Below are positions 1 through 64,000 of a stretch of DNA of 64,000 nucleotides, one piece after another (within the stretch, counting starts at the first letter, position 1; every line of letters starts with the position of its first letter). A program made the position numbers and the translations under genes. The stretch comes from an uncultured Burkholderiales bacterium (GTDB lineage: Bacteria > Pseudomonadota > Gammaproteobacteria > Burkholderiales > Burkholderiaceae_C), in assembly GCA_937873395.1 (NCBI GenBank), contig CALMYH010000034.1, positions 1 through 64,000 on the forward strand. Direction: 5' to 3'. Below the pieces are notes generated by a model. That model ran no database searches, was not told the DNA's origin, and was given only the letters and a program-made list of their open reading frames with translations.

Positions 1-1248
1 TGGATCAACCCGCCGCCGATTCCGCTGACCACGGCCGAGATGGACTGGGTGTTCGACCTGCCTTACGCACGCAGCCCGCACCCGGTCTATGCCGACGAGC
101 ACGGCCGCCACGACGGCGCGACCAAGATCCCGGCCTGGGAAATGATCCGTTTCAGCGTGAACATCATGCGCGGCTGCTTCGGCGGCTGCACCTTCTGCTC
201 CATCACCGAGCATGAGGGTCGCATCATCCAGAGCCGTTCGGAGGACTCGATCATCAAGGAGGTCGAGGACATCCGCGACAAGGTCGAGGGGTTCACCGGC
301 GTCATCTCCGACCTCGGCGGCCCGACGGCCAACATGTACCGCCTGGGTTGCCGCAGCCCCGAGATCGAGGCCGCCTGCCGCAAGCCCAGCTGCGTCTACC
401 CCGGCATCTGCCAGAACCTCACGACCGACCACGGACCGCTGATCAAGATCTACCGGCGCGCGCGTGCGCTCAAGGGCATCAAGAAGATCCTGATTGGCTC
501 CGGCCTGCGCTACGACCTGGCGGTGCAGAGTCCCGAGTACGTCAAGGAGCTGGTCCAGCACCACGTGGGGGGCTACCTGAAGATCGCGCCCGAGCACACC
601 GAGCAGGGGCCGCTGTCCAAGATGATGAAGCCGGGCATCGGCAGCTACGACCGCTTCAAGCAGATGTTCGAGAAGTACAGCGAAGAGGCGGGCAAGAAGC
701 AGTTCCTCATTCCGTATTTCATCGCCGCCCACCCAGGCACCCGCGACGAGGACATGATGAACCTCGCCCTCTGGCTGAAGAGGAACGGTTTCCGCGCCGA
801 CCAGGTGCAGACCTTCTACCCCAGCCCCATGGCCACGGCCACCGCCATGTATCACTCGGGCCTGAACCCGCTCAAGGGTGTGCACCGGGACGAGCGCGGC
901 GAAAAGGTCGATATCGTGCGGGGCGAGAAGCGCCGCCGCCTGCACAAGGCCTTTCTGCGTTACCACGACCCGAACAACTGGCCGCTGCTGCGCGAGGCCC
1001 TCAAGGCCATGGGCCGGGCCGACCTGATCGGCAACGGCAAACACCACCTGATCCCGACCTTCCAGCCGGTCACCGACGGGGGTTACCAGAGCGCCCGTCG
1101 CAAGAACAGCACGCCGGTCAAGTCCGGAGCCCGGGTGCAACCGCGGGCCGGTCAGGTGCTGACGCAGCACACGGGTCTGCCGCCGCGGGAAACCGGTGGC
1201 CGGCCGACCGCTGTCGCACGCAAGCCAGGACGCCGTCCGGGCGCCTGA
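1..1248 (+). CDS. ygiQ: YgiQ family radical SAM protein, C-terminal part (5' end outside window)
   Basis: The reading frame is open from base 1, so the gene begins before the window; about 415 C-terminal residues are present against roughly 740 in E. coli YgiQ. The radical SAM [4Fe-4S] motif C-x3-C-x2-C is visible in [12 protein letters not shown] at about 169-204, followed by an intact radical-SAM barrel and the DUF3362-type C-terminal region ([17 protein letters not shown]). The last ~50 residues are a basic Arg/Pro/Ala tail that is probably disordered. The substrate of this family is not established. The opening segment [15 protein letters not shown] fits the family, so the first ATG at 40 is internal and not the start. 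Confidence 0.93.
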
Positions 1249-1277
1249 GTCGCTGCAAGGCTGACAGGGAGCCGCAA

Positions 1278-2246
1278 GTGACAGGACACCTGGTGAACGC
1301 CATCGGTCGCCTGGGGCGTGCGTGGTTGCTTGCCTTGGGAGGCATGACCGTGTTCACGTCTGCGCTGGCCCAGGGGGGTGACCGTTGTCCGCCCCAGGCC
1401 GGAACGCCGGACCGCCAGTTGCTCATGCAGGCCCAGCAGCAGGCGGCCGACCGGGGCTTTCTCTGGCGCATCAGCCGCGGCGGGCGCGACTCTTTTCTGT
1501 ATGGCACCCTGCATGCGGGACAGGCCGACTGGTTTGCCCTGGGGCCTCGGGTCGAGGCCGCGCTGCACCGCACCGGGGTGTTGGCGCTGGAGGTGAACCT
1601 GACGGACCCGTCGGTGCTGCAGGCGGTAGAGCAGGCCATGAACCGGCCGGCGTGGCCCCTGCCGTCGGCGCTGATGCAGTCGCTGCGACAGGCCTGGAGC
1701 GCCGAATGCCTGCCGGTGTCGGACCTGGACACCGGGCCGGTCGAACTGCATGTGACCCGGCTGGCGGTGGTCCGTGCGCAGCGCGAGGGTCTTTTCCCGA
1801 TCTACGGTGCGGAGTCCCTGCTGTTGATGCGCAGCCTGGCGGCCCAGCGCCCGGTCGTGGGACTGGAGCAGGTCGAGGACCAGATGCAGGCCCTGCTGGC
1901 CCGCAGCCAGCCGGAGGCGGAAACCCTGGTCCGTGAGGCCCTGAAGGAACTGGCCCATCCCGAGGCTGACAAGGTGCTGAAACGTCTGGTTGGCGCCTGG
2001 AACCGCAGCGATCTGGGCGACCTGGAGCGCTATGGCAACTGGTGCCAGTGCCTGACGACGGCGTCGCAGAGAGAACAGCATGCACGCCTGATCGATGCCC
2101 GCAACCCGGGCATGGCGGATGCCATCGAGCGCCTGCACCGGGATGTCAGCGTGTTTGCCGCGGTGGGCGCCCTTCACATGATCGGCCCCCAGGGCTTGCC
2201 GGCCTTGCTGCAGGCCCGGGGCTTCGTGGTTTCCCGCGTATTCTGA
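1278..2246 (+). CDS. TraB/GumN family protein, probably exported
   Basis: A 322-residue protein starting at GTG 1278, with an AGGGAG ribosome site about 8 bases upstream. An N-terminal signal sequence (hydrophobic run WLLALGGMTVFTSALA) suggests export. The TraB/GumN core (PF01963) is recognised by FLYGTLHAGQ near the mature N-terminus and by the C-terminal ALHMIGPQGLPALLQARGF block, in which family members keep a His and a Gly-rich turn. TraB-like proteins are proposed metal-dependent peptidases, but activity is unproven for most bacterial members. It follows ygiQ by 29 bases and converges on the next gene, with only 6 bases between the two stop codons. Confidence 0.85.
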   Translation: MTGHLVNAIGRLGRAWLLALGGMTVFTSALAQGGDRCPPQAGTPDRQLLMQAQQQAADRGFLWRISRGGRDSFLYGTLHAGQADWFALGPRVEAALHRTGVLALEVNLTDPSVLQAVEQAMNRPAWPLPSALMQSLRQAWSAECLPVSDLDTGPVELHVTRLAVVRAQREGLFPIYGAESLLLMRSLAAQRPVVGLEQVEDQMQALLARSQPEAETLVREALKELAHPEADKVLKRLVGAWNRSDLGDLERYGNWCQCLTTASQREQHARLIDARNPGMADAIERLHRDVSVFAAVGALHMIGPQGLPALLQARGFVVSRVF

Positions 2247-2252
2247 GGTGCT

Positions 2253-3182
2253 TCAGCCCGCCAGGGTGTGCAGTGGAATGTCTTTCGCTGCAGCCAGCCG
2301 GTCCAGTTGACGTCGTGTCTGGCCGGCGAGAAAAGTGGCAATGGCCTCGTGCGTGGCGGGTTTGAACAAACTGGCCATGCCCGTCATGGGCACACCGGCC
2401 GCTGCGCACAGCGCGGCCGCAAAATGCGGCTCCAGCGCCGCCACGGCGACGCGGCCGTCCTTGCAGCGGTAGACCCGGTAGCCGGCGTGGGCACCGCCCA
2501 CGGCCCCTTGGGGCTGCGTCAGTCCCCAGGTGCGGGGCAGGGCCAGCCAGGCGGCTGCGTCCGAGAGCGCGACCTCCTGGAAGCTGCCCTGGCCCTTGCC
2601 ACGCTGCACCAGCACCGCCTTGAGCACCGCTTCGCTGGCCATCAGGGCACCACCCATGTCGGCGAACAGGGTCGCGGGCAGGTCCAGACCGGTCACCAGC
2701 CCGGCATCGGCCAGGTAGGTCAGGTCGTGGCCGGGTTCCTCCGCCCGCGGTCCGGGTGCACCGACGATGGCCACCACCGACAGCTGGGGATGGGCTTTTT
2801 GCAACGCCTTCCAGCCCAGGCCAAGCTTGTTCAGTGCCGAAGGCCGGAACGAGGTGAGCAAGACGTCGGTGCGCGCCAGTTCCCGCTGCAGCCGGGCCTG
2901 GCCTTTCTCGCTCTTGAGGTCGATGCTCAGCACCCGGATGCCCTCGTGCAGCTGGGCATAGGCCTGCGGGTTGTATTGGCCCATGGGGTCACCGCTGGTG
3001 CCGGGCGGAAGTCCCTTGGGTGCGGGCGGCTCGGCCTTCAGGCAGGTGGCGCCCATGGTCTTCAGGCGCATCAGGGCGGCGGGGCCGGGCAGGTTCAGGG
3101 CCAGGCTGAGCACGCGCACACCGCGCAGGGGCGTGAGCGGCCGGGCAGGTCTGGCGGTGGTGGGAGAGGCGGTCGTGGTCAT
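2253..3182 (-). CDS. CaiB/BaiF (family III) CoA-transferase or racemase
   Basis: A 309-residue protein counted from ATG 3182; a TTG at 3212 in the same frame would add ten Thr-rich residues, but it lies inside a palindromic operator. The family III CoA-transferase fold is shown by LRGVRVLSLALNLPGPAALMRLKTMGA at the N-terminus, the Rossmann-like LLTSFRPSALNKLGL block and GHDLTYLADAGLV, the last resembling alpha-methylacyl-CoA racemase (GHDINYLALSG). It is shorter than the usual 360-400 residues because the C-terminal domain is reduced. Likely role: CoA transfer to, or epimerisation of, a branched or aromatic acyl-CoA. No strong ribosome site is seen upstream of 3182. Confidence 0.82.
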   Translation of the reverse strand: MTTTASPTTARPARPLTPLRGVRVLSLALNLPGPAALMRLKTMGATCLKAEPPAPKGLPPGTSGDPMGQYNPQAYAQLHEGIRVLSIDLKSEKGQARLQRELARTDVLLTSFRPSALNKLGLGWKALQKAHPQLSVVAIVGAPGPRAEEPGHDLTYLADAGLVTGLDLPATLFADMGGALMASEAVLKAVLVQRGKGQGSFQEVALSDAAAWLALPRTWGLTQPQGAVGGAHAGYRVYRCKDGRVAVAALEPHFAAALCAAAGVPMTGMASLFKPATHEAIATFLAGQTRRQLDRLAAAKDIPLHTLAG

Positions 3183-3196
3183 GGTGGCGGCGGTGG

Positions 3197-3212
3197 TTGA
3201 CGTGAACGTCAA
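3197..3212. promoter_or_regulatory. Perfect palindrome upstream of the CoA-transferase gene, LiuR-type operator candidate
   Basis: TTGACGT-GA-ACGTCAA: 7-bp arms, perfect, 2-bp centre, ending 15 bases upstream of ATG 3182. From memory, the shape matches operators of MerR-family LiuR regulators of branched-chain amino acid and acyl-CoA catabolism in proteobacteria. The regulator itself is not in the window. Confidence 0.55.
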
Positions 3213-3271
3213 TGTACCGCCCCGGGCGGTCGGCCGGAATCAAACCGGCGACAAGCCGCCCGTTCAGCCGC

Positions 3272-5355
<2,084 letters not shown>

Positions 5356-5358
5356 AGC

Positions 5359-6072
5359 TCAGACGCCCAGGTACTGTTCCAGCAACTCAGGCTTTCCGAG
5401 CAGCTCGTCCGAGCTGCCTTCGAACACCACCTCACCCTTGACCAGGATGACGTTCCGGTCGGTGATCTGGGTGACGTGTTTCCAGTTCTTGTCGACGATG
5501 ACGCTGCTGATGCCGCTTTCGCGGATCAGGCCGCAGATGCGCCAGATCTCGCGGGCGATCAGGGGCGCCAGGCCTTCGGTGGCCTCGTCGAGGATGAGCA
5601 CGTCCGGGTTGGTCATGAGGGCGCGGCCAATGGTCAGCATCTGCTGCTCACCGCCGGACAGCTGCTGACCGCCATGGCCCAGCCGTTCGGCCAGGCGCGG
5701 GAAGGTCTCCAGCACCCGCTCGTAGGTCCAGTCGCGGCGCCCCTGCGTGCCGGCCCGGGCCGCCATCACCAGGTTTTCCTTCACGCTCAGGTTGCCGAAA
5801 ATCCCGCGTCCTTCGGGAACATAGGCAACGCCAAGCTTGGCCACGTCGTAGGGCGTGGCGCCGGTCATCTCGCGACCCTTGATCTCGACGCGTCCGCCGC
5901 TGGGCTTGACCAGGCCCATGATGGACTTGAGCAGCGTGGTCTTGCCCATGCCGTTGCGCCCCATCAGGCCGATGGTCTGCCCCTGGTCGACGGTGAAGTC
6001 GATGCCGCGCAGGATATGGCTGGCGCCGTAATGCGTGTTCAGGCCGGTGGCCCGGATCAGCGGCTGGGCCAT
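5359..6072 (-). CDS. livF: Branched-chain amino acid-type ABC transporter ATP-binding protein
   Basis: A 237-residue ATPase. Walker A is GRNGMGKTT near residue 40, the signature is LSGGEQQMLTIGRAL, and Walker B is VLILDEATEGL with the A-for-P change common in LivF. Last gene of a five-gene operon (substrate-binding protein, livH, livM, livG, livF); its ATG overlaps the livG stop by one base. It converges on pobR with three bases between stop codons. The transporter family also imports aromatic acids and amides, and the position beside pobA/pobR makes an aromatic substrate possible but unproven. Confidence 0.93.
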   Translation of the reverse strand: MAQPLIRATGLNTHYGASHILRGIDFTVDQGQTIGLMGRNGMGKTTLLKSIMGLVKPSGGRVEIKGREMTGATPYDVAKLGVAYVPEGRGIFGNLSVKENLVMAARAGTQGRRDWTYERVLETFPRLAERLGHGGQQLSGGEQQMLTIGRALMTNPDVLILDEATEGLAPLIAREIWRICGLIRESGISSVIVDKNWKHVTQITDRNVILVKGEVVFEGSSDELLGKPELLEQYLGV

Positions 6073-6833
6073 CAGTGCTCCTCCCCGAGGTAGGCGGCCT
6101 GAACCAGCGGGTCGGATCGGACCTGTTCGGGCGTTCCGCTGGCGATGACCTGCCCGTTGACCATGACGGTGAGCTGGTCGGCCAGGGCAAAGACGGCGTC
6201 CATGTCGTGCTCCACCAGCATCACCGCGTGGTCCTTCTTCAGGCGCTGCAGCAGGGCGACCATGCTTTCGGCCTCGGCCTGCCCCATGCCGGCCAGCGGT
6301 TCGTCCAGCAGCAGCACCGTGGGTTCGGTGGCCAGGGTCATGGCGATCTCCAGCTGTCGCTGTTCCCCGTGGCTGATGGTGGCCGCCACCGTGGGGGCGC
6401 GGTGGGACAGACCGGCCAGCTCGATGGCGCGCTCACAGCGCTGGTTCACGCGTTCCATGCGGTCGGCGGCGCTGAACCAGTGCAGCGGGTTCCAGGGCCA
6501 GTGGCGCTCTCGGGACTGGGCCGCCAGGCGGACGTTGTCCCACACGGTGAAGGGCAGGAAGATATTGGTCTTCTGGTAGCTGCGCCCCAGACCCATGCGC
6601 GAGATCGACTCCGGCGCCTGACCTGCGGTCTCCTGGCCGTTGAGCCGGATCTGCCCGGAAGTGGGTGGCAGGTCGCCAGACAGCAGGTTGGTCAGGGTGG
6701 ACTTGCCCGCGCCATTGGGGCCGATCACCGCATGAATGCGATCGCGAAACAGATCGACCGACACATCGTTGACGGCGGCCAGACCACCGAAGCGCTTGGT
6801 CAGGTGCTGGGCCGACAGCAGGAGGTCGCTCAT
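6072..6833 (-). CDS. livG: Branched-chain amino acid-type ABC transporter ATP-binding protein
   Basis: A 253-residue ATPase starting at MSDLLLSAQHLTKRFGG. Walker A is GPNGAGKSTLTNL, the signature ISHGEQRQLEIAM, and Walker B VLLLDEPLAGM. The frame stays open far upstream through livM, but the ATG at 6833 overlaps the livM stop by four bases (ATGA), indicating translational coupling, and the homology starts there. Partner of LivF on the cytoplasmic face of the LivHM permease. Confidence 0.93.
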   Translation of the reverse strand: MSDLLLSAQHLTKRFGGLAAVNDVSVDLFRDRIHAVIGPNGAGKSTLTNLLSGDLPPTSGQIRLNGQETAGQAPESISRMGLGRSYQKTNIFLPFTVWDNVRLAAQSRERHWPWNPLHWFSAADRMERVNQRCERAIELAGLSHRAPTVAATISHGEQRQLEIAMTLATEPTVLLLDEPLAGMGQAEAESMVALLQRLKKDHAVMLVEHDMDAVFALADQLTVMVNGQVIASGTPEQVRSDPLVQAAYLGEEH

Positions 6834-7819
6834 CGCGTGCCTCCCTTGCCGCGTCCGAACAGCTTCTCGCCCAGGCCGAGCAGGCCGCGTGGCGCCACGA
6901 TCACCACCAGCACAATGAAGCCGCCCATGAGCAGTTGCCAGTGCTTGGTGACGTCCTTGAAGAAGTGCATCACATATTCGAAGGCAAAGGCGCCGACGAT
7001 GGCACCGGCGAAATTGCCCATGCCTCCGAGGATCACCATCATGATGGCGTGGGCGCTCATGTGAAAGCCCATCAGCTCGGGATTCATGAAGCCGGTCTGG
7101 GCCGCCCACAGGTAGCCGGCCACACCGGCCAGGGTGCCGGCCAGGGTGAAGGCAGCGAGTTTGTAGCCAAAGGTGCCGTAACCGACGGCCCGCATGCGGT
7201 GCTCGTTGACCCGGATGCCCGAGAGGGCCCGACCGAAGGGCGAGAACAGCACGCGCCGGAGCAGCAGGTAGACGCCGATCAGGGCCGCCAGGGTGAAATA
7301 GTAGAAGTGCGTGCGGTTCTCCAGGTCGAGGCCGATGGCGGTGGCATCGGGGCGGAAATAGACGTAGATGCCGTCCGATCCTCCGAGCGCCTTGTTGTCG
7401 AAGAACAGGAAATAGATCATCTGCGCGAAGGCCATGGTCACCATGATGAAGTAGATGCCATGGGTTCGCACCACGAAGAAGCCGATCACCAGCGCCGCCA
7501 GGCCCGAGGCGCCGGCCGCCAGCGGCAGGCTCCACCACAGGGACACCGGGTGGTCGGCCGGCGTCATGAACGCCAGCGCATAGCCGGCGATGCCGAAGAA
7601 GGCGGCGTGTCCCAGCGAGACCAGGCCGGTCACGCCCTGCAGCAGGTCCAGGCTCATGGCAAAAATCGCCAGGATCATCATCTGCGTCAGCATCTGCAGG
7701 TAGAAGTCCCGACCGTCGACCGGCACAAACGGGAAGGCGGCCAGCGCCAGCGCGCCCAGGCCCAGCAGAACCTGCACGCCGGCCGGCAGTCTTTCGAGGG
7801 TGGCTTTGGGAGAACTCAT
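6830..7819 (-). CDS. livM: Branched-chain amino acid-type ABC transporter permease LivM
   Basis: A 329-residue inner-membrane permease with about nine hydrophobic segments. Family hallmarks are LLQGVTGLVSLGHAAFFGIAGY near residues 60-80 and the coupling-helix region (IRVNEHRMRAVGYGTFGYKLAAF). The C-terminus is basic (GRGKGGTR). Its stop overlaps the livG start and its start lies 10 bases after the livH stop. Confidence 0.93.
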   Translation of the reverse strand: MSSPKATLERLPAGVQVLLGLGALALAAFPFVPVDGRDFYLQMLTQMMILAIFAMSLDLLQGVTGLVSLGHAAFFGIAGYALAFMTPADHPVSLWWSLPLAAGASGLAALVIGFFVVRTHGIYFIMVTMAFAQMIYFLFFDNKALGGSDGIYVYFRPDATAIGLDLENRTHFYYFTLAALIGVYLLLRRVLFSPFGRALSGIRVNEHRMRAVGYGTFGYKLAAFTLAGTLAGVAGYLWAAQTGFMNPELMGFHMSAHAIMMVILGGMGNFAGAIVGAFAFEYVMHFFKDVTKHWQLLMGGFIVLVVIVAPRGLLGLGEKLFGRGKGGTR

Positions 7820-7829
7820 GGCAGCGGCG

Positions 7830-8693
7830 TCACTGTTTGAACAGGCCTTCGGGTTTGTAGAGCAGCACCAGGGCCATCAGCATGTACACCGCCATGCCGG
7901 CCAGCTGGGGCACCAGCACCTTGCCGAAGGTGTCGACCAGTCCGACCAGCAGCGCCGCCACCAGGGCGCCGCGCACCGATCCGATGCCACCGATCACCAC
8001 CACCACAAAACACATGATCAGCACCGAACCACCCATGCCCGGATAGACGCTGGCGATGGGGGAGGCGATCATGCCGGCAATGGCGGCCAGGCCCACGCCC
8101 AGGGCAAACACCACGCCGTGGATGAGCCGGATGTTGATGCCCAGGGCCTCGGTCATCTCGCGGTTGAACGCGCCCGCGCGGATCTTCATGCCCAGGCGTG
8201 TCTTGCTGATCAGCAGGTACAGCCCGATGGCCAGGGCGATGCAGATGCCGGACATCACCAGCCGGTACACCGGGTAGGACAGGGTGTCGGTGAGCGGAAT
8301 CGACCAGTTGAGCAGCTCGGGCACCTGCACCGCATGCACGTCGTCGCCCCAGAGGATGGAACGCAGTTCCTCGAAGATGTAGATCAGGCCGAAGGTCAGA
8401 AGCACCTGATCCAGGTGGTCCCGGTGGTAGAAGAAGCGGAACAGCCCCCATTCCAGCAGCCAGCCCAACACCACCGCGAGCACCGTGCCCACCACGATCG
8501 CCAGCACCAGGCTGTCGAATTGCGCGGTGAAAAACCAGGCCATGTAGGCGCCCAGCATGTAGAAGCTGCCGTGCGCCAGGTTGACCACGCCCATGATGCC
8601 GAAGATCAGCGTCAGGCCGGCGGCCAGCATGAACAGCAGCAAGCCGTACTGGATGCTGTTGAGCAGCTGGATCAGGAAGTTGGCGAAATCCAT
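7830..8693 (-). CDS. livH: Branched-chain amino acid-type ABC transporter permease LivH
   Basis: A 287-residue inner-membrane permease. It shows the LivH pattern: LLNSIQYGLLLFMLAAGLTLIFGIMGVVNLAHGSFYMLGAY at the N-terminus, and the cytoplasmic loop GMKIRAGAFNREMTEALGINI. Second gene of the operon, 79 bases after the substrate-binding protein gene; that spacer is GC-rich and may hold a weak processing or attenuating hairpin, as often seen where binding protein is made in excess. Confidence 0.93.
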   Translation of the reverse strand: MDFANFLIQLLNSIQYGLLLFMLAAGLTLIFGIMGVVNLAHGSFYMLGAYMAWFFTAQFDSLVLAIVVGTVLAVVLGWLLEWGLFRFFYHRDHLDQVLLTFGLIYIFEELRSILWGDDVHAVQVPELLNWSIPLTDTLSYPVYRLVMSGICIALAIGLYLLISKTRLGMKIRAGAFNREMTEALGINIRLIHGVVFALGVGLAAIAGMIASPIASVYPGMGGSVLIMCFVVVVIGGIGSVRGALVAALLVGLVDTFGKVLVPQLAGMAVYMLMALVLLYKPEGLFKQ

Positions 8694-8772
8694 GGAGGGC
8701 AGGGGCTGGCAGGCGCGCAGAAAACCCCGGGAGCCCCGCCGGGCCCCCGGATGGACGGAAACGGACGAATCC

Positions 8773-9960
8773 TCAGGCCATCCGGCAACCGGTACCCGGA
8801 TCGGCCACGGCCCGGGCAGCGATGCCGATCACCTTGTTCTCGCGGTTTTCCACCTGGCGCAGGTACATGTCCTGGATCGGGTTGTGCGAGGGGCTCATCT
8901 TCCACTTGCCCCGCGGACTGTCGATCTCGGCACCGCGCATGGCCCCATGAAGCGCCTGCTTGTTGCCGAAATCGCCGCGCACGGCGTTGGCGCCCTTGAT
9001 CAGGAGCAGGCCGGTGTCGTAGCCCTGGACCGCGTACACATCGGGCTGCAGCCTGAAAGTCTTGGCGTACTCGAGCCGGAACTGCTTGTTGCGCGGCGTG
9101 TCCAGCGAGTCGCTGTAGTGCATGGTGGTCAGCACACCGTTGGCCGCATCGCCTGCGGCGTCCAGCACCCCCTCGGTCAGGAAGCCCGACCCATAAAGCT
9201 GGATGCTGCGCGACAGGCCGGCCGCATGGTAGTCGCGCAGGAACTTGGCCGCGCCGCCGCCGGCAAAGAAGCAGGCCACGGCGTCCGGTCGCAGCGAGGC
9301 GATTTCGGTCAGCAAGGCCTGGAACTCGACGTTCGGGAACGGCAGGCCCAGCTTGCGGATGATGGTGCCACCCGCTTCGGTGTAGCTCTTTTCGAAGCCC
9401 TCAAAGGCCTCGTCGCCGGCCGCGTAGTTCCAGGTGATCCACACGGCCCGTTTGTGGCCCCGGTCGACCATGGGCTTGCCCAGGGCCAGGGTGGGCTGGG
9501 AGTTGGAGAACGAGGTGCGGAACACGTTCGGGGCACACTGCTGGCGGGTGGCGACGTGCACGCCGGCGTTCGGGATCAGGTTCAGCACGCCGCTCTCGCG
9601 TGCGACCCGGTGGATGCCCATCTGCACGCCCGAGTGGACGGTCCCGACCAGCACGTCGACGCGGTCGCGCTGGACCAGACGGGTGGCGTTCTCGATACCC
9701 TTGGCCGGGTTGGACTCGTCGTCGACCTTGAAGAACTCGACCTCACGACCGCCAAGCTTGCCCCCCTGCTCGTTGAGCGCCATCCGAAAACCGTTCTCGA
9801 TGGCCACACCCAGCTGGGCAAAGGTGCCGGTGTAGGGCAGCATGAAGCCCACGCGCAGCTTGTCGGACTGGGCGCGGACGATCTGCGGCAGCAACAGGCC
9901 GGTGGAAGCGGCGCCGATCACGGCGGCGCTGCGGGCGAGAACGAGGCGGCGGCTGGTCAT
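8773..9960 (-). CDS. ABC transporter substrate-binding protein (periplasmic, LivK-like)
   Basis: A 395-residue Leu/Ile/Val-binding-protein fold (Peripla_BP_6). The signal sequence begins with a twin-arginine-like SRRLVLARSAAVIG and ends near IVRA-QS; Tat or Sec export cannot be decided by eye. The body has typical family segments (RVGFMLPYTGTFAQLGVAIENGF; GTVHSGVQMG; YAVQGYDTGLLLI). First gene of the transporter operon, with AGGAGA eight bases before the ATG. The subgroup includes binders of aromatic acids and amides as well as amino acids; the substrate is not deducible here. Confidence 0.92.
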   Translation of the reverse strand: MTSRRLVLARSAAVIGAASTGLLLPQIVRAQSDKLRVGFMLPYTGTFAQLGVAIENGFRMALNEQGGKLGGREVEFFKVDDESNPAKGIENATRLVQRDRVDVLVGTVHSGVQMGIHRVARESGVLNLIPNAGVHVATRQQCAPNVFRTSFSNSQPTLALGKPMVDRGHKRAVWITWNYAAGDEAFEGFEKSYTEAGGTIIRKLGLPFPNVEFQALLTEIASLRPDAVACFFAGGGAAKFLRDYHAAGLSRSIQLYGSGFLTEGVLDAAGDAANGVLTTMHYSDSLDTPRNKQFRLEYAKTFRLQPDVYAVQGYDTGLLLIKGANAVRGDFGNKQALHGAMRGAEIDSPRGKWKMSPSHNPIQDMYLRQVENRENKVIGIAARAVADPGTGCRMA

Positions 9961-10045
9961 GGTCTGTCTCCTGGTGGTGATGGAACACGTTCAATGTAGG
10001 CGGCATGCATCGGTTTTGGCGATACTGAATAACCCGTACTTCAAA

Positions 10046-10060
10046 CCTGAAATATTCAGG
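10046..10060. promoter_or_regulatory. Perfect palindrome upstream of the ABC transporter operon
   Basis: CCTGAA-ATA-TTCAGG, 6-bp arms, 86 bases upstream of the binding-protein ATG. It lies in the only intergenic region that can hold the operon promoter and is operator-like. The binding regulator is unknown. Confidence 0.4.
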
Positions 10061-10112
10061 AATCAATTACAGCGCCAGCCGGGTTCGGGATTTCTGGCGG
10101 CGATGAATGTTT

Positions 10113-10144
10113 TATAGTGCAGCTTTTCAATGCACTATAGTGCA
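10113..10144. promoter_or_regulatory. Nested inverted repeats TATAGTGCA / TGCACTATAGTGCA
   Basis: TATAGTGCA (10113-10121) is inverted as TGCACTATA (10131-10139) after 9 bases, and the second arm is part of a perfect 14-bp palindrome TGCACTATAGTGCA (10131-10144). The half-site TGCAC/GTGCA recalls NtrC boxes, but the spacing is shorter than the NtrC consensus. It lies between the tRNA-Arg 3' end and the ABC operon and could control the latter. Confidence 0.45.
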
Positions 10145-10210
10145 TCTACATGAGCGAGTACTCGGGATTAACCCTTGTTTTGAGGTGGGGAGAGCGAGCG
10201 AGGGGAAGGC

Positions 10211-10287
10211 TGGCCTGCCCGGAGGGACTCGAACCCCCGACCTGCTGCTTAGAAGGCAGCTGCTCTATCCAGTTGAGCTACGGGCAG
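10211..10287 (-). tRNA. tRNA-Arg (anticodon TCT)
   Basis: A 77-nt cloverleaf on the minus strand with a perfect 7-bp acceptor stem (CTGCCCG/CGGGCAG), D arm GCTC/GAGC, anticodon loop CTTCTAA (anticodon TCT), T loop TTCGAGT and a genomically encoded CCA end. It lies downstream of tRNA-Pro on the same strand, separated by a terminator hairpin. Confidence 0.97.
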
Positions 10288-10316
10288 ACGGCCACGGCGG
10301 CGCGGCCGTGAAGGAC

Positions 10317-10341
10317 AAAAGGCCCACAGAGTGGGCCTTTT
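10317..10341. terminator. Bidirectional intrinsic terminator between two tRNA genes
   Basis: AAAAGGCCCAC-AGA-GTGGGCCTTTT: 11-bp perfect stem with a 3-base loop and A/T tracts on both sides. It sits 11 bases after the tRNA-Pro CCA end, so it should end the tRNA-Pro transcript and make tRNA-Arg a separate unit or a partial read-through product. Confidence 0.85.
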
Positions 10342-10351
10342 GGTTATGGGT

Positions 10352-10428
10352 TGGTCGGAGCGGCGGGATTCGAACTCGCGACCCTCTGCTCCCAAAGCAG
10401 ATGCGCTACCAGGCTGCGCTACGCTCCG
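10352..10428 (-). tRNA. tRNA-Pro (anticodon TGG)
   Basis: A 77-nt cloverleaf on the minus strand with acceptor stem CGGAGCG/CGCTCCG, anticodon loop TTTGGGA (anticodon TGG), T loop TTCGAAT and an encoded CCA. The first base pair C1-G72 is typical of bacterial proline tRNAs. Confidence 0.97.
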
Positions 10429-10476
10429 ACGTAATCTTCAATTGTACCTGTTCGCGGGTGGCTTTTCCGATCCTTG

Positions 10477-11736
<1,260 letters not shown>

Positions 11737-11780
11737 GGAGGTCCTTCCGTGGTGAATCGGTGTCGTGGGTGAATGTGGGG

Positions 11781-12866
11781 TCAGTGGCGGCGGGCAAAGT
11801 CCCAGGCCAGTTCGGCCAGCGGTCGGGCGCCGGCGGCCGAGGAAACGGCCTGCGCGCTGGAGGCAGTGCCTGTTTCAACGCGCTTGGCAATGCCTTGCAG
11901 GATGGCCGCCAGGCGGAACAGGTTGTAGGCCAGGTAGAAGTTCCAGTCGGCCTTGAGCTGCTCGGGCGTGGCAAATCCGGTGCGTTCGCAGTAGCGGGCG
12001 ATGTAGTCGGCCTCTTGCGGAATGCCCAGGGACTTCACGTCCAGGCCCCCGATGCCCCTGAAGGCGCCGGGAGGGATGTGCCAGGCCATGCAGTGGTAGC
12101 TGAAATCGGCCAGCGGATGCCCCAGGGTGGACAGCTCCCAGTCCAGAATGGCCAGCACCCGGGGCTCGCTCGGGTGGAACATCAGGTTGTCCAGCCGGTA
12201 GTCCCCATGCACGATGGACACCAGCGATTCGTCCCGTGCCATGGCCGGTATGTGTTCGGGCAGCCAGGCCATCAGTTCATCCATGGCCGGGATCGGCTGG
12301 GTGATCGAGGCCGTGTACTGCTTGCTCCAGCGACCGATCTGGCGCTCGAAGTAGTTGCCGGGCTTGCCGTAGTCTCCCAGGCCGATGTCGGCGGGCCGCA
12401 CCGAGTGCAACGCCGCCATCACCCGGTTCATCTCGTCGTAGATGGCACCGCGTTCCTCTCGGTTCAGGCCGGGCAGCGACTGGTCCCACATGACGCGACC
12501 TTCGACGCACTCCATGATGTAGAACGCGCGACCGATCACCGATTCGTCCTCGCACAGCACGTGCATCTGCGCCACGGGTACGGTCGTCTGCCGAAGGGCA
12601 CTCATGACGCGGAACTCGCGCTCGATGGCGTGCGCCGAGGGCAGCAGCTTGGCCACCGGGCCGGGCTTGGCCCGCATCACGTACCGGCGCACCGGCGTGA
12701 TCAGCTTATAGGTGGGGTTGGACTGCCCCCCCTTGAACATCTCGACGCTCAGCGGGCCCTGAAAGCCGTCGAGGTGTTGCGCCAGCCAGGTCTGCAGGGC
12801 CTGGACGTCGAAGGCGTGCTGCGCCGATACGGGCCGGGTGCCGGTGAATTGCTGGGTGTCGGTCAT
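11781..12866 (-). CDS. APH-family phosphotransferase (ACAD10/11 kinase-domain-like)
   Basis: A 361-residue aminoglycoside-phosphotransferase-fold protein (PF01636). Start chosen at ATG 12866 (MTDTQQFTG), where homology begins; the frame opens earlier. Visible motifs are [12 protein letters not shown] (nucleotide loop), the catalytic [14 protein letters not shown] and the metal-binding [16 protein letters not shown]. In mammals the fused ACAD10/11 kinase phosphorylates 4-hydroxyacyl-CoAs before dehydrogenation; the adjacent acyl-CoA dehydrogenase suggests the same two-step pathway here as two proteins. That role is inferred from context. It is not an antibiotic-resistance determinant by context. 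Confidence 0.9.
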
Positions 12867-12984
12867 GGCGTGAGCAGTGAAGGTGGGTTTGCTTCCTTCG
12901 CGCGGGTGTGGCCACGCGCCGGAAGGCAGGGGACACACGCCGCCGCCGGCGCACACGGCGCCCGTGCCGATGACCGCGGTGACT

Positions 12985-13704
12985 TTACGACTCGGCTTCG
13001 GCGATGCGCATCAGCGCGGCCCGGTTGCGCACCACCAGGCCACCCTGTTCGATGCGGATGGCTTCTTCGCGCTCCATCGATTTGAGTTCCTGGTTGACCC
13101 GCTGGCGCGAAGCGCCCAGCAACTGGGCCAGCTCTTCCTGGGCCAGCTGCAGTCCGATGCGCATCTCGCTGCCATCGGACAGACAGGGCACACCGTAGCT
13201 GCGCACCAGGTGCAGCAGCTGTTTGGCCAGTCGCGCGCGCAGCGGCAGGGTGTTGAGGTCTTCGACCAGACCGAACAGCGTCCGGATGCGTCGCGCCTGA
13301 AGGCGCATCAGCGCCTCGTACAACTCGACGTGCATGGTCAGGATTTTCTGAAAATCGTTGCGCGACACGCACAGCAGCGTGGTGGCCCCGTGCGCATAGG
13401 CGTCGTGGGTCCGCTGGTCGCCGTCGAACATCGCCACGTCGCCGAACCACACGCCGGGCTCGACATAGGTGAGCGTGATCTGCTTGCCTGACAGCGAGGT
13501 CGAACTCACGCGCACCGCGCCCTTGGCCACCGCGGTCCACTCGGAGGGTGGATCGCCCCGGGCCACGATCAGGTCGCCGTCCTTGAACCGCTTGACGTAG
13601 GCGCATCGAAGAATATCGTGTCTCAATGATGGGGAAAGGCTGCCGAACCAGCGTCCGCTGTTGATCGACTCGCGCTCTTCCATTGTCAGAATGGGTTCGT
13701 CCAT
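12985..13704 (-). CDS. Crp/Fnr-family transcriptional regulator
   Basis: A 239-residue regulator starting at MDEPILTMEERESI (ATG 13704). The N-terminal cyclic-nucleotide-binding fold is at about residues 25-140 (FKDGDLIVARGDPPSEW; VEPGVWFGDVAMFDG), with a C-terminal winged helix (QLAQEELAQLLGASRQRVNQELKSMEREEAI). The Fnr-type N-terminal cysteine cluster is absent, so it is not an O2-sensing iron-sulfur Fnr; effector unknown. It sits between two acyl-CoA catabolism gene groups, on the same strand as both, and could regulate either. Confidence 0.9.
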   Translation of the reverse strand: MDEPILTMEERESINSGRWFGSLSPSLRHDILRCAYVKRFKDGDLIVARGDPPSEWTAVAKGAVRVSSTSLSGKQITLTYVEPGVWFGDVAMFDGDQRTHDAYAHGATTLLCVSRNDFQKILTMHVELYEALMRLQARRIRTLFGLVEDLNTLPLRARLAKQLLHLVRSYGVPCLSDGSEMRIGLQLAQEELAQLLGASRQRVNQELKSMEREEAIRIEQGGLVVRNRAALMRIAEAES

Positions 13705-13822
13705 GGGCTGTCTTTTGAGTGACTGGTTTGGCCCGCATTGTCGCCACAGGGACGCCAGCGGGGCACAGGGTTTGCCTGAGGCTTGGGCATGCGGTCCGCC
13801 AGCCGCCAGGCTGGCGGGCGCG

Positions 13823-14602
13823 TCAGCGGTAGGCCGGTGTGCGTTTTTCGATGAAGGCCGAGATGCCTTCACCGGCATTCGGGTGGTGCAGGTTGCGAAC
13901 GAAATGGTCGCGTTCGGCGACCAGTTGCGCGTGCAGGGGCTGGTTGTGGGCCTCGTTGGCCAGTTCCTTGATGCTGGCCATGGCATTCGGTGCGCGGGCG
14001 TTGAGCTGTTCGGCCCACGCCAGGGCGTCGGTCAGGGCCTGACCCGCAGCACTGATGCGGGAAACCACGCCCAGCTGCTGCAGGCGGGGGGCGTCGATGC
14101 GTTCGCCACCCATGAGCAGCTGCATCGCGGTGCTGCGGGGCAGCGATCGCAACAGGCTCCAGGTCGCTCCGCCGTCTGGCGACAGGGCCACGTTGACATA
14201 GGCCATCACAAACACGCTGTCCTGGGCGGCCACCATCAGGTCGCAGGCCAGCGCCAGCGAGAAGCCGGCGCCAGCGCAGGAGCCCTCGATGGCGGCCAGG
14301 ACCGGTTTGGGAAACGAGCGGATGCTGTCGATCCAGCTGTGCAGGCCGTCGATGCTGTCGGCCTGCACCTGGGGATCCAGCTGCCGGTTGGCCTGCAGTC
14401 GCTGCAGGTTGCCGCCCGCACAGAAATGGCGCCCCTCTCCGGTGATGACCACGCTGCGGATGTCACGGCTGTTTTCGGCGGCGGTGAGCGCCTCGACGCC
14501 AGCGACGTAGATGTCCGGTCCGAGGGCGTTGCGGTGCTCCGGGTTGCTGATGGTCAGCACCATCGTCTGCCCGTGTGTATGGCTTTTGAGGCTGGCCGTC
14601 AT
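13823..14602 (-). CDS. Enoyl-CoA hydratase/isomerase family protein
   Basis: A 259-residue crotonase-fold protein starting at MTASLKSHTHGQTM (ATG 14602). Oxyanion-hole segments are visible (HFCAGGNLQRLQ; AAIEGSCAGAGFSLALACDL), as is the family YVNVALSPDGGATWSLLRSLP block. This subgroup is sometimes named alternative oxepin-CoA hydrolase; the name is not supported by sequence alone. It begins two bases after the stop of the 3-hydroxyacyl-CoA dehydrogenase gene, so the two form an operon catalysing successive beta-oxidation steps. Confidence 0.9.
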   Translation of the reverse strand: MTASLKSHTHGQTMVLTISNPEHRNALGPDIYVAGVEALTAAENSRDIRSVVITGEGRHFCAGGNLQRLQANRQLDPQVQADSIDGLHSWIDSIRSFPKPVLAAIEGSCAGAGFSLALACDLMVAAQDSVFVMAYVNVALSPDGGATWSLLRSLPRSTAMQLLMGGERIDAPRLQQLGVVSRISAAGQALTDALAWAEQLNARAPNAMASIKELANEAHNQPLHAQLVAERDHFVRNLHHPNAGEGISAFIEKRTPAYR

Positions 14603-14604
14603 GC

Positions 14605-16125
14605 TCAGGCCTCCTCGTGGGTGAGGCTCAGGCCGAGTGCGCCCCGCCGCCGCAGCCAGGGGGAGGGACGGTAGCGCGGGTCGCCGTAGACCGTCTGCAT
14701 GTTGAACAGGATCTCCAGCACGTTGGCCGGGCCGATCCGGTCGCCCATGGCCAGCGGACCCATGGGGTATCCCAGGCCCAGCGTGACCGCCAGCTCCAGG
14801 TCGGACGGGCTGCAGACACCTTGCTGGCACATGTCGGCGGCGATGTTCACGATGGTCGCCACCACGCGCTGGGTCACGAAGCCCCCGCTGTCGCGGATCA
14901 CGCTGACCGCCTTGCCGTCCCGGGCGAACAAGGCATGGGCCGCATCGCGCATGTCGCTGCGAGTGGCTGGGTTCGTGGCCAGCACCCGGCGCCGCGTGGC
15001 CTTGTCGTCCAGCATCATGTCGATGCCGATGGTGCGTGCCGGGTCCAGGCGCTCGACGGCTGCCAGGGTGGTCACATCCAGGCCCAGCGGAGCCACCAGG
15101 ATCAGTGCGGCGGAAGAGGGCGCTGCGGCGGTTTCGATCGAGGCACCCAGATCCTTGAGCAGCTGGTACAGCTCCTGGCGCCGGGCCGCCTTGGGCGACA
15201 CCCAGACCGGCGGTAGCGTGTCCATCCTTGGCACCGGGGGTTCCGGCGGCACCTGCGCCACACCGTCGGTGTAAGCGTAAAAGCCGTCGCCGACCTTCTT
15301 GCCCACCACACCGCCGGCCAGCCGTTGTGCGGTGATCACGCTGGGCCGGTAGCGCGGCTCATCGTAGTACTGGCGGTAGATCGACTCCATCACCGGATGC
15401 GAGACGTCCAGGGCGGTCAGGTCCATCAGCTCGAACGGGCCGAGGCGAAAGCCCATCTGGTCCTTGAGGATGCGGTCGATGGTGACGAAGTCGGCCACGC
15501 GCTCGCCCGCCACCCGCAGGGCCTCGGTGCCGTAGCCCCGCCCGGCGTGATTGACGATAAAGCCGGGCGTGTCCTGTGCCGATACCGGGGTATGACCGAA
15601 CTGGCGGCTGTAGGCTGCGAGCTGGTCACAGACCTGCGGGCTTGTCTTGAGGCCCGCAATGACCTCGACCACCCGCATCAGGGGAACAGGATTGAAGAAA
15701 TGGAAACCGGCAAGCCGGGCAGGGTGCTGCAAGGCCGCTCCGATGGCCGTCACCGACAGCGACGAGGTGTTGGTGGCCAGCACCGCGTCCACTCGCACGA
15801 TGCTTTCAAGCTGCCTGAACAGTTGCTGCTTGACATCGAGCCGTTCGACAATGGCCTCGACCACCAGATCGCATGCCGCCAGGTCTTCCAGGCGATCGGC
15901 CAGCGTCAGGCGCGCCAGCAGGTCCGCCATGGCGGCCGAATCGAGCTTGCCCTTCTCGAGCAGCTTTTGCCACGTTCCGGCGAGTGCCTCACGGGCTTTC
16001 AGGGCCGCACCGGGTTGGGCGTCGAAAAGCACGACCCGGCTGCCCGCCTGTGCAGCCATCTGGGCAATGCCCCGCCCCATGGCACCCGTGCCGACAACAC
16101 CACAGATTTGATAAACAGTTTGCAT
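14605..16125 (-). CDS. 3-hydroxyacyl-CoA dehydrogenase (two-domain, PaaH-like)
   Basis: A 506-residue NAD-dependent dehydrogenase starting at ATG 16125 (MQTVYQICGVVGTGAMG). The N-terminal Rossmann fold carries GVVGTGAMGRGIAQ; the catalytic region has FHFFNPVPLMRVVEVI and TPGFIVNHAGRGY. A C-terminal second dehydrogenase-type helical domain follows (GGFVTQRVVATIVNIAADM; GLGYPMGPLAMGDRIG), giving the ~500-residue length of PaaH/PaaC-type enzymes. The frame is open far upstream through the antisense of the fimV-like gene, but homology starts at MQTVYQ. First gene of a two-gene operon. Confidence 0.93.
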   Translation of the reverse strand: MQTVYQICGVVGTGAMGRGIAQMAAQAGSRVVLFDAQPGAALKAREALAGTWQKLLEKGKLDSAAMADLLARLTLADRLEDLAACDLVVEAIVERLDVKQQLFRQLESIVRVDAVLATNTSSLSVTAIGAALQHPARLAGFHFFNPVPLMRVVEVIAGLKTSPQVCDQLAAYSRQFGHTPVSAQDTPGFIVNHAGRGYGTEALRVAGERVADFVTIDRILKDQMGFRLGPFELMDLTALDVSHPVMESIYRQYYDEPRYRPSVITAQRLAGGVVGKKVGDGFYAYTDGVAQVPPEPPVPRMDTLPPVWVSPKAARRQELYQLLKDLGASIETAAAPSSAALILVAPLGLDVTTLAAVERLDPARTIGIDMMLDDKATRRRVLATNPATRSDMRDAAHALFARDGKAVSVIRDSGGFVTQRVVATIVNIAADMCQQGVCSPSDLELAVTLGLGYPMGPLAMGDRIGPANVLEILFNMQTVYGDPRYRPSPWLRRRGALGLSLTHEEA

Positions 16126-16201
16126 ATGGAAGACTTGTTTGCCGGGTGCTGCGAATTTGGTATGACAAAATGTTGCACCGAAGGATGTAAGGGAAACTGA
16201 C

Positions 16202-18352
16202 GTGCGCCAATTCTGGTTGGGCTGTATTTTGCTATCAACTGCCGTCAGCGGTTGGGCGGTGACACTCGGGCGCCACAGCGGAGCGGCCCTGATCGGTCGC
16301 CCGCTGGACATTCGCGCCCAGGTTCTGCTGGCGCCGGGCGAGGATGCGGCGGCCTTGTGCCTGGCTGCCGACGTGTTGTACGGTGACGTCCAGGTCGGGG
16401 GGGTGCGGACCCAGGTCATGCAGAGCACCCCTGGCGCCGACGTTTTCCTTCGTATCCAGACTTCCCAACCGGTCAACGAACCCATTGTGACCGTTTTTGT
16501 GCGGGCCGGCTGCCAGTCACCGTTCACCCGCCGGTATGTGCTGCTGGCCGATCCGGAGTCTGAGCCCGCCCCAGCCACGGTGCCGGCCGCCAGCCCGGGG
16601 TCCGGGGCTCTGCCTCTGGTGTCGGGACCCGGTTCCTCGACGGCCGGATCCGGGAATGGCTCTGCGTCTTCGGTGTCGGTCGGGGGCGCGGAGAGGGCCG
16701 AGAGCAGCTCCGGCGCATCGACTGTCCCGGCCTCGGGTGCCCCTGTGCCTCGTCCCGCCCCCCGGTTGACGCCCCCGCGCCCGGCGACGGCTGCGGCGCC
16801 CAGCGTGGTGCGCCGATCGATGCCGCCAGCCGCGGCGCCGGCCGGCCCGAGGCTGCAGCTCGATCCGGTGGACCTGGTGAGCCTGCCGATCGACCGGGAT
16901 CCGGTGCTGCGCTTGTCCATGACTCTGCTGAGCGAGCCGGCGACTTCCGAGGAAGCCCGTCAGGCAGCCGGTCTGCTGTGGAAGGCCCTGAATGCGTCTC
17001 CCGAGGAGTTGATGCGGGACGCCCAGAAGATGGCCGTGCTGGAGGCCGAAGCGCAGGGGCTGAGGCAAGAGGAAGCCCGCAACCGGGCCCTGATTGCCGA
17101 CCTGCAAGCCCGACTCGACGAGGCGGGGCAACGCAACTGGCTGGTGTACGGTCTGGGCTTGCTCCTCTTGCTGAGCCTGCTGGCCCTGGCGGTGCTGATG
17201 CGCAAGCGTCGCACCGAGGCGCGTGACACGGCCCGTTCCAAGGCCTGGTGGAACGAAGAAGTGGCCCAACGCCCCTTGACCGGAGGCTCCGCCGCCTCTC
17301 CCGCTGTCGGCGTGGCCTCGACAGCATCCGACGTCGACATCGACCTCGATCTGGCTGCGGCTTCCGACTTTCAGGGGAGCTCAACTTCCCTGACCCCCTT
17401 GAGCGAACCGGGATCTTTGAACGCAGAGGCTCGCACTGCCAGCCAGAAAGGGGGCCACCGCGACTTCGCGCCGAGCGCGCTGGGTGTCTCCCGTTCGGTG
17501 GCTACCGAAGAGCTGTTCGATGTTCAGCAGCAGGCCGACTTCTTCATCTCCCTGGGCGAGGACGAACAGGCAATCCAGATCCTCCGGAACCACCTGGCAG
17601 AAAGCCAGGAGCCCAGCCCGCTGGCCTTCCTCGACCTGCTCAGCCTCTATCACCGCCTGGGCCGTCGGGAGGACTACGAGGCCCTGCGCAACCGTTTCAA
17701 TGAGGTGTGCAACGCGGGCGCTCCCCGTTTCGACCAGTACAGCGACCGGAGTCTGGGCCTTGAAGGTTACGAGACCGCCATGGGCCGCATCCAGGCACTG
17801 TGGCCGCAGCCCCGGGTGCTGGACGTGATTGAGCAGTCGATCTTTCGCGATCCGAACGACGTGGACGGCGAAGTCTTCGATCTGGAAGCCTATCGCGAGC
17901 TCCTGTTGCTTCATGCCCTGGCCAAGGAGATCATCCGCAAGGAGGTCGTGGAGGCGTCGGGTGGCGAGCCGTCCCGGGCCGGGTTCAGCCACACCAAGAT
18001 CCAGCCGCTCAAGGCGGCGGGAGCGGCCGCCGGGGGCCTGGGCGCACCGACGCAGCCGCAGGACGTTCCGCCTGCCTCGCCCAATCTCGGACTGGATGTC
18101 GATCTCGACGAACTGGCCGAGTTGTCGGCGTTCGAAGCTTCGCTGCCCGATGTATCGGTGAAGGTCGAGCCCACGGCCAGGACCGGTGGTGCCGGCGGTC
18201 GGAACGACCCCGTGATCCCGAGCAACCTGATTGATTTCGAGGTGCTGGATTTCCTGCACTCGGCCAGGCATGAGGGCGCTGCGGGCAGCGGAGAGCGGGA
18301 CCCGAACGAACAGCCCGCCGCCGATCAGGACAAGGGGCAAGACCGGTCCTGA
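16202..18352 (+). CDS. FimV/TspA-like membrane protein with C-terminal TPR region
   Basis: A 716-residue protein from GTG 16202 (AGGGAA ribosome site). An N-terminal signal sequence leads into a FimV-type N-terminal domain (LGRHSGAALIGRPLDIRAQVLL), then a Pro/Ala/Ser-rich stretch at about 120-225. A short coiled coil (AQGLRQEEARNRALIADLQARL) precedes one transmembrane helix near 315-335, followed by an acidic cytoplasmic region with TPR-like repeats (EDEQAIQILRNHLAES; LAFLDLLSLYHRLGRREDYEALRNRF). FimV/HubP/TspA proteins organise the cell pole and type IV pili. No obvious LysM motif is seen. Monocistronic. Confidence 0.8.
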   Translation: MRQFWLGCILLSTAVSGWAVTLGRHSGAALIGRPLDIRAQVLLAPGEDAAALCLAADVLYGDVQVGGVRTQVMQSTPGADVFLRIQTSQPVNEPIVTVFVRAGCQSPFTRRYVLLADPESEPAPATVPAASPGSGALPLVSGPGSSTAGSGNGSASSVSVGGAERAESSSGASTVPASGAPVPRPAPRLTPPRPATAAAPSVVRRSMPPAAAPAGPRLQLDPVDLVSLPIDRDPVLRLSMTLLSEPATSEEARQAAGLLWKALNASPEELMRDAQKMAVLEAEAQGLRQEEARNRALIADLQARLDEAGQRNWLVYGLGLLLLLSLLALAVLMRKRRTEARDTARSKAWWNEEVAQRPLTGGSAASPAVGVASTASDVDIDLDLAAASDFQGSSTSLTPLSEPGSLNAEARTASQKGGHRDFAPSALGVSRSVATEELFDVQQQADFFISLGEDEQAIQILRNHLAESQEPSPLAFLDLLSLYHRLGRREDYEALRNRFNEVCNAGAPRFDQYSDRSLGLEGYETAMGRIQALWPQPRVLDVIEQSIFRDPNDVDGEVFDLEAYRELLLLHALAKEIIRKEVVEASGGEPSRAGFSHTKIQPLKAAGAAAGGLGAPTQPQDVPPASPNLGLDVDLDELAELSAFEASLPDVSVKVEPTARTGGAGGRNDPVIPSNLIDFEVLDFLHSARHEGAAGSGERDPNEQPAADQDKGQDRS

Positions 18353-18360
18353 GGCACCGA

Positions 18361-19368
18361 TCAGCGCCTGACCTGCAGCGCGCCAGGATTCACGATGTTG
18401 GTGGGCGTACCCTTGATGAAATTGACCACGTTGTCGAAGGCCGACGAAAAATAGGTTTCGTAGCTGTCCTGCTCCACGTAGCCGATGTGGGGCGTGCAGA
18501 TGCAATTTTCCAGTCGCAGCAAGGCGTGGCCCTGCAGGATGGGCTCCGACTCGAACACGTCCACCGCAGCCATCCCTGGCCGCCCGCGGTTGAGCGCCGC
18601 CAGCAGGGCTTCCGGCTCCAGCAACTCGGCGCGCGATGTGTTCACCAGCAGGGCTGTGGGTTTCATCATGGACAGGTCATCCAGGGTGATTGATCCCGCA
18701 TTGCGCTCACTCAACCTCAGGTGCAGACTCAGCACGTCCGACTCGGCAAACAGCGCCGCCCGGCTGGCTGCCAGTTCGAAACCATCGGCGGCAGCGCTGG
18801 CGCGGGTCTCTTCACTGCCCCAGACGATGACCCGCATGCCGAAGGCACGCCCGTAGGTGGCCACCAGCCGGCCGATCCGGCCATAGCTCCAGACGCCCAG
18901 GGTTCTGCCGCGCAGGACCATGCCGATGCCGAAGTTGGTCGGCATGGCCGATGACTTCAGCCCCGACTGCTGCCAGGCGCCGTGTTTGAGGTTGGACACG
19001 TACTGAGGGATTCGCCGCATGGCCGCCATGATCAGGGCCCAGGTCAGTTCGGCGGTGGCAAAGGGCAGTCCGGTCCCTTCGGCGATCGCGATGCCGCGCT
19101 CGGTGCAGGCGTGAACGTCGATGTGGCCGCCGACCCGGCCTGTCTGGGCGATCAGCTTGAGTCGGGGCAGTTTCTCCACCAGCTGTCGGGTGATCGCCGT
19201 GCGTTCCCGAATCAGCACCAGAACGTCGGCGTCGCGCAGCCGGATCGACAACTGTCCGACCCCTTTGACTGTGTTGGTGAACACCTTGGCAGGGTAGGGC
19301 TCGAGTTTGTCGGCGCAACGCAGCTTTCGGACCGCGTCCTGGTAGTCATCCAGAATAACGATGTTCAT
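18361..19368 (-). CDS. D-2-hydroxyacid dehydrogenase family protein
   Basis: A 335-residue NAD(P)-dependent dehydrogenase. Start taken at ATG 19368 (MNIVILDDYQDAVRKL); an upstream in-frame ATG at 19398 lies in a hairpin. The NAD loop is atypical, with VWSYGRIGR instead of GxGxxG. The catalytic Arg (LLVNTSRAELLE), Glu (DVFESEP) and His (CTPHIGY) are all present. The family includes phosphoglycerate and formate dehydrogenases; the substrate is not predictable. It converges on the fimV-like gene, eight bases between stops. Confidence 0.88.
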   Translation of the reverse strand: MNIVILDDYQDAVRKLRCADKLEPYPAKVFTNTVKGVGQLSIRLRDADVLVLIRERTAITRQLVEKLPRLKLIAQTGRVGGHIDVHACTERGIAIAEGTGLPFATAELTWALIMAAMRRIPQYVSNLKHGAWQQSGLKSSAMPTNFGIGMVLRGRTLGVWSYGRIGRLVATYGRAFGMRVIVWGSEETRASAAADGFELAASRAALFAESDVLSLHLRLSERNAGSITLDDLSMMKPTALLVNTSRAELLEPEALLAALNRGRPGMAAVDVFESEPILQGHALLRLENCICTPHIGYVEQDSYETYFSSAFDNVVNFIKGTPTNIVNPGALQVRR

Positions 19369-19396
19369 GGCGCTATTGTGCCCCGAAGGCATGTTC

Positions 19397-19418
19397 ATGC
19401 CCGGCGAAAGCCGGGCAT
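19397..19418. other. Perfect hairpin with GAAA loop upstream of the 2-hydroxyacid dehydrogenase gene
   Basis: ATGCCCGGC-GAAA-GCCGGGCAT, 9-bp perfect stem with a four-base loop, 29 bases upstream of ATG 19368. There is no U-tract, so it is probably not a terminator; it may be an operator or a structured leader. An alternative start codon (19398) falls in its stem. Confidence 0.4.
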
Positions 19419-19563
19419 CACTTGCTCATCCCGGAGGATGCAGGGGGCACGCGTTGACAATCTCCGCGGAGGTCGGAGGCCGCGACCAAGAGGTCTCGGA
19501 GTGCGGGGGCGATCGCGGCAGGCTCCCTGCAAGGGCCTGCCGATGCCGCTGTCCGGTCGCTGG

Positions 19564-19956
19564 TCAGCCGCGTCCGTTGCCCTGACGCGCTTCGAGTGCG
19601 GCCAGCCGATCAAGCTCGGCACAGACATCGCTCATGCGACCCGAGATCACCAGACGGGTGTTTCCGGCGCCCGGCAGCAGCAGCTCCGCCCGTCGGCTGA
19701 TGCGCACAGGTGGCACACCAGATTGGCCCACACGCTGCGGCGCACACGGGCGATCGCAGGCTCCATCGTGCGTCGCTGGCGGATCGTCGGCGGTGGTCAG
19801 TCGCCGGAGTCCGCGACGGCACGCCTGCGCAATCAGCCCGAACGGGCGCTGCCACCAGTCGAGCGAGGTCCGATGGGGCGGCCATGTGTGCGGAGGCCAG
19901 GATTCGAGAACGACGAGCGGCTGGCGCCAGGAGCTGTTGTGCAAACGGATTCCCAT
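19564..19956 (-). CDS. Small conserved hypothetical protein next to lexA
   Basis: A 130-residue protein starting at ATG 19956, with GGAG six bases before it. The C-terminal end (NTRLVISGRMSDVCAELDRLAALEARQ) looks like a genuine conserved amphipathic segment; the middle is Arg/Pro-rich. No signal peptide or membrane segment. I do not recognise a domain. It lies 143 bases downstream of lexA on the same strand, so it could be under LexA control by read-through. Confidence 0.6.
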   Translation of the reverse strand: MGIRLHNSSWRQPLVVLESWPPHTWPPHRTSLDWWQRPFGLIAQACRRGLRRLTTADDPPATHDGACDRPCAPQRVGQSGVPPVRISRRAELLLPGAGNTRLVISGRMSDVCAELDRLAALEARQGNGRG

Positions 19957-20099
19957 GTGAAACTCCAATGGTTGGGGTTGGACACAGGCAGGATTGCTCG
20001 GTAGTCACTCGCGCAGGGATGGCCTCTGCCGTGCGTGTGCACATCGGGACAGGAAACCATCGCCCGCCACCCGCGCAGGTGACGCTGAACCGCCATGGT

Positions 20100-20786
20100 T
20101 CAGAGTTGAAAGCTGTTGCGTATCAGGCCTACGGCCAGGCCTTCGATCTCGAAGGACTGGCCAGGGGTGACCACAATGGTGGGGTAGTCGGGGTTTTCTG
20201 CCTGCAGCTCGACATGGTCCGGGCGGCGCATGAAGCGCTTGACGGTCACTTCCTCGCCCAGCCGGGCGACGACAATCTGGCCGTTGCGGGCATCCTTGGT
20301 GGACTGGACGGCGAGCAGATCGCCGTCAAGGATGCCGGCGTCGCGCATCGACATGCCCCGCACGCGCAGCAGGTAGTCCGGCGTCTGCCGGAACAGGTGC
20401 CGCTCGACCTGAAAGCTCTGGTCGATGTGTTCCTGGGCCAGAATGGGGGAGCCGGCCGCCACCCGCCCGATCAGCGGAAGCACCAGCTGGGACAGGTCGG
20501 GCAGCGGCAGTGTAAGCTGCCGGGAACGCTCGGCGTTGATCGACTGCAGGTCGGCGCTGCGCAAGCGGATACCGCGGGAGGTGCCGCCGACCAGTTCGAT
20601 CACACCTTTGCGGGCCAGGGCCTGCAGGTGTTCTTCGGCCGCATTGGCCGACCTGAAGCCCATTTCGCGGGCGATTTCCGCACGGGTCGGAGGGGCGCCG
20701 GTGCGGGAGACCGTGCACTGGATCAGCTCCAGAATCTGCTGCTGGCGTGCGGTGAGTTTGGGCGATGGCTGAAGGTTGTCGAGCAT
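20100..20786 (-). CDS. lexA: LexA repressor
   Basis: A 228-residue SOS repressor from ATG 20786, with GAGG five bases upstream (an in-frame GTG lies two codons earlier). The N-terminal winged helix ([40 protein letters not shown]) is followed by the Ala-Gly self-cleavage site in GRVAAGSP. The catalytic Ser in [11 protein letters not shown] and Lys in VTVKRFMRR are present. Two SOS-type boxes sit just upstream, consistent with autoregulation. Divergent from an asparaginase gene. Confidence 0.97.
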
Positions 20787-20818
20787 GAGCACCTCGTCGG
20801 TCGGACTGCGATGAATAT

Positions 20819-20853
20819 CTGTTTTTTCATCCAGTAACTGTATTTTTATTCAG
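20819..20853. promoter_or_regulatory. Two tandem SOS boxes (LexA sites) in the lexA / asparaginase intergenic region
   Basis: CTGT-N8-CCAG at 20819-20834 and CTGT-N8-TCAG at 20838-20853, each one base from the CTGT-N8-ACAG consensus of beta- and gammaproteobacteria and very AT-rich in the centre. They lie 33-67 bases upstream of the lexA ATG and up to 18 bases before the divergent asparaginase start, so LexA could affect both genes. Confidence 0.75.
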
Positions 20854-20870
20854 CTTGGAGTTTTTTGCAA

Positions 20871-21863
20871 GTGATCGCTTCAGACGGCTGCAGGGATGGC
20901 ACTGGCAGGGTGGTGGTGCTCGGCACAGGCGGAACGATTGCCGGGCGCGCCTCCCGTGCCACGGATCTGGTCGGCTACACCGCCGGTGAGCTTGGCATTG
21001 CCGACCTCCTGGCCGGTCTCGGATTGCCGGTGGACGGGCTGCCGGAGGCAGAGCAGGTCGCCCAGATCGACAGCAAGAACATGGATCTGCCGACCTGGCA
21101 GCGGCTGCTCGAGAGCCTGGCACATCACCTGGATCGTCCCGATGTCGCCGGTGTGGTGGTCACGCATGGCACCGACACCCTGGAGGAGACGGCCTTTGTG
21201 CTGCAGTCGCTGCTGGCGCCGACCAAACCTGTCGTGCTGACCTGTGCGATGAGACCGGCCACGGCGCTCGCGCCGGACGGTCCGCAGAACCTCAGCGATG
21301 CCGTGTGCCTGGCCCGCCATCCGGGGGCACAGGGCGTGCTCGTGGTGTGTGCCGGGCGCGTTCACGGACCGATGGAGGTCAGCAAGGCACACACCTACCG
21401 GATCGATGCTTTCGATTCGGGGGACGCGGGACCGCTGGCCGCCATCGAGCACGGGTGCGTGCGCCAGTGGCGTGCCTGGCCAGGGCAGGGTGCTGGGCCG
21501 GAGCCCCAGGGACGACAGCGCCTTGCCGTTTTCCTGTCCCTGTCCGCTCTGCCCAGGGTGGAACTGCTGTACAGCCACGCCTGTGCCGACGGCAGCCTGG
21601 TCCGGGCGCTGTTGGCCCACTCGCCGGCCGATGCACCGCGGCTGCAGGGGCTGGTGGTGGCAGGTACCGGCAACGGCAGTCTGCATCACCGTCTCGAAGA
21701 TGCCCTCCACGAGGCCATGAACCGAGGTGTCCGGGTGGTCCGGGCAACACGGTGTGCCTCGGGTCAGGTGACGCCTGCACCGGGGGATCGGTTCGAGCCC
21801 AGCCACGGTCTCTCGCCGGTCAAGGCCAGGCTGGCGCTGATGCTGGAACTGATCGGGCCCTGA
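20871..21863 (+). CDS. L-asparaginase family protein
   Basis: A 330-residue type I/II asparaginase fold, counted from GTG 20871; a TTG at 20865 is also possible (GGAG at 20857). The two catalytic threonine motifs are present: GTGGTIAG near the N-terminus and VVTHGTDTLEETA near residue 95. The lysine of the second triad is in MEVSKAHTYRIDAF. No export signal, so probably cytoplasmic. The start lies next to the lexA SOS boxes. Product specificity (Asn or Gln) cannot be told. Confidence 0.9.
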   Translation: MIASDGCRDGTGRVVVLGTGGTIAGRASRATDLVGYTAGELGIADLLAGLGLPVDGLPEAEQVAQIDSKNMDLPTWQRLLESLAHHLDRPDVAGVVVTHGTDTLEETAFVLQSLLAPTKPVVLTCAMRPATALAPDGPQNLSDAVCLARHPGAQGVLVVCAGRVHGPMEVSKAHTYRIDAFDSGDAGPLAAIEHGCVRQWRAWPGQGAGPEPQGRQRLAVFLSLSALPRVELLYSHACADGSLVRALLAHSPADAPRLQGLVVAGTGNGSLHHRLEDALHEAMNRGVRVVRATRCASGQVTPAPGDRFEPSHGLSPVKARLALMLELIGP

Positions 21864-21946
21864 CATGAAACAGCCTTACCGCCCGTTGTCGTTGCCACGC
21901 GCTGAAGGGACGCTTCGGTGCTGGGGCGTGCCGGTGAGCGGTTGAC

Positions 21947-22366
21947 ATGGGGCAGGCGCTGGCAGCCCACCCCTGGGCCTACCCGATGCTCGAGGTGATG
22001 CACATCCTGGGCATCGGGTTGCTGTTCGGGAACCTGGTGCTGCTGGAGATTCGCCTCTGGGGGCTGGGTGTGGCTCTGCCCGTGCGTCCGCTGGCCAGGA
22101 TCTGCCTGCCGCTGGCGGTGCTGGGCTTTGTGCTCGCGGCGGCCTCCGGGCTGCTGATGTTTGCCACCCGTGCCGAGGAACTGCTGGCCAACCGCGCGTT
22201 CACAGTCAAGATGCTGCTGCTGATGTTCGCCGGGGCCAATGCGGCCTGGTTTCACGGGCGCGGATCACTCGACAGGCTGGATTCTGCCGCCCGGGGACTG
22301 ATGCTGCTGTCCACCTTGATCTGGATGCTGGTGGTGACCAGCGGCCGCTGGATTGCCTACCTCTGA
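21947..22366 (+). CDS. Small integral membrane protein, four predicted helices
   Basis: A 139-residue hydrophobic protein with four membrane segments, at about 14-36, 47-70, 83-100 and 115-135. It resembles the DUF6644 type of small membrane proteins (EVMHILGIGLLFGNLVLLEIRLWG), often found beside DUF6152 proteins, as here. Function unknown. The ribosome site is weak. The following gene starts 22 bases later, so the two are probably cotranscribed. Confidence 0.75.
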   Translation: MGQALAAHPWAYPMLEVMHILGIGLLFGNLVLLEIRLWGLGVALPVRPLARICLPLAVLGFVLAAASGLLMFATRAEELLANRAFTVKMLLLMFAGANAAWFHGRGSLDRLDSAARGLMLLSTLIWMLVVTSGRWIAYL

Positions 22367-22388
22367 CACAAGCCGAAAGGAGAACAAC

Positions 22389-22859
22389 ATGCAAAGACGC
22401 GAGTTGCTGGTGGGCGTTGCCTGCGCCGGCCTGCTGCCCCTGGCCAGGGCCCACCACGGATGGAGCAGTTTTGACCAGGAGCGCCCGATCTACCTGGAGG
22501 GAGTGGTGGTCGAGGTGCGGTGGCGCAACCCGCACGCCGAGTTCGTGCTTGAGCTGGCGGAAGGACTGCGCTTGCCGGCCGACCTGGCCAGTCGTCCCTT
22601 GCCGGCGCAGACCGCCGGCATCGACGGTCCTGCGCTGCTCGCCAGAACCGGCCTGCCAAAGCGGCAGGATCGACGCTGGGAGGTCGAGCTGGCGCCACTG
22701 TTCCGGCTGGGCCAGTGGCAGCTGGAGGAGATCTCCCCAGGGACACGCCTGTCCGTGGTCGGCTTCACCTTCAAGGAGGAGCGCGGCAAGCCCCTGCTGA
22801 GGGCCGAGTACCTGTTTCTCGGCGACAGGGCCTACGGGCTTCGCTCCAGCCCTGCCTGA
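22389..22859 (+). CDS. DUF6152 family exported protein
   Basis: A 156-residue protein from ATG 22389, with an AAAGGAG ribosome site. It has a signal peptide (MQRRELLVGVACAGLLPLARA) and then HHGWSSFDQERPIYLEGVVVEVRWRNPHAE, typical of DUF6152. The conserved His pair at the mature N-terminus could bind metal, but no function is known. Partner of the small membrane protein encoded just upstream. Confidence 0.8.
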   Translation: MQRRELLVGVACAGLLPLARAHHGWSSFDQERPIYLEGVVVEVRWRNPHAEFVLELAEGLRLPADLASRPLPAQTAGIDGPALLARTGLPKRQDRRWEVELAPLFRLGQWQLEEISPGTRLSVVGFTFKEERGKPLLRAEYLFLGDRAYGLRSSPA

Positions 22860-22875
22860 GCGCCTGGCGGACGGC

Positions 22876-24451
<1,576 letters not shown>

Positions 24452-24455
<4 letters not shown>

Positions 24456-24658
24456 GGCACCGGGTTTCGGCGCGCCAGTTGCTCGAGTTCCTCGTCGCTC
24501 AGCGTGCGGGCTTCGTGTTCGAGCAGGATGGGAATGCCGTCCCTGACGGGGTAAGCCAGACGCGCACTGCGCGAGAGCAGCTCCTGGTGATCCCGGTCGT
24601 GGACCAGCGGTCCTTTGGTGACGGGGCAGACCAGCAGTTCAAGCAGTTTGGAGTCCAT
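24452..24658 (-). CDS. Trm112-like small protein (YcaR type)
   Basis: A 68-residue protein of the Trm112 family ([40 protein letters not shown]). The classical zinc ribbon is degenerate: only one of the expected Cys pair is seen. In proteobacteria such genes lie between lpxK and kdsB, exactly as here. Possible role as a small activator or structural partner; not established. Confidence 0.9.
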
Positions 24659-24670
24659 GGTGCCATCATA

Positions 24671-25753
24671 TTACCCCTTGCGCCGCCCAGGTTTGTCGCT
24701 GGCAGGCAGCGAACCCAGGGTGCACAGTCGGGCGTCAAGTTGCTCGAAGAAGCCGCTGTCGATGGCGAGTTCCAGCGCTGCCGACCAGACATCCGGTGAG
24801 TTCTCCGTCCAGATCTCGGCCAGCTTGGCCCGGTCCTTTTCGGTGCAGACCACAGGCAGGCCCTCGGCCAGCACCGGTCGGTAGGATTCGGGCGGTGCAT
24901 GATCGGTCAGGGCCCACTCGCGGGTCGGTGTGCAGCCTGCCGAACGCAGCATCTCGAAGAAGCGGTCTGGCTGGGCCAGCCCTGCCACCGCCACAAAAGG
25001 GGTGCCGGCCAGAAACTGCAGCGACTGTTGCCGGCCGTCGAGTGCGGTCACCGTCGGTGACAGATGGCGCCGGCCGTGAAAGCAGGCCATTCCCGGGGGC
25101 TGGGGGATGGCGGGTGCAGGCCGATCATCCCGGTGCTGAAGCAGCAGCAGATCGGGTGTTCTCGCCCAGCGCCCCGGGGGCCAGGTTTCCCGCAACAGGC
25201 CGGCCGGCAGCAGCCAGCCGTTGCCCACACCCCGCTCGTCGAACACCGCCACCGCGACGTCGCCGTGCAGGGACAAATGCTGCAGCCCGTCGTCGGACAG
25301 CAGCAGGTTCACCTCGGGGTGTGACGCCAGCAGGGCACGGCCGGCCGCCGCCCGGTCGGCGCCCACGAAGACTGGCACGCCGGTCCGGCAGCGGATCAGC
25401 ACCGGCTCGTCGCCGCCTTCGCTGGCGGGGGTCTGCGGGCCGACCTCGCGGATGCCGCTCCCCTGGCGTCCGTGCCCGCGCGAAATCACCCCGGGTCGCC
25501 AGCCGCGCTCGCGCAGGTGACCGATCAGTGCCAGGACCGTGGGGGTCTTGCCGGCACCTCCGGCGACCACATTGCCCACCACGATCACGGGCACAGGGAG
25601 GCGCCGGACCTTCATCCAGCCCAGGCGGAACGCGAGCTGGCGCAGCACCACCAGCGTGCCGTAGATGGCGGCCAGCGGGAGGCGGCGCCGAGCCGCCCAA
25701 CCGCGCTCCAGCGCCTCGGCTTGCCATCGGGCATGGCGGTGCGCCTGGTTCAT
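24671..25753 (-). CDS. lpxK: Tetraacyldisaccharide 4'-kinase
   Basis: A 360-residue lipid A biosynthesis kinase that phosphorylates the 4' position of the disaccharide precursor at the inner membrane. The P-loop is VGNVVAGGAGKTPTVLAL near residue 60; other motifs are SRGHGRQ, DDGLQHLSL and DERGVGNG. An N-terminal amphipathic/hydrophobic helix (LAAIYGTLVVLRQLAFRLG) anchors it. ATG 25753 is preferred over an in-frame TTG two codons upstream. It follows exbD by about ten bases. Confidence 0.95.
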   Translation of the reverse strand: MNQAHRHARWQAEALERGWAARRRLPLAAIYGTLVVLRQLAFRLGWMKVRRLPVPVIVVGNVVAGGAGKTPTVLALIGHLRERGWRPGVISRGHGRQGSGIREVGPQTPASEGGDEPVLIRCRTGVPVFVGADRAAAGRALLASHPEVNLLLSDDGLQHLSLHGDVAVAVFDERGVGNGWLLPAGLLRETWPPGRWARTPDLLLLQHRDDRPAPAIPQPPGMACFHGRRHLSPTVTALDGRQQSLQFLAGTPFVAVAGLAQPDRFFEMLRSAGCTPTREWALTDHAPPESYRPVLAEGLPVVCTEKDRAKLAEIWTENSPDVWSAALELAIDSGFFEQLDARLCTLGSLPASDKPGRRKG

Positions 25754-25763
25754 GGGCAAGGGC

Positions 25764-26204
25764 TCAGGGACGCTGGGCGGGGTTGCGCCGATTGGAAGGC
25801 TGCTGGGTCGCGAAGGTGATCTGGACCAGCCCCGCGCGGCGTGCGGCGTCCATCACGTTGATCACCGACTGGTGGGTGGCCGCAGCGTCGGCGCTGATGA
25901 CGATCACCACATCACGATCGTCCTGGCTGGCGCGCGCCAGCGCCTGGGTCAGCATGTCGACGCCGGCGCCCTCCAGCACCTGCTGGTTCAGGGCATACCG
26001 ACCGTCGCTGCTCACAGACACCACCACCTCCCTGGGTTTGTCGCGGGGGGCCTGGGCATCGGCGACGGGCAGGCTCACCTGCAGCTCGGTGAACTTGCTG
26101 TAGGTGGTGGTCAGCATCAGGAAAATCAGCACCACCAACAGGATGTCGATGAACGGGATCAGGTTGATTTCCGGCTCTTCGCGGGATCCGGGTCGGAAGT
26201 TCAT
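25764..26204 (-). CDS. exbD: ExbD/TolR-type biopolymer transport protein
   Basis: A 146-residue protein with one N-terminal transmembrane helix (INLIPFIDILLVVLIFLMLTT) that contains the essential Asp, and a periplasmic domain (VSVSSDGRYALNQQVLEG). With ExbB it forms the proton-driven motor coupling to TonB or TolA. No tonB or tolA gene is in the window. It lies 36 bases after exbB and is followed by lpxK. Confidence 0.93.
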   Translation of the reverse strand: MNFRPGSREEPEINLIPFIDILLVVLIFLMLTTTYSKFTELQVSLPVADAQAPRDKPREVVVSVSSDGRYALNQQVLEGAGVDMLTQALARASQDDRDVVIVISADAAATHQSVINVMDAARRAGLVQITFATQQPSNRRNPAQRP

Positions 26205-26240
26205 GCGTGCTCCGGAAGCGGGGTCTGGTGGTCTGGCCGG

Positions 26241-26882
26241 TCAGGCGCGCGTGGTGATCAGGTGGCGCGCAAAGCGCTCGGCCGCCACTTCCATTGACAG
26301 CAGATAGGCGTCCACCCGGTAGCGGAAATAACGCCAGAAGATGAGCGCCGGGATGGCCACCATGAGTCCGAACGCGGTGTTGTAGAGGGCGATCGATATG
26401 CCCCGTGCGAGCTGGACCGGGTCGCCCCCCCCCGGGCTGGTGCCCATGCCACCGTCCATGCCCTGGGAGGCAAAAATCTCGATCATGCCGATCACCGTGC
26501 CCAGCAGGCCCAGCAGGGGGGCAGCGGAGGCAATGGTTGCGAGGGCGCCGAGGTAGCGCTGCAGCTTGGCGGCCGCCTGTCGGCCGGCGCCTTCCAGGCT
26601 GGAGCGCAGCTCGTCTTCGCTCGCCTTGGGGTTCTGGTGGAAGGTGCGAAACCCGCTGGCCAACACTTCTCCCAGCACCGAGTTTTGCTCCAGCTGCTTG
26701 ACCACCTCGGGCGCCGGCAGGCCCTTGCGCGAGACCATGATGACCTCGTCCAGCAACTTGGGTGGAACGATGCGGTCGGTCTTGAGACTGATGAAACGTT
26801 CGATGATCAGGGCCAGCCCCACGATCGAGCAGGCGATCAGGGGCCAGATGGGCCAGCCGGCGGCTTGTATGATGGACAGCAA
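26241..26882 (-). CDS. exbB: ExbB/TolQ/MotA-type proton channel protein
   Basis: A 213-residue protein with three membrane segments: IIQAAGWPIWPLIACSIVGLALIIERF at the start, then ATIASAAPLLGLLGTVIGMIEIF and the final helix LARGISIALYNTAFGLMVAIPALIF. TTG 26882 is chosen as the start, with GGAGA seven bases upstream, giving (M)LSIIQAAGWPIWP as in related species; an ATG at 26903 would add seven residues with no ribosome site. Confidence 0.9.
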   Translation of the reverse strand: MLSIIQAAGWPIWPLIACSIVGLALIIERFISLKTDRIVPPKLLDEVIMVSRKGLPAPEVVKQLEQNSVLGEVLASGFRTFHQNPKASEDELRSSLEGAGRQAAAKLQRYLGALATIASAAPLLGLLGTVIGMIEIFASQGMDGGMGTSPGGGDPVQLARGISIALYNTAFGLMVAIPALIFWRYFRYRVDAYLLSMEVAAERFARHLITTRA

Positions 26883-27201
26883 AACGGTTCTCCGTGCGGG
26901 CATCGAGTGCTGGGCGGTGCCCAGGCAGTTGCAGCCGATTATGGCGCAGTGGGCCAGCCGGTCATGGCTGTGGCCCGACCGCCCGTTCACTGCACGATCT
27001 GTGGATATCTTTGTGGGTAAGCCGGATCAGGAGCCGCCCGGACCGGGCCAGGCCCGCGGGCGAATCCGGGAGTGACCAGGGGTTCAGGTTGTTTGGGTGG
27101 CACGACAAAGGTTTACAGGTGGTTCTGGAGAAAGCTCGCAAAGGCCTTGGCCGGATGTTGTCCGGCCTGCATCTGTGGACACATTTCGTGCTGTCGGCCC
27201 G
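26883..27201. other. Intergenic region between divergent exbB and xseA
   Basis: 319 bases with no convincing gene. It must carry the promoters of both divergent units. A perfect hairpin GGCCGGA-TGTTG-TCCGGCC at 27149-27167 lies in the xseA leader, 34 bases before its ATG, without a U-tract. The xseA frame is open upstream to a GTG at 27097, but that extension lacks family similarity. Confidence 0.5.
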
Positions 27202-28491
27202 ATGAAACCCGTACTGCCCCGACCGGAGGCCGCGGCGCCGGGCCCTGTGTGGGCGATTGGCCCGCTGATGCGCGCCATTGCTGACACCCTGGCCAGCCGG
27301 TTCAACCCCGTTGCGGTGCAAGGCGAGATATCGGGCTTCTCGCGCGCGGCCAGCGGACATTGTTATTTCTCCCTCAAGGACGACAGCGGTCAGATTCGTT
27401 GCGCGATGTTCCGGCGTGCAGCGGAGCAACTGGGCTTTCAGCCGCAGGACGGCCTGCTGATCGAGGCCCGAGGGCGCCTTGATGTGTATGGCGCCAGGGG
27501 TGATCTGCAGCTGATCGTGGAGAGCATGCGCACGGCCGGGCAGGGCGGCCTGTTCGAGGAATTCCTGCGTCTCAAGGCCCGCCTCGAGGCCGAGGGCCTG
27601 TTCGATCCGGCCCGAAAGCGGCCCTTGCCCGGACATCCCCGTTCGCTGGCGGTGGTGACCTCGCTGGGCGCGGCCGCGCTGCGGGACGTCGCGACGGCAC
27701 TGGCCCGGCGGGTGCCACACCTGCCGGTGCTGTTGTTCCCGGCCTCGGTCCAGGGCGCATCGGCCCCCACCGAGCTGGTGGCGGCATTGGAGGCTGCCTA
27801 TCGGTGGCACCTGACCCGAGGGGACATCGATGTGCTGCTGCTGGTTCGGGGTGGCGGGGCACTCGAGGACCTCTGGGCCTTCAATGACGAGCAGGTGGTG
27901 CGTGCGGTCACCCGTGCTCCCATGCCGGTGATCTGTGGCGTGGGCCACGAGACCGACTTCTCGCTGTGTGACTTTGCGGCCGATGTTCGCGCCCCGACGC
28001 CCACCGCGGCAGCGGAACTGTGCGCGCCGGCACGTGCGCAACGCCTGGGCGAGCTGGCCTACCTGGAGGAGGGAATGACCGCCGCCGTGCGGGATGCGCT
28101 GGATCGCCAAGGCCAGCGGCTCGATTGGCTGGGTCAGCGCATGGGCCGTCCTTCGGGCCGCTTGCATGCCGCATCAGGCCAGCTGCTGGAGCTGCAGCAT
28201 CGCCTGCAGGGCGGCGTGCATCTGGAATTGCAGCGGCGTGGCGCCGCGCTGGCCGCCGTGGGGCGCGACCTGCCCGTGCGGCAGGAGCTGCTCCTGACGC
28301 GGCGGCGCCAGCAACTGGAGCAGATGGCCACGGCACTCGACATGCTTGACCCGCGTCTGGTGCTGCAGAGGGGATATGCGTTGCTGACCGATGGGCAGGG
28401 GCAGGTGGTGTCGAGCACGGATCAGACCCGGTCGGGGCAGGAGATTCATGCAAGCCTTAGCGACGGTGAACTGGACTTGCGTGTGATCTGA
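27202..28491 (+). CDS. xseA: Exodeoxyribonuclease VII large subunit
   Basis: A 429-residue nuclease subunit degrading single-stranded DNA. The N-terminal OB-fold ([33 protein letters not shown]) is followed by the catalytic core ([71 protein letters not shown]) and a C-terminal coiled coil. ATG 27202 gives the usual N-terminal length. The small subunit gene xseB is not nearby. Confidence 0.95.
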
Positions 28492-28634
28492 GCGGCCGCC
28501 TGCCAGCGGCAGGCCCGTCGGGCCAAAACCCACGTCGGTGCGATGGGCGGCGCTCTTGCCTACAATGTTCGTCTGGCCTGCGGGGGCGGTGTCCCTGCAC
28601 TTCCGTCTACAACACCACATCACGAGGACCCCAC

Positions 28635-29216
28635 ATGGAACACACCCTGCCCGCATTGCCTTACGGACTGGACGACCTGGCACCGCACTACAGCCGCGAG
28701 ACCCTGGAGTTCCACCACGGCAAGCACCACAACGCCTACGTGGTCAACCTCAACAACCTGCAGAAGGGCACCGAGTTCGAGACCATGGACCTGGAGTCCA
28801 TCGTGAAGAAGTCCAGTGGCGGCATCTACAACAACGCGGCCCAGATCTGGAACCACACCTTCTTCTGGAACTGCATGAAACCGAACGGCGGCGGTGAGCC
28901 CTCCGGTGCGCTGGCGGCGGCCATCAATGCCAAATGGGGCAGCTACGCCGCGTTCAAGGAAGCCTTTGTCAAGTCGGCCGTGGGCAACTTCGGGTCGGGC
29001 TGGACCTGGCTGGTGAAGAAGGCCGATGGTTCGGTGGACATCGTCAACATGGGCGCTGCCGGCACGCCGCTGACCACCGCCGACAAGGCGCTGCTGACCG
29101 TGGATGTGTGGGAGCACGCCTACTACATCGACTACCGCAACCTGCGCCCCAAGTTCGTCGAAACCTTCCTGGACAAGCTGGTGAACTGGTCGTTCGCCGA
29201 AGCGAACTTCGCCTGA
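28635..29216 (+). CDS. sodB: Superoxide dismutase [Fe]
   Basis: A 193-residue Fe/Mn superoxide dismutase (2 O2- + 2 H+ to H2O2 + O2). Metal ligands are the His of [13 protein letters not shown], the His of [11 protein letters not shown], and the Asp and His of [13 protein letters not shown]. Residues NHTFFW and AAQIWNH indicate the iron type. A -10-like TACAAT lies at 28561-28566, and a strong terminator follows the gene, so it is probably monocistronic. Confidence 0.96.
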
Positions 29217-29242
29217 ATCTCCGTTCTTGCCCGATGTCACAC

Positions 29243-29275
29243 AGCCCGAAGGCCTCCGGCCTTCGGGCTTTTTCT
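29243..29275 (+). terminator. Intrinsic terminator after sodB
   Basis: AGCCCGAAGGCC-TCC-GGCCTTCGGGCT, 12-bp perfect stem, followed by TTTTCTTTG; 26 bases after the sodB stop. Confidence 0.92.
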
Positions 29276-29479
29276 TTGTGTTTCATCCGCACGTCGTCGC
29301 TTCCGGACGTGGGCGGGAGAAAAAAAGTCGCCGATGAAGCGATGATTTTTTGCAATGTGGTATTTCAGTTCAAATTTTGAAGCAGGGGTCAGAGCAGTGA
29401 AAGCAAAATCGGTCACGATGAAAAAAAAGGCGGGCAAACAGTCCGGCCGAGACCCCATAAGGATTTCAGGAGCCAAAGC

Positions 29480-31708
29480 ATGAGCCAAACCCCCCAGACC
29501 ATTGTCTACACCCTCACCGACGAAGCGCCGCTGCTGGCGACCGCGTCCTTTCTGCCGATCATCCGCACCTTCGCCGCGCCGGCGGGGGTTGACGTGGTCA
29601 CCAGCGACATTTCGGTCGCGGCCCGCATTCTGGCGACATTCCCCGAGTGCCTGACGGAGGCTCAGCGCGTCCCAGACCAGCTGGCCGAACTGGGCAAGCT
29701 CACGCTCAAGCCCGAGGCCAACATCATCAAGCTGCCCAACATCAGCGCGTCGGTGGCCCAGCTGGTGGCGGCCATCAAGGAACTGCAGGCCAAGGGTTAT
29801 GCCATTCCCGACTACCCGGAGAACCCGGCCACGGAGGAAGAAAAGGCGATCAAGGCCCGCTACGCGAAGTGCACCGGCTCGGCGGTGAATCCGGTGTTGC
29901 GGGAAGGCAATTCCGATCGCCGGGCCCCGCGTGCCGTCAAGGAGTACGCACGCAAGAACCCGCACAGCATGGGCGAATGGAGCCAGGCTTCTCGCACCCA
30001 CGTCTCCCACATGCACCATGGCGATTTCTACCATGGCGAGAAATCGATGACCCTGGACCGCGCCCGTCGGGTCAAGATGGAACTGCTCACCCGGAGCGGC
30101 AAGACCATCGTGCTCAAGCCCGAGGTCCAGCTGCAGGATCGCGAGGTCATCGACAGCATGTTCATGAGCAAGAAGGCCTTGCTGGCCTTCTACGAGAAGG
30201 AGATCGAGGACGCTCGCAAGACCGGGGTGATGTTCTCCCTGCACGTCAAGGCCACCATGATGAAGGTGTCTCACCCCATCGTCTTCGGTCACTGCGTCAA
30301 GATCTTCTACAAGGAAGCCTTCGCCAAACACGCCCAGACCTTCAAGGAGCTGGGCATCAATGTGAACAACGGCATGGTCGATCTCTACAACAAGATCGAG
30401 AAGCTGCCGGCTTCGCTGCGCGACGAGATCAAGCGCGACCTGCATGCCTGCCACGAGCACCGCCCCGAGCTCGCCATGGTGGATTCGGCCAAGGGCATCA
30501 CCAACTTCCACTCGCCCAACGACATCATCGTCGACGCCTCCATGCCGGCGATGATCCGCAACGGCGGCAAGATGTGGGGTGCTGACGGTCGCCTCAAGGA
30601 CGTCAAGGCCGTGATGCCGGAGTCGACCTTTGCCCGCATCTACATGGAGATGATCAACTTCTGCAAGTGGCACGGCGCCTTCGATCCCAAGACCATGGGG
30701 ACGGTGCCCAATGTGGGCCTGATGGCCCAGCAGGCCGAGGAATACGGTTCGCACGACAAGACCTTCGAGATCCCGGAGGACGGCGTGGCGAACATCACCG
30801 ACCTGGAAACGGGCGAAGTGCTGCTGACCCAGAACGTGGAGGAGGGTGACATCTGGCGCATGTGCCAGGTCAAGGACGCCGCGATCCGCGACTGGGTCAA
30901 GCTGGCGGTCAACCGGGCCCGCCATTCCGGCATGCCGGTGGTGTTCTGGCTCGACCCCTACCGCCCGCACGAGGCGCAACTGATCACCAAGGTCAAGATG
31001 TACCTCCACGAGCACGACACGTCTGGCCTGGACATCCAGATCATGAGCCAGGTGCGTGCCATGCGCTACACGCTCGAGCGCGTGATCCGGGGGCTGGACA
31101 CCATCAGCGCCACCGGCAACATCCTGCGTGACTACCTGACCGACCTGTTCCCCATCATGGAACTGGGCACCTCGGCCAAGATGCTGTCCATCGTCCCCCT
31201 GATGGCCGGCGGCGGCATGTACGAAACCGGCGCCGGCGGTTCGGCTCCCAAGCACGTGCAGCAGCTGACCGAAGAGAACCACCTGCGCTGGGATTCCCTG
31301 GGCGAATTCCTGGCCCTGGCCGTCTCGCTGGAAGACCTGGGCCTCAAGAGCGGCAACACCAAGGCCAAACTGCTGGCCCGCACCCTGGACGCCGCCACCG
31401 GCAAGCTGCTGGACAACCGCAAGTCGCCCTCGGCCCGCACCGGCGAGCTGGACAACCGCGGCAGCCAGTTCTACCTGGCCATGTACTGGGCCCAGGAACT
31501 GGCCGCCCAGACCGAGGACGCCGAACTGGCCGCTCACTTTGCCTTGCTGGCCCGTACCCTGGCCGAGCAGGAGCAGACCATCGTGGCCGAGCTGGCCGCG
31601 GTGCAGGGGAAGCCGGCCGACATCGGCGGTTACTACAAGCCCGACATGGACAAGCTCGCCGCGGTCATGCGGCCCAGCGCGACTTTCAACCAGACGCTGG
31701 CCGCCTGA
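29480..31708 (+). CDS. icd: NADP-dependent isocitrate dehydrogenase, monomeric type
   Basis: A 742-residue class II (monomeric) isocitrate dehydrogenase, the length expected for the family. Recognised by [53 protein letters not shown] and [22 protein letters not shown]. Catalyses oxidative decarboxylation of isocitrate to 2-oxoglutarate in the cytoplasm. GGAG lies nine bases before the ATG. It is preceded by about 200 AT-richer bases that may contain its promoter. A second, unrelated isocitrate dehydrogenase lies 650 bases downstream. Confidence 0.96.
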
Positions 31709-31725
31709 TTCCTGGGGATTCGCCC

Positions 31726-32211
31726 TCAGCGGCCGCCAAAGGGCGGTCCGCCGAGGCGAAAGCCCGGCTGGATCCCGCGCCGGGCAAACCAGCCCTGGTG
31801 CATCTCGAGCACGTAACGAACGGGCCTGGTCGAGCAATGTGAATCGAGAGACAGCGGCTGCATGTCGGCCAGATTCACGATGGTGCCATCGTCTTCCACA
31901 AACGCGGCCGTCAGGGGCAGCAGGGTGTTCTTCATCCAGAAGCACTGCACGGCCGCCTGCTCGAAGACAAACAACATGCCTTCATTGGCCGGCATGTCCC
32001 GGCGGTGCATCAGCCCGATCGCCCGTTGCGGGTGGGTCGACGCCACTTGGGCCTGGATCAGGTGCATGCCGGCCTTGAGGGTGGTCCTCGGCAGGTCCAG
32101 TTGGGGCTGTTCCTGCGCCAGGGTCAGTCCGCACAGAGCGGAGAGGAGCACGGCGAGCAGGCCGCGTCGGAGTGGGGCGGTCGGGATTGGGTGCATGGAG
32201 ATCATTGTCAC
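31726..32211 (-). CDS. DUF192 family exported protein
   Basis: A 161-residue protein with an N-terminal signal sequence (LLAVLLSALCGLTLA) and a DUF192 beta-barrel domain: LKAGMHLIQAQVASTHPQRAIGLMHRRDMPANEGMLFVFE and CFWMKNTLLPLTAAFVEDDGTIV. Function unknown in the family. It sits between the two isocitrate dehydrogenase genes, antisense to both, and converges on the first. Confidence 0.88.
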   Translation of the reverse strand: MTMISMHPIPTAPLRRGLLAVLLSALCGLTLAQEQPQLDLPRTTLKAGMHLIQAQVASTHPQRAIGLMHRRDMPANEGMLFVFEQAAVQCFWMKNTLLPLTAAFVEDDGTIVNLADMQPLSLDSHCSTRPVRYVLEMHQGWFARRGIQPGFRLGGPPFGGR

Positions 32212-32275
32212 CGAATCGGCGGCCGGAAGGGCTGCGCATGGTGATGTGCCCGCAGGCGTGGAGCATGGGAAGGGC

Positions 32276-32281
32276 TAGAAT
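32276..32281 (+). promoter_or_regulatory. -10-like element upstream of dimeric icd
   Basis: TAGAAT at 32276-32281, 77 bases before the ATG of the dimeric isocitrate dehydrogenase gene. No good -35 is seen at 17 bases. Confidence 0.35.
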
Positions 32282-32358
32282 AAATTGCAGGGCTTTGCCG
32301 CGAGACCCCGCGGCCTCGCGTCCTGTCATACAACGCATCCCAACCGGAGACCCGTTCC

Positions 32359-33612
<1,254 letters not shown>

Positions 33613-33684
33613 CAGGCTGCGCCCAGGCGGGCCGTCAAGCCCCGCCCGGGCGAAACTGGACGGCCGGATCGCGGCGATCGGGCC

Positions 33685-35937
33685 TCAGGCGGTCGCTCCG
33701 GCTTTTTTCGTTGAACGTGATGCCCGCTTTCGGGCGGGTGCCGCGGCAGGCTGCTCGGGCTTGGACCGGGCTCGGGCAGATGCGGTCCTGGGCCGGGCGG
33801 GCGGCGGGGTTTCGGCAGCAACTCGGGCGGCGGACCGTTGGGCCGCGGTGGCCTTGCGTGACCGGGTGGGTGTCCCGGTGGGTTCCATTCCGATCGCCGT
33901 TGGTGCCTTGCGTTGTCGCCGCGCCTTCCTGGCCAGCGCCACCACGCGGGCGATGTCCTCGTCCGAATAGACGCCCTTGGCGCCGGATATGGCGGCCAGT
34001 TTCATGCCGTGCTTGAGACCGAGGCGGTAGATCTCCTTGACCTTGGGCCACTCGGTGTCCCGGCCGATGGTGAAGACTTCGAAGCGTCCTTCCAGCGCCA
34101 GCACGATGGTCTCGGCCAGGCAGGCATAGATGACATTGGGCGGAAGGCCGATGCTCTTGAGGCCCTTGACCTGCGTCGGCAACTCGATTTCGCCCGACTC
34201 GATCACCAGCACGTCGGGGCGCTTGGCCACCTCTTCCGGGGGCAGGTCCAGCGGGCGGGCGACGTCGGTGATCACGCAGCCGGGCTTGACCTTCATGATG
34301 TCCAGGATCTTCTTCCCGGCCCCGGACGTGCTGGTCACGATCATGTCCATCTCACCCAGCAGCTCGTCGTAATTGTCCGAGCACACCACGTCCGCATCCG
34401 GCGCATCCTTGAGAATGGACGCCTTGAGCTGTTCGAGCTTGGCCAGATCGCGGCCGGCAATCACGACCTGCTGAAAGGCCATGGCCAGCAGGCGCGCACT
34501 CACCGATCCGATCGAGCCGGTGGCCCCGATGACCATGGTTTTGGCCATCACCTTTTTGGTCTGGGGGTGCAGCTTGACCAGGCCCATGCGCTTCATCGCG
34601 TCGGCCGCCGCCCACAGCGCGCCCGAGGCCGAATAGCTGTTGCCGGTGGTGATCGGGATGCGGGCGCGCCGGGCCACGGTCACGCCGGCGTCGCCCACCA
34701 CCTTGGTGAAGGCGCCCAGGCCCATGATCTGGGCCCCCAGCTTTTCGGCCATGTCGGCCGCGGCCAGCAGCCGCCGGTAGGTGAATTCGGGACTGCGCGC
34801 CAGCATTTCCCTCGGTGTGCCACCGACAGTGATCAGCCAGCCTTCGGCCTCGGCCCCGGTGGGCGAGACGATATTCTCCATCTTGCAATACACCATGGGA
34901 GGCATGTGCGCCGCCAGGGTCTCCACCTTGTCCATGACGAACTTGGGCGTCGCCTTGGGAATCGGAATGCCCTTCTTGATGAACTCCTGGCTCAGGGGAT
35001 GGATGACGAAGGCGAAGCGGCGGATGTTGCGGAAGTGGCCGGTGGGGTGGAGCAGGCGGGGCTGGATGTCGAGCTCGTCGATGATCTCGGTGAAATCGTC
35101 GTCGGAAACGGCCTCGGTCGGCTTGCCCAGCGCGGCCAGGATCATGGCCTCGATCACGTTGCTGCCGACCACACGCTCGAACAGCTGCGGCGACACGTCG
35201 ACCACCAGGTTGACATGGCAGCGCTTGAAGAAGGCCAGCCGGTCCTCGTCCACCGCGGAAGTGATGACCGTCTTGCCGGTGAGGTTCTTCGGGTTGCCCA
35301 CTTCCTTGAGTTCATGGAAGGTGCCCACGATGACGTGCGAGCGGGCGACCTCGGCGCCGATGCGGGACTGCTTGAAGCCCGAAAGCGCCGCCTCCAGGAT
35401 TTCACCCGGCCGACCCGACAGCGCCAGGTCGCTGCCCTTGGCGTACAGCTCCAGCTGCTGCAGCGAGGTCAGCATGGCGGGTGCACCGGTCTGGGCCAGC
35501 GCGTCCGCAAACTTCAGGTTCGGCGTGTAGTCGGACATGGCCACGGCCATGTCGTAGTTGCGCATGCCGGACAGGAAGAGGACGAGGTTGTTCTTGAAGT
35601 ATTCGCCCAAGCGGTGGTGCACCTGTCTGACGGCCCGGACCTGCAGCAGACGCCGCAGTTTGGAGCCGGTTGTCGCGGGCACGCGGGTGACCACGTTCAG
35701 CAGGCGCTGGGTCTCCTTGTTGATCCGGGTGTCCTGGCCCACATGGTAATGGTCGCCCACTTCTCCCAGGCCGATGGCGTCGGCTTCGTTCTGCTGTCGG
35801 CGCATCAGTTCCCAGGCCCGGCTGATGTCGTCGTCGGCTCCCATGCGGCGCACCTGGAAGTGGTGGCCCAGAAAATCGGTTTCGAACTCGAAGTCCTGGC
35901 GTGAGGAGCCGAGCGAAACGGCGGTGACTCTTTTCAT
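33685..35937 (-). CDS. Acyl-ACP/acyl-CoA reductase-like protein (AAR-like C-terminal domain) with basic tail
   Basis: A 750-residue protein from ATG 35937 (GGAGA upstream). Residues ~300-665 resemble cyanobacterial acyl-ACP reductase: FRNIRRFAFVIHPLSQEFI, GLGAFTKVVGDAGV, PITTGNSYSASGALWAAADAM, a Rossmann loop GATGSIGS at 471-478 and VIYACLAETIVLALEGRFE. Cys606 in the last segment aligns with the catalytic Cys of the cyanobacterial enzyme (ACFAEAMLLEFEG). The N-terminal ~300 residues are unrecognised. Residues ~672-750 form a Lys/Arg/Ala/Pro-rich tail. Likely reaction: reduction of a fatty acyl thioester to aldehyde, which the adjacent Fe-alcohol dehydrogenase could reduce further. Similarity was judged by eye. 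Confidence 0.7.
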   Translation of the reverse strand: MKRVTAVSLGSSRQDFEFETDFLGHHFQVRRMGADDDISRAWELMRRQQNEADAIGLGEVGDHYHVGQDTRINKETQRLLNVVTRVPATTGSKLRRLLQVRAVRQVHHRLGEYFKNNLVLFLSGMRNYDMAVAMSDYTPNLKFADALAQTGAPAMLTSLQQLELYAKGSDLALSGRPGEILEAALSGFKQSRIGAEVARSHVIVGTFHELKEVGNPKNLTGKTVITSAVDEDRLAFFKRCHVNLVVDVSPQLFERVVGSNVIEAMILAALGKPTEAVSDDDFTEIIDELDIQPRLLHPTGHFRNIRRFAFVIHPLSQEFIKKGIPIPKATPKFVMDKVETLAAHMPPMVYCKMENIVSPTGAEAEGWLITVGGTPREMLARSPEFTYRRLLAAADMAEKLGAQIMGLGAFTKVVGDAGVTVARRARIPITTGNSYSASGALWAAADAMKRMGLVKLHPQTKKVMAKTMVIGATGSIGSVSARLLAMAFQQVVIAGRDLAKLEQLKASILKDAPDADVVCSDNYDELLGEMDMIVTSTSGAGKKILDIMKVKPGCVITDVARPLDLPPEEVAKRPDVLVIESGEIELPTQVKGLKSIGLPPNVIYACLAETIVLALEGRFEVFTIGRDTEWPKVKEIYRLGLKHGMKLAAISGAKGVYSDEDIARVVALARKARRQRKAPTAIGMEPTGTPTRSRKATAAQRSAARVAAETPPPARPRTASARARSKPEQPAAAPARKRASRSTKKAGATA

Positions 35938-35960
35938 GTGTTGTGTCTCCGTGGGTCGGG

Positions 35961-37337
35961 TCAGTAGTTTTCGGTCTTTTTGCGTCGGCTTCCCCCGGCT
36001 TTGGGAGGAACGGCGGGGTCCGGGGCCAACTGCGCGGGCGCGGGCTTCTTGCCCGCGGGTCGGGCGCGTGCCGGGCTGCGCTTTTCGCCGGCCGGGGCGG
36101 CTTTCGGCTTCCTGGGCAGCAGGCGCCGGATCAGTGCCTCGCACTCGGCCTTGCCCATGTATCGAGGGACCGGGTATCCGGCGTGGGCCTCTTTCAGGGC
36201 CGCGGTCGCCAGAGACGGGACATCGGCCTCGCGCAGGGCGTCCAGTGTGGTGGGAATACCCAGGTCCCGATTCAGGGCATCCACGGCGTCCAGGAAACGG
36301 TCGGCCAGCGCCTCTTCGTTCTGACCGTCTTCACCGAGTCCCGCACGCACCGCCAGCTGGGCCAGCCGCGCGATGACGGCAGGCGCTGAAAACCGGAGCA
36401 CGTGCGGCAGCACCATGGCATTGGCCAGTCCATGCGGGGTGTGATAGAGGCCGCCCAGCTGGTGCGCAATCGCGTGCACGTAGCCCACATTGGCGCGTGT
36501 GAAAGCCATGCCGGCGTACGAGGAGGCCAGCGCCATTTTCTCTCTGGCCTCCAGGTCGGTCCCGTCGGCGTAGACCCTGCGCAGGTTCTCGAAAATGAGG
36601 CCAACGGCGGTCAGGGCGAGGGCATCGGTGGCATCGGTCGCCCACTGTCCCAGGAAAGCCTCGATCGCGTGGGTGAGGGCATCCATGCCGGTGGCTGCGG
36701 TGATGGCCGGTGGCAGGCCCACCATCAGTTCGGGATCCAGCGCGGCGACCTTGGGCACCAGACGGGTGTCGACGATCACGAGCTTGCTCTTGCGTTGCGG
36801 ATCGGCAATCACCGCCGCCACCGTGACTTCGGAACCGGTGCCGGCGGTGGTGGGAATGGCATAGACGGGTGGGGGGGCGTGCAGGCCCTTGAAGTAGCCT
36901 GCGAGCTTGCGCAGCGACTTGCCGGGATTCGCGCTGGCCGCAGCAATGGCCTTGGCCGCGTCCATGGCCGAACCACCGCCAACGGCCACCAGCGCGTCGC
37001 ACTCGTGATCCAGAAACGCACCCAGTCCGCGCTCGATCAGGGGAATCGGCGCGTCCGGCGTGATCTCGTCGAACACCGAGTAGGGGGTGCCGGCCGCATC
37101 GAGCGCCCGGGTCAGCGGGGTGAGCAGACCCAGCTTGACGATGGTGGCATCGGTGACGATCAGAATCTTTTCATGACCGAAGCCCGCAATCATCTTGCCC
37201 AGGCGCGCACTCGAGCCAGGCCCGACCAGCAGGGTGGGCTGGGGGATGGGGAGGAAGCGGGTGAGCAGGCCGGCCCCTTTCATGAGGACGCCCAGGCCAG
37301 CGGCACGGGTGCTTTCGGGGATGATTTCCAGGTTCAT
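35961..37337 (-). CDS. Iron-containing alcohol dehydrogenase with basic C-terminal tail
   Basis: A 458-residue group III alcohol dehydrogenase. Nucleotide motif VAVGGGSAMDAAKAIAAA; metal-ligand regions GMDALTHAIEAFLG and VGYVHAIAHQLGGLYHTPHGLANAMVLPHVL supply the His residues. An extra N-terminal ~35 residues are amphipathic. The last ~55 residues are basic and Pro/Ala/Lys-rich (PRKPKAAPAGEKRSPARARP), like the tail of the downstream reductase-like protein. ATG 37337 is used; ATG 37367 would add ten residues. The two genes are 23 bases apart and form an operon. Likely role: alcohol/aldehyde interconversion, perhaps of long chains. Confidence 0.85.
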   Translation of the reverse strand: MNLEIIPESTRAAGLGVLMKGAGLLTRFLPIPQPTLLVGPGSSARLGKMIAGFGHEKILIVTDATIVKLGLLTPLTRALDAAGTPYSVFDEITPDAPIPLIERGLGAFLDHECDALVAVGGGSAMDAAKAIAAASANPGKSLRKLAGYFKGLHAPPPVYAIPTTAGTGSEVTVAAVIADPQRKSKLVIVDTRLVPKVAALDPELMVGLPPAITAATGMDALTHAIEAFLGQWATDATDALALTAVGLIFENLRRVYADGTDLEAREKMALASSYAGMAFTRANVGYVHAIAHQLGGLYHTPHGLANAMVLPHVLRFSAPAVIARLAQLAVRAGLGEDGQNEEALADRFLDAVDALNRDLGIPTTLDALREADVPSLATAALKEAHAGYPVPRYMGKAECEALIRRLLPRKPKAAPAGEKRSPARARPAGKKPAPAQLAPDPAVPPKAGGSRRKKTENY

Positions 37338-37896
37338 GTTCGGTCTCAGGATGGCGATGGTCGGCATAATGCCCCGGACGCGGGGGGCGGGGCGCAACGG
37401 TGCGGCCGGTCGGAGTGCAGGCGCTGGCGCCTGCCGCATCCGGCAGCCCGGCTCTGCAGAGCTCGCAGTGGGGTCGGGGTATCAGGATGTTTTCATATTA
37501 TGAGGGGCAGGGCGACCGGAGCGGGGGCGACAAGACACCTGTCTGACTGGCTGACCACCGTGTTGGGCCATCGCACCGCGACCAGAGGGCCCAAACCACG
37601 GAGCCTGTGACTTCCGGGTACCTGCCTCGCAGTGTGACAGCAGTCTGACCGGCCGACAGTGGGGATTTTCCCGGTCAGTCCACCGCCCGCCGGAGGAACC
37701 GGGAAAAAGAGGCACGACGAAAGAGCCTTTCCGGCTTTTCCGATCCGTTCCGGGCCCGACAATGCGGGCATGAAATCGTCGCATGCCGAGGGCTTCCACA
37801 GGCTGGCCAGGTTCAGGCCGAGGCCACCTGCAGGCGTGCTTTCCGGACCAAGCCCGCGGTGCTGCGGGGGCGTCGTCAGGTCGCTAGAATGGTTCC
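37338..37896. other. Long intergenic region upstream of clpS
   Basis: About 560 bases without a convincing gene; the open frames in it overlap each other and lack ribosome sites. It contains an inverted repeat TTTTCCCGGT (37666-37675) / ACCGGGAAAA (37698-37707) with perfect 10-bp arms and a 22-base GC-rich loop. It should carry the promoters of the divergent alcohol dehydrogenase operon and of clpSA. A -10-like TAGAAT at 37885-37890 lies six bases before the clpS ATG. Confidence 0.5.
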
Positions 37897-38253
37897 ATGG
37901 CTACCCAGAATCCCGGCAAACCGCCCGTACCCGTCACCCCGCCCGCTGTGGGCAGCGACGACTCGGTGGTCCTCGAGCGTCGCAGCCAGCGGGTGAAGCC
38001 GCCGCAGATGTATCAGGTGGTGCTGCTCAACGACGATTTCACACCGATGGAATTCGTCGTTCTCGTGATCCAGGAGTTTTTCGGCAAGGATCGCGAAACG
38101 GCCACCCAGATCATGCTCAAGATCCATCTCGAAGGGAAAGGTGTATGTGGCGTCTATTCGCGCGACATCGCCATCACCAAGGTCGACCAGGTGCAGCAGG
38201 CCGCCCGTTCGGCCGGGCATCCGCTGCAATGCCTGAGTGAACCGGTTGAATAA
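37897..38253 (+). CDS. clpS: ATP-dependent Clp protease adaptor
   Basis: A 118-residue adaptor that delivers N-end-rule substrates to ClpAP. The core has [25 protein letters not shown] (with the NDDFT specificity loop) and [20 protein letters not shown]. The N-terminal ~35 residues are a Pro-rich extension. There is no Shine-Dalgarno sequence and a -10-like TAGAAT lies six bases before the ATG, hinting at a leaderless transcript. Followed by clpA. Confidence 0.96.
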
Positions 38254-38346
38254 AGGCCCGTTTGCCCCATCTGCTGACGAACTCTCCGATCATCTCTCTG
38301 TCACACACTTGCCTTCTCGTCATTCCCCCGCCCAAAGGACGTGCCC

Positions 38347-40692
<2,346 letters not shown>

Positions 40693-40694
40693 CG

Positions 40695-40749
40695 GCGAGA
40701 CTTCGTCTCGCTGAAGCGCAGGGCCTGCTTCGTGCAGGCCTTGTGTTTT
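40695..40749 (+). terminator. Tandem hairpins ending clpSA transcription
   Basis: First hairpin GCGAGAC-TTC-GTCTCGC (40695-40711), second GGCCTGC-TTCGT-GCAGGCC (40722-40740) followed by TTGTGTTTT. It lies directly after the clpA stop and reaches the stop of the convergent DUF1499 gene. Confidence 0.8.
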
Positions 40750-41267
40750 CAGTGGCCCGTTGTCGTTTCCGTCGCCGACAGGTAGCGTGCCCTGAGCGCC
40801 AGCACCCGCTGTCGATTGGTCCCGAAATCCTCGCGGCCGATCCGGCTGGCGCTGCGCACATGGATGACCCGGGCGTGCGGATCGGCCCAGAACTCGATGT
40901 CGTCCACAAAGCCCAGCCAGCGGGTTTGTGCTTCGGCACGCATGTAATCGTCCTGCCGCTGCAGCACCCGTACGCCGGGCTCTGTGGCCAGCACCTTGGC
41001 CACTCGATCCATGGCCCGGCCGCGATCATCCTCCAGCCAAGGCCAGGCCTCGATCGCTGCGTAGGCCTGCTGGGGGTGTTCCGGGTACAGATCGGCCTGG
41101 CTGCTCACGCTGTTTCGCGTGCCGGAGGGGGGCTTCAGTCGCCCCTGCTGTACCCCCAGGTCGTCGGGCACCTGGCCTTGCAGCCAACCGGCCTGTCCGG
41201 CCGCCACGGCCAGCAGGATAGGCACCACCACAAGTGCCAGGCCCATGCGCCAGAAATCCCGTTTCAA
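40749..41267 (-). CDS. DUF1499 family protein
   Basis: A 172-residue protein with one N-terminal hydrophobic segment ([20 protein letters not shown]) and a DUF1499 domain ([49 protein letters not shown]). Probably membrane-anchored, facing the periplasm. Function unknown. Its ATG overlaps the stop of the upstream HerA-like ATPase gene by four bases (ATGA), so the two are coupled. Confidence 0.88.
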
Positions 41268-42802
41268 CGCTTGCCGCCGATGAGCCCGCCCAGCACGCCT
41301 CGCACGATCTGGCGGCCGATGCCGCTGGCCACACTGCGGGCGGCGGTCTTGGCCATGGTCTGGACCAGGCCATCGTACTGCCCGCCACGCGGGCCGGTGC
41401 GGCCAAACAGCATTTCGTTGAGTTTGTTGCCGGACCCGGAGGCTGTGGACGCGGCCGGTGGTCCGCCGGGAACACGCGGTGTGGTGGGGGTGCCGGTCGC
41501 CTGTGCTTGTTGCTCGCCCGCCCGCTGCTCGACGTGCTGGCGCAGGATCTCATAGGCGCTTTCACGGTCGACCACCTTTTCGTACACGCCAGCCACCAGG
41601 GACTGGGTGAGCAGGGCTTGCCGCTGCGCGTCGCTGATGGGTCCGATCTGGCTGCCGGGCGGATACACGTAGGCGCGCTCGGTCTCCGACGGGCGTCCCT
41701 TGGCGTCCAGCAGACTCACCAGGGCCTCGCCCACCGCCAGTTCGGTGATGGCGGCCTCGATGTCGAGCCCGGCCTTGGGTCGCATGGTCTGGGCGGTTGC
41801 CTTGACCGCTCGCTGATCGCGCGGTGTGAAGGCGCGAAGGGCATGCTGGATGCGGTTGCCCAGCTGGCCCAGCACGCTGTCCGGGATGTCCAGCGGATTC
41901 TGGGTCACGAAGTAAACGCCGACGCCCTTGGATCGCACCAGGCGGACCACCAGTTCGATGCGCTCGACCAGCACCTTGGGTGCGTCGTTGAACAGCAGGT
42001 GGGCCTCGTCGAAGAAGAACACCAGTTTGGGCTTGTCCGGGTCGCCGATCTCGGGCAGGGTCTCGAACAGCTCCGACAGCATCCAGAGCAGGAAGGTGCC
42101 GTACAGGCGCGGGGCGTTGAGCAGCTTGTCGGCCGCCAGGATGTTGATCATGCCCTTGCCGTCGACGGTCTGCATGAAGTCCTGGATGTCGAGCATGGGC
42201 TCGCCGAAAAACCGGTCACCCCCTTGTTGTTCGACCTGCATCAGCCCACGCTGGATGGCGCCGATGCTGGCGGCGCTGATGTTGCCGTACTCGGTGGTGA
42301 ACTGGCGTGCGTTGTCGCCGATGTGTTGCAGCAGGGCCCGCAGGTCCTTCATGTCCAGCAGCAGCAGGCCGTTGTCATCGGCGATCTTGAACACCAGGTT
42401 GAGCACCCCGGACTGTGTGTCGTTGAGGTTGAGCATGCGCGAGAGCAGCAGCGGCCCCATGTCGCTGATGGTGGCCCGCACCGGGTGCCCTTGTTCGCCG
42501 AACACGTCCCACAGGGTGGTGGGGCAGGCCTGTGATGCCGGCAGGTCGATACCCCGCTCGCGCAGCACGGCGCTGATCTTTTCGCCGAAGCTGCCGGGCT
42601 GGCTGATGCCGGTCAGATCACCTTTGACGTCGGCCATGAAGACCGGAACCCCGATGCGCGAGAACTGCTCGGCCAGGGTCTGCAGGGTCACGGTCTTGCC
42701 GGTGCCGGTGGCACCGGTGATCAGGCCGTGGCGGTTGGCCAGCTGGGGCAGCAAGTGGCACTGCGCGTGGGTGTTCTTGGCAATCAGCATCGGTTCGGCC
42801 AT
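41264..42802 (-). CDS. HerA-like helicase/ATPase, DUF853 (YjgR type)
   Basis: A 512-residue FtsK/HerA-superfamily ATPase. Walker [15 protein letters not shown] near residue 30, [14 protein letters not shown], Walker [17 protein letters not shown], and [37 protein letters not shown] (sensor/arginine region). The C-terminus is Gly/Ala-rich ([19 protein letters not shown]). DUF853 proteins are widespread housekeeping ATPases of uncertain role; no NurA-like nuclease is adjacent. Confidence 0.92.
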
Positions 42803-42894
42803 GGTGTCCTCGGGTCAGGGTCGGGGGAGGCGGTGCGCCGCCGTAAAATCACGGACTATTACACCAAATTCTGGTCAGCAAAAAGGATTCGTTT

Positions 42895-43614
42895 GTGGCT
42901 GGACACAGCAAATGGGCCAATATTCAACACCGCAAGGGCCGGCAGGATGAGAAGCGGGGAAAGATCTGGACGCGGGTGATCCGCGAGATCACGGTGGCGG
43001 CCCGAACCGGCGGTGGTGATCCGGCCATGAACCCACGCCTGCGGCTGGCCATTGAAAAGGCCAAGGCGGCCAACATGCCGGCCGACCGCATCAAGTACAA
43101 CGTCGACAAAGCCTCGGGCAACCTGGAAGGCCAGGCCCTGGAAGAAATCCGCTACGAAGGCTACGGCATCGGTGGCGCGGCCATCATTGTCGACACCATG
43201 ACCGACAACCGTGTGCGCACGGTGGCCGAGGTGCGGCATGCCTTCAGCAAGTACGGTGGCAATCTGGGCACCGACGGTTCGGTGTCCTTCCAGTTCAAGC
43301 ATTGCGGTCAGATCATCTTTGCCCCGGGCACCTCGGAAGACCGGGTGATGGAAGTGTCGCTGGAGGCCGGTGCCGAGGACGTGGTCACGGACGAGGACGG
43401 TGCCATCGAGGTGCTCACGGCCATCGGCGACTTCGAGGCGGTGAAGAACGCCCTGGAGGCGGCAGGCCTGAAGCCCGAAGTGGCCGAGGTGACCATGCGG
43501 GCCGAGAACACCGTCTCGCTCGAGGGTGACGATGCCGAGCGCATGCAGAAGCTGCTGGACGTGCTGGAAGACCTGGACGATGTGCAGGAAGTGTTCCACA
43601 ACGCAAGTATTTGA
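42895..43614 (+). CDS. yebC: YebC/PmpR family protein
   Basis: A 239-residue protein with the family N-terminus [24 protein letters not shown] after GTG 42895 (AAGGA upstream). Other motifs: [40 protein letters not shown] and the TDGSVSFQF block. YebC-type proteins act as transcriptional regulators and, in some species, relieve ribosome stalling. Followed by a 139-base spacer containing a repeat, then purD. Confidence 0.95.
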
Positions 43615-43639
43615 CCCACCCCTGCCGCGCTGCGCGCGA

Positions 43640-43695
43640 CCCCCTCAAGGGGGCGCTGCTGGCGGCCCGGCAAAGCCGGTTCCGCGGCAGCCTGG
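43640..43695. repeat. Interspersed palindromic repeat (REP-like) between yebC and purD
   Basis: CCCCCTCAAGGGGG, then a spacer and CGGCCCGGCAAAGCCGGTT followed by CCGCGG: two adjacent dyads. From memory, similar units recur between genes in Comamonadaceae genomes. Only this copy is in the window. Confidence 0.45.
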
Positions 43696-43753
43696 ATGAC
43701 GGGCACGTGCTCCGGCTCCGGCGTCTTTTTGGGTTTGAAGTTTGGAGAATGGT

Positions 43754-45028
43754 TTGAAAGTTCTGGTGATTGGCGGCGGTGGCCGTGAACACGCCCTGGC
43801 CTGGCGCCTGAAGCGTTCGCCCAGTGTGAAGCAGGTGTTCGTGGCGCCTGGCAACGCCGGCACGGCCCGCGATCCCGAGCTGGTCAACGTGCCCCTGACC
43901 GACAAGGTGGCGCTGCGCGAGTGGGTCCAGAGCAATGGCATCGGGCTGACCGTCGTGGGTCCCGAAGCGCCGCTGGCGGCCGGTGTGGTCGACGAATTCC
44001 GTGCCCATGGCCTGCCCATCTTCGGGCCGACCCAGAAGGCCGCTCAGCTCGAGAGCTCCAAGGCCTTCTCCAAGGACTTCATGCAACGCCATGGCATCCC
44101 CACGGCGCGCTATCAGACTTTCACCGACCCGGCCCTGGCCCATGCCTATGTGGACGAGCACGGAGCCCCCATCGTCGTCAAGGCCGATGGCCTGGCCGCT
44201 GGCAAGGGGGTGGTGGTGGCCATGAGTGTGGCCGAGGCCCACGAAGCCATTGATTTCATGCTGGTGGAGAACACCCTGGGGGTAGCGCACAACGAGGGCG
44301 GTGCCCGGGTGGTGATCGAGGAGTTCCTGGAAGGCGAGGAAGCCAGCTTCATCGTCCTGTGCGACGGGGAGCATGCGCTGCCGCTGGCCACCAGCCAGGA
44401 CCACAAGCGACTGCTCGATGGCGATCAGGGGCCGAATACCGGTGGCATGGGTGCCTATTCGCCCGCGCCGGTGGTGACGGCTGCTGTCCACGAGCGGGCC
44501 ATGAATGAGGTGATCCTGCCGACCCTCAGGGGCATGGCGGCCGACGGCATCCCCTACACCGGTTTTCTTTACGCGGGCCTCATGATCACCCCGGCTGGCG
44601 AGGTCAGGACCCTGGAGTTCAACTGCCGCATGGGCGATCCGGAAACCCAGCCGATCATGATGCGGCTGCGCAGCGATCTGGCCCAGGTGCTGCTGGCCGG
44701 TACCCGGGGCGAGCTCGATCGCGTCTCGCTGGACTGGGACGGGCGTGTGGCCCTGGGGGTGGTGCTGGCGGCGCACGGTTATCCGCTGCAGCCCCGCAAA
44801 GGCGACGTCATCGAGGGGCTCCCGGAAGATGACGAGTCCTGCGTGGTGTTCCACGCCGGAACGGAGTCCAGGGATGGCCGGGTGGTCACCAGTGGCGGGC
44901 GTGTGCTCTGTGTGACCGCACTGGGTGACACGGTGCGCGAGGCACAAGAACTGGCGTACCGCCAGGCGGCTTCGATCCGCTTTGACGGTGCCCAGTATCG
45001 CCGCGACATCGGCCATCGGGCCGTCTGA
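43754..45028 (+). CDS. purD: Phosphoribosylamine-glycine ligase
   Basis: A 424-residue ATP-grasp enzyme making glycinamide ribonucleotide in purine synthesis. Start TTG 43754 ([17 protein letters not shown]) with GGAG six bases upstream. Motifs: [48 protein letters not shown], and [16 protein letters not shown] for metal binding. Upstream in-frame TTG 43742 lacks a ribosome site. Confidence 0.96.
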
Positions 45029-45039
45029 GTCCGGTCCCG

Positions 45040-45669
45040 GTGTCGGTCCCGACGGTTTTCCATTTCAAGGGTTCGCGTCTGGCCGCCTGGTGTCTGCGTC
45101 GCGCCGGATGGACGCTGCACCACCGGGGATTCCCTTCCTTGCAGGGCGTGGCCATCGTCTATCCGCACACCAGCAACTGGGACTTTCCCGTCATGCTGCT
45201 GGCCAAATGGGCCATCGGCGTGCCGGTGCGTTTCTGGGGCAAGGACAGCCTGTTTCGCGTTCCCCTGTTCGGCCGTTGGCTGCGAAGCCTCGGGGGTGTG
45301 CCGGTGGACCGACAAGCACCGCATGGGGCCGTGGCCACCATGGTGGACCTGATGGGGGCCGCGCGCGAACGCCACCAGGTGTGCTGGCTGGCTCTCTCCC
45401 CCGAAGGCACGCGAAGTTTCACACCGGGCTGGCGCAGCGGCTTTTACCGGGTCGCGCTGGAGGCCCAGGTGCCGGTCGCGGTGATCGGCCTGGACTGGTC
45501 TCGGCGCACCATCGATGTCAGCCGCTTTGTTCACCTGCAGGGCCGCCAGGACGCCGACTATGGCATGCTGGCAGCTGCGCTGCAGGGCGTGTCCGGGCGC
45601 CATCCCCGGCAGGCCAGTCCGGTGCGTCCCCTGGGACCGCCAGCCCAGACCTTGAAGGAAACCCCATGA
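45040..45669 (+). CDS. Lysophospholipid/1-acylglycerol-3-phosphate acyltransferase family protein
   Basis: A 209-residue PlsC-fold acyltransferase. The catalytic H-x4-D motif is in YPHTSNWDF, and the substrate motif appears as LSPEGTRSF. It lacks the usual N-terminal membrane anchor and is short, like the cytoplasmic/peripheral subgroup. GTG 45040 is 11 bases after the purD stop; its own stop overlaps the hemF start (ATGA). Acyl donor and acceptor unknown. Confidence 0.88.
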
Positions 45670-46586
45670 AGACCCTCAGACCCTCGTCAGAGGTCAGGAG
45701 CTACCTGACCGGCCTGCAGGACCGCATCATTTCGACGGTGGCCATGGTCGATGGCGGCCAATTTCTGATCGATCCCTGGAAGAAGCCGGCCGGCGAAATG
45801 CTGCAGGGCGACGGCATCACCCAGATTCTGGAAGACGGCGCTGTCTTCGAGCGGGCCGGATGCGGGTTTTCGCATGTGCGCGGGCCTCGTTTGCCGCCGT
45901 CCGCGACGCAGCACCGGCCCGAGCTGGCGGGAGCTCCCTTCGAGGCCATGGGTGTGTCCCTGGTGTTCCACCCTCGCAATCCTTACGTGCCGACGGTGCA
46001 CATGAACGTGCGCATGATTGCCGCCACCCCGGCCGGTGGCCCGGCCGTGTGCTGGTTCGGCGGCGGCATGGACCTGACCCCCTACTATGGTTTCGAGGAG
46101 GACGCCGTCCATTTCCACTCCACCTGTCGCAAGGCCCTGGACCCCTTCGGCGTCGACAAGTATCCGCGCTTCAAGCGCTGGTGTGACGAGTACTTCTATC
46201 TCAGGCACCGCAACGAGCAGCGTGGTGTCGGAGGGGTGTTCTTCGACGATTTTTCCGAACTGGGCTACGAGGGCAGTTTTGCCATGATGCGTTCCGTGGG
46301 CGACGCTTTCCTGGACGCCTACCTGCCCATCGTCGATCGCCGTCGCGACATCGACTATGGAGAACGCGAGCGTAGCTTCCAGTTGTATCGACGCGGGCGT
46401 TACGTCGAGTTCAACCTGGTCTGGGACCGGGGTACACACTTCGGTCTGCAATCGGGCGGGCGCAGCGAATCCATCCTGCTGTCGATGCCCCCGCTGGTGA
46501 GCTGGTCCTACAACCGGCAGAGCCTGCCAAGCACACCGGAGGAACGACTGTACCGCGAGTTCCTGGTGCGCCGGGACTGGGTCTGA
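45666..46586 (+). CDS. hemF: Oxygen-dependent coproporphyrinogen III oxidase
   Basis: A 306-residue aerobic enzyme converting coproporphyrinogen III to protoporphyrinogen IX. Signatures: [64 protein letters not shown] and the C-terminal [18 protein letters not shown]. The frame is open far upstream, but ATG 45666 follows an AAGGAAA site and starts where homology starts. Confidence 0.96.
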
Positions 46587-47218
46587 TGGCAACGTTCCCG
46601 ATGCAGCGCGTGGGCATGTTCGGCGGAGCCTTCGATCCGCCGCACCTGGCGCACCGGCGCCTGGCCGAGACCGCGCTGACCCAGCTGGGTCTGGATCGCC
46701 TGCACGTGATTCCCACCGGTCAGGCCTGGCACAAAGCGCGTGTGCTGTCCGCAGCGCCCCACCGACTGGCCATGTGCGAGCTGGCGTTCGGCGATCTGCC
46801 GGGTGTCAAGATCGACGACCGGGAAATCCGGCGCAAAGGCCCCAGCTACACCGCCGACACGCTCGCAGAGCTGCGGGCGCTCTATCCGAATGCCCGGCTG
46901 TACCTGATTCTCGGCGCCGACCAGCTGCTTTCGTTTCGCAGCTGGGTACGTTGGCAGGAAGTTCTGGAGCAAGCCCGGCTGGCCGTGGCCGACCGTCCGC
47001 TGGACGAGACCGCCACCGAACAGGGTGATCGGGCGGTGTGTCCTGACCTTTCGGAGGTGGACCTGCCCTTCGAAGCGCTGCACATGCCGGCCTGGCGCCT
47101 GAGCGCCACCGCGGTGCGCCAGCGGGCCGCCAGCGATGCCCGCTCGATCGGCCAGATGGTGCCCGAGGCCGTGTCAAGCTATATTTCACAACATTCCCTT
47201 TATCCGACCAGCTCATGA
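46586..47218 (+). CDS. nadD: Nicotinate-nucleotide adenylyltransferase
   Basis: A 210-residue NAD-synthesis enzyme. [19 protein letters not shown] holds the nucleotidyltransferase HxGH-like site (here PPHLAHR); [25 protein letters not shown] and the C-terminal [10 protein letters not shown] (ISSTxIR equivalent) complete the pattern. The ATG overlaps the hemF stop by one base (TGATG). Confidence 0.95.
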
Positions 47219-47979
47219 CCAGCGAATCCACCTCAAAGAAACAACTCCAGCGCCTGCAGCGCGCCATCGTCGACGGCTTGGAGGACGTCAAAGGTCAGGA
47301 CATCGTGGTCTTCAACACCGAAGAGCTCTCTCCTCTGTTCGAGCGCGTGATCGTTGCCAGCGGCACATCGAACCGCCAGACCAAGGCACTGGCGGCCAGT
47401 GTGCGGGACAAGGTGCGCGAAGCCGGTTTCGACAAGCCCCGGATCGAAGGCGAGGACAACGGCGAGTGGATCATCGTCGACTGTGGCCAGGCGGTGGCCC
47501 ACGTGATGCAGCCCGTCATTCGCCAGTACTACCGGCTGGAAGAGATCTGGGGGGCCAAGCCGGTTCGTGTGCGCCACGGCACGGCCAAGCCGACCTCGGC
47601 ACCTGCGCCTGCCGCCCGCAAAAAGGCCTTGACCGCTCCTGCCGCCGACCGCAGCCCGACCGGCAAAGCAGCGGCTGCGCCCAGGACGGGCGCCCGTTCG
47701 GCACGTTCCGCTCCGGTAGCGGTGGCGGCCCAGCCGGCGCCGGCGCGCAAGAAGGCGCCCGCCCGAACCTCAACCAGGCAGGCGGCTTCTTCCGCGGCAG
47801 GCAAAACACGCTCCTCGGGAGGGGCCACCGCAGCCAAATCGAAGGCGGCACTGCCCAAGCTGGTGGTCAACAAACCCAGGCCGGCGGCCAAGCCCACGGC
47901 GGCCAAGCCCGCTGTGACCAAATCGGGCGCTGCCAAGACGGCGGCGCGCAAGTCCGCCGCCAACAAGAAGGTCTCATGA
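47215..47979 (+). CDS. rsfS: Ribosome silencing factor with long basic C-terminal extension
   Basis: RsfS binds uL14 and blocks subunit joining. The ~115-residue core is normal ([68 protein letters not shown]). Residues ~120-254 form a low-complexity Ala/Lys/Pro/Arg tail resembling histone H1/AlgP or PhaM tails, more than doubling the usual length. The start overlaps the nadD stop by four bases and its stop overlaps rlmH likewise. Confidence 0.93.
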
Positions 47980-48443
47980 AGCTGGTGGTCGTGGCGGTCG
48001 GGCAGCGCATGCCCGACTGGGCACAGACCGCCTGTGACGACTACGCCCGGCGCTTCCCGCCCGACCTGCGGCTGGAGGTCCGTACCGTCAAGACGGAGCC
48101 TCGGGGCACCAAGACACGCGAAGTGCTGCAGGCCGCCGAGCGCGAACGTATCCAGGCGGCACTGCCCAAAGGCTGCCGGCTGGTGGTGCTGGACGAGCGT
48201 GGCACGGCGCTGGGCACCCGGGACCTGGCTGCCCAGTTGCTGCGCTGGCAACAGGCGGGCGACGACGTGGCCCTGGTGATCGGTGGGCCGGACGGACTGG
48301 AACCCGCGTTCCGGGATTCTGCCCACCAGCGCATCCGGCTTTCCGATCTGACCCTGCCCCATGCCCTGGCCCGCGTCCTGCTGCTGGAACAGCTGTACCG
48401 CGCCTGGTCGATCAACACCCATCACCCCTACCACCGCGAGTGA
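47976..48443 (+). CDS. rlmH: 23S rRNA (pseudouridine1915-N3)-methyltransferase
   Basis: A 155-residue SPOUT methyltransferase, full length. SAM-site [17 protein letters not shown] and the C-terminal knot [31 protein letters not shown] are typical. Its start ATG 47976 overlaps the rsfS stop (ATGA). In the usual rsfS-rlmH gene pair, both act on the large ribosomal subunit. Confidence 0.97.
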
Positions 48444-48477
48444 GTCAGGGGCCCAGTCAGCTTTTCCCACCGTACCC

Positions 48478-49095
48478 ATGAGCGCCTTCATCTATCTGGC
48501 TTCCCAGAGTCCGCGCCGGCGCCAGCTGCTGGAGCAATGGGGGGTGCGCTGCGAACCTCTGCTGCCAGAAGCGGACGAGGATGTGGAGGCGCTGGAGGCT
48601 GTCAGGCCCGGGGAGGCGCCAGCCGTGTATGTGCGTCGGGTCACGCAGCTCAAACTGGAGGCGGCGCTGGTGCGTTTGCGGCGGCGAGGCCTGCCCCTGG
48701 CACCGGTGCTGTGTGCTGACACCACCGTCGCACTGGGGCGGCGCATTCTGGGCAAACCCGCCGATGCGGCCGATGCCCGCCGTATGCTCGCCGAGCTGTC
48801 GGGGCGGCGCCACCGGGTGCTGACCGCCGTGTCGGTGGGGCGCCCCGGCATCCGCACGGACAGGTCCTGGCAGGCCGTGTCGGTGTCCACGGTGCGCTTT
48901 GCCCCGCTGAAGGCGGCCCAGATCAGCCGCTATGTGCGTTCGGGCGAGCCCGAAGGCAAGGCCGGCGCCTATGCCATCCAGGGCCGTGCGGCACTGTGGA
49001 TCGACCACATCAGCGGCAGCCACTCCGGCATCATGGGTTTGCCTGCGCACGAAACCGCGCAGCTGCTGGCCCAGGCCGGACTCCGGATAGACTGA
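48478..49095 (+). CDS. maf: Maf family nucleoside triphosphate pyrophosphatase
   Basis: A 205-residue Maf protein hydrolysing non-canonical or modified NTPs. Signature [19 protein letters not shown] at the N-terminus; [25 protein letters not shown] and [13 protein letters not shown] in the centre; [31 protein letters not shown] near the C-terminus. ATG 48478; no strong ribosome site. Between rlmH and rng in the same orientation. Confidence 0.94.
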
Positions 49096-49102
49096 GGGCA
49101 GC

Positions 49103-50662
49103 ATGGCACAGGACATTCTGATCAACTGGGCGCCGCAGGAGACCCGGGTCGCGGTGGTGGAGCAGGGCGCCGTTCAGGAGGTGCACCTGGAGCGCACGCT
49201 CGAGCGTGGTCTGGTCGGCAACATCTACCTCGGCAAGGTTTCGCGTGTGCTGCCGGGCATGCAGTCGGCTTTCATCGACATCGGGCTCGATCGTGCGGCC
49301 TTTCTGCACGTGGCCGACCTGATGCCCAACATCGCGGCCAAGCATGCGGCGCCCCGAGAACGCGCCGCGGCCGAGCCGAAAACCGTGGAGAACGGACAGG
49401 AGGGCGAGGCGGCCGCCGGTGCGGCCCGCGTGCTGGCCCCCAATCCGGTGCTGCCGATCGAGCGGCAGATCTTCGAGGGGCAGGCGCTGATGGTGCAGGT
49501 GCTCAAGGACCCGATCGGGACCAAGGGGGCCCGGTTGACGGCACAGATCAGCATCGCCGGGCGGCTGCTCGTCTTCCTCCCGCAGGACAACCACATCGGC
49601 GTTTCACAGAAGATACCGACAGCACAGCGCGAGGCACTGCGGCAGCGGGTGCTGCGGCTGGTCACACCGCCGGACGGACAGCCGTCCGGCGGGTTCATTC
49701 TGCGCACCAACGCCGAAGACGCCAGCGACGAAGAACTGGTGGAAGATGTCGCCTATCTGCGCAAGACCTGGCTCCGCATCAAGGAATCGGCCACTCGCCT
49801 GCCCGCGCCTTCGCTGCTGCACGAGGACCTCAACCTGATGCAGCGCGTGTTGCGCGACCTGGTCAGTGCCGACACGCAGTCGATCCGAATCGATTCGCGC
49901 GAACAGTTCGGCCAGATGCAGACCTTTGCGCGGGAGTTCATGCCCGACACCCTGGGCAAGCTGCAGCTGTATGCGGGCGAGCGGCCGATCTTCGACCTGT
50001 TCAACATCGACGAGGACATTGCGCGGGCCCTTGGCCGGCGGGTCGATCTCAAGTCGGGGGGCTATCTGGTCATTGACCAGACCGAGGCCCTGACCACGGT
50101 GGACGTCAACACCGGCGGGTTCGTCGGTGCGCGCAATTTCGACGACACGGTGTTCCGCACCAATCTGGAGGCCTCGCAGGCGATTGCGCGCCAACTGCGC
50201 CTGCGCAACCTGGGGGGCATCGTGATCGTCGATTTCATCGACATGACGCGCGAGGAACACCGCGACGCGGTGCTGACCGAGTTCCGCAAGCAGCTGGCTC
50301 GTGACCGCGTCAAGACCATGATCGGGGGTTTCTCGCAGCTGGGCCTGGTGGAGATGACCCGCAAGCGCACCCGCGAGTCCCTGGCCCACATGCTCAGCGA
50401 GCCCTGCGCCGCATGTGGCGGCAAGGGCTCGGTCAAGACGCCGCGCAGCGTCTGCTACGACATCCTGCGCGAGATCCTGCGCGAGGCGCGGGCCTTCAAC
50501 CCGCGCGAGTTCCGCGTGGTCGCGTCCCCCCAGGTCGTCGAGCTCTTCCTCGACGAGGAGAGCCAGCACCTGGCGGGGCTGTCGGACTTCATCGGCAAAC
50601 CGATCTCTCTGCAGAGTGAAGGTCGGATGACCCAGGAGCAGTACGACATCGTGCTGCTGTGA
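49103..50662 (+). CDS. rng: Ribonuclease G
   Basis: A 519-residue endoribonuclease of the RNase E/G family, lacking the long RNase E C-terminal scaffold. The S1 domain appears at GLVGNIYLGKVSRVLPGMQSAFIDIGLDRAAFLHV. The DNase I-like catalytic core shows TVDVNTGGFVGARNFDDTVFRTNLEA and GGIVIVDFIDM, and the zinc-link motif CAACGGKGSVKT is present. Processes 16S rRNA 5' end and some mRNAs. Starts seven bases after maf. Confidence 0.96.
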   Translation: MAQDILINWAPQETRVAVVEQGAVQEVHLERTLERGLVGNIYLGKVSRVLPGMQSAFIDIGLDRAAFLHVADLMPNIAAKHAAPRERAAAEPKTVENGQEGEAAAGAARVLAPNPVLPIERQIFEGQALMVQVLKDPIGTKGARLTAQISIAGRLLVFLPQDNHIGVSQKIPTAQREALRQRVLRLVTPPDGQPSGGFILRTNAEDASDEELVEDVAYLRKTWLRIKESATRLPAPSLLHEDLNLMQRVLRDLVSADTQSIRIDSREQFGQMQTFAREFMPDTLGKLQLYAGERPIFDLFNIDEDIARALGRRVDLKSGGYLVIDQTEALTTVDVNTGGFVGARNFDDTVFRTNLEASQAIARQLRLRNLGGIVIVDFIDMTREEHRDAVLTEFRKQLARDRVKTMIGGFSQLGLVEMTRKRTRESLAHMLSEPCAACGGKGSVKTPRSVCYDILREILREARAFNPREFRVVASPQVVELFLDEESQHLAGLSDFIGKPISLQSEGRMTQEQYDIVLL

Positions 50663-50938
50663 GGCACGGGCGCTCTGCCCGGTTGCCCCCGGCAGACCTG
50701 GCGCGATATCTTCCCTGCCGTCCGAACGGGCTGCTCCGCCGACCGGGAGCCGGACGTTCATGCTTGTGCGGGGAACTATTGCCGCGCACTGCACTCAGTT
50801 GCCCAGGTCGTGTGGCCTCCCTGACTTGTCTACAACCGTAACGCATTCCATACAAATGCCGCCCGGAACCCGCGCTTGCCCTCCGCTATCATCGAAAGAG
50901 CATTCCTGACCGCAGCCTGATCGCAGCCGGACGCCCCC

Positions 50939-52279
50939 ATGACCTCAGCATCCACCCACACCATGCCGGATTCGCCACGAACCGACACTTCTCTCCTGCC
51001 GCGACGCCGCCATCTGTTGGGGGCAGGTTTGATGCTTCCGGTGTCGGCGACACTTCCCTTCCAGGCGTATGCCCAGTTTCGGGTGGAGGTTGCCGGCGCC
51101 GGTGCCACGCGCCTGCCGTTCTCCGTTGTCCGTTTCAGGGGCAACGACAGCGCCAGCGAAGACATCGCGGCCATCGTGCGAGCCAACCTGGAGCGCAGCG
51201 GTGTGTTCCGTTTCGTCGACCCCGCTGCCGGTATGCTGGATGAGAACTCCAGGCCGGACGTGTCTCTGTGGCGGGACAGGGGGGCCGATTCTCTGGTGGT
51301 CGGCAGTGTCACCCGGCTGGCCGATGGCCGTTTCGATGTCCGCTTCCGGCTCTGGGATGTGGTCCGGGCACAGGACCTCGGCGGCCTGAGCTTTCCGGTC
51401 GGGCCGAACGATTTGCGGCTGGCCGCCCACCGGGTGTCCGACGACGTTTACGAAAAGTTGACCGGAGAAAAGGGTGTCTTCTCCACCCGTATCGCCTATG
51501 TCACCAAGACCGCCAACCGCTACAACCTGTGGGTGGCCGATGCCGACGGACAGGGTGCCCGATCGGCCCTGAGCAGTCCCGAATCCATCATTTCACCGAG
51601 CTGGTCGCCCAACGGAGCCCAGTTGGCTTATGTCTCCTTCGAAGCCCGAAAGCCGCTCATCTACGCGCACGAAATCGCCACGGGGCGTCGCCGTTTGCTG
51701 GCCAATTTCCGCGGTTCCAACAGTGCACCGGCCTGGTCGCCAGACGGTTCACAAATCGCGCTGGCGCTCACACTTTCGGGCAATGCGCAGGTCTATGTCA
51801 TGCCTGCCACGGGCGGCGAGCCACGCCGTTTGACGCAATCGTCGGCGATCGACACCGAGCCGGTCTACAGCCCCGACGGCAAACACATCTTTTTCGTCAG
51901 TGACCGGGGTGGCTCGCCCCAGATCTACCGGATGACACCCCAGGGGGGGGATGTCCAGCGCATCACTTTCACCGGCAATTACAACGTCTCGCCCGCGCCC
52001 AGTCCCGACGGTCGCTGGTTGGCCTACATCTCGCGCGTCAACGGGGCTTTCAGGCTTCATGTGCTGGAGTTGGCCACAGGACGGGCCACCGCGCTGACCG
52101 AGACGGCGGCCGACGAAAGCCCCAGCTTTGCGCCCAACAGCCGAATGATCATGTACGCCACCCGCGAGGGCCGCCAGGAGGCTTTGATGACCACCACGGT
52201 GGACGGCCGCATCCGTACCCGGCTGGCCGGGGCCACGGGCGAAATTCGCGAGCCCGACTGGGGGCCGTTCAGTCGCTGA
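50939..52279 (+). CDS. tolB: Tol-Pal system beta-propeller protein
   Basis: A 446-residue periplasmic protein. A signal region with RRRHLLGAGLMLPVSATLPFQAYAQ is consistent with export. An N-terminal domain (VVRFRGNDSASEDIAAIVRANLERSGVF) is followed by a six-bladed propeller with repeats such as ISPSWSPNGAQLAYVSFE, SAPAWSPDGSQIALALT and EPVYSPDGKHIFFVSDRGG. First gene of tolB-pal-cpoB. tolQ, tolR and tolA are not adjacent. The 276-base leader upstream holds no other gene. Confidence 0.95.
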   Translation: MTSASTHTMPDSPRTDTSLLPRRRHLLGAGLMLPVSATLPFQAYAQFRVEVAGAGATRLPFSVVRFRGNDSASEDIAAIVRANLERSGVFRFVDPAAGMLDENSRPDVSLWRDRGADSLVVGSVTRLADGRFDVRFRLWDVVRAQDLGGLSFPVGPNDLRLAAHRVSDDVYEKLTGEKGVFSTRIAYVTKTANRYNLWVADADGQGARSALSSPESIISPSWSPNGAQLAYVSFEARKPLIYAHEIATGRRRLLANFRGSNSAPAWSPDGSQIALALTLSGNAQVYVMPATGGEPRRLTQSSAIDTEPVYSPDGKHIFFVSDRGGSPQIYRMTPQGGDVQRITFTGNYNVSPAPSPDGRWLAYISRVNGAFRLHVLELATGRATALTETAADESPSFAPNSRMIMYATREGRQEALMTTTVDGRIRTRLAGATGEIREPDWGPFSR

Positions 52280-52375
52280 GCTTCGTCCGATTCGCCTCAT
52301 TTTTCCGGTTTCCCCCTTGTGTCTGTTCCCCTTGTTTCTCCTTCATTCACCTCACTGAACCGAAAGGGCCTGTCC

Positions 52376-52954
52376 ATGAGCAACGTCACCCGCCCCCTCC
52401 CGACCGACCTGAAAACCCCCCGGTCTGCCCGCTGGCTCCAGATTGCCGGCGCCGTCCTGATCGCCACAGCGCTGGGCGCCTGCAGCTCGGGCGTCAGGCT
52501 CGACGGTGCCCAGGTTGAAGACCGTGCCACCCAGACCGGGCAGGCTGGTCAGGGCAGCGGCGCGGATGCCCGTGCCGTGGCCAGTGTTGACGTGCCCTCC
52601 AGCGCCGACCCGGCCGCGATGGCTGGCCTGGCCCGCATTGTGTACTTCGACTTTGACAGCTACGTGGTGCGGTCCGATGCCACCAGCACCCTCGAAGCGA
52701 ATGCCCGTGTGCTGAATGCCGACCGTTCGCGGCGGGTGGCGCTCGAAGGACACACCGACGAGCGCGGCAGCCGTGAGTACAACCTGGCCCTGGGTCAGCG
52801 CCGTGCCGAAGCGGTGCGCCGATCCCTCTCGCTGCTCGGGGTGAGCGATGCCCAGATGGAGGCAGTGAGCTTTGGCAAGGAACGGCTGGCCGCGGCCGGC
52901 TTCGATGAAGCCGCACACGCCCAGAACCGCCGCGTCGAAATCAGCTACCGGTGA
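52376..52954 (+). CDS. pal: Peptidoglycan-associated lipoprotein
   Basis: A 192-residue outer-membrane lipoprotein. Start ATG 52376 after AAAGGG. A lipobox (TALGAC) gives Cys at about residue 36, preceded by an unusually long basic n-region. The OmpA-like peptidoglycan-binding domain follows: IVYFDFDSYVVRSDATSTLEANARVL, GHTDERGSREYNLALGQRRAEAV, SFGKERLAAAGFDEAAHAQNRRVEI. It works with TolB to link the outer membrane to peptidoglycan. Confidence 0.96.
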   Translation: MSNVTRPLPTDLKTPRSARWLQIAGAVLIATALGACSSGVRLDGAQVEDRATQTGQAGQGSGADARAVASVDVPSSADPAAMAGLARIVYFDFDSYVVRSDATSTLEANARVLNADRSRRVALEGHTDERGSREYNLALGQRRAEAVRRSLSLLGVSDAQMEAVSFGKERLAAAGFDEAAHAQNRRVEISYR

Positions 52955-53736
52955 ACACCATGCCCCATGAGTTGATGCGACGACCGCTCGCCGTCTGTGC
53001 CCTGGTTCTGGCCACAGCCTGGCCGTGGCACGCCCAGGCCTTCTTCGGTGACGATGAGGCGCGCAAGGCCATCATTGACCTGCGTCAGCGCTTCGAAGCC
53101 CACCGTCAGGCCGCCGAGGCAGAGTTGCGGCAATCGAACGAGGCCCGTTCGCAGGCCAACCGCTCGATGCTCGAGCTCGCTGCACAGATCGAGGAGCTGC
53201 GGGGCGAAATCGCACGACTCAGGGGGCAGAACGAACAGCTGGCTCGCGAGCTGTCCGAACTTCAGCGGCAACAGGCTGATGTGCGTCAGGGGCTGGAGAG
53301 TCGGCTGCGGCAGGTGGAGCCCCTGCAGGTGTCCCACGATGGGCTGACTTTCACCGCCTTGCCGGCAGAACAGGCGGAGTTCGAGGAGGCCCTGGCCGTT
53401 CTGCGCCGGGCCGACTTCGCCGGCGCTGCTGCGGCTTTCCAGGCCTTCCTGACCCGCTATCCGTCCAGTGGGTACCTGCCGTCTGCGCTCTATTGGCTGG
53501 GCAATGCGCATTACGCCGCCAAGGCGTACAAGCCGGCGCTGGACAGCCACAGCCGGTTGGCGGAGCAGTTTCCCCAGCACCTGCGCACGCCCGAGGCCAT
53601 GCTGGCCATGGCCAACAGTCACACCGAGCTGAAGGACGCGCGTGCGGCCCGGCGCATGCTGGAAGAGCTGGTCAGACGACACCCCCAGTCGGAAGCGGCT
53701 GTGGTGGCCCGCGAGCGCCTCTCGCGCATGCGCTGA
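52951..53736 (+). CDS. cpoB: Cell division coordinator CpoB (YbgF)
   Basis: A 261-residue periplasmic protein. Signal peptide ending near AQAFF, then a coiled coil at about 40-115 (MLELAAQIEELRGEIARLRGQNEQLARELSELQRQQ), and C-terminal TPR repeats (FEEALAVLRRADFAGAAAAFQAFLTRYP; ALYWLGNAHYAAKAYKPALDSHSRLAEQFP). GTG 52951 overlaps the pal stop (GTGA); ATG 52960 is an alternative. Confidence 0.94.
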   Translation: MNTMPHELMRRPLAVCALVLATAWPWHAQAFFGDDEARKAIIDLRQRFEAHRQAAEAELRQSNEARSQANRSMLELAAQIEELRGEIARLRGQNEQLARELSELQRQQADVRQGLESRLRQVEPLQVSHDGLTFTALPAEQAEFEEALAVLRRADFAGAAAAFQAFLTRYPSSGYLPSALYWLGNAHYAAKAYKPALDSHSRLAEQFPQHLRTPEAMLAMANSHTELKDARAARRMLEELVRRHPQSEAAVVARERLSRMR

Positions 53737-53817
53737 GGATCGTTCACGGCTCCCCGCCTGACTCGGCGTCAGCCGTGCAGGCCGTGGGTTCGCGCGGCTG
53801 AACCTACAATCTCGGTG

Positions 53818-54930
53818 ATGGACATCGCTGAGCTTCAATCGACACAACATCTCGTGCTATGGGCCGCCTTTGGCGTCGCGGCCGTCTTTGGCTTCATCGC
53901 CCAGCGCACGCATTTCTGCACGATGGGCGCGATCAGCGACATCGTCAACATGGGCGACTGGACCCGCATGCGCATGTGGGCCATGGCGGTTGGGGTGGCC
54001 GCCATCGGCTTCTACGGGCTGGCCTGGCTCGGTGTCATTGACAGCAGCAAGACCATCTACACCGGCGCCAGGGTGATCTGGCTTTCGGCCCTGGCCGGCG
54101 GCGCGCTGTTCGGGTTCGGCATGGTGCTGGCATCGGGTTGTGGCAGCAAGACACTGGTGCGTATCGGGGCTGGCAGCCTGAAGTCGTTGGTGGTGTTTTT
54201 CGTGATGGGGTTTGCGGCATTCGCGACCTTGCGTGGCATGTTTGCCGTCGTTCGGGTCAACACGGTCGACCAGGTCGCCTTCGAGATCGGTGCCGGCGGC
54301 TCAGTGCCGGCCTGGCTGGCCGCCCTCACGGGCTGGGACGCGGGTGTCAGCGGGCTGGCGGCGGCCCTGTTCATCGGTGGTGCCCTGGTGCTCTGGGCCC
54401 TGGCGGGTGAGGGCTTCCGCTCAGCCAACAACCTGCTGGCCGGCCTGGGCATCGGGCTCGTGATCGCCACCATGTGGTGGGTGAGCGGGCACCTGGGATT
54501 TGTCGAGGAGCATCCGGAGACGCTCGAGAGTGTCTACCTGGCCACCAACACCGGACGCATGGAGTCGCTGACCTTCACCGCACCCATGGCCTACGCCCTG
54601 GACTGGATCATCTTTTTCAGCGACACCTCGAAAGTGCTGACGCTCGGTGTGGTGACGGTGTTCGGCGTGGTGGTGGGCGCCTTCGTGCAGGCCATGATCG
54701 GTCGCGAGTTTCGCTGGGAGGGTTTCCGCAGCACGCAGGACACGGCTCTGCACCTGGTCGGAGCCGTCTGCATGGGCGTGGGCGGTGTCACCGCCTTGGG
54801 CTGCACCGTGGGCCAGGGTCTGTCCGGGCTGTCAACGCTGAGCCTGGTCAGCATGATCGCGGTCGCTGGCATCGTGGTTGGCGCGGTGCTGGGGTTCCGC
54901 TTCCAGATGTGGTTGCTTGAACGCGAATGA
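53818..54930 (+). CDS. YeeE/YedE family transporter (sulfur-compound uptake type)
   Basis: A 370-residue membrane protein with about ten hydrophobic segments and duplicated YeeE/YedE halves. Conserved cysteines lie in AQRTHFCTMGAISD, VLASGCGSKTLVRIGAGSLKSL and GVTALGCTVGQGLSG; in the thiosulfate transporter TsuA such cysteines relay the substrate. No SD is visible, and TACAAT at 53805-53810 lies seven bases before the ATG, so the mRNA may be leaderless. The stop overlaps the tcdA start by four bases. Confidence 0.88.
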   Translation: MDIAELQSTQHLVLWAAFGVAAVFGFIAQRTHFCTMGAISDIVNMGDWTRMRMWAMAVGVAAIGFYGLAWLGVIDSSKTIYTGARVIWLSALAGGALFGFGMVLASGCGSKTLVRIGAGSLKSLVVFFVMGFAAFATLRGMFAVVRVNTVDQVAFEIGAGGSVPAWLAALTGWDAGVSGLAAALFIGGALVLWALAGEGFRSANNLLAGLGIGLVIATMWWVSGHLGFVEEHPETLESVYLATNTGRMESLTFTAPMAYALDWIIFFSDTSKVLTLGVVTVFGVVVGAFVQAMIGREFRWEGFRSTQDTALHLVGAVCMGVGGVTALGCTVGQGLSGLSTLSLVSMIAVAGIVVGAVLGFRFQMWLLERE

Positions 54931-55778
54931 CGGAAGCGAGGGCCACCGGCCAGCCGGATGCCGGCGATTTCGAGCGCCGTTTCGGCGGTCTGCGGCGCCT
55001 GTACGGTGCCGAGGGCGCACATGCGATTTTTGACGCCCATGTGGTCGTGGTGGGCATCGGTGGCGTGGGTTCCTGGGCCGCAGAAGCGCTGGCGCGCAGC
55101 GGCGTGCGGCGCCTGAGCCTGGTCGATCTTGACCATGTGGCGGAATCCAACATCAACCGACAGGTCCATGCGACCGGGACCACGCTGGGCATGGCCAAGG
55201 TACAGGCCATGGCCGATCGGATTGCGCAGATTCATCCGACCTGTGTGGTTGATCGGGTCGATGCCTTTGCCGGGCCGGACAACTGGTCCGATCTGATGAC
55301 GCAACTGGTGCCGGACCTTGCCGCCGAACGCCCCGCCTTGATCGATGCCTGCGATCAGGTACGCGCCAAGGAAGCCATCGCGGCCTGGACACTGCAACAC
55401 GCTTCCATGCTTGTGACCGTGGGGGCGGCGGGGGGCAAGCGTCTGCCTCAGGCCACCGAAGTCGGCGACTTATCCGAAGTCACCCACGACCCTCTGCTGG
55501 CCCGCCTACGGCAGCGTCTGCGCAAATACCACGGAGCGGCCCGTCAGGGGCACATCGGTGTGGCCTGCGTGTTCAGCCGGGAGTCGGTGGCCGGACCGGA
55601 TGCGAGCTGCATGGTGGAGAGTCCGGACGGCTCTCTGAACTGCCACGGCTACGGCTCGGTGGTCAGTGTCACAGCCAGCTTCGGTCTTTGCGCCGCCGGT
55701 GTGCTGCTCAACGCACTGGCCCGCGGTTCCTCGAAAATATCGGAACGATCGATGAAGGTGCGTAAAAACACGCTATAA
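54927..55778 (+). CDS. tcdA: tRNA threonylcarbamoyladenosine dehydratase
   Basis: A 283-residue E1-like enzyme cyclising t6A37 in tRNAs. N-terminal RRFGGLRRLYG, adenylate-forming Rossmann motif VVVVGIGGVGSWAAEALARSGV, LVDLDHVAESNINRQVHAT, and DACDQVRAKEAIAAW are visible. Cotranscribed with the YedE-type gene (ATGA overlap). tRNA-Lys(TTT), one of the ANN-decoding tRNAs carrying t6A, lies just downstream; this may be coincidence. Confidence 0.94.
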   Translation: MTEARATGQPDAGDFERRFGGLRRLYGAEGAHAIFDAHVVVVGIGGVGSWAAEALARSGVRRLSLVDLDHVAESNINRQVHATGTTLGMAKVQAMADRIAQIHPTCVVDRVDAFAGPDNWSDLMTQLVPDLAAERPALIDACDQVRAKEAIAAWTLQHASMLVTVGAAGGKRLPQATEVGDLSEVTHDPLLARLRQRLRKYHGAARQGHIGVACVFSRESVAGPDASCMVESPDGSLNCHGYGSVVSVTASFGLCAAGVLLNALARGSSKISERSMKVRKNTL

Positions 55779-55822
55779 TCTGAGGCTTCGCAGCAAGCTG
55801 ATTTTTCAGGGCGCTGCAGAGT

Positions 55823-55898
55823 GGGACGTTAGCTCAGTTGGTAGAGCAGCGGACTTTTAATCCGTTGGTCGTGGGTTCGAATCCCTCACGTCCTACCA
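55823..55898 (+). tRNA. tRNA-Lys (anticodon TTT)
   Basis: A 76-nt cloverleaf with acceptor GGGACGT/ACGTCCT, anticodon loop CTTTTAA, T loop TTCGAAT and an encoded CCA. Its 3' end marks the left boundary of the integrated element that fills the rest of the window and is the likely attachment site. Confidence 0.97.
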
Positions 55899-55915
55899 AA
55901 AAATCGAAATGAATC

Positions 55916-55950
55916 AAGCACTTGCGGCATATTTGCCCAAGTGCTTTTTT
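55916..55950 (+). terminator. Intrinsic terminator of tRNA-Lys
   Basis: AAGCACTTG / CAAGTGCTT outer stem (9 bp) with an inner GGCA-TATT-TGCC stem, then a run of T. It begins 17 bases after the tRNA CCA end. Confidence 0.88.
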
Positions 55951-55962
55951 CTTGCCCGAAAG

Positions 55963-55984
55963 CTGGTGACAGTCTGGTGACAGT
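55963..55984 (+). repeat. Two copies of an 11-bp direct repeat (left end), putative integrase arm sites
   Basis: CTGGTGACAGT at 55963-55973 and 55974-55984, adjacent and head to tail. Four further copies lie at the right end of the element upstream of the integrase gene. Confidence 0.65.
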
Positions 55985-56073
55985 CTGACCCATTGGTGTT
56001 GCTTTGGTGCACTCACCAGCGTGTCGTGCGCCTGGTCGACCACCCCTCCCCCTTGTTGGTGGGGCGCATGCGC

Positions 56074-56112
56074 AAAAAAAACCCGCCAGCACATCCGGGG
56101 ACGTGAGGCGGG
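56074..56112 (-). terminator. Intrinsic terminator downstream of the capsid gene
   Basis: On the minus strand CCCGCC (56112-56107) pairs with GGCGGG (56087-56082) around a partly self-pairing loop, followed by eight T residues (56081-56074). It lies 108 bases past the capsid stop and insulates tRNA-Lys from element transcription. Confidence 0.8.
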
Positions 56113-56220
56113 CCATGTTGAAGGTGCCCGTCGCGCGGTCCCTGAACCGCCACGGGCTGTCGATTCACTGCGCCAGCTCGACCGGGCTGGCTTCGGGGCG
56201 GAGCAGCCCTGCAGATTCGT

Positions 56221-57444
56221 TTAGCGGACGCCGGTAACGACTGCGAAGGACTTCGGACGCATCACAGCCACGTCGACACGCGCATGTGCGATGAATGCCA
56301 GTTCCCCGGTAGTGGCGAACGCTTCGCGCAGCAGGCCGATGGAGACGTTCTCGCGCATGACATAGGTCAGTTGCGTGAAGTCCCCCAGGTACAGCTCCGA
56401 ACAATCAGAGCTACCGCCGACCACGAGGTCATTGGGCACGCTGGTCGTGCTCAACATCTGCAGGTTCTCCAGCAGGGCCGGGACGCGCATCGGTTGGTTG
56501 GTGGTGTCCGCCAGTTGCCCGAAGTTGACCAGCGATCGCGGAGACATGATCGCGGCCGTGGGCATCGCGTGATCTGCGGCCAGGATGTCGCGCACCGCGT
56601 TGAACAGCGGACCGTAGTTGGTCAGAACCGCGCCGGCGGCGCCACCGTGTGGCACGATGTGCACGCCAGTCGTGTTGCGGATGCCTCGCGGCTCGGGGTT
56701 GGTGCCACTGCCGCGCAAGCCGGCCCGGTCCATGGCCAGGGCGAACGCCTGCGAAATGACCACATTCAGCGCACGCTCCAGGTCTTGCCCGTCCGCCAGC
56801 AACTCCCGGCTCATCCGGAAGTAGCACGCCAGCGACTTGGGCGCGGCCACCACCGCACGGAAACCCGGATCACTTTCGGCCACAGCTCCACGCTCCAGGC
56901 GCCAGGCCGCGGTGGGCACACTGTCGACGGCGGCGGTCGTGTAGGTCGAGGATGCCTCTATCAGCTCCAGGCGTGCACCCGCGTTGAGCGTCGCCGACTC
57001 TGCCACCATGGCGTCCAGGATGGACGGCGCCAGGCGGCTCGGCACAGTGAAGCCCCCATCCGGACCGCTGCCGGTGCTCAGAGCAGCCCGTACCACGTCG
57101 GACTTGATCTTCATGCCGGCCACCCCTCGCAGGAAGTCGGCCAGCTCGGGCTTGGCGCCCTCGAAGGCTTGCGGGTCGCGTCTGCGGTAGTGCGCCTCGA
57201 ACCGGGACACACCAGGCGCATCGGGCCGTCGGCCGGTCACGCCGGCAGAACCGCCCATTTCGGTACCGGCCTGGCGCACGGCCAGCTCATCGATGCCAGC
57301 CTGCAGGCTCTTCAGCTCGTTGGCGTGGTGGGCCTTGAAGTCGCGGAAGGACTGGCCCAGATCAGCAATCACTTGCTTCACGTCGCCGACTTCAGCGCGG
57401 ACGAATTGCAGGCCGCGCGGGATGGATTTCGGATTGGTCGTCAT
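56221..57444 (-). CDS. HK97-family phage major capsid protein
   Basis: A 407-residue HK97-type (phage_capsid) protein. The N-terminal ~60 residues form a predicted coiled coil (VKQVIADLGQSFRDFKAHHANELKSLQAGIDELA) like the delta/scaffold domain of HK97 gp5. The mature fold follows (LSTGSGPDGGFTVPSRLAPSILDAMVAES; LRGSGTNPEPRGIRNTTGV; AAIMSPRSLVNFGQL; ELYLGDFTQLTYVMRENVSIGL). No prohead protease, portal, terminase or connector gene is in the window. Last gene of the element on the tRNA side, with its own terminator. The ribosome site is weak. Confidence 0.92.
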   Translation of the reverse strand: MTTNPKSIPRGLQFVRAEVGDVKQVIADLGQSFRDFKAHHANELKSLQAGIDELAVRQAGTEMGGSAGVTGRRPDAPGVSRFEAHYRRRDPQAFEGAKPELADFLRGVAGMKIKSDVVRAALSTGSGPDGGFTVPSRLAPSILDAMVAESATLNAGARLELIEASSTYTTAAVDSVPTAAWRLERGAVAESDPGFRAVVAAPKSLACYFRMSRELLADGQDLERALNVVISQAFALAMDRAGLRGSGTNPEPRGIRNTTGVHIVPHGGAAGAVLTNYGPLFNAVRDILAADHAMPTAAIMSPRSLVNFGQLADTTNQPMRVPALLENLQMLSTTSVPNDLVVGGSSDCSELYLGDFTQLTYVMRENVSIGLLREAFATTGELAFIAHARVDVAVMRPKSFAVVTGVR

Positions 57445-57750
57445 TGGAAAATCTTTCAGAAATGAGGTTGGTCTAATCCGCTGTTCTTATCGGGCAGCGC
57501 CGGGCGTACCCTCAATTTGCGGCAGTGGCAGCGCCGGGCGTACCACCTATTCAGAATCCATTCGCAGCGCACGGCATGAAAACGGATCCCGAACCATAAC
57601 CCGCTGTTCTTATCGGGCAGCGCCGGGCGTACCCTCAATTTGCGGCAGTGGCAGCGCACGGCGTACCACCTATTCAGCCCCTGCAACAGCGCACGGCGTG
57701 AATGCAGATCGTGAACGATGAACCCATTCTAAATGGGTTCCGTGTCGAAT
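57445..57750. repeat. Tandem duplication of ~122 bp with six copies of a 14-bp motif
   Basis: Two copies (about 57479-57600 and 57601-57720) share a near-identical first ~77 bases. Inside are six CAGCGC-[C/A]-[C/G]GGC-[G/A]T-[A/G] motifs starting at 57495, 57529, 57565, 57618, 57652 and 57687, spaced 34-36 bases apart (53 at the copy junction). It sits just upstream of the capsid gene. Frames running through it are repetitive and have no ribosome site, so it is treated as non-coding. Confidence 0.75.
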
Positions 57751-58002
57751 TCAAGGGTGCAATTCGTCGAATTCAGCCCAGGCAAGGCGAACCGTTTCCC
57801 CAGTGGGCGCCACCAGGCGCACCTCGATTTCTTGGAGTCCTTGCATGGATGCGGCAGCGACGCAATGGAACGCACAGCCGGCACGGGCTGCCTCTGCTAC
57901 TGCCTTATGGCCTTCGGGATCGGTTTTCCTCAGTTCCAGAAGACATTCGCGCAACAGGTCACGCGCAGCGGTATTGAATCGGGCGATGGCGGCCCCGCTC
58001 AT
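57751..58002 (-). CDS. Small hypothetical protein of the element
   Basis: An 83-residue acidic/neutral protein (MSGAAIARFNTAARDLL...; FHCVAAASMQGLQEIEVRLVAPTGETVRLAWAEFDELHP) with an N-terminal helical part and a beta-rich end. No domain recognised. Its ATG overlaps the stop of the 46-residue ORF by four bases (ATGA), which supports both as real and coupled. Upstream of the capsid gene on the same strand. Confidence 0.65.
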   Translation of the reverse strand: MSGAAIARFNTAARDLLRECLLELRKTDPEGHKAVAEAARAGCAFHCVAAASMQGLQEIEVRLVAPTGETVRLAWAEFDELHP

Positions 58003-58139
58003 TTGATGCCTCGCTTCGCGCGGCGGGCTTGTGAACGCGTCATGCCAAGTTTTCTGAATGCTCGCTCGGCGGCCCGGCGCCGATTTTTCGCGAACCGCAG
58101 CGACGACAGCCAGTCGAGAATAAAAAGCAATGGTTGCAC
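57999..58139 (-). CDS. 46-residue basic protein, small ORF
   Basis: GTG 58139 with an excellent AAAGGAG six to seven bases upstream. The peptide has a hydrophobic start (PLLFILDWLSSLRF) and a basic end (ERAFRKLGMTRSQARRAKRG). The end matches, by eye, the other small ORF at 58261-58356 (ERILRSFGLSRNKASRWARR). The stop overlaps the next start. Function unknown; could be a small DNA- or RNA-binding or capsid-associated peptide. Confidence 0.55.
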   Translation of the reverse strand: MQPLLFILDWLSSLRFAKNRRRAAERAFRKLGMTRSQARRAKRGIK

Positions 58140-58260
58140 AATGAAACTCCTTTGATGCTGATTACGATATGACCCCTCCCCCCCTTCGATAATGCGGTCT
58201 TGCGAAAAGAGGTAACGGGGCGGTCTGGGTTGATGGACGGGGAAACTTTTTCCACCCCCC

Positions 58261-58356
58261 CTATGGGCAGCGCCTGGCCCACCGCGATGCCTTATTGCGG
58301 CTCAGTCCGAATGACCGAAGGATCCGCTCCACATGCCGTCGCCTTACGGCCTTCAT
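58261..58356 (-). CDS. Possible 31-residue basic peptide
   Basis: ATG 58356 with GAGGAA seven bases upstream; peptide MKAVRRRHVERILRSFGLSR then NKASRWARRCP. It shares the pattern E-R-x2-R-x-[FL]-G-[ML]-[ST]-R-x2-A-x-R with the 46-residue ORF downstream. The frame remains open upstream through the GTCGAC repeats, but that part looks non-coding. Very short, so uncertain. Confidence 0.4.
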   Translation of the reverse strand: MKAVRRRHVERILRSFGLSRNKASRWARRCP

Positions 58357-58430
58357 CGGTGTTCCTCGACCGAGAGGCAACAACCACAGCTCCGCCAGCA
58401 GACGCCACGGGCTGGCATCCCTACACACCT

Positions 58431-58570
58431 GTCGACACGTCGACAAAGTCGACAGACTGTCAGCTTCCGCCCGGTGTTCCGCTGCAGGCTCTCTCCCCCC
58501 TCGACACGTCGACAATGTCGACAGACTGCTGTGTGGGGTTTGGGTTTGTCGAGTTTGTCGACGTGTCGAC
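58431..58570. repeat. Three clusters of GTCGAC-triplet repeats (iteron- or operator-like)
   Basis: Cluster A, 58431-58459: GTCGAC-AC-GTCGAC-AAA-GTCGAC then AGACTG. Cluster B, 58500-58528: the same with one change in the first hexamer and AAT instead of AAA. Cluster C, 58545-58570, is inverted: GTCGAG-TTT-GTCGAC-GT-GTCGAC. A and B are 28-base direct repeats with one mismatch, 69 bases apart. They lie immediately downstream of the helicase-like gene of the element. Confidence 0.8.
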
Positions 58571-58649
58571 GGGGTGTTGTGTCTGGGGGCGTAAGTCATT
58601 GAAATAGAAAAAGAAAAGGGCTAAAAATCACTTATAGAGACAGACTCGA

Positions 58650-60236
58650 CTACGTCGACAGGCGCGGATTGACGCGATACACCAATGACGGCGGCGCCCC
58701 TTTGTTGCGTCGCTTTGTCGACCGGACCACGTCGCCGGCCTCCAGTCTGTCGAGGGCCTTCTGTAGACGGTCGACAGACCGGAAGCGCCCTTCCTGGCCC
58801 TTCTGTGCGTCGCGCCTGGTGAACTCCTGCAGGCCGTTGCCTATGACCCAACGAACCACGGCGGCCGCGTCCGAGTCGACGGCATCGGTCCCGAGCAGGC
58901 CAAAGGCGGCGCGGGCGTGTTCGATCAGCAGCCCGCCCAATTGCAGCGACCGGCGCATGGACAGTTCGGACACTTCGTCGGCGGCCAAGCCCATCTCTGC
59001 CAGCTCAAGGATGGCCGCCACGCGGGCCAGTTGGCCGGGTAGCTTGCTGGTCCAGTCGGCGATGGACTCATACACACCGCCCTCGCCCTGCTCGTTCTCG
59101 ATCTGCTGGGCGAAGTCAAACCACAGTTCACGCGCCGGCTCAGTCAGGCTCAACACCTTGGGCTTTCCGACCGGCTCGCCCCAGCCTTCCAGTAGGCCGA
59201 AGATGCCGCGCTTGTAGGCTTCCTGCACATGCTCAGGGATTGGAATGTGTCGGCGCACGTCACGCCGTCCCACCGTTGATTCAGGGATAGCCCACAGAAA
59301 ACGCGCGAGCAAGCCGCTGTCCCTGAATCGCTTCGATCCAGCGACATCAGCCAGCGTGCCAGGCTGCACCAGCAGGCCCATTGACAGCGCCGGCCGGTCA
59401 ATATGAACAGCCCGCGATGCGCGATCGACCCGCATGGACGAACCGGCGTGACCCTGCAGATACACGTCCAGATGCGCCTGGCCGCCCGAGTACAGCCCGC
59501 CCATGATCTGGAAAGAACCAGCCTCATCAGACAGCACAGCCATGCGCTCGCCATGCTCGGCCAGCAGCCCCTGCACCCGCTCGGGGGTGGCGTCGCTGGT
59601 GAACAGGCGCGGCGCCCGGATTTCGTCGGGCTGCGTCAGCTCCTCCTGCTCGATCTCCGCCCGGATGGCTTCGCGTTCGGTCGCGTCCTTGGCTTTCGCA
59701 GCGTCCTGCAGCAGCCGCGCGATCTTCTGCTTCGATACAGCCCGCGCGGCGTTGACGCGTGCAATGTCGCGGCGCATCCGGTCCGCGTTCAGCTTTTCCC
59801 AGCCCACAATCGGCACCTGTATGGCGTGCAACACCGAGCTTTTGCGCGTGCCCGCCGCTGACGCCACAGCACACCAGAGCGGGGTGGGCTCAAAGTAGCC
59901 GGGCACCGGCTCCACCTCATACCTACGCTGCACACACGTTGCCAGCACCGCCAGGCAAGCCAAGACCGCCAGGGCCGGCGGCGTCTGTGTGCTCTCGGAC
60001 ACAGCGCGGGCCATGTCACCGCTCCAGGTCGGCAGAATGTCGGCCGGTATTTCCGGCGTCGTCTGGGTTCCAGGAAGCACCGGCTCGGGCCACTCCTCGA
60101 CCACCTCGCCGGCGGGCGCCGGGCCGGCATCGGGAAAAGCTTCCTCGACAGGCTGCCAGCTGCCGGTCGGGCGGTTCTGGATCTGCCTGTCCAGCTCGGC
60201 GGCATGGTGGGGGTATCGGTCGAACACTCCGGTCAT
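58650..60236 (-). CDS. DUF3987 family helicase-like protein
   Basis: A 528-residue protein starting at MTGVFDRYPHHAAEL (ATG 60236). The DUF3987 region includes LPTWSGDMARAVSESTQTPPALAVLACLAVLATCVQRR, a Walker A-like loop ASAAGTRKSSVLHAI (GK replaced by RK), and LAVLSDEAGSFQIMGGLYSGG resembling Walker B. The C-terminal end carries a winged-helix-like segment (EFTRRDAQKGQEGRFRSVDRLQKALDRL). Such proteins act as replicative helicase or primase-helicase partners in mobile elements. The start overlaps the primase-like gene stop by four bases. Confidence 0.85.
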   Translation of the reverse strand: MTGVFDRYPHHAAELDRQIQNRPTGSWQPVEEAFPDAGPAPAGEVVEEWPEPVLPGTQTTPEIPADILPTWSGDMARAVSESTQTPPALAVLACLAVLATCVQRRYEVEPVPGYFEPTPLWCAVASAAGTRKSSVLHAIQVPIVGWEKLNADRMRRDIARVNAARAVSKQKIARLLQDAAKAKDATEREAIRAEIEQEELTQPDEIRAPRLFTSDATPERVQGLLAEHGERMAVLSDEAGSFQIMGGLYSGGQAHLDVYLQGHAGSSMRVDRASRAVHIDRPALSMGLLVQPGTLADVAGSKRFRDSGLLARFLWAIPESTVGRRDVRRHIPIPEHVQEAYKRGIFGLLEGWGEPVGKPKVLSLTEPARELWFDFAQQIENEQGEGGVYESIADWTSKLPGQLARVAAILELAEMGLAADEVSELSMRRSLQLGGLLIEHARAAFGLLGTDAVDSDAAAVVRWVIGNGLQEFTRRDAQKGQEGRFRSVDRLQKALDRLEAGDVVRSTKRRNKGAPPSLVYRVNPRLST

Positions 60237-60697
60237 GCGAAGTCCTCCACCAGCCTGGTGATGCGGGCGGCGCACACCTTCAGCCTGTCGAAGTCGGCGC
60301 TTGTGAGTCGCCTCCCTGCCGCGATGGTGGCGGCGGCCACGGCGCAGACGGTGGCCTCGAACCCCAGCACCTGCAAGGCGGCACGGGGCGGCAGGGCCGT
60401 CGGCTTCCGGTCGGGTTCCGGCTTGCCATCGTCGACCCAGGCGCCCAGCAGCTTGGCGGCCGTGATGAAGTCCAGGTTGGCGCCCTGCATCTCGTAGGCC
60501 AGCACGTCGCCACCCTTGGCACCGCAGCTCATGCACACCCAGGCCCCGGTGGCTGTGTTGACCCGCATCGAGTCGCTGCCGCCGTGGAAGGTGCAGTTGG
60601 TGGTTTTCCACTTCGCGCGGCGCGGCCCCTTGAGCCTGTGCCCCAGCTCCTCGAAGTAGGTGATCGGGTCGGGCAGTCGGTTGCGGTCGAAGCTCAT
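60233..60697 (-). CDS. CHC2-type zinc-finger primase-like protein
   Basis: A 154-residue protein whose N-terminal half holds a zinc ribbon with C-x2-H spacing in NCTFHGG and C-x2-C in WVCMSCGAKGGDV, as in DnaG/P4 alpha primase zinc domains. No TOPRIM catalytic core is present, so it probably works with the DUF3987 protein, recalling a split P4-like primase-helicase. It overlaps neighbours on both sides by four bases, indicating one translationally coupled operon. Confidence 0.85.
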   Translation of the reverse strand: MSFDRNRLPDPITYFEELGHRLKGPRRAKWKTTNCTFHGGSDSMRVNTATGAWVCMSCGAKGGDVLAYEMQGANLDFITAAKLLGAWVDDGKPEPDRKPTALPPRAALQVLGFEATVCAVAAATIAAGRRLTSADFDRLKVCAARITRLVEDFA

Positions 60698-60972
60698 ACA
60701 GGCGAACCCTCCACCACAGCCAGGAAGGCGCCCAGGTCGTGCGGATGCCCGAACACCCGCGTCTGGGTGTTTCGCGTCAGGTGGTAAGTGGTGCGGCCGT
60801 CATCGGCTCGGCGGACCCGCTGCAACCACCAGCCCCGCCGGGCGAACCGGCCCCGCAGGTCGTCGAACTCGTTGCGGGCCAGCGGCGGCGCGTCTACAAT
60901 CGAGCGGCGTTTTGAATCCTGAGCCGTCGGCGGTGTGTCCAGCACCCCGGCGGCTTTTTCATGGTCGGTCAT
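60694..60972 (-). CDS. Small hypothetical protein of the replication operon
   Basis: A 92-residue protein (ARNEFDDLRGRFARRGWWLQRVRRADDGRTTYHLTRNTQTRVF) with an alpha-beta feel and a polar N-terminus. No domain recognised. Four-base overlaps with the AlpA-like gene upstream and the primase-like gene downstream. Possibly a replication accessory factor. Confidence 0.7.
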   Translation of the reverse strand: MTDHEKAAGVLDTPPTAQDSKRRSIVDAPPLARNEFDDLRGRFARRGWWLQRVRRADDGRTTYHLTRNTQTRVFGHPHDLGAFLAVVEGSPV

Positions 60973-61166
60973 TGCTGGGCCACCTTCCCCTGGGCGTCGC
61001 GCCAGGCGATCAGCTCGGCAACGTCGAAAACGGTGCAGCGCGGCGACAGCTTGCGCGGCTTGGGCATGTCGGGCCGCTCTTTCAGCCAGCGCCAGAAAGT
61101 GGCAACGCCGATGCCCAGCAAAGCGGCTGCCTGTTTCGGCCTTACGGATGGTGTCGGGTAGTGCAT
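60969..61166 (-). CDS. AlpA-like helix-turn-helix regulator/excisionase
   Basis: A 65-residue MerR/AlpA-type DNA-binding protein: VRPKQAAALLGIGVATFWRWLKERPDMPKPRKLSPRCTVFDVAELIAWRDAQ. AlpA proteins activate integrase/excision genes or replication in P4- and PICI-type elements. GAGGG lies five to six bases before the ATG. First gene of a four-gene overlapping operon (alpA, hypothetical, primase-like, DUF3987). A small dyad CCGC-ATCAC-GCGG lies in its leader. Confidence 0.88.
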   Translation of the reverse strand: MHYPTPSVRPKQAAALLGIGVATFWRWLKERPDMPKPRKLSPRCTVFDVAELIAWRDAQGKVAQQ

Positions 61167-61238
61167 TTGAAGCCCTCAGTAATCCCGCGTGATGCGGTAT
61201 GAGTGCGATTCAAAGCACCAAGGGGAAGCAGGCGGCGC

Positions 61239-61895
61239 TTACTTCCCGGTTTTCTTCCTAGCCTTTTGGCCGGCTGCCTTCCAAAGGTCTTTGGTCTGGC
61301 CTTCGTTCAGGTCTTCAACTGCGTCTGGATCGGCGTCCTGGTCTTCAATTCGCCAGCCCGCCGGCACCTTCGTGACGCGAAGCGATGCGGCCGGCGAAGT
61401 CATCAATCCGATCAGCGCATCGTGCTTTTTTATGGCCGGATCAGCCACGCGAAGTTGCGTCAACGTATCGACCAAGAGCTGTCGCACAGGTGATCTTTTG
61501 GCCTGGCGGCCACCGACCGCGCCCGCTGCTTTGCGCTGCTCCTGAGCCGCAGGAAGGGTGGTGTGCACCATGTAGTCAAAGCTGGCGCGAAACCGCAGCG
61601 CGGCAACGTCCAGCCGATCAGCCAGCCAAGACGCGCGGTCCAGTCGGCCGGCCGCAACATGCCGAAGCACGTCTTCAGCAACCTCCACCAGCGCCAGCGC
61701 AGAGTCTCGGCTTTCGGTGTTTCCCGCGCGTTCGATGTACCGCCACAATGGGTCGATCATCTGTGTCTTGATCGACCCTCGAAGCCCGCATGGATCACTC
61801 CGGACCAGCTCGCAGACGTGATCCAGCTCTGGAAGCAGATTGGCCACCACCAGCCTGGCATCGGGCTGCCGGCTGGTGGCTTTTGGCTTAATCAT
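61239..61895 (-). CDS. Hypothetical protein of the element
   Basis: A 218-residue, mostly helical, soluble protein (LVVANLLPELDHVCELVRSD; SALALVEVAEDVLRHVAAGRLDRASWLADRLDVAALRFRASFDYM) with a basic C-terminus (AAGQKARKKTGK). No domain recognised. Its start overlaps the preceding gene by eight bases. It separates the integrase side from the replication operon. Confidence 0.75.
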   Translation of the reverse strand: MIKPKATSRQPDARLVVANLLPELDHVCELVRSDPCGLRGSIKTQMIDPLWRYIERAGNTESRDSALALVEVAEDVLRHVAAGRLDRASWLADRLDVAALRFRASFDYMVHTTLPAAQEQRKAAGAVGGRQAKRSPVRQLLVDTLTQLRVADPAIKKHDALIGLMTSPAASLRVTKVPAGWRIEDQDADPDAVEDLNEGQTKDLWKAAGQKARKKTGK

Positions 61896-62403
61896 GGCTC
61901 AATGCCTTCCTCCGTCGGCCGCCACGGCGCGGCATGGTCGGCGCAACGATGGCGGTCAGCTTGTCCTGAAACCACCGATCCTGCATCGCATCGACATGTT
62001 GAAGCGTGACCGTCCGCCATTCAGCAGATGCGCGGCGTTGAATCTCCCGCTTCTCCTCGAGTTCGCAGAGGGCGTCCCGCTCCCATGGTGTATGACCGTC
62101 TATCCGCAAGATGCGCAACAGGTAGAAGCGCCCCGCCGGCAGGAACCCGAACAATCTGCGGAGACAAGTGGGGCTTTGCGCCCACAGGCAGTACGTCAAC
62201 AGGCCTTCATCCCACCTTGTCGCGCGAGTACCTTTCGGGCGCTTTTGCTCCAGGTCAGAAAAGCCCTCCGCCGATAGCTGGTCCAGAGTGCCGATCAGGT
62301 CCACGGAATCGAACCGGCGCATCTTGATGATCAGGTCGGTCTCTGCGAGATGCACTCGCAGTTCGCGCCGGGGGTCAATTGCTTTAGAGTCGCACTCAGC
62401 CAT
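61888..62403 (-). CDS. Hypothetical protein of the element
   Basis: A 171-residue protein from ATG 62403 with AAGGAG seven bases upstream. Segments such as RWDEGLLTYCLWAQSPTCLRRLFGFLP and WRTVTLQHVDAMQDRWFQDKLTAIVAP; basic C-terminal end (PRRGGRRRKALSHD). No domain recognised. Base composition appears a little lower in GC than the chromosomal genes. Possibly an accessory (interference or helper-control) gene; this is only inferred from position. Confidence 0.72.
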   Translation of the reverse strand: MAECDSKAIDPRRELRVHLAETDLIIKMRRFDSVDLIGTLDQLSAEGFSDLEQKRPKGTRATRWDEGLLTYCLWAQSPTCLRRLFGFLPAGRFYLLRILRIDGHTPWERDALCELEEKREIQRRASAEWRTVTLQHVDAMQDRWFQDKLTAIVAPTMPRRGGRRRKALSHD

Positions 62404-62427
62404 TTTCAAGCTCCTTCTTGAAGGTGG

Positions 62428-62511
62428 TCAGGGGTCGGTCAGTGTTACCGCACTGTCCGGCCCCGCCTTTTTGCCCTGGGTGAAACGCGCCAGGGCATCG
62501 CGGTTTTTCAT
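62428..62511 (-). CDS. Possible 27-residue peptide coupled to the integrase gene
   Basis: ATG 62511 overlaps the integrase stop (ATGA). The peptide begins MKNRDALARFTQGKKAGPDS and ends at 62428, 11 bases before the ribosome site of the next gene. Its length makes it uncertain, but it fills the only gap in the operon. Confidence 0.4.
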   Translation of the reverse strand: MKNRDALARFTQGKKAGPDSAVTLTDP

Positions 62512-63824
62512 GCGGCCTTGAACGGCACCACCTTGCCCGACTTGGGCGCGGTCAAGAGCCGGTGCAGGGTTTCCAGCGCCTGCCGCTTTTCGTCCATGTA
62601 GTCGTGCCCGTCATAGTGGCGGGCCTGCACTCCGCTGATGCCGTGCGACTGCAGGCGGCCCCGTATCTCGGAGCTGATACGGGCGCCGGCCAGCAGGGTT
62701 TCCACACCAGAGCGGACGCGCTTGGCGCGGAACTCGGCGATCTGGTCGCCGGCCGCCTCCACGGCCCAGGCGCTCAAGGTGGTGGCGGCCAGGTGCGTTT
62801 CCCCCTTGTCGGTCGATAGGGCATAGGTGCCTTGGGGCCTGCATTCCAGCAGCGCCGATGCAGCGGCCGGGATCAGTGGGATCGTGTGCGGGCGTGGCGG
62901 CTTTCCGGGCCTGCCCTTGCCGTCGAACAGCATGATGGCGGTGCCGCTCACGTTCTCGGTGCGCAGGTTCACCAGCTGCTCGATGCGCTGCCCACCCGTC
63001 AGCAGGTGCAGCCGCAGCACCGCCCCTTTGAAGCCGGGCATGGCCTTGATGATGCTCCAGTAGGTGCGCAGCTCCTCCGCCGTCAGCGGGCGCTTGTCGG
63101 CCTTGTTCGCGGATTCGTCCGGCTCGGTGTCGGCGGCCGGGTTGCTGGTGATCTGGTAGCTCTTGAATCTCACCGGGATGCTGGCCTTGGATCGGGCCGC
63201 CTTCGCGGTCTGGTAGGCGGCTCGGACGTAGGAGCGCAGCTTGTTGGCCGTGCGCCCTTTGCCCAGCTCCAGGGATCGGCGCATCATGTCGGCGACCTGC
63301 TCGGCAGTCACGTCCCGAGCGGGCAGGGCGGCCACGGCCGGCCAGGGTTCGAAGATGTGCTTCTTGAAAACTGACCGGGCATCCTTGTGGGCGCGGCGGC
63401 CCAGCGCCTCCAAATGGTCGCAGTAGTCGGTCAGCAGGGTTTCCAGGGTGTACTTTCGGGCATCTTCGGCCGCTGCCGCTGCCGATGCCCTGGCCGATCT
63501 TTCCGATGCCTTGAGGGCCACGTGTCCCCCTTGCTCGCGGTGCTCGTGGTGGCGCTGGGCCAGCGCCTCCGCAGCCCGCTCGGCAGCCTTCACCGAATAC
63601 CCGCGCTCGGTCGGCTTGAGGCTCTTGGGGCTGGCGCTCGGGTCATAGACCCCGACGGGTTCCCGCAGGGTCTTGCCGTCCACCGTCACGCGCCAGTAAA
63701 GCATGGTGCCGCCGCTGGCCAGCTTGCGGGCCTCCAGCGACCCGGACGGGATCACTTTGGTCAGGCGGGTGAACTGGCCGGGCGCCAGTGTGGCGATGAT
63801 CTGGCCGGGTGTTTTTACGTCCAT
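62508..63824 (-). CDS. int: Tyrosine recombinase (phage-type integrase)
   Basis: A 438-residue integrase from ATG 63824 (GGAG seven bases upstream). N-terminal arm-binding DUF4102-like part (YWRVTVDGKTLREPVGVYD), core-binding SAM-like part (YTLETLLTDYCDHLEALGRRAHKDARSVFKKHI) and catalytic domain: Arg in LLTGGQRIEQL, Arg in AKRVRSGVETLL, His in LQSHGISGVQARHYDGHDYM with the nucleophile Tyr nearby. The family often targets tRNA genes. It is transcribed toward the element interior; its leader contains the 11-bp repeats. Confidence 0.93.
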   Translation of the reverse strand: MDVKTPGQIIATLAPGQFTRLTKVIPSGSLEARKLASGGTMLYWRVTVDGKTLREPVGVYDPSASPKSLKPTERGYSVKAAERAAEALAQRHHEHREQGGHVALKASERSARASAAAAAEDARKYTLETLLTDYCDHLEALGRRAHKDARSVFKKHIFEPWPAVAALPARDVTAEQVADMMRRSLELGKGRTANKLRSYVRAAYQTAKAARSKASIPVRFKSYQITSNPAADTEPDESANKADKRPLTAEELRTYWSIIKAMPGFKGAVLRLHLLTGGQRIEQLVNLRTENVSGTAIMLFDGKGRPGKPPRPHTIPLIPAAASALLECRPQGTYALSTDKGETHLAATTLSAWAVEAAGDQIAEFRAKRVRSGVETLLAGARISSEIRGRLQSHGISGVQARHYDGHDYMDEKRQALETLHRLLTAPKSGKVVPFKAA

Positions 63825-63847
63825 GTACAGCTCCAAAAAGCCGGCTG

Positions 63848-63987
63848 CTGGTGACAGTTTTCCCGAGTCCGTTTGTGGCTCTGGTGACAGTCTGGTGACA
63901 GTTTTCGGCGAGATGAAATTGTACGCTAACGGACTAAATGAGACAACATGTATATGAAAATCAACGGGTTAGCGATCTGGTGACAGT
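63848..63987 (+). repeat. Four copies of the 11-bp direct repeat (right end), putative integrase arm sites
   Basis: CTGGTGACAGT at 63848-63858, 63881-63891, 63892-63902 and 63977-63987, same orientation as the two left-end copies. The middle pair is back to back exactly as on the left. An inverted pair CGCTAAC (63924-63930) / GTTAGCG (63968-63974) lies among them. Confidence 0.7.
63918..63946 (-). promoter_or_regulatory. Sigma-70-type promoter of the integrase gene
   Basis: On the minus strand TTGTCT (63946-63941), 17 bases, TACAAT (63923-63918). Spacing is ideal and the -10 is one base from consensus. Three arm-type repeats lie between it and the integrase start, so integrase binding could repress its own gene. 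Confidence 0.65.
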
Positions 63988-64000
63988 CTCAGAAAATCTC

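What the first reader, a model, noticed from the sequence alone, without database searches (positions are those of the whole stretch)
55899..64000. Very small phage-satellite-like element at tRNA-Lys that carries its own capsid gene
Seen: int, a tiny ORF, two unknown genes, alpA, an unknown gene, a CHC2 zinc primase domain, a DUF3987 helicase-like gene, a repeat region, small ORFs and an HK97-type capsid gene, all on one strand, starting at a tRNA 3' end. Known: P4-like and PICI satellites use an int-alpA-primase/helicase layout, and capsid-forming PICIs carry capsid genes along with other packaging genes. Inference: a reduced satellite of ~8 kb that supplies only the capsid shell and takes portal, protease, terminase and tail from a helper phage.
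Basis: partly seen in the sequence, partly recalled or inferred. Interest (0 to 1): 0.78.

Follow-up and report, generated by a model that had tools for sequence, protein, structure and literature searches.

The report
Tiny phage satellite with own capsid
This is a complete 8-kilobase parasite of bacterial viruses that sits in a tRNA gene and carries one virus shell gene but no other recognised virus-building gene; it belongs to a family of similar elements found in many environmental bacteria.

Summary
A complete 8.17-kb integrative element lies between attL (55852-55899, the 3' part of tRNA-Lys) and an identical 48-bp attR at contig position 64019-64066, just past the window. Its genes run on the minus strand: integrase, two unknown genes, AlpA, a small gene, a CHC2 protein, a DUF3987 helicase, small ORFs, and an HK97-type major capsid protein (MCP). 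No portal, terminase, protease or tail gene was recognised in it. A prophage remnant is unlikely: in the tree its MCP lies in a group of 29 (support 100/100). Of these, 27 show no portal or large terminase in the DNA held; the other two are satellites inside the large-terminase gene of a prophage. Fifteen of the 29, the window's included, are bounded by att repeats (7.8-10.5 kb, tRNA genes of six amino acids; eight of the repeats are short). The layout is that of Gram-negative PICIs. Satellite capsid homologues are known (SaPIbov5 Ccm, PmCI172, EcCICFT073) and cf-PICIs carry a whole head module, so this is a new variant of a known kind. Best reading: the MCP redirects or builds a small head on a helper phage's portal, terminase and tail. 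Satellite status is well supported; what the MCP does is inferred.

The parts
55823..55898 (+). tRNA-Lys (ttt), integration target; stays complete at the left end
   Evidence: ARAGORN
55852..55899 (.). attL core, 48 bp, identical copy (attR) at contig position 64019-64066 beyond the window
55963..55984 (.). two copies of CTGGTGACAGT just inside attL (putative integrase arm sites)
   Evidence: six copies in the window, all at the two element ends
56221..57444 (-). HK97-type major capsid protein, 407 aa, open frame, with N-terminal helical delta-like region; last gene of the element
   Evidence: Pfam PF05065 7e-37; PHROG_10; AlphaFold model pLDDT 87, Foldseek HK97-type capsids
57474..57677 (.). 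81-nt repeat present twice, 123 nt apart, between capsid gene and upstream small ORF
57751..58002 (-). 83-aa protein of unknown function; relatives upstream of the MCP in 8 of 36 other elements searched
58431..58660 (.). eight GTCGAC repeats, seven on one side and one on the other of a 59% A+T stretch (58572-58653); putative replication origin 3' of the helicase gene
   Evidence: the same motif is repeated in the same place in L089
58650..60236 (-). DUF3987 helicase-like replication protein (528 aa from probable start; ORF extends to 60611)
   Evidence: Pfam 4.7e-95, PHROG_2373 DNA helicase; start
60233..60697 (-). CHC2 zinc-finger primase-type protein
60694..60972 (-). 92-aa unknown protein; a 54-aa ORF of L089 is 72% identical
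60969..61166 (-). AlpA-type regulator/excisionase
   Evidence: Pfam PF05930 2.6e-5; 57-68% identical relatives in L032, L050, L072
61239..61895 (-). 218-aa protein, unknown
   Evidence: no Pfam or PHROG match at E<=0.01
61888..62409 (-). 173-aa protein, unknown
   Evidence: no Pfam or PHROG match at E<=0.01
62508..63836 (-). tyrosine-type integrase
   Evidence: PHROG_1 1.3e-23; Pfam Phage_int_M 2.4e-4, below its cut-off
63848..63991 (.). four copies of CTGGTGACAGT just inside attR (putative integrase arm sites)

Best explanation
The element is a Gram-negative PICI-type phage satellite. Integrase and AlpA excise it from tRNA-Lys, and its own CHC2/DUF3987 proteins replicate it from an iteron origin just 3' of the helicase gene (roles inferred from families and position). 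When a helper phage is present, the satellite expresses its own HK97-fold capsid protein. That protein diverts head assembly toward a small head matched to its ~8-kb genome, either as a complete satellite shell or by co-assembly with the helper's coat protein. Portal, large terminase, maturation protease (in the window's version) and tail come from the helper. Shown here: element ends, gene content, no recognised portal or large terminase, conservation, purifying selection on the capsid gene in relatives, two relatives embedded in a prophage terminase gene. Inferred: induction, packaging, head size.
For: Ends: 48-bp att duplication; arm-site repeats only at the two ends; an empty site in a same-genus genome matching 1-781 of the 800 joined flank bases, flanks abutting at the core with no element match. 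Family: MCP group of 29 rows, support 100 in the quick tree of 69 rows and 100/100 in a careful tree without the four longest rows. 27 of the 29 have no portal or TerL found in the DNA held; the same detection finds both in 16 loci outside the group, 14 of them not used as seeds. Fifteen of the 29 are bounded by att repeats, 7.8-10.5 kb. Scans of 49 genes (mostly those past the MCP) and 37 replication or unknown genes from the elements gave replication proteins, small terminase and tape-measure families; the complete Pfam list for the 37 has no TerL or portal. Function kept: MCP dN/dS 0.05-0.15 in five usable pairs of relatives; full-length HK97-type fold predicted. Helper link: in L088 and L092 the satellite sits inside the large-terminase gene of a prophage; L092's TerL pieces are 91% and 94% identical to Burkholderia phage Bcep176. 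Two other element-bearing genomes, G089 and G374, hold portal and TerL genes on other contigs, possible helpers. Regulation: C4 RNA in L050, int-alpA RNA in L033.
Against: No induction, particle or transfer was observed. The window's genome has no PF04860 portal or PF03354 terminase, so no resident helper of that type was found. A capsid gene was reported as not required for transfer of the E. coli PICI (PMC10111431 introduction). SaPIbov5 Ccm cannot form capsids alone (PMC8569155, PMC5052747 passages). The window's element has no recognised TerS and no C4 or int-alpA RNA. Outside the group of 29, 16 of 40 tree rows also showed no portal or TerL: five are bounded elements, the rest unresolved, so the detection may miss some divergent genes. 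Several relatives are decayed: L054/G272 (two stops), L080 (broken capsid frame), L084 (partial), L069 (capsid next to a tRNA, no integrase or replication genes seen).
Confidence: 0.72

Rival explanations
1. Ccm-like mechanism (a narrower form of the main reading): the satellite MCP is not a shell protein by itself but a minor coat protein that replaces helper coat protein at pentamers and forces a smaller helper-made head.
For: Direct precedent: SaPIbov5 Ccm, an HK97-fold homologue of the helper coat protein, occupies pentamers of a T=4 procapsid (PMC8569155, abstract and passages). In L088 satellite and prophage MCPs are related at 25% identity; Ccm and phi12 CP are about 19% identical in the fold domain (PMC5052747 passage).
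Against: Members L033, L070, L078, L090 and L091 carry the MCP in a longer protein (518-602 aa) with a prohead-protease region (S78 found by Pfam in L033; the others by length and homology to L033). L089 has the two as neighbouring ORFs, separate genes or a split fusion. This suggests the protein can mature its own shell.
Confidence: 0.35
2. The capsid gene is an anti-helper weapon or passenger: it poisons helper head assembly or is cargo, and the satellite DNA travels in ordinary helper heads, as concatemers.
For: EcCICFT073 DNA is packaged in phage-sized heads although it encodes a capsid homologue (PMC6092414 passages); PICMIs package concatemers (PMC10803314 passages).
Against: Narrow size range and a capsid lineage that is nearly satellite-only and under purifying selection argue for a role in packaging. 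The elements were found through this gene, so how often it is absent from such elements is unknown.
Confidence: 0.2
3. Decayed prophage that happens to keep integrase, replication genes and capsid.
For: Capsid and integrase are phage-type; some relatives are visibly decayed (L054, L080, L084, L069).
Against: Exact att repeats and arm sites at both ends, conserved order and size in bounded relatives, MCP group of 29, low dN/dS.
Confidence: 0.03
4. The MCP forms a host-benefit nanocompartment (encapsulin-like) or gene-transfer-agent-like particle rather than a satellite head.
For: The best solved-structure sequence match is the Rhodobacter capsulatus GTA capsid protein (6tba, 5.7e-14); an encapsulin is among the Foldseek hits.
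Against: Bounded members are mobile elements with integrase and replication genes; TerS, protease and tape-measure genes occur beside the MCP in relatives; two elements lie inside a prophage terminase gene.
Confidence: 0.04

Closest known systems
Gram-negative PICIs, e.g. EcCICFT073 and PmCI172 (PMC6092414; PMC10111431)
   Same: Integrase pointing inward, alpA, primase, origin 3' of the replication gene with iterons, one direction of transcription, late zone often with a capsid gene (21 of 29 reference PICIs as stated in PMC10111431); PmCI172 encodes an MCP homologue and makes small capsids.
   Different: Those described are Gammaproteobacterial and 10-20 kb; here the named hosts are mainly Betaproteobacteria (deeper relatives: alpha- and gammaproteobacterial records and a Desulfobacteraceae MAG), the bounded elements are 7.8-10.5 kb, their HK97-family MCPs form one group in the tree, and the replication genes are CHC2/DUF3987 or other types.
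SaPIbov5 Ccm (PMC5052747, PMC8569155)
   Same: Satellite-borne HK97-fold coat-protein homologue with delta-like N-terminal region.
   Different: Gram-positive; Ccm is shown to sit in pentamers only; direct sequence kinship was not tested here; some relatives of the window's MCP carry a fused protease.
Capsid-forming PICIs (definition as given in PMC10690885 passages)
   Same: Satellite supplies capsid protein and takes the tail from a helper (inferred here).
   Different: cf-PICIs carry MCP, protease, portal, connectors, both terminase subunits and HNH; in the window's element only the MCP is recognised.
Helper-embedded PICIs (PMC10111431)
   Same: [quoted passage not shown] the founding example carries its own capsid gene.
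   Different: Those are from Enterobacteriaceae with one integrase clade; L088 and L092 here lie in Bcep176-like terminase genes, and the word Burkholderia does not occur in that paper's main text.
PICMI (PMC10803314)
   Same: Very small satellite of integrase, regulator and replication genes.
   Different: PICMIs encode no capsid remodelling genes and package concatemers in unchanged helper heads.

Membership tests
Gram-negative PICI | Integrase at one end, att repeats in a host gene | tested here: met
Gram-negative PICI | alpA between integrase and replication genes | tested here: met
   (PF05930 24.4 bits, cut-off 21)
Gram-negative PICI | Own replication gene followed by iterons flanking an A+T-rich stretch | tested here: met
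   for the window; among 14 other such regions a strongly repeated 8-mer was found in 5 (at most 5 of 200 shuffles as high); function not tested
Gram-negative PICI | One transcription direction, integrase pointing inward | tested here: met
Gram-negative PICI | Homology to reference PICI genes (EcCICFT073, PmCI172) | not tested
   reference sequences not compared
Gram-negative PICI | Induction by a helper phage and packaging into phage-like particles | not testable with these tools
   needs culture work
Capsid-forming PICI | MCP plus protease, portal, connectors, TerL, TerS, HNH | tested here: not met
   window: MCP only; relatives: TerS or protease in some, no TerL or portal of their own found
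Ccm-type capsid redirector | HK97-fold coat-protein homologue on a satellite | tested here: met
Ccm-type capsid redirector | Occupies pentamers and needs helper coat protein | not testable with these tools
   needs cryo-EM and helper
P4-like satellite | P4 sid/psu/delta-type genes (recalled) | tested here: not met
   no such Pfam or PHROG match among 10 ORFs at E<=0.01
PICMI | No capsid gene | tested here: not met
Temperate prophage | Portal, terminase, tail and lysis genes within the att sites | tested here: not met
   no PF04860 or PF03354 anywhere in the genome

The most novel reading that the evidence does not exclude
A multi-class family of 8-10-kb satellites that encode mainly the parts that set virion dimensions. 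The MCP forms a dedicated very small shell for a single 8-10-kb genome (volume scaling from HK97, T=7 and about 40 kb by recall, points to T=3). In some members (L081, L093, L094, an N-terminal fragment in L074) a tape-measure protein follows the MCP and would set tail length as well, while portal, terminase and tail parts are helper-made.
Probability: 0.35. Interest if true: 0.82.

Novelty: new variant of a known kind. Interest (0 to 1): 0.62.

Why it matters
It extends capsid-carrying phage satellites from the Gram-positive, enterobacterial and Pasteurellaceae examples in the papers seen to environmental Betaproteobacteria and beyond. The family has its own capsid lineage, a narrow genome size, and members with and without a fused protease. 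That makes it a natural series for asking how much of a virion a satellite must encode, and whether its coat protein builds a shell or only redirects one. Two embedded members point at a concrete helper type (Bcep176-like prophages).

Tried and rejected
Ordinary or decayed prophage: rejected by the attR position, flank contents and conserved family. cf-PICI label: rejected because no portal, terminase or protease was recognised in the window's element. Single-sequence scans of genome contigs and viral contigs with the window MCP found nothing; the alignment query found 26 and 13 loci, several being records already held under other names. First structure model (8 sequences) had pLDDT 47 and was not used; the 36-sequence model was used. 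One dN/dS pair (L033/L089) was an artefact of a stop at the start of the L089 range and was dropped; L062/L064 has saturated synonymous sites. Eleven loci were left out of the MCP tree: five as duplicates (L060, L063, L065, L066, L087) and six as partial, broken or short (L054, L059, L077, L080, L084, L095). The careful tree also leaves out the four rows with the longest end branches, L118, L121, L125 and L128. The 83-aa gene as a universal partner of the MCP: rejected, found in 9 of 37 elements including the window. L093's tape-measure protein finds no tblastn match at 1e-4 in L094, L074 or L081, so those genes are of the same kind by PHROG profiles but not closely related. PADLOC: nothing convincing in four window proteins. 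Literature: no description of this family seen in searches; most subscription papers and bioRxiv preprints are not held, so this is weak evidence of absence. The original cf-PICI paper was not read; its definition is taken from PMC10690885.
Full report
Observation. The window ends 66 bases short of a complete element. The 48 bases 55852-55899, the 3' part of tRNA-Lys, recur exactly at contig 64019-64066; the contig ends at 64073. The next contig (C112, reversed) begins with the same 48 bases and continues, in the 10 kb looked at, with genes that by reading are ordinary chromosomal ones. The two contigs share exactly 55 bases, starting at the first base of the att core. That is where an assembly graph would branch if reads of the empty site were present; this is inference. 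Among 100 related genomes searched with the 800-base joined flanks, the same-genus genome G018 matches across the junction, 76% identity over bases 1-781; its flanks abut at the core and the element has no match there. The 11-mer CTGGTGACAGT occurs six times in 64 kb, all just inside the two element ends and all in one orientation, as integrase arm sites would.

Gene content. From the attR end to the tRNA, all on the minus strand: integrase, 173-aa and 218-aa unknowns, AlpA, 92-aa unknown, CHC2 protein, DUF3987 helicase, short ORFs, 83-aa unknown, HK97-type MCP. Just 3' of the helicase gene are eight GTCGAC repeats, seven on one side and one on the other of an 82-base stretch of 59% A+T against 36% for the element. 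L089, an IMG/VR contig whose DUF3987 protein is 83% identical, repeats the same motif at the same place. Of the 15 such regions tested, six including these two hold an 8-mer whose count was reached by at most 5 of 200 shuffles. Gram-negative PICIs have their origin at this position, with iterons flanking an A+T-rich stretch (PMC6092414, section 6, read).

Relatives. With the MCP alone, 16 of 197 related genomes gave matches at E<=0.001. With alignments, matches at E<=1e-25 were 13 of 399 in the family, 8 of 399 in the order and 5 of 398 in the phylum. Each count includes the window's own genome, the samples overlap in part, and many of the weaker matches proved to be ordinary phage-type loci. 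The contig collections gave 26 and 13 loci. One of them, L066, has the length and match of contig G051:C86 of a same-genus genome and is titled Hydrogenophaga, so the window's host is probably that genus. Gene maps repeat one plan: tRNA or att, integrase, usually an AlpA/HTH gene, a primase/helicase of varying family, small genes, MCP, and little beyond it. Fifteen members of the MCP group are bounded by att repeats, 7.8-10.5 kb. In seven the repeat is strong (E below 1e-3). In eight it is short (14-23 bases, E 0.007-0.03) but at the tRNA 3' end; in one of these, L032, a better match lies farther out. Targets are tRNAs for Lys, Leu, Ser, Arg, Thr and Ala; one more member, L033, starts beside tRNA-Gly but its other end is not held. 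Five more distant relatives (records named Gammaproteobacteria, Novosphingobium, Parvularculaceae, Desulfobacteraceae, and same-family genome G336) are bounded at 8.7-10.5 kb, four by strong repeats. The elements were found through their MCP, so how often such elements lack it is unknown.

Capsid lineage. Portal, TerL, MCP and protease were sought by iterated profiles in the fetched loci. Sixteen loci outside the group have both portal and TerL near the MCP, 14 of them not used as seeds, so the method works for common types. In the 69-row MCP tree the window falls in a group of 29 with SH-aLRT 100 (quick method); a careful tree of 65 rows gives the same split 100/100. 27 of 29 show neither gene in the DNA held; for about a third of these the contig is short or cut on one side. 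The other two, L088 and L092, are the embedded cases below. Of the 40 rows outside the group, 24 have a portal or TerL (five of them named phages, by annotation) and 16 have neither found: five are the bounded distant relatives above, the others are contig ends, unbounded loci or possible misses and were not resolved.

Other genes of the elements. The 37 replication-type and unknown genes scanned match 19 Pfam families at E<=0.001, the complete list, among them AAA_25, Toprim, DUF5906, DUF3987 and D5_N but no terminase or portal; PHROGs' first 25 of 65 families likewise have none. The set was a large part, not all, of the long ORFs: L052's helicase was scanned later (replication-type) and a 447-aa ORF of L081 has no PHROG match. 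Among 49 genes, mostly past the MCP, terminase small-subunit families matched up to three members each; only the first 25 of 113 PHROGs and 25 of 41 Pfam families are listed, none of those a large terminase or portal. Single scans place TerS in L032, L062, L081 and L091 and tape-measure proteins in L074 (fragment), L081, L093 and L094.

Helper link. In L088 and L092 the satellite interrupts a prophage large-terminase gene at about codon 93. L092's two pieces are 91% and 94% identical to Bcep176 TerL, L088's 63% and 62%. L088's prophage has its own TerS, portal, protease and MCP; its MCP is 25% identical to the satellite's. L088's element shares 89% nucleotide identity over 4.3 kb with L085's, which sits in tRNA-Arg. 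Terminase-site helper-embedded PICIs are known from Enterobacteriaceae (PMC10111431: passages, abstract, sections 3 and 20). No PF04860 portal or PF03354 terminase was found in the window's genome or in G115, G443 and G291, so any helper there is external or of another type; G089 and G374 have both on other contigs.

Function of the capsid gene. MCP dN/dS is 0.047, 0.087, 0.145, 0.147 and 0.154 in five usable pairs of relatives. The 36-sequence model has pLDDT 87, with an N-terminal helical region and an HK97-type fold. Five members of the group have the MCP fused to a protease region and L089 has it as the neighbouring ORF, which favours a self-maturing shell; the window's version has no protease. 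Precedents differ. Ccm of SaPIbov5 fills pentamers only and cannot make shells alone (PMC8569155 abstract and passages; PMC5052747 passages). PmCI172 carries an MCP homologue and makes small heads, while EcCICFT073 carries one and uses full-size heads (PMC6092414 passages); per PMC10111431's introduction such genes are not required for transfer. So a role in head-size redirection or shell formation is the best inference, not a result.

Verdict. A complete PICI-type satellite with a single recognised structural gene, one of a family not found described in the searches made. New variant of a known kind.

Noticed in passing
G000:C6:15000-34900 (L011): The same genome holds a second satellite-like element beside tRNA-Arg: integrase-like gene (by reading), CHC2 protein 77% identical to the window's, DUF3987-type gene, int-alpA RNA, and a DUF5681 protein, but no capsid gene found. 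A third CHC2/DUF3987 copy lies on the 4.6-kb contig C157 (L012).
   Followed up: partly
window 62398-62467 (+): symR-like RNA fold overlapping the start of the 173-aa gene on the opposite strand, 35.5 bits against a cut-off of 61, E 7e-4; could be an antisense regulator or chance.
   Followed up: partly
L091 (IMG/VR contig, 8718 bp): 127-base terminal repeat suggests a circular 8.6-kb form with a ParA-like partition gene, a TerS and a protease-MCP fusion but no integrase seen: a possible plasmid-like relative.
   Followed up: partly
L093, L094, L081, L074: Relatives with tape-measure proteins, or an N-terminal fragment of one, just after the MCP; L081 has MCP, tape measure and TerS in 8.8 kb.
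   Followed up: partly
L074 1238-3410: A different element sits at what by reading is the same chromosomal place as the window's: the same YeeE-like and ThiF/MoeB-like neighbours upstream of tRNA-Lys, so this site seems to be reused.
   Followed up: no
L062 719-3997: A 1092-aa ORF that by reading resembles Cas9 lies next to the tRNA-Leu used by that satellite.
   Followed up: no
L072 11165-14247: After the MCP this element carries several further genes, one matching tail-fibre families; it is the longest bounded member of the group (10.5 kb).
   Followed up: partly
window 57999-58139 and 58261-58354: Two short ORF ends with a similar basic motif upstream of the capsid gene, seen by eye.
   Followed up: no
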